Source: Deltaproteobacteria bacterium
GTDB lineage: Bacteria > Desulfobacterota > Binatia > UBA9968
Assembly: GCA_009692615.1 (NCBI GenBank)
Contig: SHYW01000024.1
Span: forward strand, 1 to 53,729
Direction: 5' to 3'
Length of the DNA: 53,729 nucleotides
In this document: piece after piece, positions 1 through 53,729 of the stretch
How the letters are laid out: each line of letters begins with the position of its first letter
Position numbering within the stretch: position 1 is the first letter of the stretch
Position numbers and translations under genes: made by a program
Notes under the pieces: model-generated
Seen by the model: the letters and a program-made list of their open reading frames with translations, nothing else
Database searches by the model: none
Told to the model about the DNA's origin: nothing

Positions 1-109
1 GGCAAATCGAGGCAAAACTAAGGACCCTATTAACCGCGAGAGCAAAATGTAATCTGATATAACTTCGCAAAAACTGTAACTCATTACGAAAAAAACGATC
101 TATCCTCCG

Positions 110-129
110 CTGCCCTGCTTCCAGGGCAG
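110..129. other. Stem-loop in leader before first small gene
   Basis: An 8-bp perfect stem (CTGCCCTG / CAGGGCAG) with a CTTC loop lies about 30 bp upstream of the start codon at 161. Only TTGTTC follows, so it is a weak terminator candidate for an upstream gene, or a leader hairpin. The first 109 bases hold no convincing gene. Confidence 0.35.
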
Positions 130-160
130 TTGTTCAGAGGTTCCTTAGGAGGAGACGTAC

Positions 161-544
161 ATGGGACAGAGATCGAAAATTTTCAGTGGGTTGGCTATGT
201 TGCTTGCGGGAGCTTTAACCTTCCCGGTTGGGGCTTAAGAGAAAAAAGCCGCGGAGAAGAAAGCGGAGGAAAAAAAGGCGGAGCCTGCAAAGGCGAAGGC
301 TGAAAAGGTTGCCGGTGACGTTGGCCTATTGGATACCGATAAAAATTATCTGATCGTGGTGACCAAAGACGGCAAGTTGGTGACGTTGGACTACAACGCC
401 AAGACCAAGGTGACAGAAATCCGTGAAACGAAAGTCAAGATGGCTGATGTTGGGTTAGGCTCATCGGCCACCGTAGAATACGTCACCAAAGGCGAGAAAA
501 ATTTTCTCTCCAAAATGGAATTCGTTGCGGCTAAGGGCGAATAG
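161..544 (+). pseudogene. Small exported K/A-rich protein, copy 1, ochre stop at codon 26
   Basis: ATG at 161 follows a strong AGGAGGAG ribosome site. It encodes a 25-residue signal peptide ending PVGA, then TAA at 236, and the same frame continues as EKKAAEKKAEEKK and a 78-residue C-terminal domain to the stop at 544. The intact copy at 3204 has exactly the same length before this point and carries Gln (CAA) at codon 26, so one C-to-T change explains the stop. The C-terminal domain differs from copy 3 at only 7 of 78 residues (DVGLLDT..NY.IVVTK, GLGSSATVEYVTKGEKNF). Function is unknown. A TTG at 329 could allow an unexported fragment. It may be a recent pseudogene, a read-through gene, or a sequence error. 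Confidence 0.75.
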
Positions 545-588
545 AGCTATTTTCTGGCGATGAAATCCCGCCAGTGCACTTAGCGGCG

Positions 589-1728
589 TTAGTTTACTGA
601 CGGCATTGCGCGAGATAGCGATACGACGAAAGATATTTTCGTACCGGCACCGGGGGAGGACTCGATCAAGAGTACTCCCCCGATTTGTTTGAGTCGATCG
701 GTCATTCCCGATAGCCCGAAACCAGACTTGCCAAACTTTTGATCTGGCTCAAAGCCAACGCCGTCATCGATGACGCTACCGAAGAGACGGTTGCCGTCTA
801 ACCGCAAACTAATGTTAACATGCGTGGCGTGGGAATGGCGGGTAACGTTGGTCAACGCCTCGCGGAGAACATAGTATATTTCGCTCTCGATTCGATGTGG
901 CAAGGTCAAGTTCTCTGAGTTAACCTCCAGCACGCACTCGCCGCCGACGCCGTCGCGCAGGAATTTCAGTTCATCCCGCAGCCGCTCGATCAGCGTTCCC
1001 GACGCCAATGCCGCTATCGGCTTTCCGGCTAGAAAAGTTCGTATGTCTTTCATCGTCGACCGGCTCAACTCTTCGGCGGCCTTAAGTTCTTCGATAATTT
1101 CCGGCTCGGACTCATGAAGCCGTCCTCGGCTGCTCTCAATTCGCAGAATCAGCGTCGCCAGCGACTGGAGGATATTGTCGTGCAGCTCAAACGTAATACG
1201 ACGCCGTTCATCCAATACAGCGGCTTGGGCGGCGGTTTTGGAAAGGGCGAGCAATCTTTGATTCTGCTTTTTTTCGAATTCGCTCACGTAGCCGAAAATA
1301 CACCCGAGTACGATCAGATACAGGCTGCGAACGACGATGGTGTCGATGCCAAGCGGATCCGCTAAGGCCTCGGCAGCTAAAGTCAGCCGCATAGTGATGT
1401 AAGCACCGACGCCCGCGAACGCCACGGGAATGCTGCCTTTCATGCCCCAGCGCAAGCTCGCGGTGATGACCGGAAAAGTATAGTAGAAAAAAAATGGTGT
1501 TCGCGTGCCGCCAGTGGCGTAAACGATCAGAGCGATCCAGGCGATGTCCAATGATGTAGTGACGACCCCAAGGCCGGCAGGGACATGCTGCTGTTTCCAG
1601 GTGAAATAGGATGCCGCTAAGCTGTAGAGCAAGAACGATCCGAGAGAAAAAAAAGAAAGCTCCGGAAAGCGCGCGACACGCAATGGGTTGAGTTGGATCA
1701 CCACGATCGCGAGGATCGCGAAAGCCAA
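589..1728 (-). CDS. NarL-type sensor histidine kinase
   Basis: Membrane sensor kinase with a hydrophobic N-terminal half (several membrane segments within residues 1-145), a HisKA_3 dimerisation helix with phospho-acceptor His183 in RRRITFELHDN, and an HATPase_c domain (N-box Asn294, DDGVGF 321-326, GFGLSGM 336-342). The family autophosphorylates and passes phosphate to LuxR/NarL-type regulators; its partner is almost certainly the regulator just upstream on the same strand (1869-2534). The TTG at 1728 is only the first conventional start. The frame stays open upstream past 1869 with coding-like sequence (DEFVNRH, IIRRERAVAWLRL) but no ATG, GTG or TTG, so the true start is unresolved. The stimulus is not evident; the small exported proteins on both sides are candidate outputs. 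Confidence 0.88.
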   Translation of the reverse strand: MAFAILAIVVIQLNPLRVARFPELSFFSLGSFLLYSLAASYFTWKQQHVPAGLGVVTTSLDIAWIALIVYATGGTRTPFFFYYTFPVITASLRWGMKGSIPVAFAGVGAYITMRLTLAAEALADPLGIDTIVVRSLYLIVLGCIFGYVSEFEKKQNQRLLALSKTAAQAAVLDERRRITFELHDNILQSLATLILRIESSRGRLHESEPEIIEELKAAEELSRSTMKDIRTFLAGKPIAALASGTLIERLRDELKFLRDGVGGECVLEVNSENLTLPHRIESEIYYVLREALTNVTRHSHATHVNISLRLDGNRLFGSVIDDGVGFEPDQKFGKSGFGLSGMTDRLKQIGGVLLIESSPGAGTKISFVVSLSRAMPSVN

Positions 1729-1868
1729 ACGAAGCCAGGCTACGGCTCGCTCCCGCCGGATAATCCAATCGGCCTCCAGCGAGGTTTCCTCACTACCGGC
1801 GTGTCGATTTACAAATTCGTCGAAATACAGCGGATCTCTCGTTTCTCGATACCGACCTTGATAACCGC

Positions 1869-2534
1869 CTAGTGTGCTTGGCCCATCAGAATGAGCGCGG
1901 CTTTGAAGCGATTGTTCACTTTGAGCTTGTCGAAAATATTGGTCAGGTGTGTCTTAACGGTTTTTTCGCTGATGAAAATATTCCTGCCGATTTCTTCATT
2001 GGTCAGCCCTTTGGCGACTAGTTTGAGGATTTCCATCTCGCGCTTGGTGAGCGCGCTAATGCTGTCGTCGAGCAGCGGCGTCGCTTGGGTTGCTTGAACT
2101 TGTTGAGCCTGGGCGATTTCATCAAAGGCCTGCCAGCCTGGAATCTCTTTGTCGATCCAAACCCCGCCGTTGTGGACGCTCCTGATCGCTTGCACGAGCG
2201 TGGCTGCCGGGACACCTTTGGGAACGAAACCTCTGGCGCCGCCCTTGGCCGCATTCAGCACGTGTTCTTCCTCTGAAAACGCGGTGAGAATCATCACCCG
2301 CGTCGTCGGGCTTCGAGCCGCGATTTCAAGAAGATTTTGCACCACATCGCCTTTGGGCATCTTTAGGTCCAAGAGCAAGACGTCAGGCTTCATTTTATCG
2401 ACGACTTTAGCGATCTCATCACCGTCGGCTGCCTCGCCAACGACTAGAATGTCTTTTTCTACCGAAAGGATCTTGCGAAGGCCGTCGCGGAGCAGAGCGT
2501 GGTCGTCGGCAATTACAACTTTAATCGCTGCCAT
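1869..2534 (-). CDS. NarL/LuxR-family response regulator
   Basis: A 221-residue two-domain regulator. The N-terminal receiver has the acidic pair D10/D11, phospho-acceptor Asp56 (LLLDLKMPKG) and a conserved Lys in FVPKG. The C-terminal LuxR helix-turn-helix (about 158-221) reads LTKREMEILKLVAKGLTNEEI and SEKTVKTHLTNIFDKL. It starts at ATG 2532-2534 and is transcribed ahead of the histidine kinase, forming a two-gene operon. The 241-bp gap to the divergent lipoprotein gene at 2776 would hold both promoters; I saw no convincing operator there. Targets are unknown, though the flanking paralogous small genes are the natural guess. Confidence 0.93.
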   Translation of the reverse strand: MAAIKVVIADDHALLRDGLRKILSVEKDILVVGEAADGDEIAKVVDKMKPDVLLLDLKMPKGDVVQNLLEIAARSPTTRVMILTAFSEEEHVLNAAKGGARGFVPKGVPAATLVQAIRSVHNGGVWIDKEIPGWQAFDEIAQAQQVQATQATPLLDDSISALTKREMEILKLVAKGLTNEEIGRNIFISEKTVKTHLTNIFDKLKVNNRFKAALILMGQAH

Positions 2535-2775
2535 CTTGTTACCTCGTCAAATTAACTCACCAGCACCGTTCTGATTGGTCAATTGAAAATACAACAAATG
2601 GCTGAAGGTGCAAGCTAATTTTCTGCCGGGATTTCGGCTGAGCCTATAGTCCTATTTTGCGCTCAATTCTTGCCGATTACGTAAAAAATCCTACCTAAAG
2701 CGTATTGAGATGACATCAGGGTCACGATAAGTATCTTGAAGCATTCCGAGTAATTTAGCGTTGTACGGAGGTCAG

Positions 2776-3156
2776 ATGAAAAATTTGTTTTTAACTCGCG
2801 CGCTCATTGGCGTATCGTTGTTCGCGTTCGCTGCTTGTGCGACTCAAGAAGAAATGGCGCCCAAACCAGCACCCGCACCGGCTCCGGCAGCCAAAACAGA
2901 GGCGGCAAAGGCAACCAAGTTAGCGGGCGATATCGGCCTGCTCGATACAGAGAAGAACTACATGATTATCGTGACCAAGGAAGGCAAGTTGGTGACGATC
3001 GATTACGATGCTAAATTTCAGCCGACCCAAAAAGATTATGTCGAGACCAAAATTGCGGAGATTGGCTTAGGATCTTCTGCCACTGTTGTATACAGCCGGC
3101 AAGGCGAAAAGAGCATCGCGTCGAGTATCGAATACTTGCCCGCGAAGGGCGAATAG
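2776..3156 (+). CDS. Small lipoprotein, family copy 2
   Basis: The start is ATG 2776, preceded by GGAGG, rather than the TTG 15 bases upstream. The 126-residue product has a lipoprotein signal (hydrophobic stretch ending FAFAAC, Cys21), a Pro/Ala-rich linker (about 30-45), and a C-terminal domain homologous to copies 1 and 3: DIGLLDTEKNYMIIVTKEGKLVTIDYDAK, IGLGSSATVVYSRQGEK, ending PAKGE. It diverges from the other copies in the middle. The lipidated version suggests membrane anchoring of the same small beta-rich-looking domain that copy 3 secretes. It sits 47 bp before copy 3 and is probably co-transcribed. I do not recognise the family. Confidence 0.85.
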   Translation: MKNLFLTRALIGVSLFAFAACATQEEMAPKPAPAPAPAAKTEAAKATKLAGDIGLLDTEKNYMIIVTKEGKLVTIDYDAKFQPTQKDYVETKIAEIGLGSSATVVYSRQGEKSIASSIEYLPAKGE

Positions 3157-3203
3157 GACATCGCTGAAAACTACGTTACGGACACAATCAGGAGGAGACT
3201 GAA

Positions 3204-3617
3204 ATGAGAGCGAATTGGAAAGTAGCAGGCGGCATCGCGGTGTTATTCGCTGGAGCCTTGGCATTGCCGGTTATCGCCCAAGAGAAAAAGGCCCAAGAGA
3301 AAAAGGCCCAAGAGAAAAAGGCCGAAGAGAAGAAAGCCGAAGCGAAATCTGCCGAGCCAGCGAAGGCTAAGGCCGAGAAGGTCGCGGGCGATGTCGGCTT
3401 ATTGGATACCGAGAAAAACTACATGATCGTCGTGACCAAGGAAGGCAAGTTGATCACCCTGGATTTCAACGCCAAGACCAAGACGACTGAGATCCGCGAA
3501 TCCAAAGTTAAGATGGCCGACGTTGGGTTGGGGTCCTCGGCGACCGTGGAATACGTCACCAAAGGCGAGAAAAATTTTCTTTCCAAGATGGAATTCGTTG
3601 CGGCCAAGGGCGAGTAA
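3204..3617 (+). CDS. Small exported K/A/E-rich protein, family copy 3
   Basis: A 137-residue protein with strong upstream AGGAGGAG. The signal peptide ends ALPVIA before Gln26. A highly charged low-complexity tract built from QEKKA/EEKKA units (about 26-58) follows, then the conserved 78-residue domain (VAGDVGLLDTEKNYMIVVTKEG to FVAAKGE). It is the intact counterpart of the interrupted gene at 161. Its gene is followed by an excellent terminator. Function is unknown; the Lys/Ala/Glu tract resembles flexible periplasmic linkers, and the domain has alternating hydrophobic and charged residues suggesting a small beta fold. The neighbouring two-component system could regulate it. Confidence 0.88.
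   Translation: MRANWKVAGGIAVLFAGALALPVIAQEKKAQEKKAQEKKAEEKKAEAKSAEPAKAKAEKVAGDVGLLDTEKNYMIVVTKEGKLITLDFNAKTKTTEIRESKVKMADVGLGSSATVEYVTKGEKNFLSKMEFVAAKGE
3279..3323 (+). repeat. 15-bp tandem repeat inside copy 3
   Basis: Three exact copies of CAAGAGAAAAAGGCC (QEKKA), followed by a diverged fourth unit GAAGAGAAGAAAGCC. The repeat number is likely prone to slippage, and the linker lengths of the paralogues differ accordingly. Confidence 0.9.
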
Positions 3618-3650
3618 CCAGCTTAGCTACAGAAGGTCGATTAGAACTTT

Positions 3651-3682
3651 AAGGGCGCGGTTTTACCGCGCCCTTTGTTTTT
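3651..3682 (+). terminator. Rho-independent terminator after copy 3
   Basis: A perfect 11-bp stem AAGGGCGCGGT / ACCGCGCCCTT with a TTT loop, then TGTTTTTT. It ends the plus-strand unit 2776-3617. Confidence 0.92.
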
Positions 3683-3699
3683 TGATTTAGGCTAATTAA

Positions 3700-3730
3700 A
3701 CGAAAACCGCCCTGACTCCGTCAGGGCGGC
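3700..3730 (-). terminator. Rho-independent terminator of the minus-strand rimO/dksA-like operon
   Basis: A perfect 10-bp stem CCGCCCTGAC / GTCAGGGCGG around a 3-nt loop. Read on the minus strand it is followed by TTTTCGTTT. It lies downstream of the DksA-like gene and faces the preceding terminator. Confidence 0.85.
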
Positions 3731-3787
3731 AAGAATTAAGTGTCGCGTTAAATAATTTAGGACTCGCGGGCGGCGAGTCTCTGAAGG

Positions 3788-4246
3788 CTAGGAGCCTTCT
3801 TCTTCGAAGTCGGTGAACACAAGTCTGCGGTAGCCGCGTTCTTCGTCGAGTGTTTTTTGCCGCTTACTTTCCTTTTCGTTTTCTTCCTGGCATTTCACGC
3901 ACAGGCGGGTAAAGGGCAAAACCTTGAGCCGGCCGAGTTGGATTTCCCCCTCGCAGCTTTCACAAATCTCGTAGCTCTTTTCCTTGATCCGTTGCAGCGC
4001 TTCGTCGATGGCGACGACTTTCTCCCGTTCTCGGTCATTGAGGATAAAATTGATTTCCCGGTCGCGCTCATCGCTGGCCAAATCGTAGGTGTCGCGTCCC
4101 TCGTCCTTGATGCCTTCGGTCTCGCCTTTGACACGACCCTGCATCTCTTTGCTGAGACCGCGTTTCATTTCCTCAAGCATTTCCGCGGCCCGCTTGAGAA
4201 ACTCGCGACGTTGTTTTTTTTCTTTGTCTGGATCCGCTTTAGCCAT
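3788..4246 (-). CDS. DksA/TraR-family zinc-finger protein
   Basis: A 152-residue protein from ATG 4246 (an upstream TTG at 4258 is less likely). A long charged alpha-helical N-terminal part is followed by a C4 zinc finger, Cys95/Cys98 (CESC) and Cys116/Cys119 (CVKC), with the DksA-like IDEALQRIKEKSYEICESC approach. DksA-family proteins bind the RNA polymerase secondary channel and tune initiation, often with ppGpp. Acidic tip residues cannot be assigned with confidence, so this may be a TraR/YocK-type relative rather than true DksA. It overlaps the end of rimO by 8 bp, so it is translationally linked, and an intrinsic terminator follows it. Confidence 0.85.
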   Translation of the reverse strand: MAKADPDKEKKQRREFLKRAAEMLEEMKRGLSKEMQGRVKGETEGIKDEGRDTYDLASDERDREINFILNDREREKVVAIDEALQRIKEKSYEICESCEGEIQLGRLKVLPFTRLCVKCQEENEKESKRQKTLDEERGYRRLVFTDFEEEGS

Positions 4247-5609
4247 GGAGTATCTCACCCGTTAAATCGTAGTCATGCGCTTCTATGATCTTGACGTCGA
4301 TCATGGTTCCGGGCTCAGGCGGCAAGTCCGTTACCGACGGTAAATCGTGGTTCGCTATCAGAACGACGCCGTCAACTTCCGGGGCGTGGGCTTGGGTCCG
4401 GCCGGAAAGCATGCCTGAGTCCGAATCAATGCCGTCGATCATAACGCGCTGCATGGTGCCAATCAAGGCCTGATTCTTTTTTCGTGACACCGAGGCCTGC
4501 AAATCCATCACTTCTTGCCAGCGCTGTTCCTTTTCATCTTCGCTGACTTGGCCGTCGAATTTCGCCGCCGCAGTGCCTTCCTCCTGGGAGTACTTAAAGA
4601 CTCCGAGCCGTTCGAATTCAGTCTCTTCGACGAAGTCGAGGAGTTCGCCAAAATCCGCCTCAGTCTCGCCAGGAAAGCCGACGATCAAAGAGGTTCTGAG
4701 CGTTAGTCCGGGGATTGCATCGCGCAATTTCATGACCGCTTCGCGCACGGCGCTGCCGCTCTTGCCCCGGCGCATGCGCTGAAGCAGGGAGCGGCTAATA
4801 TGCTGAAACGGGATGTCGACATATTTGCAGATCTTGCCGCTGTCGCGGATCAGGTCGAGCAGCGGCTTGTCGAGAAAGTTGGGGTACGAATAGAGCAGGC
4901 GAATCCAAGTGATCTCGTCGATGCCGTCCAACGCTTTCATCAAGCCGTAGAGCGTCGTACCGTCTTTGCGGTCGCGGCCGTAGGCGGTTAGGTCTTGGGC
5001 GATGAGATTTATCTCCTTGACCCCGGCGCGTCCGAGCGAGCTGGCTTCGTCGAGCACCGACTCAATGGAGCGGCTGCGGTGCGGGCCGCGTAGTTTAGGG
5101 ATGATGCAAAAGGCGCACTTGTGATCGCAGCCCTCCGAGACTTTTAAATATGCCGTGTAGGAAGGCGTGGTGCGCAGCCGCGGCGTCGCATGGTCATAAA
5201 TGTAATTGGGCACACCGACATGCTGGCGCAGCTTGGCGTCGACTTCGTGATCGCGGAGAATTTCGACGATGCGCGGCACTTCACCGGTGCCGATGAACAG
5301 GTCGACTTCGGGTAGCTCACTGGCGAGCTCGTCGGGGTAGCGCTGGGATAGGCAGCCGGCGACTACGAGTTTTTTAATCTTACCTTCTTCTTTGAGCCGG
5401 CTCATTTCGACAATTGTGTCGACGGATTCTTCTTTGGCCGCGCCGATGAAGCCGCAGGTGTTGACCAACACGACATCGGCGTCGCTTGGTTCCTGGACGA
5501 TCTCGTAGTGATTTCTTTCGAGCAGCCCAGCCATGACTTCGGAGTCGACCAGATTTCGCGCGCAGCCCAAGCTGACGATGCTGAATTTCTGCTTGGCCGG
5601 CATCATCAT
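4239..5609 (-). CDS. rimO: Ribosomal protein S12 methylthiotransferase RimO
   Basis: A 456-residue radical-SAM methylthiotransferase that adds a methylthio group to the conserved Asp of ribosomal protein S12. The N-terminal UPF0004 domain supplies three auxiliary-cluster cysteines (Cys16 in SLGCARN, Cys52 in NTCGF, Cys86 in AGCLSQR). The radical-SAM core has Cys161, Cys165 and Cys168 in EGCDHKCAFCIIP. A C-terminal TRAM-like domain (about 385-450) ends in DLTGEILHG. The SLGCARN and GCDHKC.FC.IP..RG signatures favour RimO over MiaB. The first of three consecutive ATGs overlaps the lolA stop by 4 bp (ATGA), so the genes are translationally coupled. Confidence 0.96.
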   Translation of the reverse strand: MMMPAKQKFSIVSLGCARNLVDSEVMAGLLERNHYEIVQEPSDADVVLVNTCGFIGAAKEESVDTIVEMSRLKEEGKIKKLVVAGCLSQRYPDELASELPEVDLFIGTGEVPRIVEILRDHEVDAKLRQHVGVPNYIYDHATPRLRTTPSYTAYLKVSEGCDHKCAFCIIPKLRGPHRSRSIESVLDEASSLGRAGVKEINLIAQDLTAYGRDRKDGTTLYGLMKALDGIDEITWIRLLYSYPNFLDKPLLDLIRDSGKICKYVDIPFQHISRSLLQRMRRGKSGSAVREAVMKLRDAIPGLTLRTSLIVGFPGETEADFGELLDFVEETEFERLGVFKYSQEEGTAAAKFDGQVSEDEKEQRWQEVMDLQASVSRKKNQALIGTMQRVMIDGIDSDSGMLSGRTQAHAPEVDGVVLIANHDLPSVTDLPPEPGTMIDVKIIEAHDYDLTGEILHG

Positions 5610-6268
5610 TGCCCGAGCTCGACTATGTCCGCGCCGTCGGGAATTTTGACTTGAAATAGCGCGTCATTGACGCCGACGCCTTTGCGCATGGCGGAGAAGC
5701 GCAGCGTGGTCAGATTGCCGGCGGCGTCGCGCACGCTGACCCACTGGATATCCGAGGCGGCTTTGCTCACGCCGACGAGGATTTCGCTATAACCGCCGGC
5801 TTCGCCTTTGGGTTCCAAGCGCAAGACGTTTTGGCTGTCGTCGCTCGCTTTAAGCGTCGCGTTGAAGTCTTTTTTCAAATTTCCCAGACCGAGCAAAAAC
5901 GACAGCGGGATATCGCCACGAAAGGCGTTTTTGAGCGGGCTTTTGATCACTTGATTCTGATCGGGCTGGTAAAAATACAGATGCTTACCGTCGGTTAAAA
6001 CGAATTGAGTCTTGGGATCCTCGTAGCGCCAGAGCATTTTTCCCGGCCGTTTGAACGAGAGTTTACCCGACGCTTTCATGGTCCGGTTAAGCGTCTTGAC
6101 CTCGGTCTGTTGCTGAAAGTCGGCGACAAAATCGCTGGTCGCGTCGTAGCTTTTCTGTAAGCCATCGAGCACCGCTTCGGCACTACGGCTTTCCGCCGCC
6201 AGGCTGAGATTCACACCGCAAGCCGCCACTAAGATGATGGCTAGAAGTAATTTAATCTTAGATATCAT
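5606..6268 (-). CDS. lolA: Outer-membrane lipoprotein carrier protein LolA
   Basis: A periplasmic chaperone that takes lipoproteins released by LolCDE to the outer membrane. From ATG 6268 the product is 220 residues: signal peptide MISKIKLLLAIILVAACG.., then VLDGLQKSYDATSDFVADFQQ, ASGKLSFKRPGKMLWRYEDP and DGKHLYFYQPDQNQV, typical of the LolA half-barrel. Starts at 6286 or 6295 are also possible; none has a good ribosome site. The start overlaps the end of ftsK, and the stop overlaps rimO by 4 bp, so ftsK-lolA-rimO-dksA-like reads as one operon. The ftsK-lolA order is widely conserved in proteobacteria. Confidence 0.9.
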   Translation of the reverse strand: MISKIKLLLAIILVAACGVNLSLAAESRSAEAVLDGLQKSYDATSDFVADFQQQTEVKTLNRTMKASGKLSFKRPGKMLWRYEDPKTQFVLTDGKHLYFYQPDQNQVIKSPLKNAFRGDIPLSFLLGLGNLKKDFNATLKASDDSQNVLRLEPKGEAGGYSEILVGVSKAASDIQWVSVRDAAGNLTTLRFSAMRKGVGVNDALFQVKIPDGADIVELGQ

Positions 6269-8534
6269 CGTCAATTTTTCGCGCATAAACTTCACGGGGG
6301 CGAGCGCCGTCCGCCGGTCCGACCACCCGGTCGCGCTCCATCTGTTCGATCATCCGGGCGGCGCGATTGTATCCTACCCGCAATCGGCGCTGAACCATAG
6401 AGATTGACGCCTGCTGGGTTTCGGTGACGATGGCCACCGCTTGGTCGTACATTTCGTCATATTCTTCGTCGATGGCCGCGGCCGCTTCGGTCTCTTTTTT
6501 CGCTTCGAGCACTTCCGGCCGATAGACCGGCCGGCCTTGGGCCTTGATGAATTGCATCACCCTGAGCACTTCTTGGTCCGACACGAAGGCGCCGTGGACG
6601 CGGGTCAAGCGCGCGGTGCCCGGCGGCAGAAACAGCAAATCGCCGTTGCCCAAAAGTTTCTCCGAACCCATGGAATCGAGAATCGTGCGCGAATCGATTC
6701 TCGATGTCACCTGAAAAGAAATACGCGCGGGAAAGTTGGCTTTGATCAAACCGGTGATGACATCCACTGACGGCCGTTGCGTGGCGAGGATCAAATGGAT
6801 ACCAGCGGCGCGCGCTTTCTGCGCCAAGCGGGTGATGTATTCTTCGACATCGCGGCCGACGGTCATCATCAGATCGGCTAATTCGTCGATGATGATGACG
6901 ATGCGCGGCATCTTGGCGTGAACCAGCGGCATATTCCGCTGCAGCGTGCCGCCGATGGACAGCGGCGGCAATTCTTCCAACGATTCGGCTTCGGTCAAGT
7001 CGATGACGGCTTTTTTGTTGCCGCTCTCTTTTTCCAGCGTGCGGTTATAGTTGTCGATGTTGCGCGCGCCTTTTTCTCGCATTAGACGATAGCGCCGGTC
7101 CATCTCTTCCACCGCCCAGAACAATGCCGCGGCGGCTTTTTTTGGATCCGTAACCACCGGCACGAGCTGGTGGGGTATGTCTTCGTAAGCCGTGAGTTCG
7201 AGCATCTTCGGATCGACCATGATGAATTTTACGTCTTGGGGACTTGACTTGAAGAGAATGCTCAAGATCATCGCGTTGATCGACACCGACTTGCCGGTAC
7301 CGGTAGCGCCGGCGACCAACAGATGGGGCATTTTCGCTAAGTCGGTGGAGAACGGCGTGCCGCCGATGTCTTTGCCGAGGGCGAGGGTGATTTTCGAATC
7401 GGAATCGCGGTAGGAGTCGTGCTCGATCACTTCGCGCAGATAAACCATTTCACGGCGCGGATTGGGAATCTCGATGCCGACCACCGACTCGCCAGGGATC
7501 GGCGCTAGAATGCGTACGCTGACCGCGCGCAGCGCCATCGCCAGATCGTCGGCCAACATGACGATGCGCCGGACTTTGACGCCAGCGGCGGGCTTGAACT
7601 CGTACATGGTAATCACTGGGCCAGGGCGTACCGCGACGACTTCGCCCTCGACGCCGAAGTCTTCAAGCTTTTTTTGTAGGATCAGTGAGTTGGCATGCAG
7701 CGTTTCCTTGTCGATCTTGATCTGTTCGCCTTCCGGCGGATCGAGCAGCTCCAAGGGCGGCAGCTTATAGCCTTCGCCGACCTCAGGAAGCCTAAACTGT
7801 TCCGGCGCCATGGCCGGTTTTTTCGCCGGCCGTTTGATAATATTGAGATCGTCCCTGACCTCGTCCTTGACCATGATCGGCGGCGGCACGTAATCTTTTT
7901 TGTCTTTTTTGGTATTCTCGCCGCTGCGCTTTTCTTGTTTCTCTTTGAATTCCTTGATTCGGTCGTTGACCGCCGGCACGAGAGATTTTTTAAACTCGAA
8001 AAAGCTTTTCTTGGTGTGGCCGAGCAAATCCATCAGCGAGTTTTGCGTCAATAGCATGATCGACAACAACAAGGTGAACAGCGCGATCAAAGTCGCGCTC
8101 AACGGGCCGAACAGCGGCACCAGCACGCTTTCTTTCAAAAAGCCGCCGACGATGCCGCCGGAGTCGCGCGCGCTTTCGCTGTCGATGACCACGCTCAAGA
8201 TCACGCCGACGCTGATCAACAAGATCAAATAACCGGCCGCCCGGCTGAGCACGACGCCTCTATAGGTCGCGCGAAACAGTTGCGCCGCGGCGATGCAGAG
8301 AAAGATCGGCAATAGATAAGACGACAGCCCGAGCCCTTGGAGCAGCAGGTCGGCCAAAAAGGCGCCGACAAAGCCGCCCCAGTTATGCGTGCTCACGGCG
8401 CCTGAAGGCGTGTTGTAGGAGCGATCGCCGACGCTAAAAGAAATCAGGCTAATGGCGATCAAGAGCGCCGTGAGACCGATCAGTACGCCCCAGATTTCGC
8501 GATTGAGCCGGCCTTTTTCGATGACTACTGACAT
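6258..8534 (-). CDS. ftsK: DNA translocase FtsK
   Basis: A 758-residue FtsK/SpoIIIE translocase that anchors at the division septum and pumps chromosome dimers towards dif/XerCD. The N-terminus has about four membrane helices (16-37, 60-88, 100-118, 140-165). A short charged linker (175-250) follows, then the alpha/beta motor with Walker A GATGTGKS (409-416) and Walker B IVIIIDELADL, and a C-terminal winged-helix gamma domain (about 685-745: SISMVQRRLRVGYNRAARMIEQME) that reads KOPS. The linker is much shorter than in E. coli, as in many non-enteric bacteria. ATG 8534 is preceded by AAAGGA. It is the first gene of the ftsK-lolA-rimO operon. Confidence 0.96.
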   Translation of the reverse strand: MSVVIEKGRLNREIWGVLIGLTALLIAISLISFSVGDRSYNTPSGAVSTHNWGGFVGAFLADLLLQGLGLSSYLLPIFLCIAAAQLFRATYRGVVLSRAAGYLILLISVGVILSVVIDSESARDSGGIVGGFLKESVLVPLFGPLSATLIALFTLLLSIMLLTQNSLMDLLGHTKKSFFEFKKSLVPAVNDRIKEFKEKQEKRSGENTKKDKKDYVPPPIMVKDEVRDDLNIIKRPAKKPAMAPEQFRLPEVGEGYKLPPLELLDPPEGEQIKIDKETLHANSLILQKKLEDFGVEGEVVAVRPGPVITMYEFKPAAGVKVRRIVMLADDLAMALRAVSVRILAPIPGESVVGIEIPNPRREMVYLREVIEHDSYRDSDSKITLALGKDIGGTPFSTDLAKMPHLLVAGATGTGKSVSINAMILSILFKSSPQDVKFIMVDPKMLELTAYEDIPHQLVPVVTDPKKAAAALFWAVEEMDRRYRLMREKGARNIDNYNRTLEKESGNKKAVIDLTEAESLEELPPLSIGGTLQRNMPLVHAKMPRIVIIIDELADLMMTVGRDVEEYITRLAQKARAAGIHLILATQRPSVDVITGLIKANFPARISFQVTSRIDSRTILDSMGSEKLLGNGDLLFLPPGTARLTRVHGAFVSDQEVLRVMQFIKAQGRPVYRPEVLEAKKETEAAAAIDEEYDEMYDQAVAIVTETQQASISMVQRRLRVGYNRAARMIEQMERDRVVGPADGARPREVYARKIDDDI

Positions 8535-8592
8535 GGCGGGTTTCCTTTGCTGCGAATTTCGCTAGTCGATAGAAGCTTCAAAAAAGCAGTTT

Positions 8593-8668
8593 CTCTCGCC
8601 AAGGCGCCAAGACGCAAAGTTCGGGAATTATAATTCCTAACCTTAGCGCCTTTGCGCCTTGGCGAGAG
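8593..8668. repeat. Palindromic intergenic repeat, family A copy 1
   Basis: Outer arms CTCTCGCCAAGGCGC (8593-8607) and GCGCCTTGGCGAGAG (8654-8668) are perfect 15-bp inverted repeats. The interior holds AAGTTCGGGAATTATAATTCC and a second arm pair. Related copies lie near 32171 and 50174. On the RNA level it would fold between the ftsK and RNase J units. Confidence 0.85.
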
Positions 8669-8681
8669 TCATTATTCGTTC

Positions 8682-10337
8682 CTAGGTTTCGATAATATAC
8701 GGCAGCACCAACGGGTGGCGTTCGAGTTTTTTGCGGAAAAAACGGCGCAACACTTTGCGCACTTCCTCTTTTAGCTCGGTGGGATCGGTGCGGGTTTCGT
8801 GGTTCATGTTGTTCAACGCCAAGAGCACTTCGCGCTTGGCGCTCTCCATAACTTCCTCGCTCGCTTCGGCGAGCATGAAGCCGCGTGAGATCAGCTCCGG
8901 GCCGGCGACCAATTCGCCCGACTGTTGATGGATAGCCATCACCGCCAGCACCATGCCGCCTTCGGAAAGGTGGCGCCGGTCGCGGATCACCACATCGCCG
9001 ACATCGCCGACCCCTTTGCCGTCGACAAACACCCGGCCGACTTGGATCGGTTTAACTTTCTTTGCGCTCTTGGCGGTGAGCTCCAGCACGTCACCGTCTT
9101 CGAGCAGAAACAGGTTCTCTTCCGGCAGGCCGACATCCTGGGCCAAGCGGCGGTGGCGCACCAGGTGGCGATACTCGCCGTGGATCGGCACGAAGTAGCG
9201 CGGCCGAGTGAGCTGCAACATGGTTTTCAATTCTTCTTGGCTGGCGTGGCCCGAAACATGGATTTCCGAAACCTTCTCGTAGTGCACCGCCGCGCCGCGC
9301 CGGTATAGATGATTGATTAAATTCGAAATCGTCTTTTCGTTGCCGGGGATAAATTTTGACGAGAGAATCACGGTGTCGCCGGCCTCGACTTTGATCGTCT
9401 TGTGATCGTTCAGGGCGATGCGGTGCAGCGCCGACATCGGTTCGCCTTGGCTGCCGGTGGTGAGAAACGTCAATTTGTCCGCCGGCAAATCTTGCCAGCG
9501 CTCGCTCTCGGTCATAAAATTACGCGGCAGATGGAGATATCCCAAGTCGGCGGCGACCTGGCTATTGCGAATCATGCTGCGGCCGCTGAGCACGACGCGC
9601 CGGTCGCACATTTCTGAGATGTCGATGATCTGCTGGATTCGCGGGATGCTCGATGAAAAAGTCGACACCAACACTTTGCCGGCGCTGTTTTGAATGATCC
9701 GCTCCAGCTCGGGCGCCACGGTACGCTCGGACGGCGTATGGCCCGGCCGTTCGACATTGGTGGAGTCCGAGAGCAACAGCAGCACGCCCTTTTCGCCGTA
9801 GGCGGCGAAGCGTTGGAAGTCGAACATCTCGCCTTCCATGGGCGTGTTGTCGATTTTGAAATCGCCGGTATGAATGATCGTTCCCACCGGAGTTTCGATC
9901 GCCAGCGCTAGACAGTCCATCAAACTATGGGTGACCCGGATACCTTCCAAGCGAAACGGCGCGATGTCCCAAGGCTGGCCGGCGGCGATCTCATGCACTT
10001 CGGCGCTATCTTCGAGGTTGTGCTCGGTTAACTTATTTGCCAGCAAACCGAGGGTCAGCCGCGAGCCGTAAATCGGCACGTCGAGATGTTTCAAAATATA
10101 CGGCAGCGCGCCGACATGATCCTCATGGGCGTGAGTGAGAACGATCGCTTTGAGCTTGTCGCTGTTTTCGAGCAAGTAGCTGACATCGGGAATGACCAAA
10201 TCGATGCCGAGTAGATTGGCTTCGGGAAACATCAAGCCACAGTCGACGGCGATGGCCGCGTCGCCGTATTCGATCAGCATCATGTTGAGGCCGAACTCGC
10301 CGAGGCCGCCCAGCGGTATGATTCGTACTGGATCCAT
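8682..10337 (-). CDS. rnj: Ribonuclease J
   Basis: A 551-residue beta-CASP metallo-beta-lactamase ribonuclease with 5'-exo and endonuclease activity in mRNA decay and rRNA maturation. The zinc motif HAHEDH is at 69-74 (LTHAHEDHVGALPY). Further signatures are VDCGLMFPE (31-39), LLLLSDSTN, GSQGEPMSAL, the VSGHASQEEL metal-loop motif, and IHGEYRHL near 375-385. A C-terminal domain of about 110 residues follows. RNase J in a Gram-negative genome is expected for deltaproteobacteria-like lineages. Its stop lies 14 bp beyond repeat A. The start is 6 bp downstream of the plsC-like stop, so the two form one transcript. Confidence 0.94.
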   Translation of the reverse strand: MDPVRIIPLGGLGEFGLNMMLIEYGDAAIAVDCGLMFPEANLLGIDLVIPDVSYLLENSDKLKAIVLTHAHEDHVGALPYILKHLDVPIYGSRLTLGLLANKLTEHNLEDSAEVHEIAAGQPWDIAPFRLEGIRVTHSLMDCLALAIETPVGTIIHTGDFKIDNTPMEGEMFDFQRFAAYGEKGVLLLLSDSTNVERPGHTPSERTVAPELERIIQNSAGKVLVSTFSSSIPRIQQIIDISEMCDRRVVLSGRSMIRNSQVAADLGYLHLPRNFMTESERWQDLPADKLTFLTTGSQGEPMSALHRIALNDHKTIKVEAGDTVILSSKFIPGNEKTISNLINHLYRRGAAVHYEKVSEIHVSGHASQEELKTMLQLTRPRYFVPIHGEYRHLVRHRRLAQDVGLPEENLFLLEDGDVLELTAKSAKKVKPIQVGRVFVDGKGVGDVGDVVIRDRRHLSEGGMVLAVMAIHQQSGELVAGPELISRGFMLAEASEEVMESAKREVLLALNNMNHETRTDPTELKEEVRKVLRRFFRKKLERHPLVLPYIIET

Positions 10338-10343
10338 AAAATA

Positions 10344-11135
10344 TTAAATACCCTGTTTCTCCATCGCCTGGTGGCGCACCCTCAATGGCTCAGACGGCTC
10401 GATGGATTCGCCATCTCTGCGGGCCAGCTCGATTGAATGATTCAAATGGCCGGCGATCACATCGCGCACTTGATTGGACAACAAACGGAGATTCCCTGGA
10501 CGAAACCCTTCGACTGCCACAGGCTTCTCGATTACGACTTTGACGATTCCCGAGCCTAGGCGCCAGCTGTCCGCGGGCAACAGCGCGCCGCTGCCGCTGA
10601 TAGCGATGGGCACGACCGGCGTCTGGGTTTGCACGGCGAGCAGAAAGCCGCCTTTTTTAAAGCGCTGCAACGCGCCGGTGCGGCTGCGCGTGCCTTCAGG
10701 GAAAACAACCAGAGAAATGCCCGCCGCCAAGCGCTCCTTGGCCCGGGCTAAGCTTTTGAGCGCGTCCCGCGGATCTTTGCGGTCCACGGTCACATGCTTG
10801 GCCGCCCACATGGCCCAGCCAAAAAACGGTACGCGGAGCAATTCTTTCTTAGCCAGCCAGCGCAGTTGAAACGGCCGCAGCGCCTGCACTAACACCGGTA
10901 TGTCGATGTTGCTCTGGTGATTGACGATGAAAATATATGGGCGCTGCGGATCGATGTTGTCCAATCCCTCGACTTTCAACGAAATCCCACCGACGCGCAG
11001 GATCAACCAGGTCCACAGCCGATTGATGCCGTAGATGCGTTTGCCGTGCGCTTCAAATAATCCGAATAAAATCGTCGCTAGCGAAAGTAAAACAGTGATC
11101 AGCGCGAGAAACGTCAGCTGGAAGAAATATAGCAT
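10344..11135 (-). CDS. plsC: 1-acyl-sn-glycerol-3-phosphate acyltransferase (PlsC family)
   Basis: A 263-residue membrane acyltransferase that converts lysophosphatidate to phosphatidate. It has an N-terminal membrane helix (2-27), the catalytic NHQSNID box (72-78; His73, Asp78), and the FPEGTRSR substrate box near residue 145. A PVVPIAISG motif follows. The ATG at 11135 is preferred over a TTG one codon upstream. PlsC homologues vary in substrate, so lyso-ornithine-lipid acylation cannot be excluded. It is first in a two-gene unit with RNase J, an arrangement I would treat as co-transcription rather than shared function. Confidence 0.9.
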   Translation of the reverse strand: MLYFFQLTFLALITVLLSLATILFGLFEAHGKRIYGINRLWTWLILRVGGISLKVEGLDNIDPQRPYIFIVNHQSNIDIPVLVQALRPFQLRWLAKKELLRVPFFGWAMWAAKHVTVDRKDPRDALKSLARAKERLAAGISLVVFPEGTRSRTGALQRFKKGGFLLAVQTQTPVVPIAISGSGALLPADSWRLGSGIVKVVIEKPVAVEGFRPGNLRLLSNQVRDVIAGHLNHSIELARRDGESIEPSEPLRVRHQAMEKQGI

Positions 11136-11338
11136 CAAATTTCAAGTCGGATTTGAGCGGAACTCGGCACTGAAACTAGCAGGGTTATCTTAGAGGACGG
11201 GCTGGCAAAAAGCAATGTGTGGAAACTCGGCCGGCAGGCGAAAACTCTTATTGACTTTGGCGCTCAACTCTCCGTATTGTCAGCGGACTTGATTCATTCC
11301 AATTACCGGACATCTGGTTTCTAAAAAGGAGATTGACT

Positions 11339-12787
11339 TTGGGAAAGCTCATCGCTTGGCTGCTTTCGTTCGGCCTACTCGGTTGCGCTTCGACGTTAAG
11401 CCAGCGCGCGGGTATGGTTCCCGAAGCCAAAGACATGGCGCTGGTGGGCTACAACGATTTGCAGAATCGCTCGGCCTACCAACCGATCATTCACCGCCAG
11501 GGCAACCGCTTCATCGCCTACATCGGCCATCACGGCGGCTCAGCGTTAAATCCTCTGACCGGCAAGGTGGAAGCCAACGGCACCTCGATCGTCGATGTCA
11601 GCGATCCACGCAGTGCAAAATATTTAGCGCATTTCCCGGGCTCTTCCGCCGGTTCGGGCGAAGCTGGCGGGGAGCAAATGTTGCGCGCTTGCGATGGCAA
11701 GGATTTGCCCAAGGGCGATGCCAAGAAAACTTATCTGCTGCGCAGTTTCGGCAACGAAGGCCACGAAGTCTTGGACGTCACCGACCCAGCCAAGCCGGCG
11801 CTGCTGACGAAAATAATCTCCGGGCTCACCTCTACGCATAAAAACTGGTGGGAGTGCGATACCGGCATCGCCTATCTGGTTTCCTATAAAAAAGATGAAG
11901 GCTGGCGCAGCCGCGGCGTGAAAATCTACGACCTCAGCGACCCGGCGCGGCCGCGCTACATTCGCGACTTCGGATTGGTTGGCCAAGAGCCTGGATCCAA
12001 GATCGAACCCGTGCCGCAGTCTCTGCACGGACCGATCCGGTTGGGCAACCGGGTTTATTTCGGCTACGGCTCGAGCAACGCCGGGACCATGCAGATCGTC
12101 GACCGGGAAAAATTACTCAAGGGCAATCCTGCGGTGAAAGATCCCTTCGCGCCGACGCCGGAGAATCTACGCTATCCGGAAATCTCGCGCTTGGAACTTT
12201 ATCCCAACACTGGCGCGCACACCGCGTTTCCGGTGCTCGGCATGACGATGCCGGAGTTCGCCAAGATGGAGAAAGGCAAAAGCGCCGACTTCGTGGTGAT
12301 CGTCACCGAAGCAACGCAGAACGAATGCCGCGAGTTTCGCCACCCGGTTTTTTTCGCCGATATCAGCGACGAAAAACGGCCGTTTTCAGTTTCAAACTTC
12401 GATGTCATCGAGTCCAGCGGCGATTATTGCGGCCGCGGCGGACGCTTCGGCGCCCACGCCAGCAACGAATCGTTCACGCCGATCTATTACAAGCGCATGA
12501 TCTTCGTCACCTACTTCAACGCGGGGGTGCGCGCCGTCGATATCCGCGACCCGTACCGGCCGAAAGAAGTCGGTTACTACATTCCCGCGATCACCGACAA
12601 AACCGATAAGCGTTGCGTGCCCAATCCGGGCGGCGGCGAGAGCTGCAAGGTCGCGATCCAAAGTAACAACGTCGAAGTCGACGATCGCGGATTGATCTAC
12701 GTTGCCGACCGCGCCAATACCGGCATGCATATTTTGGAACTCACCGGCGCGGCGCGCAAGGTTGCCAATTTTCCCGATGGCAAGTGA
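11339..12787 (+). CDS. LVIVD-type beta-propeller lipoprotein
   Basis: A 482-residue predicted lipoprotein. The start is TTG 11339, seven bases after AAGGAG; a TTG at 11333 is too close to that site. The signal has lipobox LLGC (Cys about residue 16). The body repeats motifs such as TSIVDVSDPRSAKYLAHF, EVLDVTDPAKPALL, VKIYDLSDPARPRYIRDF, FADISDEKRPF, AVDIRDPYRPKEVGYY and VADRANTGMHILEL. These xxVxDxSDPxxP units are LVIVD-like blades of a surface beta-propeller. Paired cysteines (CDGKD, CDTG, CGRGG, CVPNPGGGESC) suggest disulfides. Function is unknown; homologues of this type are annotated only as LVIVD repeat proteins. Confidence 0.82.
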   Translation: MGKLIAWLLSFGLLGCASTLSQRAGMVPEAKDMALVGYNDLQNRSAYQPIIHRQGNRFIAYIGHHGGSALNPLTGKVEANGTSIVDVSDPRSAKYLAHFPGSSAGSGEAGGEQMLRACDGKDLPKGDAKKTYLLRSFGNEGHEVLDVTDPAKPALLTKIISGLTSTHKNWWECDTGIAYLVSYKKDEGWRSRGVKIYDLSDPARPRYIRDFGLVGQEPGSKIEPVPQSLHGPIRLGNRVYFGYGSSNAGTMQIVDREKLLKGNPAVKDPFAPTPENLRYPEISRLELYPNTGAHTAFPVLGMTMPEFAKMEKGKSADFVVIVTEATQNECREFRHPVFFADISDEKRPFSVSNFDVIESSGDYCGRGGRFGAHASNESFTPIYYKRMIFVTYFNAGVRAVDIRDPYRPKEVGYYIPAITDKTDKRCVPNPGGGESCKVAIQSNNVEVDDRGLIYVADRANTGMHILELTGAARKVANFPDGK

Positions 12788-12868
12788 TCCGTCATTGACT
12801 CGGTGCAATGGCGGGGATAAGTTGATTTCACTTTTTCTCGCGTAGGTCATTTCCGCTCGGAGGCATTC

Positions 12869-13309
12869 ATGTCCGTCAACAAAGTGATTTTGGTCGGCCG
12901 TTTGGGCAAAGATCCGGAAGTGCGCTTTACCAACACCGGTAGCGCGGTGGGAAATTTTTCCATTGCTACCTCGGAGATTTGGAACGACCGAGAGGGCAAA
13001 CGCCAAGAGCGCACCGAGTGGCACAACATCGTGGTATGGGGCAAACAGGCCGAGCATTGCGGCCAATATTTGGCGAAGGGCCGTGAAGTGTATGTCGAAG
13101 GCAGCATTCGCACGCGCAGCTACGACGACAAAAACACCGGCGCAAAACGCTACATTACCGAAATCGTCGCCCAGCGCATTCAATTCTTGGGCGGCGGAGG
13201 GGGCGCGCGCACGGCGCCCGCAGCTGACGCCGGCCACGCCGACGATATGAGCATGGCGAGCGGTATGGGCGGCGGCCAAGCGCCGGCGGACGACGATATT
13301 CCGTTTTGA
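12869..13309 (+). CDS. ssb: Single-stranded DNA-binding protein
   Basis: A 146-residue SSB with an OB fold (about 1-110: [52 protein letters not shown]), a short Gly/Ala-rich linker, and the acidic tail DDDIPF that docks replication and repair partners. ATG 12869 has GGAGG upstream. The short linker is ordinary for non-enteric bacteria. It stands alone on the plus strand, 81 bp after the LVIVD gene. A long open frame on the opposite strand is a codon-bias shadow. Confidence 0.96.
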
Positions 13310-13378
13310 TTGCTCTAGCCGAGTAGCGCCGCGAAGTTATTCCTACCAGCCGTCAGATTTCAAGCTTAAGTCAAAGAC

Positions 13379-15301
13379 ATGGATCGACCGCCGCTTGACA
13401 ATATCGATGTCGACGCCGCGTTGCGGACGATTCTCGAAGGTGCCGCGACCCACACCGGCACGGAATTTTTTCGAGCTTTAGTTCTCAATCTCGCCCGCGC
13501 TCTCAAAACTCATGGCGCCTGGGTTACCGAATATATTTCCGAGCGGCGCGCGCTCAAACCATTCGCCTTTTGGTTGGGCGAGGGTTGGATCGATATGGCG
13601 GAAATGCCAGTGAAGGGCACGGCTTGCGAGACCGTGGTCGAAGATCGTCGACTGGTTCATATCCCTAAAATCTAATTGAACTCTACCCTGACAGTCCAAC
13701 CGCGCGCGCGACCGGCGTGGCTAGCTACATGGGCGTGCCGTTGCTCGACCTCGATGACCCGGTCCTCGGCCATTTGGCGGTGCTCGATCTGCGGCCCATG
13801 CCGGCCGAACCGCGGATGCAGGCGGTGTCAAATATTTGCCGCGCGCGCCGCCGCGGAGCTGCGCCGGCTCCGCGCCGAAGCGCAGATGCGTGAGCGCGAA
13901 CAGAAGCTGTTTCGGCTTATCGGTGGCGCCATGGATGCGATCATTGAGCTAGATCGCGATTTGGCAATCACGTAAATCAATCCCACCGCGGAAAAAGTCT
14001 TCACTTGCGGTCCGGAAGAACTGGACGGACGAACGTTTAGCCAATTTCTCGTGCCCGAGGCGCGCGACAAATTGGCGCGCTTGATCTCCGATCTCGACAG
14101 CCGCTCCGACGGTCAACGCTCGCTGTGGATCGCCGGCGGCCTCGATGTCAGCACGCCGGACGGAATCAAGTTTCGCGCCGAGGCGACCTTGTCGCGCTTC
14201 GATGTCGAGCGCGAGCCGTTTTACACTTTGATCCTGCGCAACGTCAACGAACGGCTTGAAGCCGAGCAGAAAACTCATTCGCTCACGGTGGAAACCGAAT
14301 ATCTGCGCGAAGAGCTGAAAACGCTGGCGGGCGGCGATGAAATCATCGGCCAGAGCGAGGCGCTGCGCAAGGTTCTACGCGACGTGCAAGAAGTCGCCGG
14401 CACCGATGCCACGGTGTTGCTGCTCGGCGAGACCGGCACGGGTAAAGAAGTGATCGCCCGGGCGATCCAGCGCGCCAGCCGGCGGCAGCACAAGCCGCTG
14501 GTCAAGGTGAACTGTGCGGCGATCCCGGCGACATTGATCGAGAGCGAATTTTTCGGCCACGAAGCGGGCGCGTTCACCGGCGCGACCAAAAAGCGCGACG
14601 GCAGATTCGCCTTGGCCCATGGCGGCACGATCTTTCTCGACGAAGTAGCGGAACTACCGCTTGATTTGCAGAGTAAACTTCTGCGCGTGCTGCAAGAAGG
14701 CGAGTTCGAACCAGTGGGCAGATCGCAGACGCGCAAAGTTGACGTACTCGTTTTGGCGGCGACCAATCGCGATCTGGCGCTCGCTGTCAGCGAGGGTAAA
14801 TTTCGCGAAGATCTTTACTATCGTTTGAACGTTTTTCCGATCGAGCTGCCGGCGCTGCGCGAACGGCGCGACGATATCGGCATGCTCGCCAACGCCTTCG
14901 CGCAAAAAATTGCTAAAACCATGGGCCGGTCGCTAGAGACATTGTCCGCGGATAACTTGCGCCGACTCGAAGCCTATCATTGGCCCGGTAATGTGCGCGA
15001 GCTGCAAAATATTATCGAGCGCGCGGTGATCACTTCCCATGACGGCAAACTCAATCTTGACCGCGCCTTGCCGGAAAGCGTCGGTGCCACCGCCGCCGCG
15101 TTAAGTAACCCGCCAACGCCAAACCAACGCGTGCTCAGTGCCAAAGAGATCGAAGACATAGAGCGGCAGAACTTGATCGCTGCTCTGGAAGCCTGCGACT
15201 GGAAAGTTGCCGGTGATAACGGTGCGGCAAAGCTTCTCGGTATCAAACCCACCACGCTGAGCTCGCGCATCAAAGCGCTCGGCATCGCCCGCCAGCGCTA
15301 A
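13379..15301 (+). pseudogene. Sigma-54-dependent activator (GAF-PAS-AAA-Fis), disrupted
   Basis: Enhancer-binding activator in pieces. The GAF part starts at ATG 13379 and runs to TAA 13673. The reading then continues one frame over (LIELYPDSPTARATGVASYMGVPLLDL) from about 13670 to 13828 and returns to the first frame (QIFAARAAAELRRL). This implies a 1-nt deletion and a compensating 1-nt insertion. A further in-frame TAA at 13973 interrupts the PAS domain between LAIT and INPTAEKVF, where Tyr is expected. The rest is intact: Walker A GETGTGKE, the sigma-54 contact loop GAFTGA, WPGNVREL, and a Fis-type helix-turn-helix ending IKALGIARQR. A restart at ATG 14051 would give a 416-residue AAA-Fis protein lacking GAF and most of PAS. 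The downstream sigma-54 promoter is its likely target. Confidence 0.85.
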
Positions 15302-15331
15302 TCCATTTACGAAATCTCAATTTCGGTCCTC

Positions 15332-15360
15332 ACGAGTTTTCGTGGATTACGAAAACTCGT
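15332..15360. promoter_or_regulatory. Perfect 12-bp palindrome, candidate activator (UAS) site
   Basis: ACGAGTTTTCGT (15332-15343), GGATT, ACGAAAACTCGT (15349-15360). Its centre is about 107 bp upstream of the expected start of the sigma-54 promoter at 15427, the usual distance for an enhancer. A smaller CGAAAT/ATTTCG hairpin lies just upstream (about 15310-15325). No T-run follows, so it is a poor terminator. Confidence 0.6.
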
Positions 15361-15426
15361 TTCGTCATTTCTCTCTTAATTTTGTCTAAGTTTCTGTTTT
15401 TTTGTGAAAAATATTTTCGCGATCGC

Positions 15427-15443
15427 TTGGCACAATTCCCGCT
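15427..15443 (+). promoter_or_regulatory. Sigma-54 (-24/-12) promoter
   Basis: TTGGCACAATTCCCGCT has the perfect -24 element TTGGCAC and a -12 GC, with exactly 10 nt between GG and GC as the family requires. It lies 45 bp before the AAAGGAGG ribosome site of the acyl-CoA-dehydrogenase-like gene and downstream of a sigma-54 activator gene. Confidence 0.78.
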
Positions 15444-15569
15444 ATAGGTCTGGGCAGATAGTCGATGGCGGAAAATCGACAAATCTAAAGGAGGATAGCC
15501 AGGTTACAGACAGCGGTAAAATTCAACGAGGGCGCGACAATCCAACCGGCGGAATATCTGCGCGGTGCG

Positions 15570-16664
15570 ATGGCGGAACTGGCACCGCGCTTCGCGGCGC
15601 GGGCGGCTGAAGCTGACGAGAACGATCGCTTCGTCGCCGCCAATTACGTTGACCTCAAGGCGCAGGGTTTCGTTTCAGCCGGTGTGCCTGTCGAACTAGG
15701 CGGTCTCGGCGCGAGCCATGCGGAATTATGCGAGATGCTCCGTACCTTGGCGCACTCATGCGGTTCGACGGCGTTGGCGCTGTCCATGCACACCCATCAG
15801 GTGGCGACCAACGCGTGGCGCTGGTGTCATCAGAAAGCGCCGGTCGATGGTTTGCTCAAGCGCGTGGCAGTGGAAAATTTGATTCTCTTGAGCAGCGGCG
15901 GTTCGGATTGGCTCAAGGGCGCGGGCAGCGCGACTAAAATCGACGGCGGTTATCGAATCAACGCGCGAAAGATATTTTCCAGCGGCGCGCCGGCGGGCGA
16001 TCTGTTGATGACCAGCGCAGTCTACGACGATCCCGAAACCGGACCGACAGTGTTCCATTTCGCCGTGCCGATGAAGGCCGAAGGGGTGAAGGTTCTCAAT
16101 ACCTGGAAAGTCATGGGCATGCGCGGCACGGGTTCGCATGACATCGAGCTGAACAATGTTTTTGTCGCCGACGCGGCGATCGGCGTCAAACGGCCGCAAG
16201 GAAAGTGGCATCCGCTGTTTCACATTATTTCGATGATCGCTTTTCCATTGGTTTACTCGGCGTATCTCGGCGTTGCCGAGGCGGCGCGCGATCTGGTCGT
16301 CGATAACGCCGGCAAACGCAAAACGGATTACCATTCAATCGATCTGATCGGCGCCATGGATAACGAGTTGACGATGGCTCGGTTGGCGCTCCAAGATATG
16401 ATCGCCGTGGCGGCAAAAAATGATCCGGGGTTGGTGATCACCAATCGCATCATGACCGGTCGCACGCTGGTCGCGCGCGGTGTGCTGCAAACCGTGGAAC
16501 TGGCGATGGAGGTCGCTGGCGGCGGCACGTTCAATCGTTCCGCAGGGTTGGAAAGACTTTTCCGCGATGCTCAGGCGACGCGCTTTCATCCGCTGCGCGA
16601 AGGCGGGCAAAAAACTTATGCTGGACGGATGGCGTTGGGCTTGGATGTCGACGAGGTGACTTGA
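15570..16664 (+). CDS. Acyl-CoA dehydrogenase-family flavoprotein
   Basis: 364 residues from ATG 15570, but coding sequence clearly extends upstream (LQTAVKFNEGATIQPAEYLRG) to about 15504. There TTA sits 9 nt after AAAGGAGG where a TTG start would be expected. Family features: N-terminal helical domain, middle beta domain with LLSSGGSDWLKG, ARKIFSSGAPAGDLL and KVMGMRGTGSHDIEL, and a C-terminal four-helix bundle with GGGTFNRSAGLERLFRDAQATRFHPLREG. The FHPLREG end and sigma-54 control recall the DszC/SfnB-type flavin monooxygenase branch, used for sulfur or nitrogen scavenging, rather than a beta-oxidation enzyme; this is an inference. FAD or FMN binding is expected. Confidence 0.82.
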   Translation: MAELAPRFAARAAEADENDRFVAANYVDLKAQGFVSAGVPVELGGLGASHAELCEMLRTLAHSCGSTALALSMHTHQVATNAWRWCHQKAPVDGLLKRVAVENLILLSSGGSDWLKGAGSATKIDGGYRINARKIFSSGAPAGDLLMTSAVYDDPETGPTVFHFAVPMKAEGVKVLNTWKVMGMRGTGSHDIELNNVFVADAAIGVKRPQGKWHPLFHIISMIAFPLVYSAYLGVAEAARDLVVDNAGKRKTDYHSIDLIGAMDNELTMARLALQDMIAVAAKNDPGLVITNRIMTGRTLVARGVLQTVELAMEVAGGGTFNRSAGLERLFRDAQATRFHPLREGGQKTYAGRMALGLDVDEVT

Positions 16665-16676
16665 CCGCCAAACGTT

Positions 16677-17654
16677 TCACGCCACCAGATTGCGCGGCTC
16701 GCCGCGGAGAAAAGCTTCGACGTTGGCTTTGACTTCGATCAGCAATCGTTGGCGCGCTTCCCGCGCGCTCCAGGCGGTGTGCGGTGTGACCAGCAGATTG
16801 GGCAATTCGCTGGCGGCGAGAACGATCGGATGATCCGGTGGCGGCGGTTCCTTGGAAATTACATCGAGGGCCGCCGCGGCGATTTTTTTGCTGCGCAGTG
16901 CGTCGATCAGCGCGGCTTCGTCGATCAGCGCGCCGCGGGCGGTGTTGATCAGCAATGCCGTCGGTTTCATCAGAGCGAGCGACTGCTCATTGATGAGATT
17001 TTTCGTCTCCGGCGTCAGCGGACAGTGGAGTGTGACGATGTCGGCTTGGCGCAGCAATTCGTTCACTGCCATTCGATCCGTTGCAATGGGCTCATTGGTT
17101 CCCGGTCTCGCCGCGATCAAAATCTCCATGCCGAAGCCGCGCGCCATTTGCGCCACGGCTCGGCCGATGTTGCCGTAACCGATGATGCCGAGTTTTTTGC
17201 CGGACAATTCGAGAATCGGAAATGTCAGCAGCGTGAAGACGGGACTTTTCTGCCATTCGCCTGCTATTACAGTGTTGCCATATTCTGCGGCGCGGGTCGC
17301 CAATTCTAAAATCAGTGCGAGGGTGAACTGCGCCACGGATTGCGTCGCGTAGCCCGGCACGTTGCAGACTTTGACGCCGCGCTTCGCTGCTTCCTCTTTG
17401 TCGATGATGTCGGTGCCGGTGGCGGCGACGGCGATCAGTTTCAGATCGCGCGCTTCAGGGGAGTTTAAAATCGCTTTGTCAATGACGGCCTTGTTGGTGA
17501 CGGCAATCGTCTGGCCGGCGATTCGTTCGATGGTTTCGGCGGGACTGGTGACCTGATGCACCGTGCAATTCCACGCGTTGGTAAAAAGTTCCAGCGGCAT
17601 GTCGCCGTAGGTGGCGGCGTCGAGAAAGACGATTCTAATCTTCGGCGCGCTCAT
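16677..17654 (-). CDS. D-2-hydroxyacid dehydrogenase, NAD-dependent
   Basis: A 325-residue reductase of the D-isomer-specific 2-hydroxyacid dehydrogenase family (glycerate/hydroxypyruvate or glyoxylate reductase type). The Rossmann motif GYGNIG (159-164) is followed by signature blocks LKLIAVAATGTD and LGIIGYGNIGRAVAQMA. The catalytic set is Arg240 (INTARGALID), Glu269 (SKEPP) and His292 (TPHTAWSA). The ATG overlaps the mazG stop by 4 bp (17651-17654), so the two are translationally coupled. It converges with the acyl-CoA-dehydrogenase-like gene across a 12-bp gap. The physiological substrate cannot be read from sequence. Confidence 0.92.
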   Translation of the reverse strand: MSAPKIRIVFLDAATYGDMPLELFTNAWNCTVHQVTSPAETIERIAGQTIAVTNKAVIDKAILNSPEARDLKLIAVAATGTDIIDKEEAAKRGVKVCNVPGYATQSVAQFTLALILELATRAAEYGNTVIAGEWQKSPVFTLLTFPILELSGKKLGIIGYGNIGRAVAQMARGFGMEILIAARPGTNEPIATDRMAVNELLRQADIVTLHCPLTPETKNLINEQSLALMKPTALLINTARGALIDEAALIDALRSKKIAAAALDVISKEPPPPDHPIVLAASELPNLLVTPHTAWSAREARQRLLIEVKANVEAFLRGEPRNLVA

Positions 17655-18466
17655 TTCGCCAACTTTCCTTGGGCTTCAAGTATTTTTGCTTCGTCCCAGA
17701 AGCGGTCCATCTCTTCGAGGGAAGAATCGGTGAATTCTTTATTCGCGTGGCGCAATTTCGCTTCGACATGGTGGAAGCGCTGGGTGAAGCGGTCAATGGT
17801 TTGCGCCAAGACGGTTTCGGACTCGACGTCGAGAAAGCGCGCGATATTGACCATGGTGAAAAGCAGATCGCCCAGTTCTTCTCCTGTATGAGTTTTGTCG
17901 CCGGAGGCCACCGCGTCTTTGAGTTCGCGCATCTCTTCGTCGACTTTGGCCCAAACCTGATCGATGTTCGGCCACTCGAAGCCCAAGCTGGCGGCGCGCC
18001 GGGAAATCGCTTGGGCGCGCGCCAGCGCCGGCATGGCCCGCGGCACGTTGCCGAGCGCGGATTTTATTTCGCCGTTGGGCTTTTCTTTAGCCTTGAGCTG
18101 GGCGCGCTGTTTGAGCGCGGCGGCGGGATCTTCCGGCAGCGGCTCGCCGGCGAAGACGTAGGGATGACGGCGCACCAGTTTGTCGGTGAGTATGTCGATG
18201 ACGTCAGCGATGGTGAAGCGGGCGGCTTCTTTGGCGATCTGAGAGTGAAAGACCACTTGCAGCAGCACGTCACCCAGTTCTTCTTTTAACTTGGTCACGT
18301 CGCCTTCGTCGATGGCGTCGAGCAATTCGTAGGTTTCTTCGAGCAAGCAAGGTTTGAGCGAGAGATGGGTTTGCTCTTTGTCCCATGGGCAGCCGTCGGC
18401 GCCGCGAAGTTGCGCCATCACATTCAATAGTTCGGTAAGTTTTTGTTCGGTGTCTCGATCGCTCAC
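17651..18466 (-). CDS. mazG: Nucleoside triphosphate pyrophosphohydrolase MazG
   Basis: A 271-residue house-cleaning enzyme that hydrolyses (d)NTPs to NMP and pyrophosphate. It has the full two-domain MazG form: N-terminal LRGADGCPWDKEQTH, LEETYELLDAI and EELGDVLLQVVFHSQIA, and C-terminal GFEWPNIDQVWAKVDEE with GEELGDLLFTMVNIARF. EExxE and ExxD metal-binding patterns are visible in both halves. It starts at GTG 18466 and is the first gene of a two-gene unit with the 2-hydroxyacid dehydrogenase. No mazEF partner is nearby, so it is the housekeeping type. Confidence 0.95.
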   Translation of the reverse strand: MSDRDTEQKLTELLNVMAQLRGADGCPWDKEQTHLSLKPCLLEETYELLDAIDEGDVTKLKEELGDVLLQVVFHSQIAKEAARFTIADVIDILTDKLVRRHPYVFAGEPLPEDPAAALKQRAQLKAKEKPNGEIKSALGNVPRAMPALARAQAISRRAASLGFEWPNIDQVWAKVDEEMRELKDAVASGDKTHTGEELGDLLFTMVNIARFLDVESETVLAQTIDRFTQRFHHVEAKLRHANKEFTDSSLEEMDRFWDEAKILEAQGKLAK

Positions 18467-18549
18467 TGTTTAGCCTCCGACTTTTCCCTCCGACGGTGAT
18501 GTGCTAAGTCATGGTCGATCGATTTATAACAGACTCGAAGGAGAAAACC

Positions 18550-19422
18550 ATGCCGACGGCGATGCTCGACGGAATTGAAACTTACTATGAAACCCACGGT
18601 TCAGGCACGCCGATCTTGATGTGCGCGCCGGGGGGCTTCGACGCGACGATTGAAAAGTGGCGCGTGGCGAGCGCGTGGACCGGCATCGACGCGATTAAGA
18701 CTCTCGCGGCTGAACACACGGTTATTCTCTACGACCGGCGCGAGTGCGGCCAGTCGGGCGGGCGGGTCGAACGGCTGAGTTGGGCGAGTTACACAGCCCA
18801 GGGAAAGGCGCTGCTCGATCATTTGAAAATCGACTCCGCCTTCGTCATGGGCGGCTGCATGGGCTGCTCGGTGGCCTTGGCCTTCGGCGTGCACTATCCC
18901 GAAGTCACACGCGGCTTGATCCTGCATTGGCCGGTGGGTGGCCATCGTTGGAAAGTTGGCGCCCAAGATCGGTTCCAGCGCCACTACAATTTCACCAAGC
19001 AAAACGGTCTGAGCACGGTCATCGAACGGTCGCGCGATAAGAAAAATTTCTGGCTCGACCCGGAGACTGGTCCCTGGGCTGGCTTGCTCGCGCAGGATGA
19101 AAAATTCGCTGCGGCATTCGCCCAACAAAACTTAGAGCGTTATCTCGGCCTAATTCTCACCACCGGCCGCGCCATGTTCGACCGCGACACCGCCACCGGC
19201 GCCGAGGCTGAAGAGGTGCTGGGCACCGGCGCGCCGACGTTGATTATCCCCGGCGACGATCAGTCCCACGCGACTTCGGCGGCGCATTATTTACGCGAAC
19301 TTCTGCCCAAGGCGGATTTTTGGAACGTCATGCCGCCGGAGCAAACGACGCAGAAGATTTGCGCGCAGGTGCTAGAGTTTTGCCGTAAGCATGATTCAAT
19401 TTTTGTGAAATCGGTTCGCTGA
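18550..19422 (+). CDS. Alpha/beta hydrolase with Cys at the nucleophile elbow
   Basis: A 290-residue hydrolase. ATG 18550 follows AAGGAG; an upstream ATG at 18511 lacks a ribosome site. Visible features are oxyanion-side CAPGGFDA (25-32), YDRRECGQSGGR (61-72), and the elbow GGCMG (101-105) in FVMGGCMGCSVALAFG, where the usual Ser is replaced by Cys103. The acid is probably the Asp of PGDDQSHAT, and the His is in that segment or further on. Cys nucleophiles occur in dienelactone hydrolases, and the next gene is one, but this protein looks more like the epoxide-hydrolase/esterase branch. Substrate is unknown. No signal peptide, so cytosolic. Confidence 0.82.
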   Translation: MPTAMLDGIETYYETHGSGTPILMCAPGGFDATIEKWRVASAWTGIDAIKTLAAEHTVILYDRRECGQSGGRVERLSWASYTAQGKALLDHLKIDSAFVMGGCMGCSVALAFGVHYPEVTRGLILHWPVGGHRWKVGAQDRFQRHYNFTKQNGLSTVIERSRDKKNFWLDPETGPWAGLLAQDEKFAAAFAQQNLERYLGLILTTGRAMFDRDTATGAEAEEVLGTGAPTLIIPGDDQSHATSAAHYLRELLPKADFWNVMPPEQTTQKICAQVLEFCRKHDSIFVKSVR

Positions 19423-19497
19423 GGGGTGGACCGTCGCGGTAAAATTTGATAGACAAAACCCACTTCAAACTACATTCAATAATCTAAGGAGGTCCCG

Positions 19498-20217
19498 ATG
19501 GACGTTACTAATTCTACGGTCCAACTCAATACCACTGACGGCAAGATGGACGCTTACGTGGCGCAGCCAAAGGATGGCGGCAGTTATCCCGGCGTGGTGG
19601 TGTTGCAAGAAGCTTTCGGCGTCAACGATCACATGAAGAAGGTTTCCGATCGGATCGCAGCGGAAGGCTACGTGGCGATTTGTCCGGATATTTATCATCG
19701 TGAGACCGAGCGGGTGATTCCGTTTTCCGACATGGGCAAAGCGATCGCGACTTTGCAGCGGGTGCAGGATCCCAAGGCGATGGAAGATGTCGGCGCGGCG
19801 CTCGCCCATCTAAAATCCCAGAGCAACGTCAAGGCCGGCTCTCTCGGCGTCGTCGGCTTTTGCATGGGCGGCCGGCTGACCTATCTGACCGCGGCGCACC
19901 ATGCCAACGACGTCAAATGCGCGGTGCCCTACTACGGCGGCGGCATCACCATGGGCAATCCGAGCCCGCTATCGCGCACCGGTGAGATCAAGTGTCCGAT
20001 GTATCTTTTTTTCGGCGCTAAGGATCAATTGATCCCGATGGATCAAGTCGGCCAGATCAACACCGAGCTGACCACCAAACAAGTTCCCTTCCAGATGAAA
20101 ATTTATCCCGATGCCGGCCACGGCTTTTTCTGCGACGAGCGCGGCAGCTATAACGAAAAGGGTGCCAAGGACGCTTGGGAAAAAACCAAGTCTTTCTTCG
20201 CCCAGCATTTGAAGTAG
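19498..20217 (+). CDS. Dienelactone hydrolase family protein
   Basis: A 239-residue cytosolic hydrolase with an excellent AAGGAGGT ribosome site. The triad is clear: Cys122 in GFCMGGRL, Asp176 in GAKDQLIP and His208 in DAGHGFFCD, with Glu38 (VVLQEAFG) in the family position that activates the Cys. Dienelactone hydrolases open the lactone of chlorocatechol and related ring-cleavage pathways, giving maleylacetate; many family members have other substrates. Rieske oxygenases and a maleylacetoacetate-isomerase-like GST lie 20-25 kb downstream but not in one operon. An intrinsic terminator follows the gene. Confidence 0.92.
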   Translation: MDVTNSTVQLNTTDGKMDAYVAQPKDGGSYPGVVVLQEAFGVNDHMKKVSDRIAAEGYVAICPDIYHRETERVIPFSDMGKAIATLQRVQDPKAMEDVGAALAHLKSQSNVKAGSLGVVGFCMGGRLTYLTAAHHANDVKCAVPYYGGGITMGNPSPLSRTGEIKCPMYLFFGAKDQLIPMDQVGQINTELTTKQVPFQMKIYPDAGHGFFCDERGSYNEKGAKDAWEKTKSFFAQHLK

Positions 20218-20237
20218 TTTGCCTGTCGGTTGGGTTT

Positions 20238-20280
20238 AAGGGAGAGGAAAAGCAAAAAACTTTTCCTCTCCCTTTTTTTG
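20238..20280 (+). terminator. Strong Rho-independent terminator
   Basis: A perfect 15-bp stem AAGGGAGAGGAAAAG / CTTTTCCTCTCCCTT with a CAAAAAA loop, then a T-run. It ends the dienelactone hydrolase gene. Confidence 0.95.
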
Positions 20281-20316
20281 TTTCTGTAAAAATTTTCCGT
20301 TACAGTAGCTTTCACC

Positions 20317-21201
20317 ATGCCACGTAAGAACAAGCCAGACGAAATCAAGGTCGGCCTCGTGCAAATGCGTTGCGGCGCCGATCCGGCGGCCAATCTCGCT
20401 AAAGCGATCGGACGCATCGAAGCCGCGGCCAAGCGCGGCGCGAAAATTATCTGCCTGCAAGAACTGTTTCGCTCGCGCTACTTTTGCCAGAGCGAGGATG
20501 CGCGTAATTTTAAATTGGCCGAAACGATTCCCGGTCCGAGTACCGACGCGCTGGTGCAAGTGGCGCGTAAACGGAAGGTGGTTATCGTCGCTTCGTTGTT
20601 CGAGCGGCGTACCGCCGGTTTGTATCATAACACCGCGGTGGTGATCGATGCCGATGGATCGCTGGTCGGCAAGTACCGCAAGATGCATATCCCCGACGAT
20701 CCGCTCTATTACGAAAAATTTTATTTTACTCCTGGAGACCTGGGCTTTCCGAGTTTTCAGACACGTTACGCCAAGATCGCCGTATTGGTCTGTTGGGATC
20801 AATGGTTTCCCGAAGGGGCGCGCTTGGCGGCGCTGGCGGGAGCGCAGATCATTTTTTATCCCACCGCCATCGGTTGGATTCCCAACGAGCCGCGCGCCGT
20901 TGCGCGCGAGCAGCGCAACGCCTGGGAGCTGATCCAACGTTCCCACGCGGTCGCCAACGGCGTGTTCGTCGCCGCGGCCAATCGCGTCGGTCGCGAAGGT
21001 AAAATAAACTTCTGGGGGCATTCCTTCGTCGCTGGACCGTTTGGCGAAATCGTCGCCAGCGCCGGCGATACGCGCGAAGAAATTCTCATCGCCAAGTGCG
21101 ATCTCGCCAAGATCGAGCAGACGCGCCAGAGTTGGCCGTTTCTGCGCGACCGGCGCATCGATGCTTACAGTTTGCTGCTCACCCGCATGCTCGACCGTTA
21201 A
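20317..21201 (+). CDS. aguB: N-carbamoylputrescine amidase
   Basis: A 294-residue nitrilase-superfamily amidase that hydrolyses N-carbamoylputrescine to putrescine, CO2 and ammonia. The Glu-Lys-Cys triad is Glu49 (CLQELF), Lys122 (KYRKMHIPDDP) and Cys159 (LVCWDQWFPEGAR). MHIPDDP, YYEKFYFTPGDLGF and CWDQWFPE are hallmark AguB sequences. It lies 15 bp upstream of agmatine deiminase, so the pair forms the ADC-route biosynthetic operon (arginine to agmatine to putrescine). No arginine decarboxylase gene is in the window. Confidence 0.96.
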   Translation: MPRKNKPDEIKVGLVQMRCGADPAANLAKAIGRIEAAAKRGAKIICLQELFRSRYFCQSEDARNFKLAETIPGPSTDALVQVARKRKVVIVASLFERRTAGLYHNTAVVIDADGSLVGKYRKMHIPDDPLYYEKFYFTPGDLGFPSFQTRYAKIAVLVCWDQWFPEGARLAALAGAQIIFYPTAIGWIPNEPRAVAREQRNAWELIQRSHAVANGVFVAAANRVGREGKINFWGHSFVAGPFGEIVASAGDTREEILIAKCDLAKIEQTRQSWPFLRDRRIDAYSLLLTRMLDR

Positions 21202-21216
21202 TTCGCCCCGCTTCTC

Positions 21217-22293
21217 ATGAACGCTTCTGACTCGAATTTGGCGACACCCGCGTCGCTCGGCTACGCGATGCCGGCCGAATGGGCGCGTCATCGCGCCACT
21301 TGGCTCTCGTGGCCGACTAATTTAGAAACCTGGCCGACCTACTTGGAACAGGTGCGCGAAATTTGGCTGCGCATGATCTGCGCCTTGGCGCTTCATGAGC
21401 ACGTCTATTTGTTGGTCGCCGATGAAGCGACGCAACAGCGGGTTGTCGCACTTTTGCGCGCAGCCAAGTGCGATCTCGCCAACGTCACGCTGCTAAAAAT
21501 TTCCACCGTCGATGTTTGGATGCGCGACTACGGGCCGACCTTCGTGACTCGCGCTTCGGCTGACGCGCCGCTGGCGTTTAACGATTGGATCTTCAATGGT
21601 TGGGGCGGCAAGTATCCGTCCTACGAGCAAGACGAACGGGTCGCGCGGGCGATCGCCGAGCTGCTCAAAGTTCCGGTCTTCGATCATAAGGTGATTCTCG
21701 AAGGCGGTTCCATCGAGGTCAACGGCGCGGGGATTTGTCTCACCACGGAGCAGTGTTTGCTCAACCCCAATCGTAACCCGCATTTGAGCCGAGGCGAGAT
21801 CGAGCAATTGTTAAAAAACTCTCTCGGCGTCGAACAGGTGATCTGGCTCGGCGAGGGAATCGTCGGCGACGACACCGACGGCCATATCGACGATATCGCC
21901 CGCTTCGTCAATCCAACCACGATTACGTGCATCGTCGAAACGAATTCCCGCGACGACAATTACGCTTTTCTGCAAGACAACTATGAGCGCTTGCAAAGCG
22001 CACGCGATGCGCGTGGCGGCAAATTCGAAATCGTCACGCTGCCTTGTCCGGCGCCGGTTTATTATGACGGCGCGCGGCTGCCGGCGAGCTACGTAAATTT
22101 CTACATCGCCAATGAAATCGTTTTGGCGCCGGTGTTTGGCGATGCCAGGGACCAAGCCGCCTTGGGAATTCTGCAAGAGCTGTTCGCCGATCGCAAAGTG
22201 ATCGGGCTGCGCTGCAACGAAGTGGTCGCCGGTTTGGGCGCGATTCACTGTGTGACGCAACAGGAGCCGGCGATAAATTTCTCGCGGCCTTGA
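21217..22293 (+). CDS. aguA: Agmatine deiminase
   Basis: A 358-residue Porphyromonas-type peptidyl-arginine-deiminase-fold enzyme that converts agmatine to N-carbamoylputrescine plus ammonia. Signatures are MPAEWARHRATWLSWP near the N-terminus, WMRDYGPTF, LEGGSIEVNG, DTDGHIDDIARFV, and the catalytic Cys345 in LGAIHCVTQQ. It starts 15 bp after aguB, and the product of AguA is the substrate of AguB. Near-family length and all expected motifs are present. Confidence 0.96.
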   Translation: MNASDSNLATPASLGYAMPAEWARHRATWLSWPTNLETWPTYLEQVREIWLRMICALALHEHVYLLVADEATQQRVVALLRAAKCDLANVTLLKISTVDVWMRDYGPTFVTRASADAPLAFNDWIFNGWGGKYPSYEQDERVARAIAELLKVPVFDHKVILEGGSIEVNGAGICLTTEQCLLNPNRNPHLSRGEIEQLLKNSLGVEQVIWLGEGIVGDDTDGHIDDIARFVNPTTITCIVETNSRDDNYAFLQDNYERLQSARDARGGKFEIVTLPCPAPVYYDGARLPASYVNFYIANEIVLAPVFGDARDQAALGILQELFADRKVIGLRCNEVVAGLGAIHCVTQQEPAINFSRP

Positions 22294-22327
22294 CAATTTC
22301 GCCGCCGCGCCTATGCTAACCAGCTGT

Positions 22328-22540
22328 ATGGGTCAGATCATTCAGCTCCAGGAACTGCACCAAGCCCGCCGCCGACGTTCCGAAAAAGTCAGCATGGAAA
22401 ATTGTGTCGAGTTGCTCGAATGGAATCTGAAAAAAAGCATCGATAATTATTTCGGCGCGCCGCGCGAAGAGCGTTCCATGCGCGCGATACAGATTCGCAA
22501 GCTCAGCGAAATTCTCGAATCCGCCCTACGTCTTCTCTGA
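22328..22540 (+). CDS. Small conserved-looking helical protein
   Basis: About 70 residues from ATG 22328; an upstream TTG/ATG-type start at 22313 adds only five residues. Sequence begins MGQIIQLQELHQARRRR and continues with a predicted long helix (ENCVELLEWNLKKSIDNYF) and a basic tail (MRAIQIRKLSEILESALRLL). No cysteines or membrane segment. It lies between aguA and rmuC with short gaps (34 and 11 bp), which supports translation as part of that unit. I do not recognise the family. The charged amphipathic helices suggest a small protein- or nucleic-acid-binding module, which is only a guess. Confidence 0.6.
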   Translation: MGQIIQLQELHQARRRRSEKVSMENCVELLEWNLKKSIDNYFGAPREERSMRAIQIRKLSEILESALRLL

Positions 22541-22551
22541 TCGCGCCACGG

Positions 22552-23682
22552 TTGATCGTGGAACCATCCAACCCCCTGGTCCTGCTGCTTCTGTTATTTC
22601 TCGGTTTGATTGCGATCGGCTGGTTTTTTTTGCGCCGGCTCGAATCATTGTTGCGCAACAAGCCTGAAGATTCTTCGTTCCTATTGATGCAGCAGCAAGT
22701 CGATCAGTTGCGCTTGCAATTCAGCCAAAGTTTGGACAATAGCACGCAATCGATCCAACAGCAGTTGGGCCAGCTCCTGGGCCACGTCAATCAACGCTTG
22801 CGCGAGAACGCCGACGTGCTCAGCCAAACCCAGCAGAGCCTGGGGGAGCGGCTCGACCACGCCTCCCAAGTGGTCGGCCAAGTGCAACGCAGTCTCGGCG
22901 GTTTGGAAGAAGCCAATCGGAAGATTTATGAAGTCGGCAAAGATATCGCCTCGCTGCAGGAAATTTTACGCGCGCCCAAACTGCGCGGCGGCTTGGGCGA
23001 ATATTTTCTCGAAGAATTGCTCGGCCAGATTCTGCCGCCGCAGCATTTTGCCACCCAGCATGGCTTTCGCAGCGGCGAAAAAGTTGACGCGGTGGTGAAA
23101 CTCGGCGCTTCCTTGGTTCCGGTGGATGCCAAGTTTCCGCTGGAGAACTTCAAACGCATGCTCGACGCCACCGGCGACGAGGAAAAAAATCGCGCCAAGC
23201 GCCAATTTGGCGCGGATGTGAAAAAACATATCGACGCCATCGCGGCCAAGTATATTTTGCCGGACGAGGGCACTTACGATTTCGCGTTGATGTATATTCC
23301 GGCAGAAAATATTTACTACGAGACGATCATCAAAGACGATTCGCCCGACGGCAAGAGTCTGTCGCACTACGCGCTGGCCAAACATGTCATACCGGTGTCG
23401 CCGAACACGCTCTACGCTTATTTGCAGGCGATCGTGCTCGGTCTCAAGGGCATGAAGGTCGAAGAGCGCGCCAAGGAGATCCTCGAGTACTTGGGCCGAT
23501 TGAACGGCGAGTTTGCCAAGTTTCGCGACGAGTTTTCGTTATTGGGCAAACATTTGGGCCATGCCCAAGCGAGTTATCAAAGCGCCGAGCGCCGCCTCGA
23601 ACAGTTCGGCCAGCGGCTGGCGGCCGCCGAGGGCGAGCGCCAAGAATTGTTCGAAGCGTCTCTGCGCGCCAAGCCGCAATAG
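22552..23682 (+). CDS. rmuC: DNA recombination protein RmuC homologue
   Basis: 376 residues: one N-terminal membrane helix (about 8-27), a coiled coil (35-140; Gln/Ser/Leu-rich heptads), and the RmuC core with LRAPKLRGGLGEYFLEELL, GEKVDAVVKLGASLVPVDAKFPLENF, DFALMYIPAENIYYE and VIPVSPNTLYAYLQAI. The core has a PD-(D/E)xK-like nuclease fold; RmuC limits recombination at inverted repeats in E. coli, an attractive point in a region rich in palindromes, though the core gene is widespread. TTG 22552 and GTG 22558 are both possible starts. Confidence 0.92.
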   Translation: MIVEPSNPLVLLLLLFLGLIAIGWFFLRRLESLLRNKPEDSSFLLMQQQVDQLRLQFSQSLDNSTQSIQQQLGQLLGHVNQRLRENADVLSQTQQSLGERLDHASQVVGQVQRSLGGLEEANRKIYEVGKDIASLQEILRAPKLRGGLGEYFLEELLGQILPPQHFATQHGFRSGEKVDAVVKLGASLVPVDAKFPLENFKRMLDATGDEEKNRAKRQFGADVKKHIDAIAAKYILPDEGTYDFALMYIPAENIYYETIIKDDSPDGKSLSHYALAKHVIPVSPNTLYAYLQAIVLGLKGMKVEERAKEILEYLGRLNGEFAKFRDEFSLLGKHLGHAQASYQSAERRLEQFGQRLAAAEGERQELFEASLRAKPQ

Positions 23683-23725
23683 CGGCTTGCACGTTTAGTA
23701 AAGACCAACCGGGAGAGCTGATGAC

Positions 23726-25168
23726 GTGCGCTTGAGTTTGTTTTCCCGCCTCGCGATCGGTTATCTGTCGATTCTGCTCATGGTTGCGGGTGTGAGTTCC
23801 TATGCGATCTTGATGCTGCGCCAATTCGGCGGCCTCGCCGAGTCGATTGTCAAAATCGACAACCCGATTCTCGACCATGAAAAAGCCCTCGCCGATCTGT
23901 TGCTCGGCCAAAGCCGCGCCGAGCAGAAATATGTGATCACTAAAGACGAGGTTTGGTATTTGGAATTCGTTCGTTTAAAAAATGAGTTCCAAGCGCAGCT
24001 GGCGCGGGCGAGCGCTTTAGGCGATGCTGGCACGACCGCTAGTCTCGCCGCGATTGCCGCGGATCATCGCCGTTATGTCGAAGTGGTCGACGGCGAAGCA
24101 CGCTATTTGCGGCTTCGAACGAGCTACGCTCAGGCGCGTCTTAAAGCCGATAAGGATGCGCTGGTGGACGGCATGCTGACGAGCTTCGAGAACTTGCGCA
24201 CCGACCGGCAGCGAGCGGTGGTCGCCAAGGTCGCCAATCTCGCTAGTGCCGCCGCGCGTGCGCGCAAGATATCGATGACGATTACGCTCGGCTGCTTGAT
24301 CGCGATTTTACTTTTATCACTGCTGATCACCCGCAGTATCACCGTGCCCATCGGCTTGCTCAAGAATAAGACCAGGGAAATCGCCGAAGGTCATTTTGGC
24401 GTCAATGTTGAAGTGCGCTCACCGCCGGAAATTCGCGAACTGGCCCAGGCGCTCAATTCCATGAGTGAAAAGTTGGCGGCGCTGGACCGCATGAAGGCGG
24501 ATTTTTTCGCCTCCATGTCGCACGAGTTGCGCACGCCGCTGACTTCGATCAAGGAAGGCACGGGGCTCCTCTTAGAGGGCATCGGCGGGCCGATCAGCGA
24601 TAAACAGCGCCGCTTGCTCGATATCCTCGCCGAAGAGAGCCAGCGGCTGATCAATCTGGTCAATTCGTTGCTCGACTTATCGAAGATGGAAGCCGGTATG
24701 ATGCGCTACGAGTTCGAGGTCGGCGCGGTGGAGCCGTTGATCAAACGCGCCATCGCCGAGATCGCGCCGCTGCTGGAGGCCAAGCAGATCCAAATCGAAA
24801 GCCATTTGGCGGCGGCGCTGCCGACGGTGCGCCTGGATCCCGAGCGGCTACTTCAGGTGCTGCGCAATTTGTTGGGCAACGCGGTCAAGTTTACGCCCCA
24901 TGGCGGCGCCGTGAGCGTGAGCGCGGAATGCTCAAGCGCGGGGCTGGAGATTGCCGTGAAAGATTCCGGCATGGGAATTCCTCAAGAGAACTTGCAATCG
25001 ATATTCGAAAAATTTAATCAAGGGAATCAGCTGAACGGACAGTCTCGGCATGGCACAGAGCTTGGATTAGCGATCACGAAGAGTATTATTTTATCCCATG
25101 GTGGAAAAGTATGGGCGGAAAGCCAATTAGGCCAAGGCAGCAGGTTTATTTTTATCTTGCCCTGCTGA
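23726..25168 (+). CDS. glrK: GlrK/QseE-like sensor histidine kinase
   Basis: A 480-residue kinase: membrane helices at about 10-31 and 183-202 flanking an all-helical periplasmic sensor (four-helix-bundle type), HAMP domain (203-255), HisKA with His266 in FASMSHELRTPLTSI, and HATPase_c (NLLGNAVKFTPHGG, DSGMGIP, HGTELGLAI). It starts at GTG 23726. The last 58 bases overlap the next gene, a lipoprotein, and a sigma-54 response regulator follows. This is the order of glrK-qseG-glrR in enterobacteria, where the system senses envelope state and drives small-RNA and envelope genes. The assignment rests on architecture, order and the regulator's C-terminus. Confidence 0.85.
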   Translation: MRLSLFSRLAIGYLSILLMVAGVSSYAILMLRQFGGLAESIVKIDNPILDHEKALADLLLGQSRAEQKYVITKDEVWYLEFVRLKNEFQAQLARASALGDAGTTASLAAIAADHRRYVEVVDGEARYLRLRTSYAQARLKADKDALVDGMLTSFENLRTDRQRAVVAKVANLASAAARARKISMTITLGCLIAILLLSLLITRSITVPIGLLKNKTREIAEGHFGVNVEVRSPPEIRELAQALNSMSEKLAALDRMKADFFASMSHELRTPLTSIKEGTGLLLEGIGGPISDKQRRLLDILAEESQRLINLVNSLLDLSKMEAGMMRYEFEVGAVEPLIKRAIAEIAPLLEAKQIQIESHLAAALPTVRLDPERLLQVLRNLLGNAVKFTPHGGAVSVSAECSSAGLEIAVKDSGMGIPQENLQSIFEKFNQGNQLNGQSRHGTELGLAITKSIILSHGGKVWAESQLGQGSRFIFILPC

Positions 25169-25665
25169 CATTTTTTGGCGCGTGCAGTGTGGTCGACGAT
25201 CTCGACCGCCAGCGCCAAATGCAGGATGGGCTGGTATTGCTGCAACAAGGCGAGTTTGACGGCTCGTTGAAGGTTTTCGAAACCGTGGCGGCATCGTCCC
25301 AGGACCGGCCACCGGCGGATGCGGCGAACTATCACATCGGTTTGGTGCTGGCCCATCCGCAAAATCCGAAACGTGACCGGTTGAAAGCGATGGGCGCATT
25401 TGGCCGCGTGGTGGCGCGTTTCCCGGAGAGTTCTTGGGCGGAGCAATCGAGGATTTGGATCAGCGTGCTGAACGAAGCGGAAGAGTCGAAACAGGAGATC
25501 GAAAGATCGAAGCAGCTGGTCGAAAAGTCGCGCCAGGAGGCGGAGCGCAGCCGCCTCGCGGTGGAAAAATCCAAACAGGAGATCGAACGAACCAAACAGA
25601 TCATTGAGAAGTCGCGCCAAGTGGATATCGAGATCGAACAGAAACGGCGCGACCGGGTGAAGTAA
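25111..25665 (+). CDS. QseG-like lipoprotein of the GlrKR system
   Basis: 184 residues. The ATG at 25111 lies inside the kinase gene (58-bp overlap, different frame). The signal has lipobox-like FFGAC (Cys about 25). The middle (30-125) resembles two helical TPR-like hairpins (LVLLQQGEFDGSLKVFETVAA, MGAFGRVVARFPESSWAEQ). The tail (about 128-184) is a regular seven-residue repeat KQEIERSK/RQEAERSR/KQEIERTK, a strongly predicted coiled coil. In enterobacteria the lipoprotein between the kinase and regulator genes (QseG) binds and modulates the kinase at the outer membrane; the position here supports that role. The coiled coil may span towards the inner-membrane sensor. Confidence 0.75.
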   Translation: MGGKPIRPRQQVYFYLALLTFFGACSVVDDLDRQRQMQDGLVLLQQGEFDGSLKVFETVAASSQDRPPADAANYHIGLVLAHPQNPKRDRLKAMGAFGRVVARFPESSWAEQSRIWISVLNEAEESKQEIERSKQLVEKSRQEAERSRLAVEKSKQEIERTKQIIEKSRQVDIEIEQKRRDRVK

Positions 25666-25754
25666 ACCATACCGTCGGCGGTCAGGCACCGCCAAACCAT
25701 CGCCGCGAACCAAAGAGCTGGGCGCCTGCTGGCTTACTGCCAAAAGAAACAACT

Positions 25755-27170
<1,416 letters not shown>

Positions 27171-27384
27171 GTTCTTCTTCGGTTTCAAAGACTCGGTGGC
27201 GTCATTTCCAGTCTGTCTGAAGGCTTTACACCTTCATTCGATTTCGATTCTTCCCGCGACAAAAAAGAATAGCCTGATATTTCAACGACCAATTTCCAAC
27301 GCGCTTCGGTCGGCTCTGTGAACTGTGATTTGCTGTTAAGTCGACACGGGATTCAATAGCTTTGCCACGACTAAGCGTACGAGT

Positions 27385-27729
27385 GTGTTGATCGTCGATG
27401 ACGACACCCGATTAGCCGACACGTTTGCGGCGGCGTTGCGCGGCGCGGGATTCGACGTCCACACAGCGGGCAACGGCGTGCATGGTTATTCGAGCTATTT
27501 TCGCAATCCTACCGACTGGGTGATCACCGACATCGAGATGGGAGAACTCGACGGCTTGGAAATGATGCGCTGCATTCGCGCCATCAATCCCGTGGTCAAG
27601 ACGATTTACATGAGCGCGGCGGCGGATAAGTACGCGCCGGCGCTGAGCGCCGAGGCGCGCCAGTTCGGCGTCAAGGTTTTGCGTAAACCCTTTGGCTGGA
27701 AGCATCTGGTCGAGCAGATCACCGGTTAG
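27385..27729 (+). CDS. Stand-alone receiver-domain protein
   Basis: A 114-residue single-domain response regulator with no output domain. Acidic pair in LIVDDDTRLAD, phospho-acceptor Asp in VITDIEMGELDG, and conserved Lys in LRKPFGW. The conserved Thr position reads YMSAAAD. It starts at GTG 27385, and the frame is open further upstream without a good start codon. It follows the GlrR-like gene by 214 bp and precedes a GAF protein with a kinase-like helical tail, so it may take part in a phosphorelay with the GlrK system or with that protein. The 214-bp gap has a small GAAGG/CCTTC hairpin and no gene. Confidence 0.85.
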   Translation: MLIVDDDTRLADTFAAALRGAGFDVHTAGNGVHGYSSYFRNPTDWVITDIEMGELDGLEMMRCIRAINPVVKTIYMSAAADKYAPALSAEARQFGVKVLRKPFGWKHLVEQITG

Positions 27730-27959
27730 TCGCACGCGGCTTCTCGGCTCCTACGTAAAAGTCCTCCACAACTGTACGGCATTACCTTCGCTCCCGGATC
27801 CAATCAGGGTCAAGAACTCGCGTGGAATATACAGGACTACCAAGACGGGCCGGGGCCGGCGGTGGAACGGAAATTGGAATGTACCCAGCCATGACTGTGC
27901 AGGTAATGGCGGCGAAGGATCGAGCGGTTGGCCAAAAGGCGGGAGAGTTGAGGCGAATC

Positions 27960-28730
27960 ATGCCGAGTGCGAATGCTGCCGATGGATCGAATGGGTGGGC
28001 GGCCTTCCCTGGGCTTTGGGAGCGCGCCAATCTAGTCCGGGCTTTTCTCTGGCACCAACAATATTCCAACCCGCAGGCGTTGCTCAATCAATTTCTCGTC
28101 CGCTTGCGCCGTTTTTACTCGGTCGATTTTTGTTTTGGCGGGCTGTTGACCGAAGCCGGCGAATTGGTCGACGCCGCGGTGCCGCTCGCGGGGCTCGATC
28201 GCTTGCCCACCGACTTCGCCCGCCGCTGTCTCGATCTGGTCGCCCATTCGCGCGCGCCGGTCACTTGGAATGAAGTCAATGCTGAGTTCGGGTTTCACAA
28301 TCTAGTGCTGGCGCCGATCGTGCCGCCGTTGGGCGCGCCGCTCGGTTTTTTGATGCTCGGCCACGGCCAGAGGCGCGGCTATTCGGCGGCGGATCTGTTC
28401 GCGCTCCAGTCTCTCGCCAGCGAATTGAGTTGGGCAGCGCGGGAAGTGCAAGGCAAAGTGAATCATCATCACGAGACCGCCGAGTTGTCGAACAGTGTGA
28501 AAAAAACCTTGCAGTTGATCAACAGTTCTACCGGGTTGATTCGGCAGAATCTTGGCGCCGCGCTGAGCCGGGAACAAGAAAGGTTTTTCATCAACATCGA
28601 AGCCGGCATCGACGAGCTGCTTGCAAGGTTGAATCGATTGCCTGAGGTGCTCGAAGCCGACGAGAATGATTTTGCCTTAGCGAACGCACCGGCGGCCGAA
28701 AGCGCCGACGCGGAGGATGAACCTCAATGA
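27960..28730 (+). CDS. GAF-domain protein with kinase-like helical tail
   Basis: 256 residues from ATG 27960, seven bases after GAGG; in-frame starts at 27822, 27879, 27891 and 27906 would lengthen it. A GAF-like domain (about 25-165: VRLRRFYSVDFCFGGLLTEAGELV, VTWNEVNAEFGFHNLVLAPI, LGFLMLGHGQRRGYSAADLFALQSLASELSWAAREVQGK) is followed by a helical segment with SVKKTLQLINSSTGLIRQNLGAALSREQERFFINIEAGIDEL, which looks like a dimerisation-and-phosphotransfer helix pair without the phospho-acceptor His and without an ATPase domain. A sensor or phosphorelay role beside the lone receiver is an inference. It lies 32 bp before the OmpA-like gene. Confidence 0.7.
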   Translation: MPSANAADGSNGWAAFPGLWERANLVRAFLWHQQYSNPQALLNQFLVRLRRFYSVDFCFGGLLTEAGELVDAAVPLAGLDRLPTDFARRCLDLVAHSRAPVTWNEVNAEFGFHNLVLAPIVPPLGAPLGFLMLGHGQRRGYSAADLFALQSLASELSWAAREVQGKVNHHHETAELSNSVKKTLQLINSSTGLIRQNLGAALSREQERFFINIEAGIDELLARLNRLPEVLEADENDFALANAPAAESADAEDEPQ

Positions 28731-28762
28731 AGAAACTTGACTATTTAGCAGGAGGAGATGGT

Positions 28763-29518
28763 ATGAAAAATGTTTCCGAAAAAAGTGTTAAGTATCTGAT
28801 CGGCGCCGGCCTCGCCGGCGCATTGCTGTTGACCCAAGGTTGTTTGGCGACCCGGGAATGGGTGCAGGAGCGTATGGATCCGCTCACCGGCCGGGTAACC
28901 CAAACCGAAGGCCGGCTCGATCAAGCGGAAGGGCAGCTCGGCAGCCTCGGTGGCCGCGTCAGCGGCGTTGAAGGCCGCTTGGGCCAGTTCGAAGGCCGGC
29001 TCGGCCAGGTGGATGCCAAAGCCGACCGAGCGCTCAACGCCATCGGTAACCTGCGCCTGGAGCGCAAGCTCGTCATCGATATGAAAGACGGCGCCAACTT
29101 CGCATTCAACTCGGCGAATCTGCCCAAGGAAGCGCAGCGCGAGATCGATAGTTTTCTGAGCGACTTCAATGGCGAGTCCGCGGGCGCCGATGGCATGGTT
29201 TTCATGATCGCCGGTCATACCGACAACGTCGGCGCCGAGGATTTCAACTATGAATTGGGTAAGAAGCGCGCCGATGCCGTCAGCCGTTATCTGATTACTA
29301 AGAAGAGCGTCGATCCGTTGCGCGTGGTGTCGGTGTCCTACGGCGAAAGCGCACCGGTGGAAAACAACAGCACGATCCAGGGCCGGGCGAAAAATCGCCG
29401 GGTGGAAATTCTCGTCTATCGCGATGGCATTACGTCGACGCCTGCCGCGGCTGCGGCGCCGGCAGCGCCGCGCAGTTCGCAGCGCCAGGGCGCCGAGGAT
29501 CGCATCTCGCAACGTTAG
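28763..29518 (+). CDS. OmpA-family peptidoglycan-associated lipoprotein
   Basis: 251 residues from ATG 28763, preceded by AGGAGGAG; an upstream ATG at 28727 overlaps the GAF gene and is poorer. Signal peptide ends LLLTQGC (lipoprotein-like Cys). A run of seven-residue units (GRVTQTEGRLDQAEGQLGSL, GRVSGVEGRLGQFEGRL) forms a predicted trimeric or dimeric coiled coil (about 30-90), like Lpp. The C-terminal OmpA domain follows, with GHTDNVGAEDFNYELGKKRADAV and QGRAKNRRVEILV, including the Asp and Arg used to bind diaminopimelate. It tethers the outer membrane to peptidoglycan. Position downstream of GlrKR fits an envelope-response target. Confidence 0.88.
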   Translation: MKNVSEKSVKYLIGAGLAGALLLTQGCLATREWVQERMDPLTGRVTQTEGRLDQAEGQLGSLGGRVSGVEGRLGQFEGRLGQVDAKADRALNAIGNLRLERKLVIDMKDGANFAFNSANLPKEAQREIDSFLSDFNGESAGADGMVFMIAGHTDNVGAEDFNYELGKKRADAVSRYLITKKSVDPLRVVSVSYGESAPVENNSTIQGRAKNRRVEILVYRDGITSTPAAAAAPAAPRSSQRQGAEDRISQR

Positions 29519-29553
29519 TCTTATCGCTGAACTGAGGAGTTGTTCGGGAAAAG

Positions 29554-29582
29554 GCGGAGCCATGGGGTCTCCGCTTTTTTTT
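29554..29582 (+). terminator. Rho-independent terminator after OmpA-like gene
   Basis: GCGGAGCC / GGTCTCCGC stem (8 bp with one bulged T) followed by a run of eight T. Confidence 0.88.
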
Positions 29583-29662
29583 GTGGCGCGAATGGTTTGG
29601 TTTGCAAGCAAATCATCGATTTGGAATCGGATGATCCGTGAAGGATGCAAAACAAGTCTGAG

Positions 29663-29690
29663 GTCGGGGCGAAAGATTTTTCGCCCCGAC
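29663..29690. other. 12-bp perfect hairpin between convergent genes
   Basis: GTCGGGGCGAAA / TTTCGCCCCGAC with a GATT loop, ending 2 bp before the stop of the minus-strand gene at 29693. It is a likely transcription barrier for that gene, though the minus-strand downstream sequence has only a short late T-run. Confidence 0.6.
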
Positions 29691-29692
29691 AA

Positions 29693-30628
29693 TTATTGGT
29701 ACAACTTGTCGATGTAGCCGCTGTCGTCGAGCTCGCGCACGAAGTGAGTGTTCCACAGCGCTAGCGGATTGTAGCCGGCGATTTCCGGATCGCGGCGCAC
29801 CGCCAGGGCGAAAACATTGGCGATCGCTCCGAGATTGGGGTAGGGCTTGCGTTCCAACGACTGCGCCCATTCGTCGTAGAGGGTTTCGACTTCTTGGTCC
29901 GATTGCAGCTTCAAGATCGGCGTGGCGTGTTCCTTGAGAATTTCCAGCGTCTGCTGTTTCTCGGTGACGAAGAAATGCATCGCGTCGACCAGCCCTTTGG
30001 TCAATTGTCGCACTTCCTGGGGATGGCTGTTGACCCAGCTGGTGGTGGTGGTGAGGGTGACGCCGCGGATCATCGGTATGGCGCGCGCTTCGATCACCTT
30101 GGCGCCGGCCTTGGCGGCGCGGCTGTCGTGCGGGATCGTCACGAAGGTGCCGTCGTATTCGCCGCTCAAAACTTTTTTCCAGCGGTCCTCCGACGAGCCG
30201 CGCAGTTCGAATAATTGGATATCGCCGCGGTCGACGTCCAACCCTTCTTGCTTCAGATACAGCCAAATGTTCAAGCCGGCGTGGGAACTCAACTTATCGG
30301 CGACGACTTTTTTGCCTTTCAAATCTTGCACCGAGCCAATCTCCGGCCGGACGATCAATTTATTTTCCGTCCAATTATTGGTCGGTTGCGCCAAGTGCAC
30401 GAAGTCCTCGCCGTTCTTGGCGTTGCGCACGTAGAGATTGTGGTGATTGCCGGAAATCAGATCGACATGGCCGGCCTTGAGCGACTCGACGGCTTTTTCC
30501 CGCACCAGCTGGGGCGAAGTGTCGACGTCGAGACCGTTCTTATTCCAGCAACCGGATTTATTCGCCACCAGCCATAACGGTGCGTGTGAGTTGGAGCGGT
30601 AAATAATGCGCAGTTTTTTATTTGCCAT
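29693..30628 (-). CDS. Cytosolic substrate-binding-fold protein (NMT1/SsuA-like)
   Basis: A 311-residue protein of the NMT1/THI5-SsuA periplasmic-binding fold (HAPLWLVANKSGCWNKNGLDVD, VESLKAGHVDLISGNHHNLYV, VQDLKGKKVVADKLSSHAGLNIWLYLKQEGLD, LDDSGYIDKLYQ). It begins directly MANKKLRIIYRSNSHAP with no signal peptide or lipobox and no upstream in-frame extension that would add one. No permease or ATPase gene adjoins. Cytosolic members of this fold include 4,5-dihydroxyphthalate decarboxylase, so an enzymatic or ligand-sensing role is possible. The neighbouring minus-strand genes encode a membrane protein and a ferredoxin fusion. Confidence 0.8.
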   Translation of the reverse strand: MANKKLRIIYRSNSHAPLWLVANKSGCWNKNGLDVDTSPQLVREKAVESLKAGHVDLISGNHHNLYVRNAKNGEDFVHLAQPTNNWTENKLIVRPEIGSVQDLKGKKVVADKLSSHAGLNIWLYLKQEGLDVDRGDIQLFELRGSSEDRWKKVLSGEYDGTFVTIPHDSRAAKAGAKVIEARAIPMIRGVTLTTTTSWVNSHPQEVRQLTKGLVDAMHFFVTEKQQTLEILKEHATPILKLQSDQEVETLYDEWAQSLERKPYPNLGAIANVFALAVRRDPEIAGYNPLALWNTHFVRELDDSGYIDKLYQ

Positions 30629-30707
30629 GGGAACTCCTGTGATCGAATTGGGAATTGGCGACGACTACTTCATATCATCGCTGGGAACGAATTTGCCAGC
30701 GCCGCGC

Positions 30708-31181
30708 TTAGCTGCGCAGGCGGATGCCGAGCCACATGGTGATGGCGGCGAAAATGATGATCAACCAGTTGGCGCTTTTGAGCCGGCTTAATATCGATGC
30801 CAGCTGTTCCGGTTTGATCTCGTCGCCGCCTTCGACGCGGCGAACGAAGCGGTGGCCGATGCCGAGCGCTTGGTAGACGCTGAAGTTGACCAGCAGGAAG
30901 GCAAAAATCAATTTCACGCCGAGGTTGTAGCCTAATTGCTTGATAAAATTTTCCCGATAGGCGGCTTTGAGTTCGGTGAGCTGAAATGCGCCGGTGAAAA
31001 GAATGATGCCGAGGGAGCCCACTTGCAGGGGATTGTAAAATTTCAGCCCGCGGGCGAGAAAGCGGACTTTCTCGTCGTGAGTTTCAAGAATCGCCACCGA
31101 CGGCAGCAGCATCAGCCAAAAGCCGAAGACCGCGCCGAGATAAACGATCAGGGCGATCAAGTGGAGCCAGGAATAGAGCAT
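30708..31181 (-). CDS. Four-helix membrane protein (CopD/HemJ-like)
   Basis: A 157-residue inner-membrane protein with four hydrophobic helices at about 4-27, 47-66, 80-105 and 133-153. A His in the first helix (SWLHLIALIVYLGAVFGFW) and the general plan recall CopD/HemJ-type small heme or copper membrane proteins, but the second expected His is not certain. A charged loop (HRFVRRVEGGDEIKPEQLASIL) precedes the last helix. It starts 12 bp downstream of the ferredoxin-zinc-ribbon gene, so the two are probably one unit; a heme-containing membrane electron acceptor for the ferredoxin is a reasonable guess only. Confidence 0.65.
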   Translation of the reverse strand: MLYSWLHLIALIVYLGAVFGFWLMLLPSVAILETHDEKVRFLARGLKFYNPLQVGSLGIILFTGAFQLTELKAAYRENFIKQLGYNLGVKLIFAFLLVNFSVYQALGIGHRFVRRVEGGDEIKPEQLASILSRLKSANWLIIIFAAITMWLGIRLRS

Positions 31182-31193
31182 GGGGATGAGAGA

Positions 31194-32006
31194 TCAACCC
31201 CAGGTAAAGCTCGAACCCTTCTTGTAGGGTTTGCCGGCGGCGTCGTACTGGTCGCCGATGGTGTCCAAGGCTTGGCGAATTTTTTCCAGATCGCGCCGCT
31301 GGCGGTCTTCGAACGCTTCCGCTTCGGCGGTGCGCTTGGCGATAAATTCCGCCCGCTCCCGTTCGCGCCGCTCGGCGAAGTGGCTCTGATCCTTATCCCA
31401 TTTTTCGTAGGCGTCTTTGAGCAGGGTGCGAATCTGATAATTTAAATTATCGCGCACGAAGGTCGACTTGTGGCAGTGCGGGCAAAAGAGCACGTTGCCG
31501 ATCATGAAATTTTTGACGTTGAGATCATGGACCTTGTCGCACTTGTAGCAGCGCATTGGAATGTTCCATGAGTCGATGGCCGGCAGCTCGACGTAGTTGA
31601 CATCGGCTTCGGCAAAGTCGCTCGCCGCGCCGCCGGTCGCGGGCGCGCTGGCTTCGCTGGTGGCGGCCGGTGCTCCCGCTGTGGCCGCCGGTTTTTCGGC
31701 GGCGCCGGCTTTGGCTTGCTCTTTGCGGAAGCGCGATTCGAAGCTGTCGCCGAAATTGGTTTCCGGATGGATCACCCGGGCGCGGGCGATCAGCGCTTCT
31801 TCGCTTTCGATATTGTTCGGATCGGTGATGCAGACGTCCACCGGGCAGACCGCGGCGCAGGCTTCGTAGTCGTGAAAGCCGACGCATTCGGTGCAGAGCT
31901 TGGCATCGATGACAAAGATCGGATCGCCCTGGGTGATGGCGTTGTTCGGGCACTCGGGCTCGCAGGCGCCGCAGTTGATACAATCGTTGGCGATCATCGT
32001 GGCCAT
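31194..32006 (-). CDS. Ferredoxin fused to zinc ribbon and charged tail
   Basis: 270 residues in three parts. (1) A YfhL-type 2[4Fe-4S] ferredoxin (1-70): CINCGACEPECP, then CTECVGFHDYEACAAVCPVD, with the long loop between cysteines 2 and 3 of the second cluster typical of YfhL. (2) An Ala/Pro-rich linker (about 95-135). (3) A CxxC...CxxC zinc ribbon (MRCYKCDKVHDLNVKNF, LFCPHCHKS) and a long charged helix (ERRERERAEFIAKRTAEAEAFEDRQRRDLEKIRQALDTI). I know of no standard family with this order. It probably delivers electrons to a partner bound by the ribbon and helix. It is first in the unit with the CopD-like and substrate-binding-fold genes. Confidence 0.82.
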   Translation of the reverse strand: MATMIANDCINCGACEPECPNNAITQGDPIFVIDAKLCTECVGFHDYEACAAVCPVDVCITDPNNIESEEALIARARVIHPETNFGDSFESRFRKEQAKAGAAEKPAATAGAPAATSEASAPATGGAASDFAEADVNYVELPAIDSWNIPMRCYKCDKVHDLNVKNFMIGNVLFCPHCHKSTFVRDNLNYQIRTLLKDAYEKWDKDQSHFAERRERERAEFIAKRTAEAEAFEDRQRRDLEKIRQALDTIGDQYDAAGKPYKKGSSFTWG

Positions 32007-32340
32007 GAAACCGATCCTCCTAGGCTCTAGACTGAATTAAAACGGGTGTGAAAACGTTATGATTCTAGATGAAATTCTAGATTGTTGCAAATTCCGCGGC
32101 TCAAATTTGATGCTTGAAACCGTCAGCGCAGCACGGCTGCAATCGAGAATCGGAGCTTTGGCCGCAAAAAACGCAAAGGGCGCAAATAAAAAATTGAATT
32201 CCTAACTTGACGCCTTTGCGCCCCTTCGACAGTGCTCAGGGCATAATTTGCGGGAGAAATATTCGAATCCGACAGTGTTATGGATTCCACGTCTCCGGCT
32301 CCCCCTGTGGCGCCCCTTGGCCGGCCGATCAATGTGGGCT
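32007..32340. other. 334-bp gap between divergent units, with repeats
   Basis: No gene seen. It contains ATTCTAGAT twice, 12 bp apart (32062-32070 and 32074-32082), close to the start of the ferredoxin-fusion gene and therefore a possible operator, plus a family A palindromic repeat (32171-32223). Promoters for both flanking units must lie here, but I cannot place them reliably. Confidence 0.5.
32171..32223. repeat. Palindromic intergenic repeat, family A copy 2
   Basis: GGGCGCAAA (32178-32186) and TTTGCGCCC (32215-32223) are inverted arms. The right half AATTCCTAACTT..CGCCTTTGCGCC matches the corresponding part of the copy at 8593-8668. Confidence 0.75.
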
Positions 32341-33378
32341 ATGATTCGCTTCATGCGCAATTTCATTCCGACCCTTTGCCGTCGAGTTTCGCTCTGCTCT
32401 TTGACTCTCATCGCATTGTCGATCGCCGGCGGCAACGCGTCTGGCGCGGACAGCTTGAAAAAACTTAGATTGGCCTACGCCGGTTGGGAGATCGGCACGG
32501 CGGTGGCTTATATCGGCGTTGACGGCGGACTGTTCAAACAGCACGGCATTGAAATCGAAGAACTGCCGATCCGCGACACTTTTTCCGCCGGCGCACAGTC
32601 GTTGTTGGGTGTCGATGTGCTGATCGGTTTCGGCAATCCGCTGGCGGTGCTCCAGCCCATCGCCAATGGCGCCGATCTGGCGCTAGTCGGCACTCATGTG
32701 AGCTTCGATCAATACGGTATGGGCGTGGTCTCGCCGATCAACGATGTGAAAGAATTGAAAGGCAAAAAGATCGCCGTCTCGGCGCTCGGTGGGCGCTCGG
32801 ATTTGATCGCGCGGGTGATCTTGCGGCGCGCCGGATTGGACCCGGCTAAGGATGTCGAGTTGGTGGCGGCGGGGTTGGCTCCGGCCCGGGCCGCGGCGTT
32901 GACGAAAAATCTCGTCCAGGGCGCGCCCTTCGGCCAGGAGCTGGTCGCCGAGGCGCAGAAAATCGGCATCAAAGTCCTCGACGTGAAATCGGTGCCGATG
33001 GTCACCGATCTGCTGTTGACCACCCGTTCGCTGATCAAACGCGACGAAGACGCCATGCGCCGCTTCATGCGCGGCTACGCCGCCGCGATCCAATTCTTCG
33101 TTACCAAGCGCGGCGAAAGCGTGGCGATCTTGAAAAAATACTTTCCCGGCACCCAAGGTTTGAGCGTCGACGCCATGTATGACGCGTTCTCGGCGCAACT
33201 GCGGCCGCTGCCGGAACTCAACAAGGAAGCGCTCCAGGCGCTGGTCGATGTCAGCGCCAGCGCCGATCCCAAAGCCGCCAAGTTGAAGCCCAGCGATATC
33301 ATCGAGCCGCGTTATTTTGACGAGCTTAAGAACAGCAAGTTTCTCAAGGACCTCTACACCGAGAAGGTGAGTTTGTAG
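32341..33378 (+). CDS. Exported ABC substrate-binding protein (NMT1/TauA-like)
   Basis: About 345 residues from ATG 32341 (32353 is an alternative; neither has a clear ribosome site). The signal peptide is basic then hydrophobic (RRVSLCSLTLIALSIAGG) with likely cleavage after NASGA. The mature part is the SsuA/TauA/NMT1 fold: LRLAYAGWEIGTAVAYIGVDGGLFKQHGIEIEEL, DVLIGFGNPLAVLQPIANGADLALVGTH, VKELKGKKIAVSALGGRSDLIARVILRRAGLD, ending FDELKNSKFLKDLY. Such proteins bind sulfonates, nitrate, pyrimidines or aromatic acids. No permease or ATPase gene adjoins. The SDR gene follows by 162 bp. Confidence 0.86.
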   Translation: MIRFMRNFIPTLCRRVSLCSLTLIALSIAGGNASGADSLKKLRLAYAGWEIGTAVAYIGVDGGLFKQHGIEIEELPIRDTFSAGAQSLLGVDVLIGFGNPLAVLQPIANGADLALVGTHVSFDQYGMGVVSPINDVKELKGKKIAVSALGGRSDLIARVILRRAGLDPAKDVELVAAGLAPARAAALTKNLVQGAPFGQELVAEAQKIGIKVLDVKSVPMVTDLLLTTRSLIKRDEDAMRRFMRGYAAAIQFFVTKRGESVAILKKYFPGTQGLSVDAMYDAFSAQLRPLPELNKEALQALVDVSASADPKAAKLKPSDIIEPRYFDELKNSKFLKDLYTEKVSL

Positions 33379-33540
33379 CTGAATTTGGTTTCGAGTCTCG
33401 GTCCGCGGGGCTTCTTTCGAGTTCGCTCCCGTCTCAAGATTTTTCATCGTTGCTAACTTTTGCCGCGCGGCTGGCCTGTGTGTGGAACTTTCGCCCGCCT
33501 TCTGCTATGCACCAGAAAAGAAAACTAATCGGAGGAAACT

Positions 33541-34287
33541 ATGAGACTTAAAGATCAGATCGCCATCGTCACCGGCGCCGGCCGCAACATTGGCGAAGAT
33601 ATCAGCAAATTGTTTGTCGCCGAAGGTGCGAAAGTTGCCGTGGTCGATATGGACCCAGGGCGGGGCAGCACGGTGGCGGCGGAGATCAACGCGAAAAATC
33701 CGGGCAAAGCGATTTCAGTCGTGTGCGATTGCGCCAACGCGGCGTCGGTCAATAGCATGGTTGAGACTGTGGTGAAGACATTCGGCGGTGTCGACATTTT
33801 GGTCAACAACGCGGCCTGGACCGATCACAAGACGCTCTTCGACATCACTGACGAAGAATGGGACCGTACCATGAACGTGTGCATGCGCAGCGTTTGGTAC
33901 TGCACCCGCGCGGCGGCCAAGGTGATGATCGATCAAAAGCGCAAGGGGCGCATCGTCAACATCGCTTCCACTTCGGGCCACTGGGGCAGAAAAGAAGCGA
34001 CGGCCTACACCACGGCGAAAGCCGGTGTGCTCAATTTGACGCGTTCCATCGCTGTGCAATTGGCGCCGGAGGGGATTCGCGTCAATTCGGTCTCGCCCAA
34101 CCGCATCGGTTCGCCGGTGGGCCAACAAGACGTCCCGGAAAATCGCTTCGTGAAAAATCTCGCCGGCCGGCGCGGCGTGCCGATGGACATCGCCAAAGCG
34201 GTGGTGTTCATGGTCTCCGACGAGTCGGAGTTTATTTACGCGATCGATCTACCGGTGGACGGCGGCGCGCTGGCGATCCGCGATTGA
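33541..34287 (+). CDS. SDR-family oxidoreductase
   Basis: A 248-residue classical short-chain dehydrogenase/reductase, NAD(P)-dependent and cytosolic. Cofactor motif TGAGRNIG (11-18), NNAAW (89-93), catalytic Ser (143 or 145, NIASTSGHWG), Tyr156 and Lys160 (YTTAK). Asp36/Asp38 after beta-2 (VVDMDP) favours NAD over NADP. An excellent CGGAGGAAACT ribosome site precedes the ATG. Substrate is unknown; 3-oxoacyl-ACP reductase-like and dihydrodiol dehydrogenase-like roles are both compatible. A 20-bp perfect hairpin follows it. Confidence 0.93.
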   Translation: MRLKDQIAIVTGAGRNIGEDISKLFVAEGAKVAVVDMDPGRGSTVAAEINAKNPGKAISVVCDCANAASVNSMVETVVKTFGGVDILVNNAAWTDHKTLFDITDEEWDRTMNVCMRSVWYCTRAAAKVMIDQKRKGRIVNIASTSGHWGRKEATAYTTAKAGVLNLTRSIAVQLAPEGIRVNSVSPNRIGSPVGQQDVPENRFVKNLAGRRGVPMDIAKAVVFMVSDESEFIYAIDLPVDGGALAIRD

Positions 34288-34307
34288 ATTAACTCACATC
34301 GACAATG

Positions 34308-34355
34308 ACAATCGCGCCGCGCCGTCACTCGCCAATGACGGCGCGGCGCGATTGT
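34308..34355. other. 20-bp perfect hairpin after SDR gene
   Basis: Arms 34308-34327 and 34336-34355 are perfectly complementary over 20 bp (ACAATCGCGCCGCGCCGTCA and its complement) around an 8-nt loop. No T-run follows, so it is a stable RNA barrier or palindromic repeat rather than a standard terminator. It is 21 bp after the SDR stop. Confidence 0.85.
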
Positions 34356-34656
34356 GAAAAGTTACCGAAGAAACTGTAAATGCCTACATATCTGTAAGAT
34401 TAGTTGTCAATTCGCTGCCTTCTCATTTCGCCGCAAGAACAGTTCGAACTCCCTGTTTTCGAAAAGAAAAAATCCGACCGGTCGGCGCCTCTCGATGGCC
34501 GCAGATTTTGTGTAACTTTTGTTATCAAAATTTTTCTACTCGATTGTTCCACATTGTTCGTAAGTGCTTGAATTTTTTAGCGTTGGATTTTTGGCGTCAT
34601 TGTTGCTTAGTTTCGACAATGAATCGCAATCTTTGGTGAAACAAAGGAACACTCTT
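34356..34656. other. 301-bp AT-rich leader before PEP-CTERM gene
   Basis: No gene seen. It holds the self-complementary CCGACCGGTCGG (34474-34485), an AACAG...CTGTT inverted pair near 34437-34457 and the sigma-54 promoter at 34590. Either inverted element could be an activator site. The base composition is visibly richer in A and T than the neighbouring genes. Confidence 0.5.
34590..34608 (+). promoter_or_regulatory. Sigma-54 (-24/-12) promoter of PEP-CTERM gene
   Basis: TTTGGCGTCATTGTTGCTT: TTGGC at -24 and TTGCT at -12 with exactly 10 nt between GG and GC. The expected start near 34617 lies 40 bp before the ATG at 34657. PEP-CTERM genes in other bacteria are known to be under sigma-54/PrsKR control. 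Confidence 0.7.
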
Positions 34657-35249
34657 ATGAACTCCAAAACCACAAAAGGTCTCCTAGCGACATTAGTTTT
34701 GTGCTGTCGTTAACCGTTCTGCCACTTCATTCAGCTTGGGCTATAAAAACACTTGCAGATTGTCCCGTTGGGGCTCCCAGTGACACCATCAACCACAGTC
34801 AGACCACGTTAGGTTTTGAAACACTCTTGGTCTGCCCGTTCGATGGCAACGACGGCGGGCATCATTTCATCACGCGGACATATAAAATCACTAACAACAC
34901 GAACAAAGCTTGGAGCGGGTACATATTCGATGTCGATCTCGACGGCACGAGTTCGTTGGGATTCAGCTTCGGCTGGGATGCCGGCTATCCCACCAGTCTT
35001 GCGCCAACAGGCTCGGTGAGTTTTAACAATGATCTTGCCCGCGTGACCTTTAGCTCGCCCTTGCTTGTCAGTCAGACTCTTATGATTGACCTCGTATTCG
35101 GCGAATATAATAGCGGCACTGCAACGGTTCGAGGTGCGGCAATTCCTGAGCCTTCGGCAATTTTGTTGATCCTCGCCGGTTTCGCCTTTCTAGCATCGCA
35201 ACGATTTCGCTGGCGCGACTCGCTGATGACTGCGCGGATAGGTCGGTAA
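34657..35249 (+). pseudogene. PEP-CTERM exported protein, single frameshift in signal peptide
   Basis: ATG 34657 has AAAGGA eight bases upstream and begins MNSKTTKGLLATLV, then meets TAA. Shifting by one base at about 34696-34701 continues as LSLTVLPLHSAWA, which completes a textbook signal peptide, and then a 165-residue body (DCPVGAPSDTINHSQTTLGFE, FDGNDGGHHFITRTYKITNNTNKAWSGYIFDVDLDG). The end is a PEP-CTERM sorting signal: IPEP, a hydrophobic helix (SAILLILAGFAFLAS) and a basic cluster QRFRWR. Exosortase cleaves such proteins for surface or EPS association. One missing base explains the break; the body alone starts at GTG 34701 but would lack an intact signal. No exosortase gene is in the window. 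Confidence 0.8.
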
Positions 35250-35300
35250 CCTTGCCGTTGCAGTTGGCTCCTTCCCGACGTTGACAGATTCCAACAGCAT

Positions 35301-35334
35301 CATATAGGGTCCTTTTCACCGAGGACCCTATATG
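35301..35334 (+). promoter_or_regulatory. Hairpin enclosing the acetamidase ribosome site and start codon
   Basis: CATATAGGGTCCT (35301-35313) and AGGACCCTATATG (35322-35334) are perfect 13-bp inverted arms around TTTCACCG. The right arm contains the AGGA ribosome site and the ATG at 35332, so the folded mRNA would hide both. As DNA it could equally be an operator. Confidence 0.75.
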
Positions 35335-36393
35335 ACCATTGCTTCTGAAGACTCACGCATTGATTTGCGTAGCCAAGCGCTAAACGATCCAATCCAGCCG
35401 GACGCTACGCTACGCTCGACACCCGATACCGTTCTCTGGGGTTACATCGCAGCGAATTTACCGCCGGCCTTGACGATCAAGTCGGGTCAGGTTGTCGAGA
35501 TCGAAGCGTTGTCACATCAAGGGCTCACGACTAACAAAGATCCGGAAAAATTTTTCGCCGGCTATGGCATTCCCGGCAATGAAGTTCTCGCCGACGCGAA
35601 GAATATTTACGCCGAGGTGAAGCGGCCCAAGGGCGCCGCCGTGCATATTCTCACCGGGCCGATTTACATCGAGGGCGCGGAGCCGGGTGACACGCTGGAA
35701 GTGCGTGTGCGCGACATCAAGTTTCGTGTGCCCTACGGCGTCAACAATACCGGTCCTGGCAAAGGCGTGTTGCCACAGCTCCTCAAAGAAGCGACGGCGA
35801 AATTGATCCGCATCGATCTGGAACGGCGCGTGGTATTGTTCTCGGACGATATTCAGATACCGCTCAATCCTTTCATGGGCATCATGGCGGTGTCGCCGCC
35901 GACAAGTTTAGGAATGGTTTCATCGACGCCGCCGGGCGTCTGGGGCGGCAACATCGATCTCAAATACACCGGCATCGGTTCTTCTTTATTTCTTCCGGTG
36001 TTCAACAAGGGCGGACAGTTTTTCACCGGCGACGGCCACGCCGTGCAGGGCGACGGAGAGGTCGACGGCGGCGCGATAGAAATCTCGCTCAAGCCGACGC
36101 TGCAATTCATCGTCCACAAGGGCAAGACGATCAAGCAACCGCGGGTGGAAACCGCGACGGATTACTTGACCACCGGGCTTGACGTCGATTTGAACGTCGC
36201 CACCCGAATCGCCATGCAAGAAGCCGTCGACTTTCTTCAGGAAGAAAAAGGGCTGAGCGCGGCCGACGCTTACGCGCTGTCGAGTTTGGCTGTGGATTTG
36301 GGCATCGGCGAAGCGGTCGATATCGTCAATCTGGTTTACGCCAAGATTCCCAAGAATATTTTCAAGTCCAATCCGGAATTTTGGCACAAGTAG
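35332..36393 (+). CDS. Acetamidase/formamidase family protein
   Basis: A 353-residue FmdA/AmdA-family amidohydrolase that releases ammonia from short amides. The N-terminal TVLWGYIAANLPPALTIKSGQVVEIEALSHQG, the central HILTGPIYIEGAEPGDTLEVRVRDI (GPI.VEGAEPGD is a family hallmark), NPFMGIMAVSPP, GGNIDLKYTGIGSSLFLPVFNKGGQFFTGDGHAVQGDGEVDGGAIEISL and a C-terminal helical region are all present. Conserved Asp and His residues in FTGDGHAVQGDGE are the probable metal site. No signal peptide, so cytosolic. It may supply nitrogen from amides released by the hydrolases nearby. Start codon and ribosome site lie inside a hairpin. Confidence 0.92.
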   Translation: MTIASEDSRIDLRSQALNDPIQPDATLRSTPDTVLWGYIAANLPPALTIKSGQVVEIEALSHQGLTTNKDPEKFFAGYGIPGNEVLADAKNIYAEVKRPKGAAVHILTGPIYIEGAEPGDTLEVRVRDIKFRVPYGVNNTGPGKGVLPQLLKEATAKLIRIDLERRVVLFSDDIQIPLNPFMGIMAVSPPTSLGMVSSTPPGVWGGNIDLKYTGIGSSLFLPVFNKGGQFFTGDGHAVQGDGEVDGGAIEISLKPTLQFIVHKGKTIKQPRVETATDYLTTGLDVDLNVATRIAMQEAVDFLQEEKGLSAADAYALSSLAVDLGIGEAVDIVNLVYAKIPKNIFKSNPEFWHK

Positions 36394-36497
36394 TAAGACA
36401 GAGACCGAGAAAGCGTGAATGGGATGGTTCCGTAGCCTTGCGTTGCGAGTTTCAGGTCGCTAGTTCTGATCAATTATGAATCGGAGCTTAATTTTTT

Positions 36498-37373
36498 ATG
36501 CTCAAGCGGCGGGTAATTCAGATCATCGCAGTTCTTATCGGTTTGATCCCCGCATGTGCGATCTCGTCCCAAGGTCTGTCGCGCGAGTCGCTACGTCTTT
36601 CGTCGATGGTAAATGATCTCCCGTCAGCACTACGGTCCGATTACACGAAAGACCTTGAAAAACGGTTAAGGCGTTTCAATGAAAAAAGCGGTTATGCGAT
36701 CGTCATTGTGATGATACCGAGTGGCGAGGATGAACAAATCAGCGAATTGATCTCCCAGTTTTTCGCTACAAATCGATTGGAACAGTGGAGTTCGGCTGGG
36801 ACAGCCCTTGTCCTAATGACCGTGCAAGAGGGTTGGGTCATAGTGGAGCCGAGTCCAAAAATAGAAAAAAAGTTTTTGACGACATGGGCCGCCGAGAGAA
36901 TTGACGGCATTTCTGAGCAGGAATCGAAAAACCGGGAAATTGCGCTTGAACGACGGTTGCAAGCGTTGATCGAGATTTTGAATCCTTGGTTTTATGAATT
37001 GGATCCACCGTCTGCGCCCGCAGACTTTGCATTTTATCGTTCGCCCACTGCCGAAATAATTCTTTTCCCACTGGCGCCGTTTATTGGTTTAATGGTTGGT
37101 GCGGCGTTGATGGCATTTACATCCGCGGGACAGCTTCAAGCGAACGGCAGATTCTTAGTGGGTGGTTTTGTTGGAGGCCTTGTTACGGTACTCATCGTGT
37201 TTCTGGTTAGGCAGCGCGGAGGAATTGTGCCGGGTATGCTGTATTACAGCGCGAGTATTAGCTTTGTAGTCGCCGCGTTGGTAGGAGCCTTAAGACCGTT
37301 TTGGTTTAGAGAAACAATTCGTGGAAGAAAGCCTGGAGAAAAAATGCATCCACCTTTCTATGGCAGAGGCTAA
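36498..37373 (+). CDS. TPM-domain membrane protein
   Basis: 291 residues. N-terminal signal or membrane helix (6-22), TPM domain (about 33-165: VNDLPSALRSDYTKDLEKRLRRFNEKSGYAIVIVMIPSGEDEQISEL, GTALVLMTVQEGWVIVEPSPKIEKKFLTTWAAERI), then three membrane segments (about 187-210, 217-240, 245-267) and a short basic tail. TPM (YgcG/Psb32-type) domains have reported phosphatase or photosystem-repair roles; function here is unknown. Codon use looks less GC-biased than in neighbouring genes (many TTG, GTT and AAT codons), as in the preceding PEP-CTERM gene, suggesting separate ancestry. Start ATG 36498. Confidence 0.8.
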   Translation: MLKRRVIQIIAVLIGLIPACAISSQGLSRESLRLSSMVNDLPSALRSDYTKDLEKRLRRFNEKSGYAIVIVMIPSGEDEQISELISQFFATNRLEQWSSAGTALVLMTVQEGWVIVEPSPKIEKKFLTTWAAERIDGISEQESKNREIALERRLQALIEILNPWFYELDPPSAPADFAFYRSPTAEIILFPLAPFIGLMVGAALMAFTSAGQLQANGRFLVGGFVGGLVTVLIVFLVRQRGGIVPGMLYYSASISFVVAALVGALRPFWFRETIRGRKPGEKMHPPFYGRG

Positions 37374-37534
37374 TTGTTGGAGAAGAGGACGTTGGATTGA
37401 TCGGACCGGCCGGCCGCGGGCGGCCCCTACGGCGGATGGCTGCGCGAGATTATTATGATGAGATTATCGTGCCGAAGTGATATTCGTTGGCGCGGCGATT
37501 CAAACTAACAGAATATAGTGACGAGGTATCAATT

Positions 37535-38602
37535 GTGAAAAAGTATTGTCGAAAGATCCTTGGGGCGGGCTTTCTTCTGGCGGGAGCCTTCGTTGACGCG
37601 TCTTTCGCGGCGACCACTGCTGAAGTCGTCGGTCGTCTCCAGAAGACGCCCGATGCCCAACGCCAAACTTTGCTCGAAGACGAGGCGAAGAAAGAAGGCG
37701 CCTTCTCATTTTATGGCACCATGTCGACGGATCATTCGACTCGATTGCTCTCGGCGTTTCGCGCGCGCTATCCGTTTCTCAAGATCAATCACTATCGCTC
37801 CGGGTCGACGGCGCTGCTCAGCAAGATTCTCACCGAGACCCGCGGCGGGCGATACGAGTTCGACGTCGTCGATCAGGAGCCGGGTAGTATCTATGAGATG
37901 GCGCGTTTGGGCTTGATCGAAAAGTATCTTTCGCCGAACCGGCGCTTCGTCCGCGAAGAGATGATGGACAAGGAAGGTTTTTGGACCGGCGGTTATCATG
38001 TCGTGGTGGTGACGGCGTTTAACACCAAGCTGGTGAAGAAAGATGAAGTTCCGAAGAGCTACGACGATCTGCTCCATCCGCGCTGGAAGGGCAAAATGGT
38101 GCTCGACACCCAGGACGCCGACTGGTTTCACACGCTGTTGGAATATTATGGCGAGGAAAAAGGGCTGGGTTTCATGAAACGGTTGGCGCAGCTGCAGCCG
38201 GAAATGCGCACGGGCCACACCTTGGCGTCGCAGCTGATGGCGGCGGGCGAATATAGCCTTTCGCCGATTCTCTACGGCTACCGCGTGGCGCAGATGAATG
38301 TCGAGGGCGCGCCCATCGACTTCGCGATGATCGATCCGGTGATCAGCAAGCCGCGCATGTCGGCGCTGGCCAAACAGGCGCAGCATCCGCACGCGGCGAT
38401 TCTCTTTCTCGATTGGTTGATCGGCCCAGAAGCGCAAACGATCATCGCCCAGGAGTTCGGCCGCGGCCCGACGCGCAAAGGTGTCAAGTCGAAATACGCG
38501 CGCCTCGATCATCCAAAATATTTAGTCGTGCCGGCGGAAAATTTAGCGCCGATGTACAAGAAGCGATTGGAACAGTACCAGCAGACGTTTGGGTTTAGGT
38601 GA
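37535..38602 (+). CDS. Exported extracellular solute-binding protein, family 1 (Fe3+-type)
   Basis: About 355 residues from GTG 37535, behind a GAGG-containing site; the ATG-like start at 37487 lengthens the N-terminus before the signal. The signal peptide (KKYCRKILGAGFLLAGAFVDASFA) is followed by LEDEAKKEGAFSFYGTMSTDHSTRLLSAFRARYPFLKINHYRSGSTALLSKILTE, the FbpA/AfuA-like family 1 pattern. The C-terminal part ends HAAILFLDWLIGPEAQTIIAQEFGRGP, also typical. Ligand is not assignable: the Fe3+-binding Tyr pair is not evident, so an organic anion is as likely. It resembles the protein at 45501. The nearest ATPase gene is 4 kb away on the other strand. Confidence 0.85.
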   Translation: MKKYCRKILGAGFLLAGAFVDASFAATTAEVVGRLQKTPDAQRQTLLEDEAKKEGAFSFYGTMSTDHSTRLLSAFRARYPFLKINHYRSGSTALLSKILTETRGGRYEFDVVDQEPGSIYEMARLGLIEKYLSPNRRFVREEMMDKEGFWTGGYHVVVVTAFNTKLVKKDEVPKSYDDLLHPRWKGKMVLDTQDADWFHTLLEYYGEEKGLGFMKRLAQLQPEMRTGHTLASQLMAAGEYSLSPILYGYRVAQMNVEGAPIDFAMIDPVISKPRMSALAKQAQHPHAAILFLDWLIGPEAQTIIAQEFGRGPTRKGVKSKYARLDHPKYLVVPAENLAPMYKKRLEQYQQTFGFR

Positions 38603-38627
38603 AGTCGAGCGGAAGAAGTTGGATTGT

Positions 38628-39050
38628 TCAACGCAGTTTTTTGTTCTTGCCAAGGCTTTCGAGGAACCGCACGGGCGTCATAATAGTAATATCGCGGAAG
38701 GTTGCTAAAGATAAAAGATCTTTGTCGCCGGAGACTATGACTCTGGATTTGCCCGCTACCGCGCATTCAATGAACTTGTTATCCGAAGGGTCGCGCCTGA
38801 TAACACTGAAGCGTTGTCTCGGTCTAACGATCTGAACGTAGGGAAGCACTTCTTCTGCGATCAAACTTTTGATCTCCGCCGCCGTCAAGTGAAATTTTGG
38901 ATAGGCGAGCACTCGGATGTACTCGTCGAGAATGTCCTTAGAAAGCAGCGGAGTGATTTCGCCGGATTGCCAAAGCGCGGTAAGTTCTGAAGTGCGGCCG
39001 GAAAACAGCAGAGCGGAGATTATGACATTTGTATCGAGAACGACTCGCAT
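38628..39050 (-). CDS. PIN-domain toxin (VapC-like)
   Basis: A 140-residue PIN ribonuclease of the COG1569 type. Acidic residues for metal binding are in VVLDTNVIISALLF (Asp6), LSKDILDEYIRVLAYP (Glu), DPSDNKFIECAVAGKS (Asp/Glu) and VSGDKDLLSL (Asp). PIN toxins cleave tRNA, rRNA or mRNA. Its ATG directly follows the stop of the upstream AbrB-like gene (TAA then ATG, no gap), the tight coupling usual for toxin-antitoxin operons. No mutation is visible in its active-site motifs. Confidence 0.88.
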   Translation of the reverse strand: MRVVLDTNVIISALLFSGRTSELTALWQSGEITPLLSKDILDEYIRVLAYPKFHLTAAEIKSLIAEEVLPYVQIVRPRQRFSVIRRDPSDNKFIECAVAGKSRVIVSGDKDLLSLATFRDITIMTPVRFLESLGKNKKLR

Positions 39051-39284
39051 TTAGCGGCTTCGTGCCCAGCGAATGGCCTTTGTCACATCACGTTCGGTCA
39101 AACCGAGTTGTCTCATTTTTGCTCGGACTTTACCCAGCTTCGTTGTGGGAGCGCCGTAGCGCATAGGCTTCAAGACAATGTTTCCGCCTTGAAGGCGGAC
39201 TTCAAAATAGTCCGCCCGGAGTATTTCATTTACGGCGGAACTAGGTATCGCGATTTGATTTCTGATCGCTTTTTTAGCGAGCAT
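39051..39284 (-). CDS. AbrB/SpoVT-type antitoxin
   Basis: A 77-residue protein with a swapped-hairpin AbrB DNA-binding N-terminus (KKAIRNQIAIPSSAVNEILRADYFEVRLQGGNIVLKPMR) and a basic helical C-terminal arm (GKVRAKMRQLGLTERDVTKAIRWARSR) that would wrap the PIN toxin. It should bind its own promoter and neutralise the toxin encoded next. The first residue is followed by LAKKAI; ATG 39284. The antitoxin-first order is normal for VapBC-like operons. Confidence 0.84.
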   Translation of the reverse strand: MLAKKAIRNQIAIPSSAVNEILRADYFEVRLQGGNIVLKPMRYGAPTTKLGKVRAKMRQLGLTERDVTKAIRWARSR

Positions 39285-39415
39285 TTTCTATTCTCCCTCA
39301 AGTAAGTTTGCATTTCTCCAGGATCGGGTCAACCACGAAGTAATTCAATCACGGAGTTGAGTCGAATATCGAGTTAGGCTGACAAATTAAACTTACCTTT
39401 TGGGTGGACCCCCTC

Positions 39416-40138
39416 TCATCGATCGCCAATGGCTTCCAACCCGCTCTTTGTGATGGCATTCGCGGCTTCTGATGACGCGAGAAATTTTATCACCGAGTGC
39501 GCCAGGTCCGAATCGCTACTGCTTGCAGCGACGCCGGCGGAGAATACCGAAACTTTCTGCACCTCCGGCGGCAGCGGTGTTACATGATCGATTCCCGGCA
39601 CCGGAAGCAGTTCGCTCATCTGTTGGAAGCCGAGTTCCGCCTCGCCGCGCGCGACCACGGCGCCGACTCGTTCGCCGCCGCCGATGAGGCGGCTTTTACT
39701 TAACGCTTGATCGGCGATGCCCAAGCGTTGATACAGTTCGGCGGTGAGATATTGGCCGCTCACGCTGGCGGAATACGCGATGGATTTCGCTTCCAGCAGC
39801 GTGCGCTTCAGCGCTTCGACTGTGCTGATGTCCGGTTTCGGTGTGCCAGCCCGCACCGCCATGCCAATTGCCGAGCGGGCGACGGGCGTATAAGTTTCAG
39901 CCAAGACCAAGCCGTCTTGGATAAACTCGCGCAGCACCGCATCGGCGACGATGACAATGTCCACGGATTCACCACTTTTTAAGCGATTCGGGATCGACAT
40001 CTCTCCCGTCCCGATCGATGTCGCTAATGTGACGACTTTTTTCTTGGTGAGATGTTCCAGCTGCGGAATCAGTTCAAGATAGGCGGCGGTAAAGGCGCCT
40101 GAGGTCATAACTTTGAATTCGTTTGTCGTGGTGGCCAT
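39416..40138 (-). CDS. ModA-like substrate-binding-fold protein lacking a signal peptide
   Basis: A 240-residue protein of the molybdate-binding-protein fold (FKVMTSGAFTAAYLELIPQLEHLTKKKVV, IPNRLKSGESVDIVIVADAVLREFIQDGLV, ARSAIGMAVRAGTPKPDISTVEALKRTLLEAKSIAYS, GEAELGFQQMSELLPVPGIDHVTPLP). It starts MATTTNEFKVM, with no signal peptide or lipobox, so it is expected in the cytosol. No modBC genes adjoin; the next gene on the strand upstream is a Rieske oxygenase 30 bp away, so they may be co-transcribed. It may act as a ligand sensor or enzyme rather than an uptake receptor. Confidence 0.8.
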   Translation of the reverse strand: MATTTNEFKVMTSGAFTAAYLELIPQLEHLTKKKVVTLATSIGTGEMSIPNRLKSGESVDIVIVADAVLREFIQDGLVLAETYTPVARSAIGMAVRAGTPKPDISTVEALKRTLLEAKSIAYSASVSGQYLTAELYQRLGIADQALSKSRLIGGGERVGAVVARGEAELGFQQMSELLPVPGIDHVTPLPPEVQKVSVFSAGVAASSSDSDLAHSVIKFLASSEAANAITKSGLEAIGDR

Positions 40139-40167
40139 GGTAAATCCAATGGGATATCAGTCTAGCT

Positions 40168-41439
40168 TTACGCTTCCCAGTATTTGTCTTTTTTCAACTG
40201 TTCAACGACGTAGGTTTTCGGATCTCTGCTCAGGGGAATCTTCGTCGCGATGCAGGCGACGTGGCGCACGTCGGTTTGTTCGGCGGTGCGGATGATGTGC
40301 GGCGGTTCCTTGCCGGCGGCGACGGCGCGGGCGGCGTTCAACAAAAATTTTCGCACGGCGATGACGGTCATGTCGCTGACGCCCAAGTGTTCTTGGGAGC
40401 GGTCGTAAATCGGCCCCATGGTTTCGGTGGCGCAGGCGTCGTGGTTTAAAAAGATCGGGCCCATGCCGGTGAAGTTCTCCCGCTTTTGTTTTTCGCGGTC
40501 GATGAGATAGTCGTTGCGAAAATTGCGTATTTTAATAAAGTCGGGGCCGATCTCTTCGTCGTGCTGCCGTTCTTCCGGCTCGATGGAACGGTTGCGGCGG
40601 AAGTGGATGTTGTAGCGCATGCTGTGGGTGTCATCGACCGGTACGTGCGAGTGGATCGTGTAGCCTTCCGGATTGCCTTTGATGCCGCCGGTGGGGATGA
40701 AACCGTGGCAGGGCATGACGATGTTCGACACGCGCAAGTAAACCGAGTCCGGGCCGACTTTGCGGCAGGACAACATGCGGATACCATAATCCATCTCGAT
40801 GCCTTCCAACGTCGGCGCGGTGTCGGCGGCGTAGAGATCGCCATCGCCGCCGCCGCGCGGCCGGTCGCCGGTGAAAGATCGGTGCAAGAACGACAGATGC
40901 GACGAGTCGCATTCGCCTTCGAGACCTTGCAGCCAACTACAGTCTTGGATCGAGCGGGTGACGTAAAGATTTTCCGGCGCCAGGGTCATCCACTCGTAGT
41001 TGGGCAAGAGCGGCTGCTTGTCCGGCGCGCCCATGTAGGCCCAGATCATGCCGCCGGCTTCCTTGCACGGATAGGCGACCTGGCGGACTTTATTTTTTAG
41101 CGTGCTGTCAGCGGGCTCCGCCGGAGTGTCGAGAACTTTGCCGTCGATGTCGTATTTCCAACCATGGTAAATGCAGCGCAGGCCGCACTCTTCGTTTCTG
41201 CCGAAAAATAATGACGTGCCGCGGTGGGCGCAATGTTCTTCGAGCAAGGCGATGCAGCCTTGCGTGTCGCGAAAGGCGACTAGATCCTCACCGAGCAAGC
41301 GCACGCGCACCGGTGGGCAATCGGGTTCGGGAATTTCGCTGGCGAGCAGCGCCGGAATCCAGTAGCTGCGCATCAGTTGGCCCATCGGTCTATCCGGGCT
41401 CACGAGCGTTAGCATGTCATTTTCTTCGCGTGGCAGCAT
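40168..41439 (-). CDS. Rieske non-heme iron ring-hydroxylating oxygenase (alpha-only type)
   Basis: A 423-residue oxygenase of the phthalate dioxygenase/vanillate demethylase class. The Rieske [2Fe-2S] ligands are Cys70/His72 (CAHRG) and Cys89/His92 (CIYHGW). The catalytic iron box is CDSSHLSFLH, His181 and His186, with bridging Asp178. The class uses a separate reductase for electrons and carries out demethylation, monohydroxylation or cis-dihydroxylation. No reductase (FAD/[2Fe-2S]) is adjacent. It starts at ATG 41439 and is preceded on the strand by a second Rieske gene 32 bp upstream; the two may form one unit with the ModA-like gene. Confidence 0.92.
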   Translation of the reverse strand: MLPREENDMLTLVSPDRPMGQLMRSYWIPALLASEIPEPDCPPVRVRLLGEDLVAFRDTQGCIALLEEHCAHRGTSLFFGRNEECGLRCIYHGWKYDIDGKVLDTPAEPADSTLKNKVRQVAYPCKEAGGMIWAYMGAPDKQPLLPNYEWMTLAPENLYVTRSIQDCSWLQGLEGECDSSHLSFLHRSFTGDRPRGGGDGDLYAADTAPTLEGIEMDYGIRMLSCRKVGPDSVYLRVSNIVMPCHGFIPTGGIKGNPEGYTIHSHVPVDDTHSMRYNIHFRRNRSIEPEERQHDEEIGPDFIKIRNFRNDYLIDREKQKRENFTGMGPIFLNHDACATETMGPIYDRSQEHLGVSDMTVIAVRKFLLNAARAVAAGKEPPHIIRTAEQTDVRHVACIATKIPLSRDPKTYVVEQLKKDKYWEA

Positions 41440-41471
41440 GGCTTGTTCCTCTTTGAGATAGAATATGTCGC

Positions 41472-42626
41472 TCAGCCAATTTTAAATTCTCCCGGCGCGA
41501 TTTCAACGATGCGGTTTTTCACCGGGTCGCGGATCGTGCCGATGGGGTCTTTGCCGGCGGCGATGGCGTCCATGGAATCTTTGTAAAGCTTGCGCAGCAT
41601 GATCACGCCTTTGTCCGATACGCCGAGATGTTCGATGCTGCGGTCGCAAAGCACGCCCTGGCTTTCCTGCGCGGCGCGGTCTTGGTCGCCGCGCGCGAGA
41701 TAACCGGTCGCTTCGTCGTAACGGTATTGGCCGGGCGTGGTTTCGACCACGCCTTTCTCGGCGTTATCCGCAGGGATCGTGCCGGTCGGTTTACCGTCGA
41801 CGATCGGCGCGAAGTAGACCGTGAAATGCATCGTATGCGTGTCGTCGGCGGGAACGCGCCAACGCAGCGCTTCGTAGCCGGGATGATTGGCCGCCATGCC
41901 GCAGGGATGGCTTTCTGGCACGTGGTAGCCGGTTTTGTTCATGGTCGGCATGATGAAGTAGCTAAGCGTCTGATAGCGCTCGCCACCGCCGCTGCGCGCG
42001 AAGGTGTCGCGGATGCCATAATCGAAATATTCTGAATTCAAAACTGGATCGGTCCACTTCTTGGTGTTCGGCGTGCGGTGCAGCCATTTAAAATGATGCT
42101 GATCGACGGTGTTCTCGACCATCTGTAAAAAATTGCAGCTGGCGATGCGCCCTTGCAGGGAGCGAATTCCATCTTCGCGCACGAGCACGTCATAGCGCGG
42201 CAATAGCGGCGCCGGCTCCGGGCCGAGATAGGCGAAGATCACGCCGGCCAGCGCTTCGACTTTGTAGGAGGGCTGGCGCACTTTGTCCTTGAAGTTGGCT
42301 TCCGGCGGCTCGGTGGGCTGCTCCAAGCAGCGTCCGTTCACATCGAACAGCCAGCCGTGATAGCAGCAGCGAAGGCCGCCGTCTTCGATGTAGCCCAAGT
42401 GCAACGAGGTGCCGCGGTGCGGACAGCGGGCGCCGATGAGGCCGAGCTGGCCGTTCTCGTCGCGGAACAAAACTAAATCTTCGCCGAGCAGCTTGCGCCG
42501 CACCGGTTTGCCTTTAAGCTCGGCGGTGAAACCGACGGGATGCCAGTAGCGGCGCATCATGATGCCGCACGGCGTGCCGGGGCCGACGCGGGTCAGGTCG
42601 TCATTTTCTTGGGGCGTGAGCGCCAT
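41472..42626 (-). CDS. Rieske non-heme iron oxygenase, second paralogue
   Basis: A 384-residue protein related in sequence and architecture to the neighbouring oxygenase. Rieske ligands are Cys68/His70 (CPHRG) and Cys87/His90 (CCYHGW). The iron box VENTVDQHHFKWLH supplies bridging Asp175 and the histidines at 177 or 178 and 183. The two N-termini are similar (QENDDLTRVGPGTP and EENDMLTLVSPDRP), consistent with duplication. It probably acts on an aromatic acid or ether, but the substrate cannot be read from sequence. ATG 42626. Confidence 0.92.
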   Translation of the reverse strand: MALTPQENDDLTRVGPGTPCGIMMRRYWHPVGFTAELKGKPVRRKLLGEDLVLFRDENGQLGLIGARCPHRGTSLHLGYIEDGGLRCCYHGWLFDVNGRCLEQPTEPPEANFKDKVRQPSYKVEALAGVIFAYLGPEPAPLLPRYDVLVREDGIRSLQGRIASCNFLQMVENTVDQHHFKWLHRTPNTKKWTDPVLNSEYFDYGIRDTFARSGGGERYQTLSYFIMPTMNKTGYHVPESHPCGMAANHPGYEALRWRVPADDTHTMHFTVYFAPIVDGKPTGTIPADNAEKGVVETTPGQYRYDEATGYLARGDQDRAAQESQGVLCDRSIEHLGVSDKGVIMLRKLYKDSMDAIAAGKDPIGTIRDPVKNRIVEIAPGEFKIG

Positions 42627-42660
42627 TTAAATTTCTCCTGCCGTAAAAAATCGGTGTGTA

Positions 42661-42680
42661 GGGCGCGATTTATCGCGCCC
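42661..42680. repeat. Palindromic hairpin downstream of the ABC ATPase gene
   Basis: GGGCGCGA / TCGCGCCC around TTTA. T-runs occur on both sides (a plus-strand T-run at 42690; minus-strand TTTTTTACGG about 10 nt after the stem). It could act as a weak bidirectional terminator or be a member of a common genomic repeat. Confidence 0.6.
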
Positions 42681-42742
42681 ACCGCAGTCATTTTTTTTAC
42701 GCCTTACATGCTCTTTGCGGCGAATCTTTTCTTCTCTCTAAA

Positions 42743-43807
42743 TTATCTAGCGAAAAGTTTCAATTTATCAGCCGGCAGGCGGATGTAAACTTGTTTGGGC
42801 GGCGCGGCTCTTTGGGTGGTTTTGAAGCGCAGCTTTTGGCCGCTGACCTGCAAGTCGCAAATCGTCAGCTCGCCAAGAAACGTCGACGACAAAACTTCCG
42901 CGCTGAATTCGTTTTCGCTTCCGGTGGCTGTCTCGCTTAGCAGCAACTCTTCCGGACGGATGGCGACGCTGACATTTTTTAAATTGCCATCGTGAACCGC
43001 GCAGGCGAGCTTGCCGATGTCGCTATCGATTTGACCGCTGTTGCTGATTACGCCGTCGATCAAATTGGTCGAGCCGAGAAATTCACAAACGTCGCGGCTC
43101 GCCGGCGCTTCGTAGAGATCCCGCGGCGGCGCGCATTGCAGGACTTTGCCTTTGCTCATCACCGCGACGCGATCGGCGAGCGCCATAGCTTCGACTTGGT
43201 CGTGGGTGACGTAGAGCACGGCCATGCCGAATTTCTTCGATAAGTTTTTGATCTCATCGCGCACTTCTTCGCGCAGGCGGGCGTCGAGATTGCTCAGCGG
43301 TTCGTCCATCAGCAGCACTTTCGGTTCCACGGCGAGAGCGCGCGCCAACGCCACGCGCTGCTGCTGGCCGCCGCTCAGAAACGGCGCGGGCCGGTCGGCG
43401 AGGCCGCCGAGCTGGACCATCTCTAAAGCAGTAGCGACTTTTTTCTTGACCGCTTCGGCGGAATATTTATGCGGGCCATTGAGCAGAGGGAAGGCGACGT
43501 TTTGAAATACCGTCATGTGCGGCCAGACGGCGTAGGATTGAAAAACCATGCCCAAGCCGCGCCCTTCCGCGTTGATAAAGAAATTGTGTTCGGCGGAACT
43601 GACCAGCGTGTTGCTGATGGTGATCTCGCCGCCGTCGGGCCGCTCTAGACCGGCGACGCAGCGCAGCAAGGTGGTCTTGCCGGAGCCGCTGAGACCGAGC
43701 AGAACGAAGAACTCGTGTTCGGCGATTTCGATGCTGACGCCGTCGACGGCGCGCACCGAGTCGGTACCGGATTTGTAAATTTTTACTAGATTATTGATCG
43801 AGATCAT
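42743..43807 (-). CDS. ABC transporter ATP-binding protein (FbpC/PotA-like)
   Basis: A 354-residue ATPase. Walker A GLSGSGKT (38-45), Q-loop in MVFQSYAVWPHMT, signature LSGGQQQRVALARAL, Walker B VLLMDEPLSNLDARLR, and a TOBE-type regulatory C-terminus (about 240-354). It belongs to the CUT/Fe3+/spermidine group that energises import with family 1 solute-binding proteins, such as those at 37535 and 45501. No permease gene is within the window, so it may pair with a distant one. ATG 43807, ordinary gene length. Confidence 0.92.
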   Translation of the reverse strand: MISINNLVKIYKSGTDSVRAVDGVSIEIAEHEFFVLLGLSGSGKTTLLRCVAGLERPDGGEITISNTLVSSAEHNFFINAEGRGLGMVFQSYAVWPHMTVFQNVAFPLLNGPHKYSAEAVKKKVATALEMVQLGGLADRPAPFLSGGQQQRVALARALAVEPKVLLMDEPLSNLDARLREEVRDEIKNLSKKFGMAVLYVTHDQVEAMALADRVAVMSKGKVLQCAPPRDLYEAPASRDVCEFLGSTNLIDGVISNSGQIDSDIGKLACAVHDGNLKNVSVAIRPEELLLSETATGSENEFSAEVLSSTFLGELTICDLQVSGQKLRFKTTQRAAPPKQVYIRLPADKLKLFAR

Positions 43808-43917
43808 GATTCGTAGAGCTAGCGCAACGGCGACGATTTTTCATCGCTTGGTTTATCATCCCGCTATGGATTTGCAACTCGATGTGCGGACAGCCTGTCG
43901 GTTTTTTGAATGGCGGC

Positions 43918-44691
43918 TCAGTCGCTGGCGTACTTCAGCCGCAAGTAATAGTTCACCCAGCCGATGTATTCATGCAGCGCTGCGAAGATTCGCGGCGCGA
44001 CGCTTTCGTTGGGGGAAAATTCGAAGGGCGTAAGCTCGATCTTGCCGACGGAAAAATCGCCCGGCGCCGGAATCGGTTCGGGCACGCGGCTGGAGAAGAC
44101 CAACATGCTGCGCGGCATGTGCAACGCCGAGGTGACCAAGAGGTAGCGCTTCCAGCCATGCTTGTTGAGCAGCTTTTGAGTTTCTAGCGCGTTTTCGAAA
44201 GTGTCACGGGATTTTTCTTCGCCGAAGACGTCGCTCTTGGGCACGCCCCAGCGGATCAAGAACTCCCGGACGATTTTGTTTTCATCTTTGGCCGGCGTGA
44301 ACGGATCGACGTGGCCGCCGCTGACGATGATCGGCTTGGGTTGGATGCGATACAGCCGCCAGGCTTCGTCGAGACGACGAAACATCGCTTCATCAATCGA
44401 CGGAAAGGGAATCAAGCCGCGCGCCGCGATGCTGCCGCTGGTGAGCACGACGATGGCGTCGTAAGTGCCGGCTCGTTTGGGATCGAGCAGCGGCGGGTAG
44501 CGCGACTCCAACGGATAGCGGAGCGCGTAGTTGAGCGGGCCGCTGTGCAGCGCGAGAATTAGAAAAATTATCAACAGCAAAAGTTTCCGCGCCCAGCGCC
44601 GCTGCCAAAAAATCACCACCGCGAGCAGCAAGAGCAGCCACGGCATGGGCGGCAGGAGCAGGGCTTTGATGAATTGTTTGAGGAGGAACAT
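43918..44691 (-). CDS. ElyC/SanA/YdcF-family (DUF218) membrane protein
   Basis: 257 residues. Two N-terminal hydrophobic segments (about 7-28 and 30-48) are followed by the DUF218 domain: YDAIVVLTSGS, ARGLIPFPSIDEAMFRRLDEAWRLYR, PIIVSGGHVDPFTPAKDE, FLIRWGVPKSDVFGEEKSRDTFENALETQKLL and YLLVTSALHMPRSMLVF. The Ser-Gly-Gly and Thr-Ser-Ala-His-Met-Pro-Arg motifs are family hallmarks. ElyC and SanA are linked to cell-envelope integrity and vancomycin sensitivity in E. coli. It stands alone between catabolic genes. Confidence 0.88.
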   Translation of the reverse strand: MFLLKQFIKALLLPPMPWLLLLLAVVIFWQRRWARKLLLLIIFLILALHSGPLNYALRYPLESRYPPLLDPKRAGTYDAIVVLTSGSIAARGLIPFPSIDEAMFRRLDEAWRLYRIQPKPIIVSGGHVDPFTPAKDENKIVREFLIRWGVPKSDVFGEEKSRDTFENALETQKLLNKHGWKRYLLVTSALHMPRSMLVFSSRVPEPIPAPGDFSVGKIELTPFEFSPNESVAPRIFAALHEYIGWVNYYLRLKYASD

Positions 44692-44767
44692 GGGGGAGAT
44701 AGGAGTCAGTAGTCAGTTTCGGATGCGGTTCGACTTGATCTGCCAACTGGTAACTGACCACTACACA

Positions 44768-45412
44768 TTACTCCGCGTCCGGTTGCTTTTCCGACGCGGC
44801 GTTGGCGAAGGCAGGAATGGCGTTGCAGTTGTTTTCGATCGCCAAGATCGTCGGGTATTTCGCCAGATCGCAGCCGTAGCGGCGGGCGTTGCCGAGTTGG
44901 GGGATCAGGCAAACATCGGCCAGTGTCGGGCTGTCGCCGAAACAGAACTTGCCGCGCTTGGGCTGCGCATGAATCATCTCTTGGAGTGCGGCGAGACCGA
45001 GATCGATCCAATGTTGCGCCCACTGATTCACCTGCGCGTCTGTTTGGTTGTAGGTCGCCTTGACGTAGTTTAACACGCGCAGATTTTGTATCGGGTGCAC
45101 TTCGCAAGCGACGACCAGCGCCATGCTGCGCACCAGCGCTTTGTCCGCTGGGTCTTTCGGCAAGAGCGGCGGGTTAGGATGGGTCTCTTCAAGATATTCG
45201 ATGATCGCCAACGATTGGGTCATAATCTTGCCGTTGTCGTCTAATGTCGGCACCAACGCTTGCGGATTGATCGCGGTGTAGGCTGGCATCAGTTGCTCGC
45301 CGCCGCCGCGCCGCAGGTGAATCGGCGCCGACTCGTAGGCGATGCCTTTGAAGTTGAGCGCGATGCGCACGCGATAGGACGCGGAGCTGCGGAAAAAAGT
45401 ATAGAGTTTCAT
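44768..45412 (-). CDS. maiA: Maleylacetoacetate isomerase/zeta-class glutathione S-transferase
   Basis: 214 residues from ATG 45412; an upstream extension to 45478 would translate repeat DNA. N-terminal thioredoxin-like domain with the zeta-class signature SSASYRVRIALNFKGI (about residues 9-24; Ser and Arg of the glutathione site), LVPTLDDNGKIMTQSLAIIEYLEE, and a helical C-terminal domain with GDSPTLADVCLIPQLGNARRYG. The enzyme isomerises maleylacetoacetate to fumarylacetoacetate in homogentisate breakdown, or a maleylpyruvate in the gentisate pathway. It fits an aromatic catabolic island with Rieske oxygenases and a dienelactone hydrolase, although no ring-cleavage dioxygenase lies in the window. 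Confidence 0.88.
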   Translation of the reverse strand: MKLYTFFRSSASYRVRIALNFKGIAYESAPIHLRRGGGEQLMPAYTAINPQALVPTLDDNGKIMTQSLAIIEYLEETHPNPPLLPKDPADKALVRSMALVVACEVHPIQNLRVLNYVKATYNQTDAQVNQWAQHWIDLGLAALQEMIHAQPKRGKFCFGDSPTLADVCLIPQLGNARRYGCDLAKYPTILAIENNCNAIPAFANAASEKQPDAE

Positions 45413-45423
45413 GGGTGTCCTCG

Positions 45424-45497
45424 GAGTGGAGTGATGGAGTGTTGGAGTAATGGAGTATTGGGTCGGAAAACCCATCACTCCACCACTCCATCACCCC
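45424..45497. repeat. TGGAGTxA-unit inverted repeat element
   Basis: A left arm of repeated TGGAGTGA/TGGAGTAA units and GGGT is mirrored by ACCC and repeated TCACTCCA units on the right. It occupies the gap between the GST and solute-binding-protein genes and would fold into one hairpin. Confidence 0.75.
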
Positions 45498-45500
45498 GTG

Positions 45501-46502
45501 TTATTGAAAAATCTTTCTGTATTCCTTGCGTCTCTCGGCCATCTGGTTGGCGTCGGGTTCGTCCATCTCGACAACTTGGATTTTGTCGGCGTCGGCGAGC
45601 GGCGGATGGATGCCTTTTCGGGTGACGAACTCGCCGAACTTGGCCATCACGCGCAGACTATCGTCGCTGTAGAAGTAATCGAGAAAGGCCTTGGCGGCGT
45701 TGGGCCGGGCGGCGCGGCTGCTCATCGTGATGGCATGGGAGTGGCTGAGAAATTTGTCTAGTCGGACGTAGTCGAGCGGCGCGCCCTTTTGGCCGAAGCT
45801 GATGACGTATTTCAAATAGGTGATGGCGATGGGAGTCTCGCCGGTGGTGACACGCTCGGCGGCGGGCAAAACGCCCTCGACGATTACCGGTTTGGTGGCG
45901 CCGAGATCGCGCAGATATTTATCGGCGCGATCTTTGCCCATGAGCTTGTATAAACTCATGGGCCACATGACGGCGACGGCGCCGCGGGAGGGATCGGGAA
46001 AGGCGAGCTTGCCGCGAAACTCCGGCTTCAATAAGTCCTCCAACGACTTCGGCGCTTTGTCGGCGCTGAGAATGCTCTTGTTGTAAACGATGCCGACGAT
46101 GGAGGTGCGGTAGCTCGGGCCCAATTGCGGATGCTGAAACTCGGCGGCGAAGTTTTTCGCCATCGGCGAGTCGTACTTTGCCAGCGCGCCTTCGCTGAGC
46201 AATATTTCCATCGGCCCGGAGTTGTTGAGCACCAGATCGTAGCCAACCTTGTTGGCGCGCTTTTCACTCGACGCCCGTTCCAGTACTGTCGCACCGGCGG
46301 CGCGCCAGTAGTCGACCTTGATGCCGGTTTTCTTTTCAAATCCCTGCTGAATGCCGTCGAAGATGTCGGTCTCCATGGAGCCGTAAATGACGACTTTGCC
46401 TTCCTTCTTCGCTTCGGTGAGCAGCTTGGCGTCCTGGGCTGCGACGAGAGATGGGAGACAGAGACAGAAATAGAGACAGAGAAGGTCGATCGGTATGCGC
46501 AT
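45501..46502 (-). CDS. Exported solute-binding protein, family 1
   Basis: 333 residues with a signal peptide (MRIPIDLLCLYFCLCLPSLV, cleavage about VAA-Q). The mature part LTEAKKEGKVVIYGSMETDIFDGIQQGFEKKTGIKVDYWRAAG is the Fe3+/AfuA-FbpA-like family 1 pattern. YNKSILSADKAPKSLEDLLKPEFRGKLAFPDPSRG and the AKAFLDYFYSDDSLRVMAKFGEFVTRKG end are also characteristic. Together with the ABC ATPase at 42743 it could form an importer lacking only a permease. It is divergent from the other family 1 protein at 37535. The ligand is not assignable. The stop is 4 bp from the TGGAGT repeat. Confidence 0.88.
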   Translation of the reverse strand: MRIPIDLLCLYFCLCLPSLVAAQDAKLLTEAKKEGKVVIYGSMETDIFDGIQQGFEKKTGIKVDYWRAAGATVLERASSEKRANKVGYDLVLNNSGPMEILLSEGALAKYDSPMAKNFAAEFQHPQLGPSYRTSIVGIVYNKSILSADKAPKSLEDLLKPEFRGKLAFPDPSRGAVAVMWPMSLYKLMGKDRADKYLRDLGATKPVIVEGVLPAAERVTTGETPIAITYLKYVISFGQKGAPLDYVRLDKFLSHSHAITMSSRAARPNAAKAFLDYFYSDDSLRVMAKFGEFVTRKGIHPPLADADKIQVVEMDEPDANQMAERRKEYRKIFQ

Positions 46503-46520
46503 CTTAGTTTCCTGTTGTAG

Positions 46521-46540
46521 GGGCGCAGCGGGCTGCGCCC
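46521..46540. repeat. 9-bp palindrome between solute-binding-protein and Asp-box genes
   Basis: GGGCGCAGC / GCTGCGCCC with a 2-nt spacer, 8 bp beyond the Asp-box gene stop on the minus strand and upstream of the solute-binding-protein start. No T-run. Confidence 0.65.
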
Positions 46541-46548
46541 ATCCGACA

Positions 46549-47517
46549 TTACGCAGCTAATTCCAACGACGTGACGAAGGGCAGTCCACTGACGACTTCG
46601 CGCGCGCCGCTATCGTCAACGACGAGCAGCGTGCCGTCCGACGTGCCGGCGACCATGCCGTTGCCGTCGGGTGTTGGGCAGAGGTGCATGACGCCGCCTT
46701 TGAGATTGTCGATGACGGTTTCCCAGCTCTTGCCTTTGTCGTTGCTGCGCAGGATCGCCGCCATGGCGCCTTCTTCGCGAATCCAGTTATAAGGCCGGCC
46801 GCGCGCGGCGCCGACGTAGATCACGCCGTTTTTGTCTTCGGCGACGGAGATGCCGTAGCCGTGATTCTTCGGTGAAATATTTTGCCAATGGCCGGCGCGG
46901 TCGGGGCTGCGGAAGCAGGCTTCGCCGCAGGCGAGAAAGACGTTGCCGCTGTGTTGCTTGGACGCCAGGATTTCATGGATATCCATGTCGGTGAGCCCTT
47001 CATTGCAAGGTTCCCAGCCGCGTCCGCCGTCGTCGCTTAACACCATGCCGCCGACTTCGATGCCGGCGTAGAGGCGATTATTGTTGCCGGGCTCGTAAGC
47101 TAAATAGCGCGTGCGCGATTGCAATTCCGGGCTCGGCGGAAAATTTGCCCCGGCGCTGTGTAAGCGCACGCCTTCGAGTTCTTCCCAGCCGCCGTTCTGG
47201 CTGCGATACACCGCCGACGGGATCGTGCCGACCATGACGCCGCCATTCAACGCCAGGGCCGAGTAGAGAAACATTTTCGGTACCTGCGGGTCGGCGCGCT
47301 GCCAGTGGGCGCCGGCGTCCTTGGTGTAAAAGAGTCCCGAGTGTTCGGTGCCGGCGTAGATGGTTTTCGGATCTTCTTCGTCCACCGACATGCAAGTGAG
47401 CGTCCAGTAGGAAAGATCGCGTTTGGTCTGGGTAAACTGTTTGCCGTTTTGCTCGAACCGATACCAGCCGGAAAATGTCGCGACGTGTAGGGCTTGCTTA
47501 CCGTTGGTTGTACTCAT
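46549..47517 (-). CDS. Asp-box (BNR-like) repeat beta-propeller protein
   Basis: 322 residues with S/T-x-D-x-G-x-x-W Asp-box turns: YTKDAGAHWQ, LSDDGGRGWEP, RSNDKGKSWET, plus degenerate copies (RSPDRAGHWQ, RSQNGGWEE). These occur in sialidase-like and VPS10-like beta-propellers, but no sialidase arginine triad is evident. No signal peptide is seen (MSTTNGKQALHVATFSG), so the protein may be cytosolic. A longer paralogue lies at 52363. The repeated MSTDKG-type turns bind Ca or stabilise blades only. Role unknown; the position within a catabolic island suggests a ligand-binding or accessory part. Confidence 0.8.
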   Translation of the reverse strand: MSTTNGKQALHVATFSGWYRFEQNGKQFTQTKRDLSYWTLTCMSVDEEDPKTIYAGTEHSGLFYTKDAGAHWQRADPQVPKMFLYSALALNGGVMVGTIPSAVYRSQNGGWEELEGVRLHSAGANFPPSPELQSRTRYLAYEPGNNNRLYAGIEVGGMVLSDDGGRGWEPCNEGLTDMDIHEILASKQHSGNVFLACGEACFRSPDRAGHWQNISPKNHGYGISVAEDKNGVIYVGAARGRPYNWIREEGAMAAILRSNDKGKSWETVIDNLKGGVMHLCPTPDGNGMVAGTSDGTLLVVDDSGAREVVSGLPFVTSLELAA

Positions 47518-47669
47518 AGTGACTCCTTGCGGCGAAATGCCGAGTGAAAATTGCTTTAGTATTAACTCGACAGGGGTGGGGATGGCAAATGGGTGGAGGA
47601 TATTGATCGTTAGAAAAATGATACTTGTCGATGGTAGAAAATGTCCAGGTCGATGTCGCCTCCGAGCCT

Positions 47670-47758
47670 CCTCTCCCTTGAGGGGAGAGGATTGAGGTGA
47701 GGGTGCTCAATTGATTCCCCTCATCCTAACCTTCTCCCGCAAGGGGCGAAGGGATCGG
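47670..47758. repeat. Palindromic intergenic repeat, family B copy 1
   Basis: The left half CCTCTCCCTTGAGGGGAGAGG with GAGGTGAGGG is mirrored by CCCCTCATCCTAACC..CTCCCGCAAGGGG..GGGATCGG on the right. Related copies lie at 48134 (half), 49126 and 52222. The right half forms the left inverted arm of the DUF559 cassette. Confidence 0.88.
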
Positions 47759-47794
47759 ATAGGTTTGAAGGCAACATAAATTCGGTGGCTGCTC

Positions 47795-48122
47795 ATGAAT
47801 CACGCCAAACAACTGCGGAAGAATATGACGGATGCCGAACGCGTTCTGTGGCGCCACCTACGATCACGGCAGCTTTCCGGTCATAAATTCCGCCGACAAC
47901 AACCGCTCGGTCCATAACGTTGTCGACTTTGTCTGTTTAGAAAAGCGCCTTGTAATCGAACTCAACGCCGGTCACCATGCTGATGACATTCAATTGGAAT
48001 ATGATTCCGAGCGCACAGCTTGGTTGGAACAAAACGGCTATAGAGTAATTCGATTTTGGAATCACGATGTCCGGCAAAGCGCCGAGGCAGTCAAGCAGGC
48101 GATATTTCAAGCGCTCCAATAA
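47795..48122 (+). pseudogene. DUF559 endonuclease-like gene, one frameshift
   Basis: ATG 47795 encodes [40 protein letters not shown] and then TAA at 47915. One base out of the preceding run restores the frame as VVDFVCLEKRLVIELNAGHHADDIQLEYDSERTAWLEQNGYRVIRFWNHDV to 48122. DUF559 (COG2852) proteins have a Vsr/PD-(D/E)xK-like nuclease fold: VVDFVC..KRLVIEL.GGHH is the metal region. Here the acidic Gly-Gly-Asp or Asp-Gly is replaced by NAGHH (Asn). An extra A around 47916-47917 explains the frameshift. The gene is bracketed by 44-bp inverted repeats (47717-47760 and 48134-48177). Confidence 0.88.
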
Positions 48123-48133
48123 ATCGGCTGCGC

Positions 48134-48177
48134 ATCCGATCCTCTCGCCCCTTGCGGGAGAGAGTTAGAGTGAGGGG
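48134..48177. repeat. Family B half-repeat, right inverted arm of DUF559 cassette
   Basis: By hand alignment the reverse complement matches 47717-47760 at 38 of 44 positions, including CTCCCGCAAGGGGCGA and GGATCGGAT. The two arms enclose 373 bp holding the DUF559 gene. Confidence 0.88.
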
Positions 48178-48230
48178 TTAAATCCATTCGATTCTTGACC
48201 GCTGCGCCGATTACAAACGGAGAAAGAAAC

Positions 48231-48548
48231 ATGCCCCTTACCCATGACTTCAAAGAAACGAGCCGCGCCCGCGCTTAGAAGGACGCCAAGTTCCGCCAAG
48301 CGTTATTGTGCGAGGCCGTCGAAAGCTAACTGACCGGCGATCTGGAAACCGGCAAAGCCGTGTTGCGCGACTATGTGAACGCGACGCTTGGATTTCAGGA
48401 GCTTGAAGAGCGCACCGACATTCCGGCCAAAAGTCTTATGCGCATGCTTGGACCCGAGGGCAGCCCATCGGCTGCGAACCTTTCGAGCATCCTTACCGCC
48501 TTGCAGAAAACCGAAGGCGTCCATTTTGAGCTTTCGCTCAAAGGCTAA
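48231..48548 (+). pseudogene. HigA-like (COG3636) antitoxin, two in-frame stops
   Basis: ATG 48231 begins MPLTHDFKETSRARA, then TAG (48276) where Gln is expected, KDAKFRQALLCEAVES, TAA (48327), then LTGDLETGKAVLRDYVNATLGFQELEERTDIPAKSLMRMLGPEGSPSAANLSSILTALQKTEGVHFEL to the stop at 48548. The phrase AVLRDYVNATLGF..L..RT..P.KSLMRMLGP.G.P is the signature of the COG3636 helix-turn-helix antitoxin family, normally paired with a RelE/HigB-like toxin. No toxin gene adjoins. The 62-residue intact remainder starts internally. It is most likely a decayed remnant. Confidence 0.85.
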
Positions 48549-48665
48549 GATGTGAAGCTAAATAACGATTAAGAGCGCGCGGAACAGAATTGCTTGTTCT
48601 GTCTGGGCCTATGGCTCTGCTAGATAATTTTTTGGATTTGCCGTCATTTCGTCACGTTGGGCAGA

Positions 48666-49091
48666 TTATCGCTTGATTGCTGGCGGAACAAAGTTGGCTT
48701 GTACCAACCCTTCCACATACAAGATCGCTTCTTCCACGCACATCTGAAAGCGTTTGGTCTTCGCTGCATCGGGGCGCGGTTGCAGGCGCGACGACTTGAG
48801 TACGTCGAGAATCTCCGTCGACGCCAAAGCGACCATGCCGTCCAGCGCCGCCTGCCAAACTTCTTCTTCCGGATCGTTGAGTGCTTCGACGATGAACGCC
48901 GGCGATTGCTCTTCGCGTCGTTCCCAGGCGACCGTGACTAGAAAGGCGCGTACCTCGGGATCGGTTTCTTGGCCAAAGGCTTCAACCAATGCCGGTACAA
49001 GTTCTTCCTCCGCTTCGAGCAGCGTGGTCATCGCGGCCTCGTCATCGCCGGCGCGAAAGGCTTTTAGGCTGTCAATTATTTTGTCGTTCAT
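48666..49091 (-). CDS. HEAT-repeat-like small helical protein
   Basis: 141 residues from ATG 49091; the frame extends upstream to 49199 but would read through a family B repeat. Sequence MNDKIIDSLKAFRAGDDEAAMTTLLEAEEELVPALVEAFGQETDPEVRAFLVTVAWERREEQSPAFIVEALNDPEEEVWQAALDGMVALAS reads as two to three HEAT-like helical hairpins with the spaced A-L-x-D-P-x-x-V-R pattern. The end (KRFQMCVEEAILYVEGLVQ) is a further helix pair. No enzymatic motif. Acts probably as a protein-binding scaffold, a HEAT-domain role; partner is unknown. The acidic pI fits a cytosolic protein. Confidence 0.78.
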   Translation of the reverse strand: MNDKIIDSLKAFRAGDDEAAMTTLLEAEEELVPALVEAFGQETDPEVRAFLVTVAWERREEQSPAFIVEALNDPEEEVWQAALDGMVALASTEILDVLKSSRLQPRPDAAKTKRFQMCVEEAILYVEGLVQANFVPPAIKR

Positions 49092-49125
49092 ACTTGTCTC
49101 CGCGGCGATGATCTGTGGAGCGCTT

Positions 49126-49219
49126 CCTCTCCCTCGACGGGAGAGGATTGAGGTGAGGGTGCTCAATTGAATTCCCCTCATCCTAACCTTCTCCCGCAAG
49201 GGGAGAAGGGATCGAGGGG
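49126..49219. repeat. Palindromic intergenic repeat, family B copy 2
   Basis: Starts CCTCTCCCTCGACGGGAGAG, passes GAGGTGAGGGTGCTCAATTG, and ends with CTTCTCCCGCAAGGGGAGAA and GGGATCGAGGGG. Nearly identical to the copy at 47670. Confidence 0.88.
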
Positions 49220-49256
49220 CGAACCAGATTCATCGTAGTGTGCTTCTTAATTGGTG

Positions 49257-49889
49257 TTAACGCTGCCAGATTTCGATCAGCTCCTTCGACTCCACCACAT
49301 CGGCGAATTTTTCAATGCGCTTGAGCGCGGCGTTGTGGCCTTCTTCGGTATAAGTCCCGACGCAGTCGCGGACGATGACCATGGAGTGGCCGCGATTGTG
49401 GCCGTCGCGTACGGTCATCTCGACGCCGCCGTCGGTGGTGCAGCCGATCATGACGGTCGTCGTCGCGCCGATGTTGTGCATGATGGTTTCGAACTCGTTA
49501 CCGATGAACATGCTCGGCCGTCTTTTATCGATGACGATATCTTCCGGCGCCGGTTTGAACGGTGCCATGATTTCCCAGTTGGTGCTGCCCTTCAGGCGGC
49601 GCGGTTTCAATTTGCTCGGGTGATCGACTTTCTCGTTCTTCATCGCCCGGCGAATCCAGGTAGTCGCTTCTTCGCTCCAGAGAAACGGCGTCTGGCGCGT
49701 GTAGACCGTCTTGATTCCCGCCTTGGCCGCGGCGGCGATGAGCGGCGGCGCATTGCGGATCAGCGCGTCTTTGTTGAACGAGCCGCCGGCCTGATCGTTC
49801 TGCATGTCCCAGACCAGCAGGACGGTGCATTTGGGATCGACCACTTCTTTCAATTCGTTGGAAATTTGTCGGCCGGCGAATTCAATCAT
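49257..49889 (-). CDS. Isochorismatase-family cysteine hydrolase
   Basis: A 210-residue cytosolic hydrolase with the triad Asp28 (LLVWDMQND), Lys122 (VIDKRRPSMF) and Cys150 (VMIGCTTDGGVEMTVRDGHNRGH). The cis-peptide-type turn is in IGC-TTDGG. Members hydrolyse ureido, amide, vinyl-ether or carbamate groups, for example N-carbamoylsarcosine or nicotinamide. It heads a minus-strand run downstream of a small ferredoxin and two di-iron-like proteins. An accessory amidase or lyase step in that pathway is the natural inference. Spacing to the ferredoxin is 49 bp, holding a palindrome. Confidence 0.9.
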   Translation of the reverse strand: MIEFAGRQISNELKEVVDPKCTVLLVWDMQNDQAGGSFNKDALIRNAPPLIAAAAKAGIKTVYTRQTPFLWSEEATTWIRRAMKNEKVDHPSKLKPRRLKGSTNWEIMAPFKPAPEDIVIDKRRPSMFIGNEFETIMHNIGATTTVMIGCTTDGGVEMTVRDGHNRGHSMVIVRDCVGTYTEEGHNAALKRIEKFADVVESKELIEIWQR

Positions 49890-49911
49890 AATTGTGCCTT
49901 TCGGAGAGAAC

Positions 49912-49938
49912 GATGGGTTTCGCTGCGCTCAACCCATC
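49912..49938. repeat. GATGGGTT/AACCCATC hairpin repeat
   Basis: An 8-bp perfect stem with loop TCGCTGCGCTC, touching the stop of the ferredoxin gene at 49939. The sequence belongs to a type of short palindrome seen in many genomes, and could serve as a transcription punctuation element between the two genes. Confidence 0.7.
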
Positions 49939-50136
49939 CTACGAACTTTGATATTGTTGCAAAGCTCCCGGCTCCGGACAGTAAGGCAAGCAGTCGGCGC
50001 AGCCGGTGCATTCGCTTTCGATCACTTCGTACATGTGATGGATGTCCTGCATCTTGGGATGGACGGCGCGCTCGGGGCAGACTTCGCGGCACAGGCCGCA
50101 GGCGATGCAGAGGGATTCGACGATTTTGACTTTCAT
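49939..50136 (-). CDS. Small 2[4Fe-4S] ferredoxin, number 1
   Basis: 65 residues, nearly all of it cluster-binding: CIACGLCREVCP (Cys10, 13, 16, 20) and CTGCADCLPYCP with a 22-residue spacer. Bacterial dicluster ferredoxin without extra domains, cytosolic. It starts at ATG 50136, downstream on the minus strand of a ferritin-like protein at 50292 and separated from it by a family A repeat. The pairing with the adjacent di-iron-like gene, repeated for the second ferredoxin, suggests it is an electron donor. Confidence 0.93.
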   Translation of the reverse strand: MKVKIVESLCIACGLCREVCPERAVHPKMQDIHHMYEVIESECTGCADCLPYCPEPGALQQYQSS

Positions 50137-50173
50137 AGTTCTGGGTCTTGTAGGTTTATTGTGAAGGTTATTT

Positions 50174-50251
50174 CACCACGAAGGACACGAAGAACGCGAA
50201 GTTCGGGGTAATATTTTTCGAAGCCTTCGTGTCCTTCGTGCCTTCGTGGTG
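50174..50251. repeat. Palindromic intergenic repeat, family A-like copy 3
   Basis: Outer arms CACCACGAAGG (50174-50184) and CCTTCGTGGTG (50241-50251); inner arms GACACGAAG / CTTCGTGTC; centre AAGTTCGGGGTAATATTTTTC, like the AAGTTCGGGAATTATAATTCC centre at 8616. The arm units differ from the 8593 copy but the plan is the same. Confidence 0.8.
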
Positions 50252-50291
50252 ATTTCGACTCTTCTCATAAACGACCACAATTCGATTGGCT

Positions 50292-51032
50292 CTACGCGTT
50301 GCCGCCCAGCGCCCGGCTTGGTTCCGGCGCCCAGGGGCGCAGGAGAAAATCGAAGACTTCTTCGATGGGTTTTTGATCTTCGGGCGTCAGAGCGTAGGCG
50401 TCGATTTGATATTTGCCTTCCATGAAGTGCATCAACTCTTCTGCCGACTGGCTGTGCAGTTGGTGGCGAATCAGCTCGTCATCGATGATGCTGAGCGTAG
50501 CGGCGATGCCGAGGCAGGCCATCGATTCGTTATAGTAGTGTTGGCCGGCGCGGGCCAGCGGATGGATGTGCGGGAACATGGCGGTCATGCCGAAATAGGA
50601 AAGCTTTGGCTGAGTGTTCGCCCGCGCATCGTCCATCAATTCTTCTTCGCGCTCGATAAAGCCGCCGCGCAACATGACATCGGCGTGGAGCTGGCCATGC
50701 TTCACTTCGTCCCAGATTTGCCGCGCGCGCATGCGTTGCAGATCGATATATTTCTGCTGTTCGCTAATTTCTACCGAGAGAATCTGCGTCGACATTTGCT
50801 TGAGCGACATGAACGGGCCTTCGGCGGCGTAACCGCCACGCGCGCGCGCGGCTTTGTATTCGTCGCTGCCGGACGCCAAGTCGTTCTCCGCCGCCTTGAT
50901 CGCTTGCAGCACGAGCTTGTCCCACAGCGGCAGGCAGCGCTCGGTTTGGCGCATTCGAAAATCGACACCGGGTCCGATGAAGCCGGTGGGGTAGACCCAT
51001 TTGTCGAGGAAGTCTTTGAGGATTGAATGCAT
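50292..51032 (-). CDS. Ferritin-like putative di-iron protein
   Basis: 246 residues, all-helical. Metal-ligand pattern of carboxylate di-iron proteins: Glu88 or Glu91 (SVEISEQQKY), E109-x-x-H112 (IWDEVKHGQLH), Glu169 (YYNESMACLG) and E199-x-x-H202 (SAEELMHFMEG). The 60- and 30-residue spacings resemble multicomponent monooxygenase and PaaA/MiaE-type proteins, though the first Glu lies unusually close to the second helix ligand. N-terminal MHSILKDFLDKWVYPTGF has no signal. I infer an oxygenase or oxidase; no name can be assigned. A 4Fe-4S ferredoxin gene follows it and another precedes it. Confidence 0.75.
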   Translation of the reverse strand: MHSILKDFLDKWVYPTGFIGPGVDFRMRQTERCLPLWDKLVLQAIKAAENDLASGSDEYKAARARGGYAAEGPFMSLKQMSTQILSVEISEQQKYIDLQRMRARQIWDEVKHGQLHADVMLRGGFIEREEELMDDARANTQPKLSYFGMTAMFPHIHPLARAGQHYYNESMACLGIAATLSIIDDELIRHQLHSQSAEELMHFMEGKYQIDAYALTPEDQKPIEEVFDFLLRPWAPEPSRALGGNA

Positions 51033-51057
51033 TCTGAACTCCGTGCAATTGCTTCAG

Positions 51058-51088
51058 CCCCTCGATACGCGCTCCGCGCTACTCGGGG
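51058..51088. repeat. Imperfect CCCC...GGGG palindrome
   Basis: CCCCTCGATACGCGC..GCGCTACTCGGGG, with CGCG/CGCG inner and CCCC/GGGG outer matches and mismatches between. It lies between the second ferredoxin and the di-iron-like gene. Confidence 0.5.
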
Positions 51089-51132
51089 GAACGGATGTAT
51101 AAGTAGTTCGCCCGGTTAATTCCTTCAATGTT

Positions 51133-51405
51133 TTATGGTTGCCTCGGCCAGCGTTTGTTTTCGGTCCAGACTTCCGGCGGCGGTGGTACCACCGAGCGGC
51201 CGGTTTTGGTTTCGACGATCGAGCCTTCGGCCGGGCAGTACATCAAGCACACGGTGCAGCCCGGATAGGTGCAGCGCTCGTCGATCTCGAAAAAATGCTG
51301 CGAAGTCGGCGCCACGACCACGGCATTGATCTCGATCTCGCGGCAGACGACGTAGCACATGCGGCATTCCGTACACTTCGCGTGATCTATTTTAAGCGAT
51401 GGCAT
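51133..51405 (-). CDS. Small 2[4Fe-4S] ferredoxin, number 2
   Basis: 90 residues. First cluster Cys11, 14, 17 and 21 (CTECRMCYVVCRE), where the usual Pro after the fourth Cys is Arg. Second cluster Cys45, then CTVCLMYCPAEG with a four-residue insertion (CTYPGCTVC). The C-terminal 30 residues are Pro-rich (VVPPPPEVWTENKRWPRQP). It resembles the first ferredoxin in position, following a di-iron-like gene on the same strand (51452-52201). Differences in the cluster region suggest a distinct redox potential or partner. Confidence 0.9.
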   Translation of the reverse strand: MPSLKIDHAKCTECRMCYVVCREIEINAVVVAPTSQHFFEIDERCTYPGCTVCLMYCPAEGSIVETKTGRSVVPPPPEVWTENKRWPRQP

Positions 51406-51451
51406 TGAGACAATTCCAAATTACAAATTTAAGATTCCAAATTGCCTGCCG

Positions 51452-52201
51452 TCAGTCGATGTCCGCTTGGACGGTCACTTCGCCGGCTTTTTCTTCGGCC
51501 ATGCCCAAGACGAAGCGGGTGGTTTCTTCCAGGTAGAATAAATAATCGCGCCGGGTTTCGGCGGCGAGCCGTTTGGCCAGCTCCATGTCGACTGGTTTCG
51601 AAATAAATTTTTCCACTTGAAACTTGCCCATCATGACATGGCTGCGGGTTTCGGCGAGTTGACTGTGGAACAACGCGTGGATCGATTCGTCGGGAAACAG
51701 TTTGGCGAATTTTTCCGTCCAAGCGAGTTCGATCGCCTTGGGGCCGAGGTTGTGCGCAGCGATGCGGATGTTCTGCGGATAGTTGGCCAGCGCGCGCAGG
51801 CAGAAAATGTACGAGCCGGTGCGCGTCGCGGTGCCGAATTGTGTGTACGGATGGGCGAAAAGTTTTTTCTGCGTCGGCGCCCAGCCGCGCCGCAGCATTT
51901 CGTCGCACAGCTGCATCTCTTGAGTCGAGTCGTCGTGGATTTGTTTGCCGAAGAGATAAGCGACCGCGGGCGGATACTCGTTCAGATTAATTCCTTGAGC
52001 CCAGCCGCCGTAGACGTAGTACATCATGCGCTTGAGCGTCCACAGCCGAGCGAGTAAGCGAAAACATTGATCGCTAGTAAATTTGCCGGCGCGCGCGGCG
52101 TCGAGCACGGCGTCCATCGGTGTGACGGCGGCGTCTTTTTCGCTTTGCGCGATCAATTGCCCGGCGAGGGCGGCGCCGGGTTTGTCGGTTGAGATATTCA
52201 T
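51452..52201 (-). CDS. All-helical putative di-iron protein, second type
   Basis: 249 residues. Aromatic-rich helices (LTLKRMMYYVYGGWAQGINLNEYPPAVAYLFGKQIHDDSTQEMQLCDEML) contain H89-D90-D91 and Glu95. Later helices carry Glu158 (KAIELAWTEKF), E172-x-x-H175 and His179 (DESIHALFHSQLAETRSH), Glu184 and His188. The E...E-x-x-H...H spacing fits the ferritin-like or heme-oxygenase-like di-iron superfamilies. No signal peptide. Its similarity to the protein at 50292 is too low to see by eye, but both are helical, about 250 residues and each is followed by a ferredoxin gene. Family not recognised. Confidence 0.68.
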   Translation of the reverse strand: MNISTDKPGAALAGQLIAQSEKDAAVTPMDAVLDAARAGKFTSDQCFRLLARLWTLKRMMYYVYGGWAQGINLNEYPPAVAYLFGKQIHDDSTQEMQLCDEMLRRGWAPTQKKLFAHPYTQFGTATRTGSYIFCLRALANYPQNIRIAAHNLGPKAIELAWTEKFAKLFPDESIHALFHSQLAETRSHVMMGKFQVEKFISKPVDMELAKRLAAETRRDYLFYLEETTRFVLGMAEEKAGEVTVQADID

Positions 52202-52221
52202 CGCTGTTTCTAATCCGGTCT

Positions 52222-52340
52222 CTTCCCCCTCGACGGGGGAAGATTAAGATGGGGGTGATTCTTTGAATCGGTTCAATGCGTGCACTGAGCACCCCTATCC
52301 TAACCTTCCCCCGTAAAGGGCGAAGGAATCGGATTCGGAG
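52222..52340. repeat. Palindromic intergenic repeat, family B copy 3 (long variant)
   Basis: Starts CTTCCCCCTCGACGGGGGAAG and ends CCTAACCTTCCCCCGTAAAGGG..GGAATCGGATTCGG, with a longer, partly palindromic centre (TGCGTGCACTGAGCA). It is diverged from copies 1 and 2 but colinear with them. Confidence 0.8.
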
Positions 52341-52362
52341 TGGTCAGTGCAGATTGATTCTT

Positions 52363-53481
52363 TCAGCTTGCCGCCGCCAATAATCTTTCGTGCCCCTTCT
52401 TCGAGATCGGTGCCAGCTTGTCGGTGATCAATGTCCAGCTCTCGCCGCTGTCTTCGCTGCAATAAACTTCGCCGCCCGTCGTGCCGCCGAAGATGGCGCA
52501 GTTGCCGTTGGCTTCTTCCAAACAGAGCGCGCCGAATTCATGTTTCAAGCTCGCCGGCAGACCGCCGGCCAGTCTCTGCCAATTTTTCCCGCAGTCTTTG
52601 CTGCGATAGATTTTTCCCTCGGCGCGGGCCGCCGGGCCGGCTTGGCGCCAGGTGACCGGATTATGTTCGGCGGCGGCGACGAACATGGTGTCGGGATTTT
52701 TCGGATTCCAGACGAAGCCGTCGGGATAAACATCTTTCGCCCAATCGTCCGCGGTCCAGCGTTCCCAACTGTCGCCGCCCGTGTGAGTCACGTAAAGTCC
52801 AGCGCCGCCGGTGACGTAGATTCTCTGCGGATCGCGCGGATCGATCAAGCAGCGGTGCACGTCGTAGAAATGTTCCACCGGCCGGTTCTGGTCTTTGTAC
52901 AAGCCCACCGTGTTGAGCTCGCGCCAGCTTTTGCCCAGGTCGGTGCTTTTGAGAAACGCGCCTTGCTCGACGCAGGCGTAGAGCGTGTGCGAGTCTTGCG
53001 GATCGAAGGTGATAAATTTCGTATGCGCGATATGCGGCGCCGCTGGGAACGACCACTGCGAAGTCGTCGGCACTTCACGCAGCGAGGGGATTTCGCTCCA
53101 ATGCATTCCCAAGTCTTCGCTGACAAAAAGGTGAGCGGGTTGCGTTCCAGCGTAGACCCGAACTTTGCCGTCGACGACATGGGACGCCAGACTGTAGACG
53201 TCGTGGATGGTCATGCCGTTGTCGCGTCGCTCCCAAGTCTTGCCGCCGTCGGTGCTGGCGTGGATCGAGCCGAAGAAGGCGCCGGCGAATATGGTGCCGG
53301 TGGTTTTCTCGAAGACGATCGCGCTGATGTGTTGCCCGCGCAGCGCGCGTTGGGTTTCGCGCCAGCCATCGCTGCCGCGCTCGAACAGCACCAGTCCGTC
53401 TTTCGTGGCGACCCACAGCTGCTTGGAGCGCTCGTCAGCCGAATATACGTTGGTCCCGCCATGGGAAAGTCCGATCGCCAT
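52363..53481 (-). CDS. Asp-box (BNR-like) repeat beta-propeller protein, paralogue
   Basis: 372 residues with at least six Asp-box turns: ASTDGGKTWER, VSEDLGMHWSE, KSTDLGKSWRE, VTHTGGDSWER, RSKDCGKNWQR and CSEDSGESWTL. The spacing (about 50 residues) gives a six- or seven-bladed propeller. The N-terminus MAIGLSHGGTNVYSADERSKQLWVATKDGLVLF has no signal peptide. No sialidase catalytic Arg/Tyr/Glu set is obvious. It is a paralogue of the protein at 46549, and the two bracket the 6-kb block with the cysteine hydrolase, ferredoxin and di-iron-like genes. Function unknown. Confidence 0.82.
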   Translation of the reverse strand: MAIGLSHGGTNVYSADERSKQLWVATKDGLVLFERGSDGWRETQRALRGQHISAIVFEKTTGTIFAGAFFGSIHASTDGGKTWERRDNGMTIHDVYSLASHVVDGKVRVYAGTQPAHLFVSEDLGMHWSEIPSLREVPTTSQWSFPAAPHIAHTKFITFDPQDSHTLYACVEQGAFLKSTDLGKSWRELNTVGLYKDQNRPVEHFYDVHRCLIDPRDPQRIYVTGGAGLYVTHTGGDSWERWTADDWAKDVYPDGFVWNPKNPDTMFVAAAEHNPVTWRQAGPAARAEGKIYRSKDCGKNWQRLAGGLPASLKHEFGALCLEEANGNCAIFGGTTGGEVYCSEDSGESWTLITDKLAPISKKGHERLLAAAS

Positions 53482-53593
53482 AAGTCACCTCCGGTTATTT
53501 GCGTCGAATGATAGCACCCTCGACTATTGGGCACACTTTATCAAGCGAGATTCTTCGGCGTCAATGGTTGAGTAGGCCATCTGTTGTAGCAAG

Positions 53594-53729
53594 GTGATTA
53601 TGTCAGGGGTTAACGGCAACGTAATTATGTCAGGGTGGAAGGATGACAACCCTGACAATGAAAGACGAGAAACGACTAGACGTAATTCAACGAGTATATC
53701 GCAGCGAGATCACCGTGGTTGAGGCCGCA
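53594..53729 (+). mobile_element. Left end of an insertion sequence, cut by the window edge
   Basis: Two near-identical direct repeats, GTGATTATGTCAGGG (53594-53608) and GTAATTATGTCAGGG (53621-53635), sit 27 bp apart just before a transposase-like start. TGTCAGGGT (53628-53636) is also mirrored by ACCCTGACA (53649-53657) across the start codon. The outer end is not determined; the element may begin a few bases before 53594. Confidence 0.7.
53643..53729 (+). CDS. Transposase N-terminus, partial (ISNCY-like)
   Basis: 29 codons open to the window edge: MTTLTMKDEKRLDVIQRVYR followed by SEITVVEAA. The LT.KDEKRLDVIQRV...E.TV.EAA pattern matches the N-terminal helix-turn-helix of ISNCY-type transposases as I remember them; the rest lies outside. 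It would bind the element's ends and catalyse its movement. Start ATG 53643 lies in an inverted repeat, so transposase binding could limit its own synthesis. Confidence 0.62.
   Translation, partial: MTTLTMKDEKRLDVIQRVYRSEITVVEAA

Follow-up and report, generated by a model that had tools for sequence, protein, structure and literature searches.

TM/PIT repeats and the DUF559 nuclease gene as parts of a probable hairpin-ended mobile unit

The window analysed here, a stretch of 53,729 nt that makes up contig C24 of the 5.05 Mb genome G000, carries a DUF559 nuclease gene between two inverted arms, and further copies of the arm repeat occur nearby with no gene between them. The question raised by this locus is whether gene and repeats together form a mobile unit of which the gene-less repeats are derivatives, as the first-pass annotation had proposed by analogy to RAYT genes and REP repeats, or whether a gene has come to lie between ordinary hairpins. 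By sequence, the arms are copies of a G/C-rich intrastrand-triplex motif already described under the name TM, formerly PIT, and are not private to G000. According to the accessible text of its description, TM/PIT occurs in more than 260 genomes, forms a triplex in vitro and has no stated origin; E. coli K-12 contains 23 copies, with inverted pairs at five sites, and variability is raised around TM copies (Holder et al. 2015, PMC4666352). The same text reports no link of TM with mobile elements and no shared flanking genes, and it names no nuclease partner (PMC4666352); a DUF559 partner was found here. The TM/PIT of Holder et al., a hairpin with a third-strand tail that also occurs as inverted pairs, is the same repeat as the one treated here, and the E. 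coli copies in Table 1 of that source fit it (PMC4666352).

The DUF559 gene of the window and its arms

The features of the locus are as follows.

46549-47517, minus strand: BNR/sortilin-like gene (Pfam), on one side of the DUF559 gene
47592..48697, no strand: block in G000, replaced by 128 bp in G001 and by about 2.2 kb of different DNA in G004
47669..47760, no strand: TM pair without a gene, immediately upstream of the DUF559 gene, in the order hairpin, tail, short spacer, tail, hairpin
47717..47760, plus strand: left arm, tail (CCCCTCATCCTAACC) and then hairpin; TM unit on the plus strand
47795..48122, plus strand: DUF559 (PF04480) nuclease gene with a frameshift between 47911 and 47913 and two invariant motif residues altered
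48134..48177, minus strand: right arm, hairpin and then tail; TM unit on the minus strand
48666-49094 region, minus strand: HEAT-repeat gene (Pfam), on the other side of the DUF559 gene
49122..49214, no strand: second TM pair without a gene, which G004 shares and G001 lacks
52212..52335, no strand: third gene-less TM pair, more diverged

The two arms are 44 nt each, lie 373 nt apart and are complementary at 38 of 44 positions (86%), which reproduces the match first noted for them. The three blocks of the TM motif, a hairpin and then a third, G/A-rich block, are present in the window repeats, with somewhat degenerate variants. The left arm is at the same time the right half of the gene-less pair directly upstream, and the palindrome at 47670 that had been described as complete in itself is indeed there but proves to be the left hairpin of this pair. 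Related gene-less repeats were found where such copies had been placed, near 49126 and 52222, and they have the layout of the upstream pair. A 21-nt core of the arm matches 39 sites in the 5.05 Mb of G000 with up to three mismatches and none when the pattern is read backwards, so the core occurs beyond chance. All 17 non-overlapping close TM pairs in the G000 stretches examined have their hairpins outside and their tails facing, which is the layout of a REPIN; overlapping rows, in which one hairpin is matched on both strands (negative gap), were excluded from this count.

The gene itself is a dead relic, to judge from its reading frames and motif. Its two pieces, profile positions 5-42 at 47798-47911 and 43-109 at 47913-48119, score 71.1 and 46.2 bits against a curated PF04480 cut-off of 20.6 and lie in different frames, and the gene is therefore frameshifted. 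The E, D, G and H of the motif E-x-D-G-x-x-H are invariant across 29 aligned relatives; the window copy reads ELNAGHH, in which E and H are retained and D and G altered, in agreement with the earlier description of a frameshifted NAGHH nuclease that would now be dead. Unlike this copy, intact DUF559 copies are found elsewhere among the relatives. G000 has three DUF559 genes in all, and of the other two the copy on contig C28 also lies between TM repeats while a divergent copy on C76 has none. Just downstream of the unit, at 48203-48548, lies a small decayed gene with internal stops, a piece of which recurs with about 81% identity elsewhere in G001 (C14:697-1033) and whose open part has no Pfam or NCBIfam match.

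Occurrence of TM beside DUF559 genes

A scan of a species-genome collection yielded at least 553 confirmed candidate DUF559 loci, the best 80 of which form the wide set; 79 were searched with a small TM profile (215 matches, as against 4 in reversed sequences) after exclusion of L149 for its run of N. Among these best 80 of at least 553 loci, TM lies within 200 bp of the gene at 68 of 79 and on both sides at 46, with the tails pointing towards the gene at 42 of the 46. In the same best 80 of at least 553, 170 TM matches fall in the 35.7 kb beside DUF559 (4.76/kb) and 23 in the 609 kb more than 600 bp away (0.038/kb), an enrichment of more than 100-fold over the same contigs. The figure of 68/79 holds for the clade searched rather than for all DUF559 proteins, as it comes from the best 80 of at least 553 loci and alignment A1 was headed by a TM-flanked protein. 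The association also appears when the repeat sequence is disregarded: the best inverted repeat between two 220-nt flanks reaches or exceeds the 99th percentile of same-locus controls at 53 of 78 testable loci (52 of 77 without the N-run locus; again from the best 80 of at least 553), and the repeats recovered are mostly C/T-rich hairpins with G/A-rich tails.

A second set of 30 DUF559 loci was drawn from G000 and its relatives, with L062 and L063, where DUF559 lies inside longer proteins, excluded. TM is present at 20 of these and two-sided at 17, of which 13 have tails inward, two outward and two parallel. GIY-YIG control loci from the same genomes have TM in 0/30, or in a looser search an arm in 1/30, 374 bp away; the far flanks of the DUF559 loci are the better control, since the GIY-YIG loci come in part from TM-poor genomes. 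No TM is in reach at 10 of the 30 relatives' loci and at 11 of the 79 in the wide set (best 80 of at least 553). By their titles, TM-bearing loci belong to Proteobacteria, Desulfobacterota groups, Chloroflexi, Nitrospinota, Nitrospirae, Planctomycetota, Chlamydiae, Omnitrophota, Dadabacteria, FCPU426 and Gastranaerophilales, where single titles may be wrong because many of the loci come from metagenome bins. In a weakly resolved DUF559 tree of 101 rows and 117 columns (with L003, L149, L053, L056, L059, L060, L061 and L043 deliberately left out, as well as rows of less than 70 aa), TM-bearing and TM-less rows are somewhat clustered, with 13 changes against a shuffled mean of 17.6 (one of 500 shuffles as low), and TM accompanies 78 of the 92 rows with an RFWN-like motif and four of the nine without it.

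Genome counts point the same way. Among 97 genomes (G000 and relatives) 39 have a DUF559 match, and TM arms surround many short stand-alone genes. The 28 genomes chosen for a match of at least 80 bits comprise 21 with at least ten TM cores and seven with fewer, and the 69 genomes without such a match comprise five and 64, respectively (Fisher p 5e-11, the 97 genomes being counted without kinship correction). In other groups a degenerate TM core is found in 42 of 50 DUF559-bearing genomes against a noisy control, the reversed pattern also scoring high in some genomes with C runs. G105, G117, G137 and G136 have 14, 11, 10 and 9 DUF559 matches, in which split matches of broken copies are counted. 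G032 and G070 combine 107 and 136 TM cores with no DUF559 match of 80 bits, and a lost gene, an incomplete bin or another partner are alternative explanations. Taken together, these comparisons indicate a general association of DUF559 with TM across phyla, and both the proposed pairing of gene and palindrome and the expected enrichment of arms beside DUF559 are borne out.

The loci also define the unit. It runs hairpin, tail (GGGTGAGGG-like), gene, tail, hairpin over about 0.43 kb; 44 units of the usual orientation measure 386-542 bp with a median of 428. The upstream TM ends a median of 28 nt before the matched DUF559 domain and the downstream TM starts a median of 24 nt short of where the matched stretch ends; many DUF559 proteins therefore terminate in a translated arm. 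The target-site duplication of a classical DDE insertion sequence is absent from these 44 units: the longest flank repeat averages 2.75 against 3.01 after shuffling and never reaches seven. Gene-less pairs share the layout of the gene-bearing unit, as would be expected of the derivatives that had been postulated. In the window, by contrast, the hairpins of the arms lie inside and the tails outside as viewed from the gene, the reverse of the majority in both sets. The arms named at the outset are thus inverted repeats as claimed and yet an atypical pair of ends, and given its broken gene and the minority orientation of its arms, the window copy is most probably a remnant in decay, perhaps also rearranged, that lies beside a gene-less pair.

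Two variants of the repeat may be added. In Xanthomonas a repeat of about 120 bp (L102 4856-4975) is a TM with its loop filled by a GC-rich stretch, and it has many matching places in genomes of the genus. A Neisseria record deposited as a plasmid has three TM pairs in a row, with a period of 281 bp, adjoining its DUF559 gene (L235 3008-3679).

Presence and absence of units at single sites

At five loci a unit or gene-less pair is present in some genomes and missing from the same place in others: the window locus, valS, a DUF1156 gene, a gene-less pair of E. coli and a site in Xanthomonas. In G001, a member of the same genus, the window locus has the same neighbours with 128 bp in place of the 1106 in G000, and the second gene-less pair is missing; G004 has that pair and other DNA instead of the DUF559 block. 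The ends of this block do not define the unit, as it exceeds the arms and includes the decayed gene. In the Rickettsiales genome G097 a 432-nt unit lies in frame within valS, between FGLVDND and NSIKIMTTRPE (L106), at a position where the gene is unbroken in all 14 relatives read (a match was obtained in 48 of 55 genomes). A second, gene-less unit of the same layout lies in this ORF, and at its position five of six relatives have no unit and one (L249) has a translated half-TM-like stretch. DUF559 also lies in frame, with host domains on both sides, in mfd of G097 and in priA of another bacterium. In Synechocystis sp. B12 a unit splits a DUF1156 gene that bears a further frameshift; five cyanobacterial plasmids have an uninterrupted gene at the split point, and the exact ends of the unit are undefined because this point falls in a variable linker. 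Of 5385 records matching the E. coli hrpB-mrcB locus, five strains were read: a TM pair is present in K-12, precisely one hairpin in EH2252, and neither in the other three. By these sequence comparisons DUF559-TM units, gene-bearing and gene-less, can be taken to insert. Relatives thus have sites that lack the unit, and the unit behaves as an insertion at valS, the window locus, the Xanthomonas site and the DUF1156 gene.

In two further ORFs the gene is joined to other domains. In L040 (442-2613) an ORF that encodes a type I restriction specificity domain contains DUF559 in frame, which may reflect an insertion or a genuine fusion, and in L212 (minus-strand ORF) an arm-like linker connects DUF559 in frame with the N-terminus of an enzyme of the peptidyl-arginine deiminase type. 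In E. coli a clear TM lies 180 bp downstream of the annotated DUF559 gene, ycjD (L176 2908-3261), and a degenerate one at the 3' end of the gene; the stretch spanning ycjD is present in 3362 of 5426 E. coli genomes at 80% coverage or more. The ycjD locus was rejected as a clean empty site: in three strains without ycjD its place is taken by a TetR gene together with an efflux operon, identified as the eef operon in the accessible text of its source (PMC12817139), and since this operon occupies the place, the absence of ycjD is a replacement. The Azospirillum megaplasmids likewise provide no empty site, as seven records cover at least 80% of the DUF559-bearing stretch and all seven have the protein match, one of them partial. 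Three phage records have a DUF559 match, all below 60% identity.

The Xanthomonas site bears on a different reading, in which DUF559 is a homing parasite that cuts TM or its hairpin and is copied into hairpin sites, the gene-less TM spreading by another route. Among 35 species the gene is present in 25, absent in nine and undecided in one (G208, at a contig end, is excluded from the counts). A hairpin stands on both sides at the six of the 25 gene-bearing sites whose flanks were read by eye or by hairpin scan; of the nine species that lack the gene, seven have a single hairpin (AAAGCCCCTCTCCC..GGGAGAGGGGCTTAA), one has none and one has another insert. Presence requires eight changes on the flank tree, at least five of them forced by well-supported branches, and clusters no more than in shuffles on that tree. 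Species with the gene have more TM cores (median 51, range 25-90) than those without (20, 2-38), with a Mann-Whitney p of 1.6e-4, or 0.003 without three near-zero species; a phylogeny-corrected test gives five independent pairs, none against the trend, which at a median p of 0.125 are too few for significance. A reversed-pattern control is unfair to these counts, as the C-rich pattern nearly matches itself when reversed.

A fixed site with patchy presence and one hairpin where the gene is missing is what homing would leave, and to this may be added the fold of the nuclease, the closest characterised relative of which is a homing endonuclease, and the five of 97 genomes, G070 among them, that are rich in TM and have no strong DUF559 match. 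On the other side, whole units or pairs are found at valS, the window locus and in E. coli where relatives have no hairpin, and the gene-less pairs share the two-ended layout of the gene-bearing unit. By sequence, then, the Xanthomonas pattern fits homing, and the window locus, valS and the null alleles of E. coli agree with insertion into places without a hairpin. A single hairpin can also be the leftover of a loss, because EH2252 has exactly one where K-12 has the pair, in agreement with the 'palindrome effect' in the accessible text of Holder et al. (PMC4666352); the single-hairpin alleles may therefore be losses rather than pre-insertion sites. Homing as the whole explanation is considered unlikely.

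The nuclease and the spread of the repeats

The preferred reading is that DUF559 and TM together form a hairpin-ended mobile unit with gene-less derivatives, similar in logic to RAYT/REP and equipped with an unrelated nuclease, in which cleavage and mobilisation would be the work of that nuclease; its probability is put at roughly 0.64. An AlphaFold model of L111, built with 29 aligned sequences (pLDDT 86.7), matches 3HRL, the NGO0050 protein of Neisseria gonorrhoeae, with a Foldseek TM-score to target of 0.90, I-Bth0305I (PDB 3R3P) with 0.78 (E 1.5e-4) and Vsr with 0.49, and a profile search gives E 5.1e-42 for 3HRL and 2.5e-4 for 3R3P. NGO0050 and E. coli YcjD belong to the same protein family as the DUF559 of the unit. 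The predicted fold, that of a PD-(D/E)XK nuclease, thus matches the homing endonuclease I-Bth0305I and Vsr, consistent with the original suggestion of a Vsr-like enzyme. According to its PDB entry, I-Bth0305I is a mobile-intron protein, whereas for the DUF559 gene no intron was recognised and hairpin ends and gene-less derivatives were found.

PD-(D/E)XK enzymes cut DNA and do not join it, so host factors would have to perform the remaining steps. The proposal is of a tiny mobile unit with the DUF559 nuclease gene as its sole gene, of which the TM/PIT repeats form the ends and, without the gene, the derivatives. The enzyme would recognise the hairpin and tail, perhaps in folded form or as single strands at the replication fork, and would nick or break the DNA in a homing-like manner, after which host repair would copy the unit elsewhere. 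As the enzyme would recognise the ends rather than its own gene, pairs without a gene may be mobilised in trans, in the way that RAYT mobilises REPINs; on loss of a unit the two hairpins would join and leave one. Recognition, cleavage, repair route and mobilisation in trans are all inferred.

The fold has also to be weighed against a role of DUF559 and TM as a repair or defence module, which would resolve or mend triplex or hairpin DNA or would be a Vsr-like mismatch enzyme kept beside its substrate. Besides the Vsr fold itself, this has a precedent in the Caulobacter DUF559 protein VsrA, a proposed mismatch endonuclease that, in the accessible text of its source, brings about a DNA damage response in a methyltransferase mutant (PMC12907096). 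Neither the interruption of ORFs by compact, two-ended units nor patchy presence at one site would be expected of such a module, and a PADLOC search gave one weak match for one of two proteins (DpdF, E 0.0022, 13.8 bits) and none for the other, which makes this role improbable.

A RAYT gene is flanked by REP repeats, which carry GTAG/CGTC foot tags, and this precedent would allow TM to be moved by another enzyme, for instance a RAYT/Y1 transposase, with DUF559 as cargo. RAYT was rejected as the mobiliser in G000, where neither of the two Y1_Tnp genes has TM in its 3.3-kb locus, and at the loci covered no other type of gene was noticed as a constant partner of TM; a separate mover is accordingly rated highly improbable. 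That the arms are ordinary terminators or hairpins with a gene between them by accident is hardly credible, since the terminator-like look, by eye, of the single Xanthomonas hairpin stands against the more than 100-fold enrichment (best 80 of at least 553 loci), the conserved tails and orientation, the units inside ORFs and an earlier study, quoted in the accessible text of Holder et al., in which PIT motifs had neither promoter nor terminator activity (PMC4666352).

The hairpin-ended unit with its own nuclease resembles REP/REPIN with RAYT (TnpA-REP) in that few enzyme genes accompany many short hairpin repeats arranged in inverted pairs. The first-pass analogy to RAYT/REP is apt, as seen in the Xanthomonas genome G101 with one DUF559 match and 48 TM cores. 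RAYT is a Y1 (HUH) transposase and the partner of TM has the PD-(D/E)XK fold; as its enzyme class differs, DUF559-TM is a system of an enzyme with short hairpin repeats and not a member of RAYT/REP. Rickettsia palindromic elements are likewise palindromic and inserted in frame in housekeeping genes, much as the unit, which carries a nuclease gene, is in one Rickettsiales genome. As a whole the first-pass interpretation is partly supported.

In the literature covered, outside which lie most subscription journals and preprints, searches on DUF559, COG2852, PF04480 and YcjD found no treatment of repeats or mobility, and searches on DUF559 together with palindromes, repeats, mobility or transposition found nothing relevant; the link may have been noticed elsewhere. 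A broader proposal is that TM/PIT, including the E. coli copies, are the gene-less offspring of a new minimal class of mobile element, with a Vsr-fold PD-(D/E)XK nuclease as its sole enzyme acting on hairpin- or triplex-forming ends, no target duplication and in-frame entry into coding genes; this stands at about even odds.

With a constant nuclease partner the origin of TM/PIT becomes testable, and the instability around its copies could find an explanation. E. coli K-12 has both TM repeats and a DUF559 gene, which brings tests within easy reach. If true, the proposal would supply a large, unnamed family of proteins with a function, and DUF559-TM would be a second, chemically unrelated solution of the RAYT/REP kind, in which few enzyme genes sustain many short hairpin repeats.
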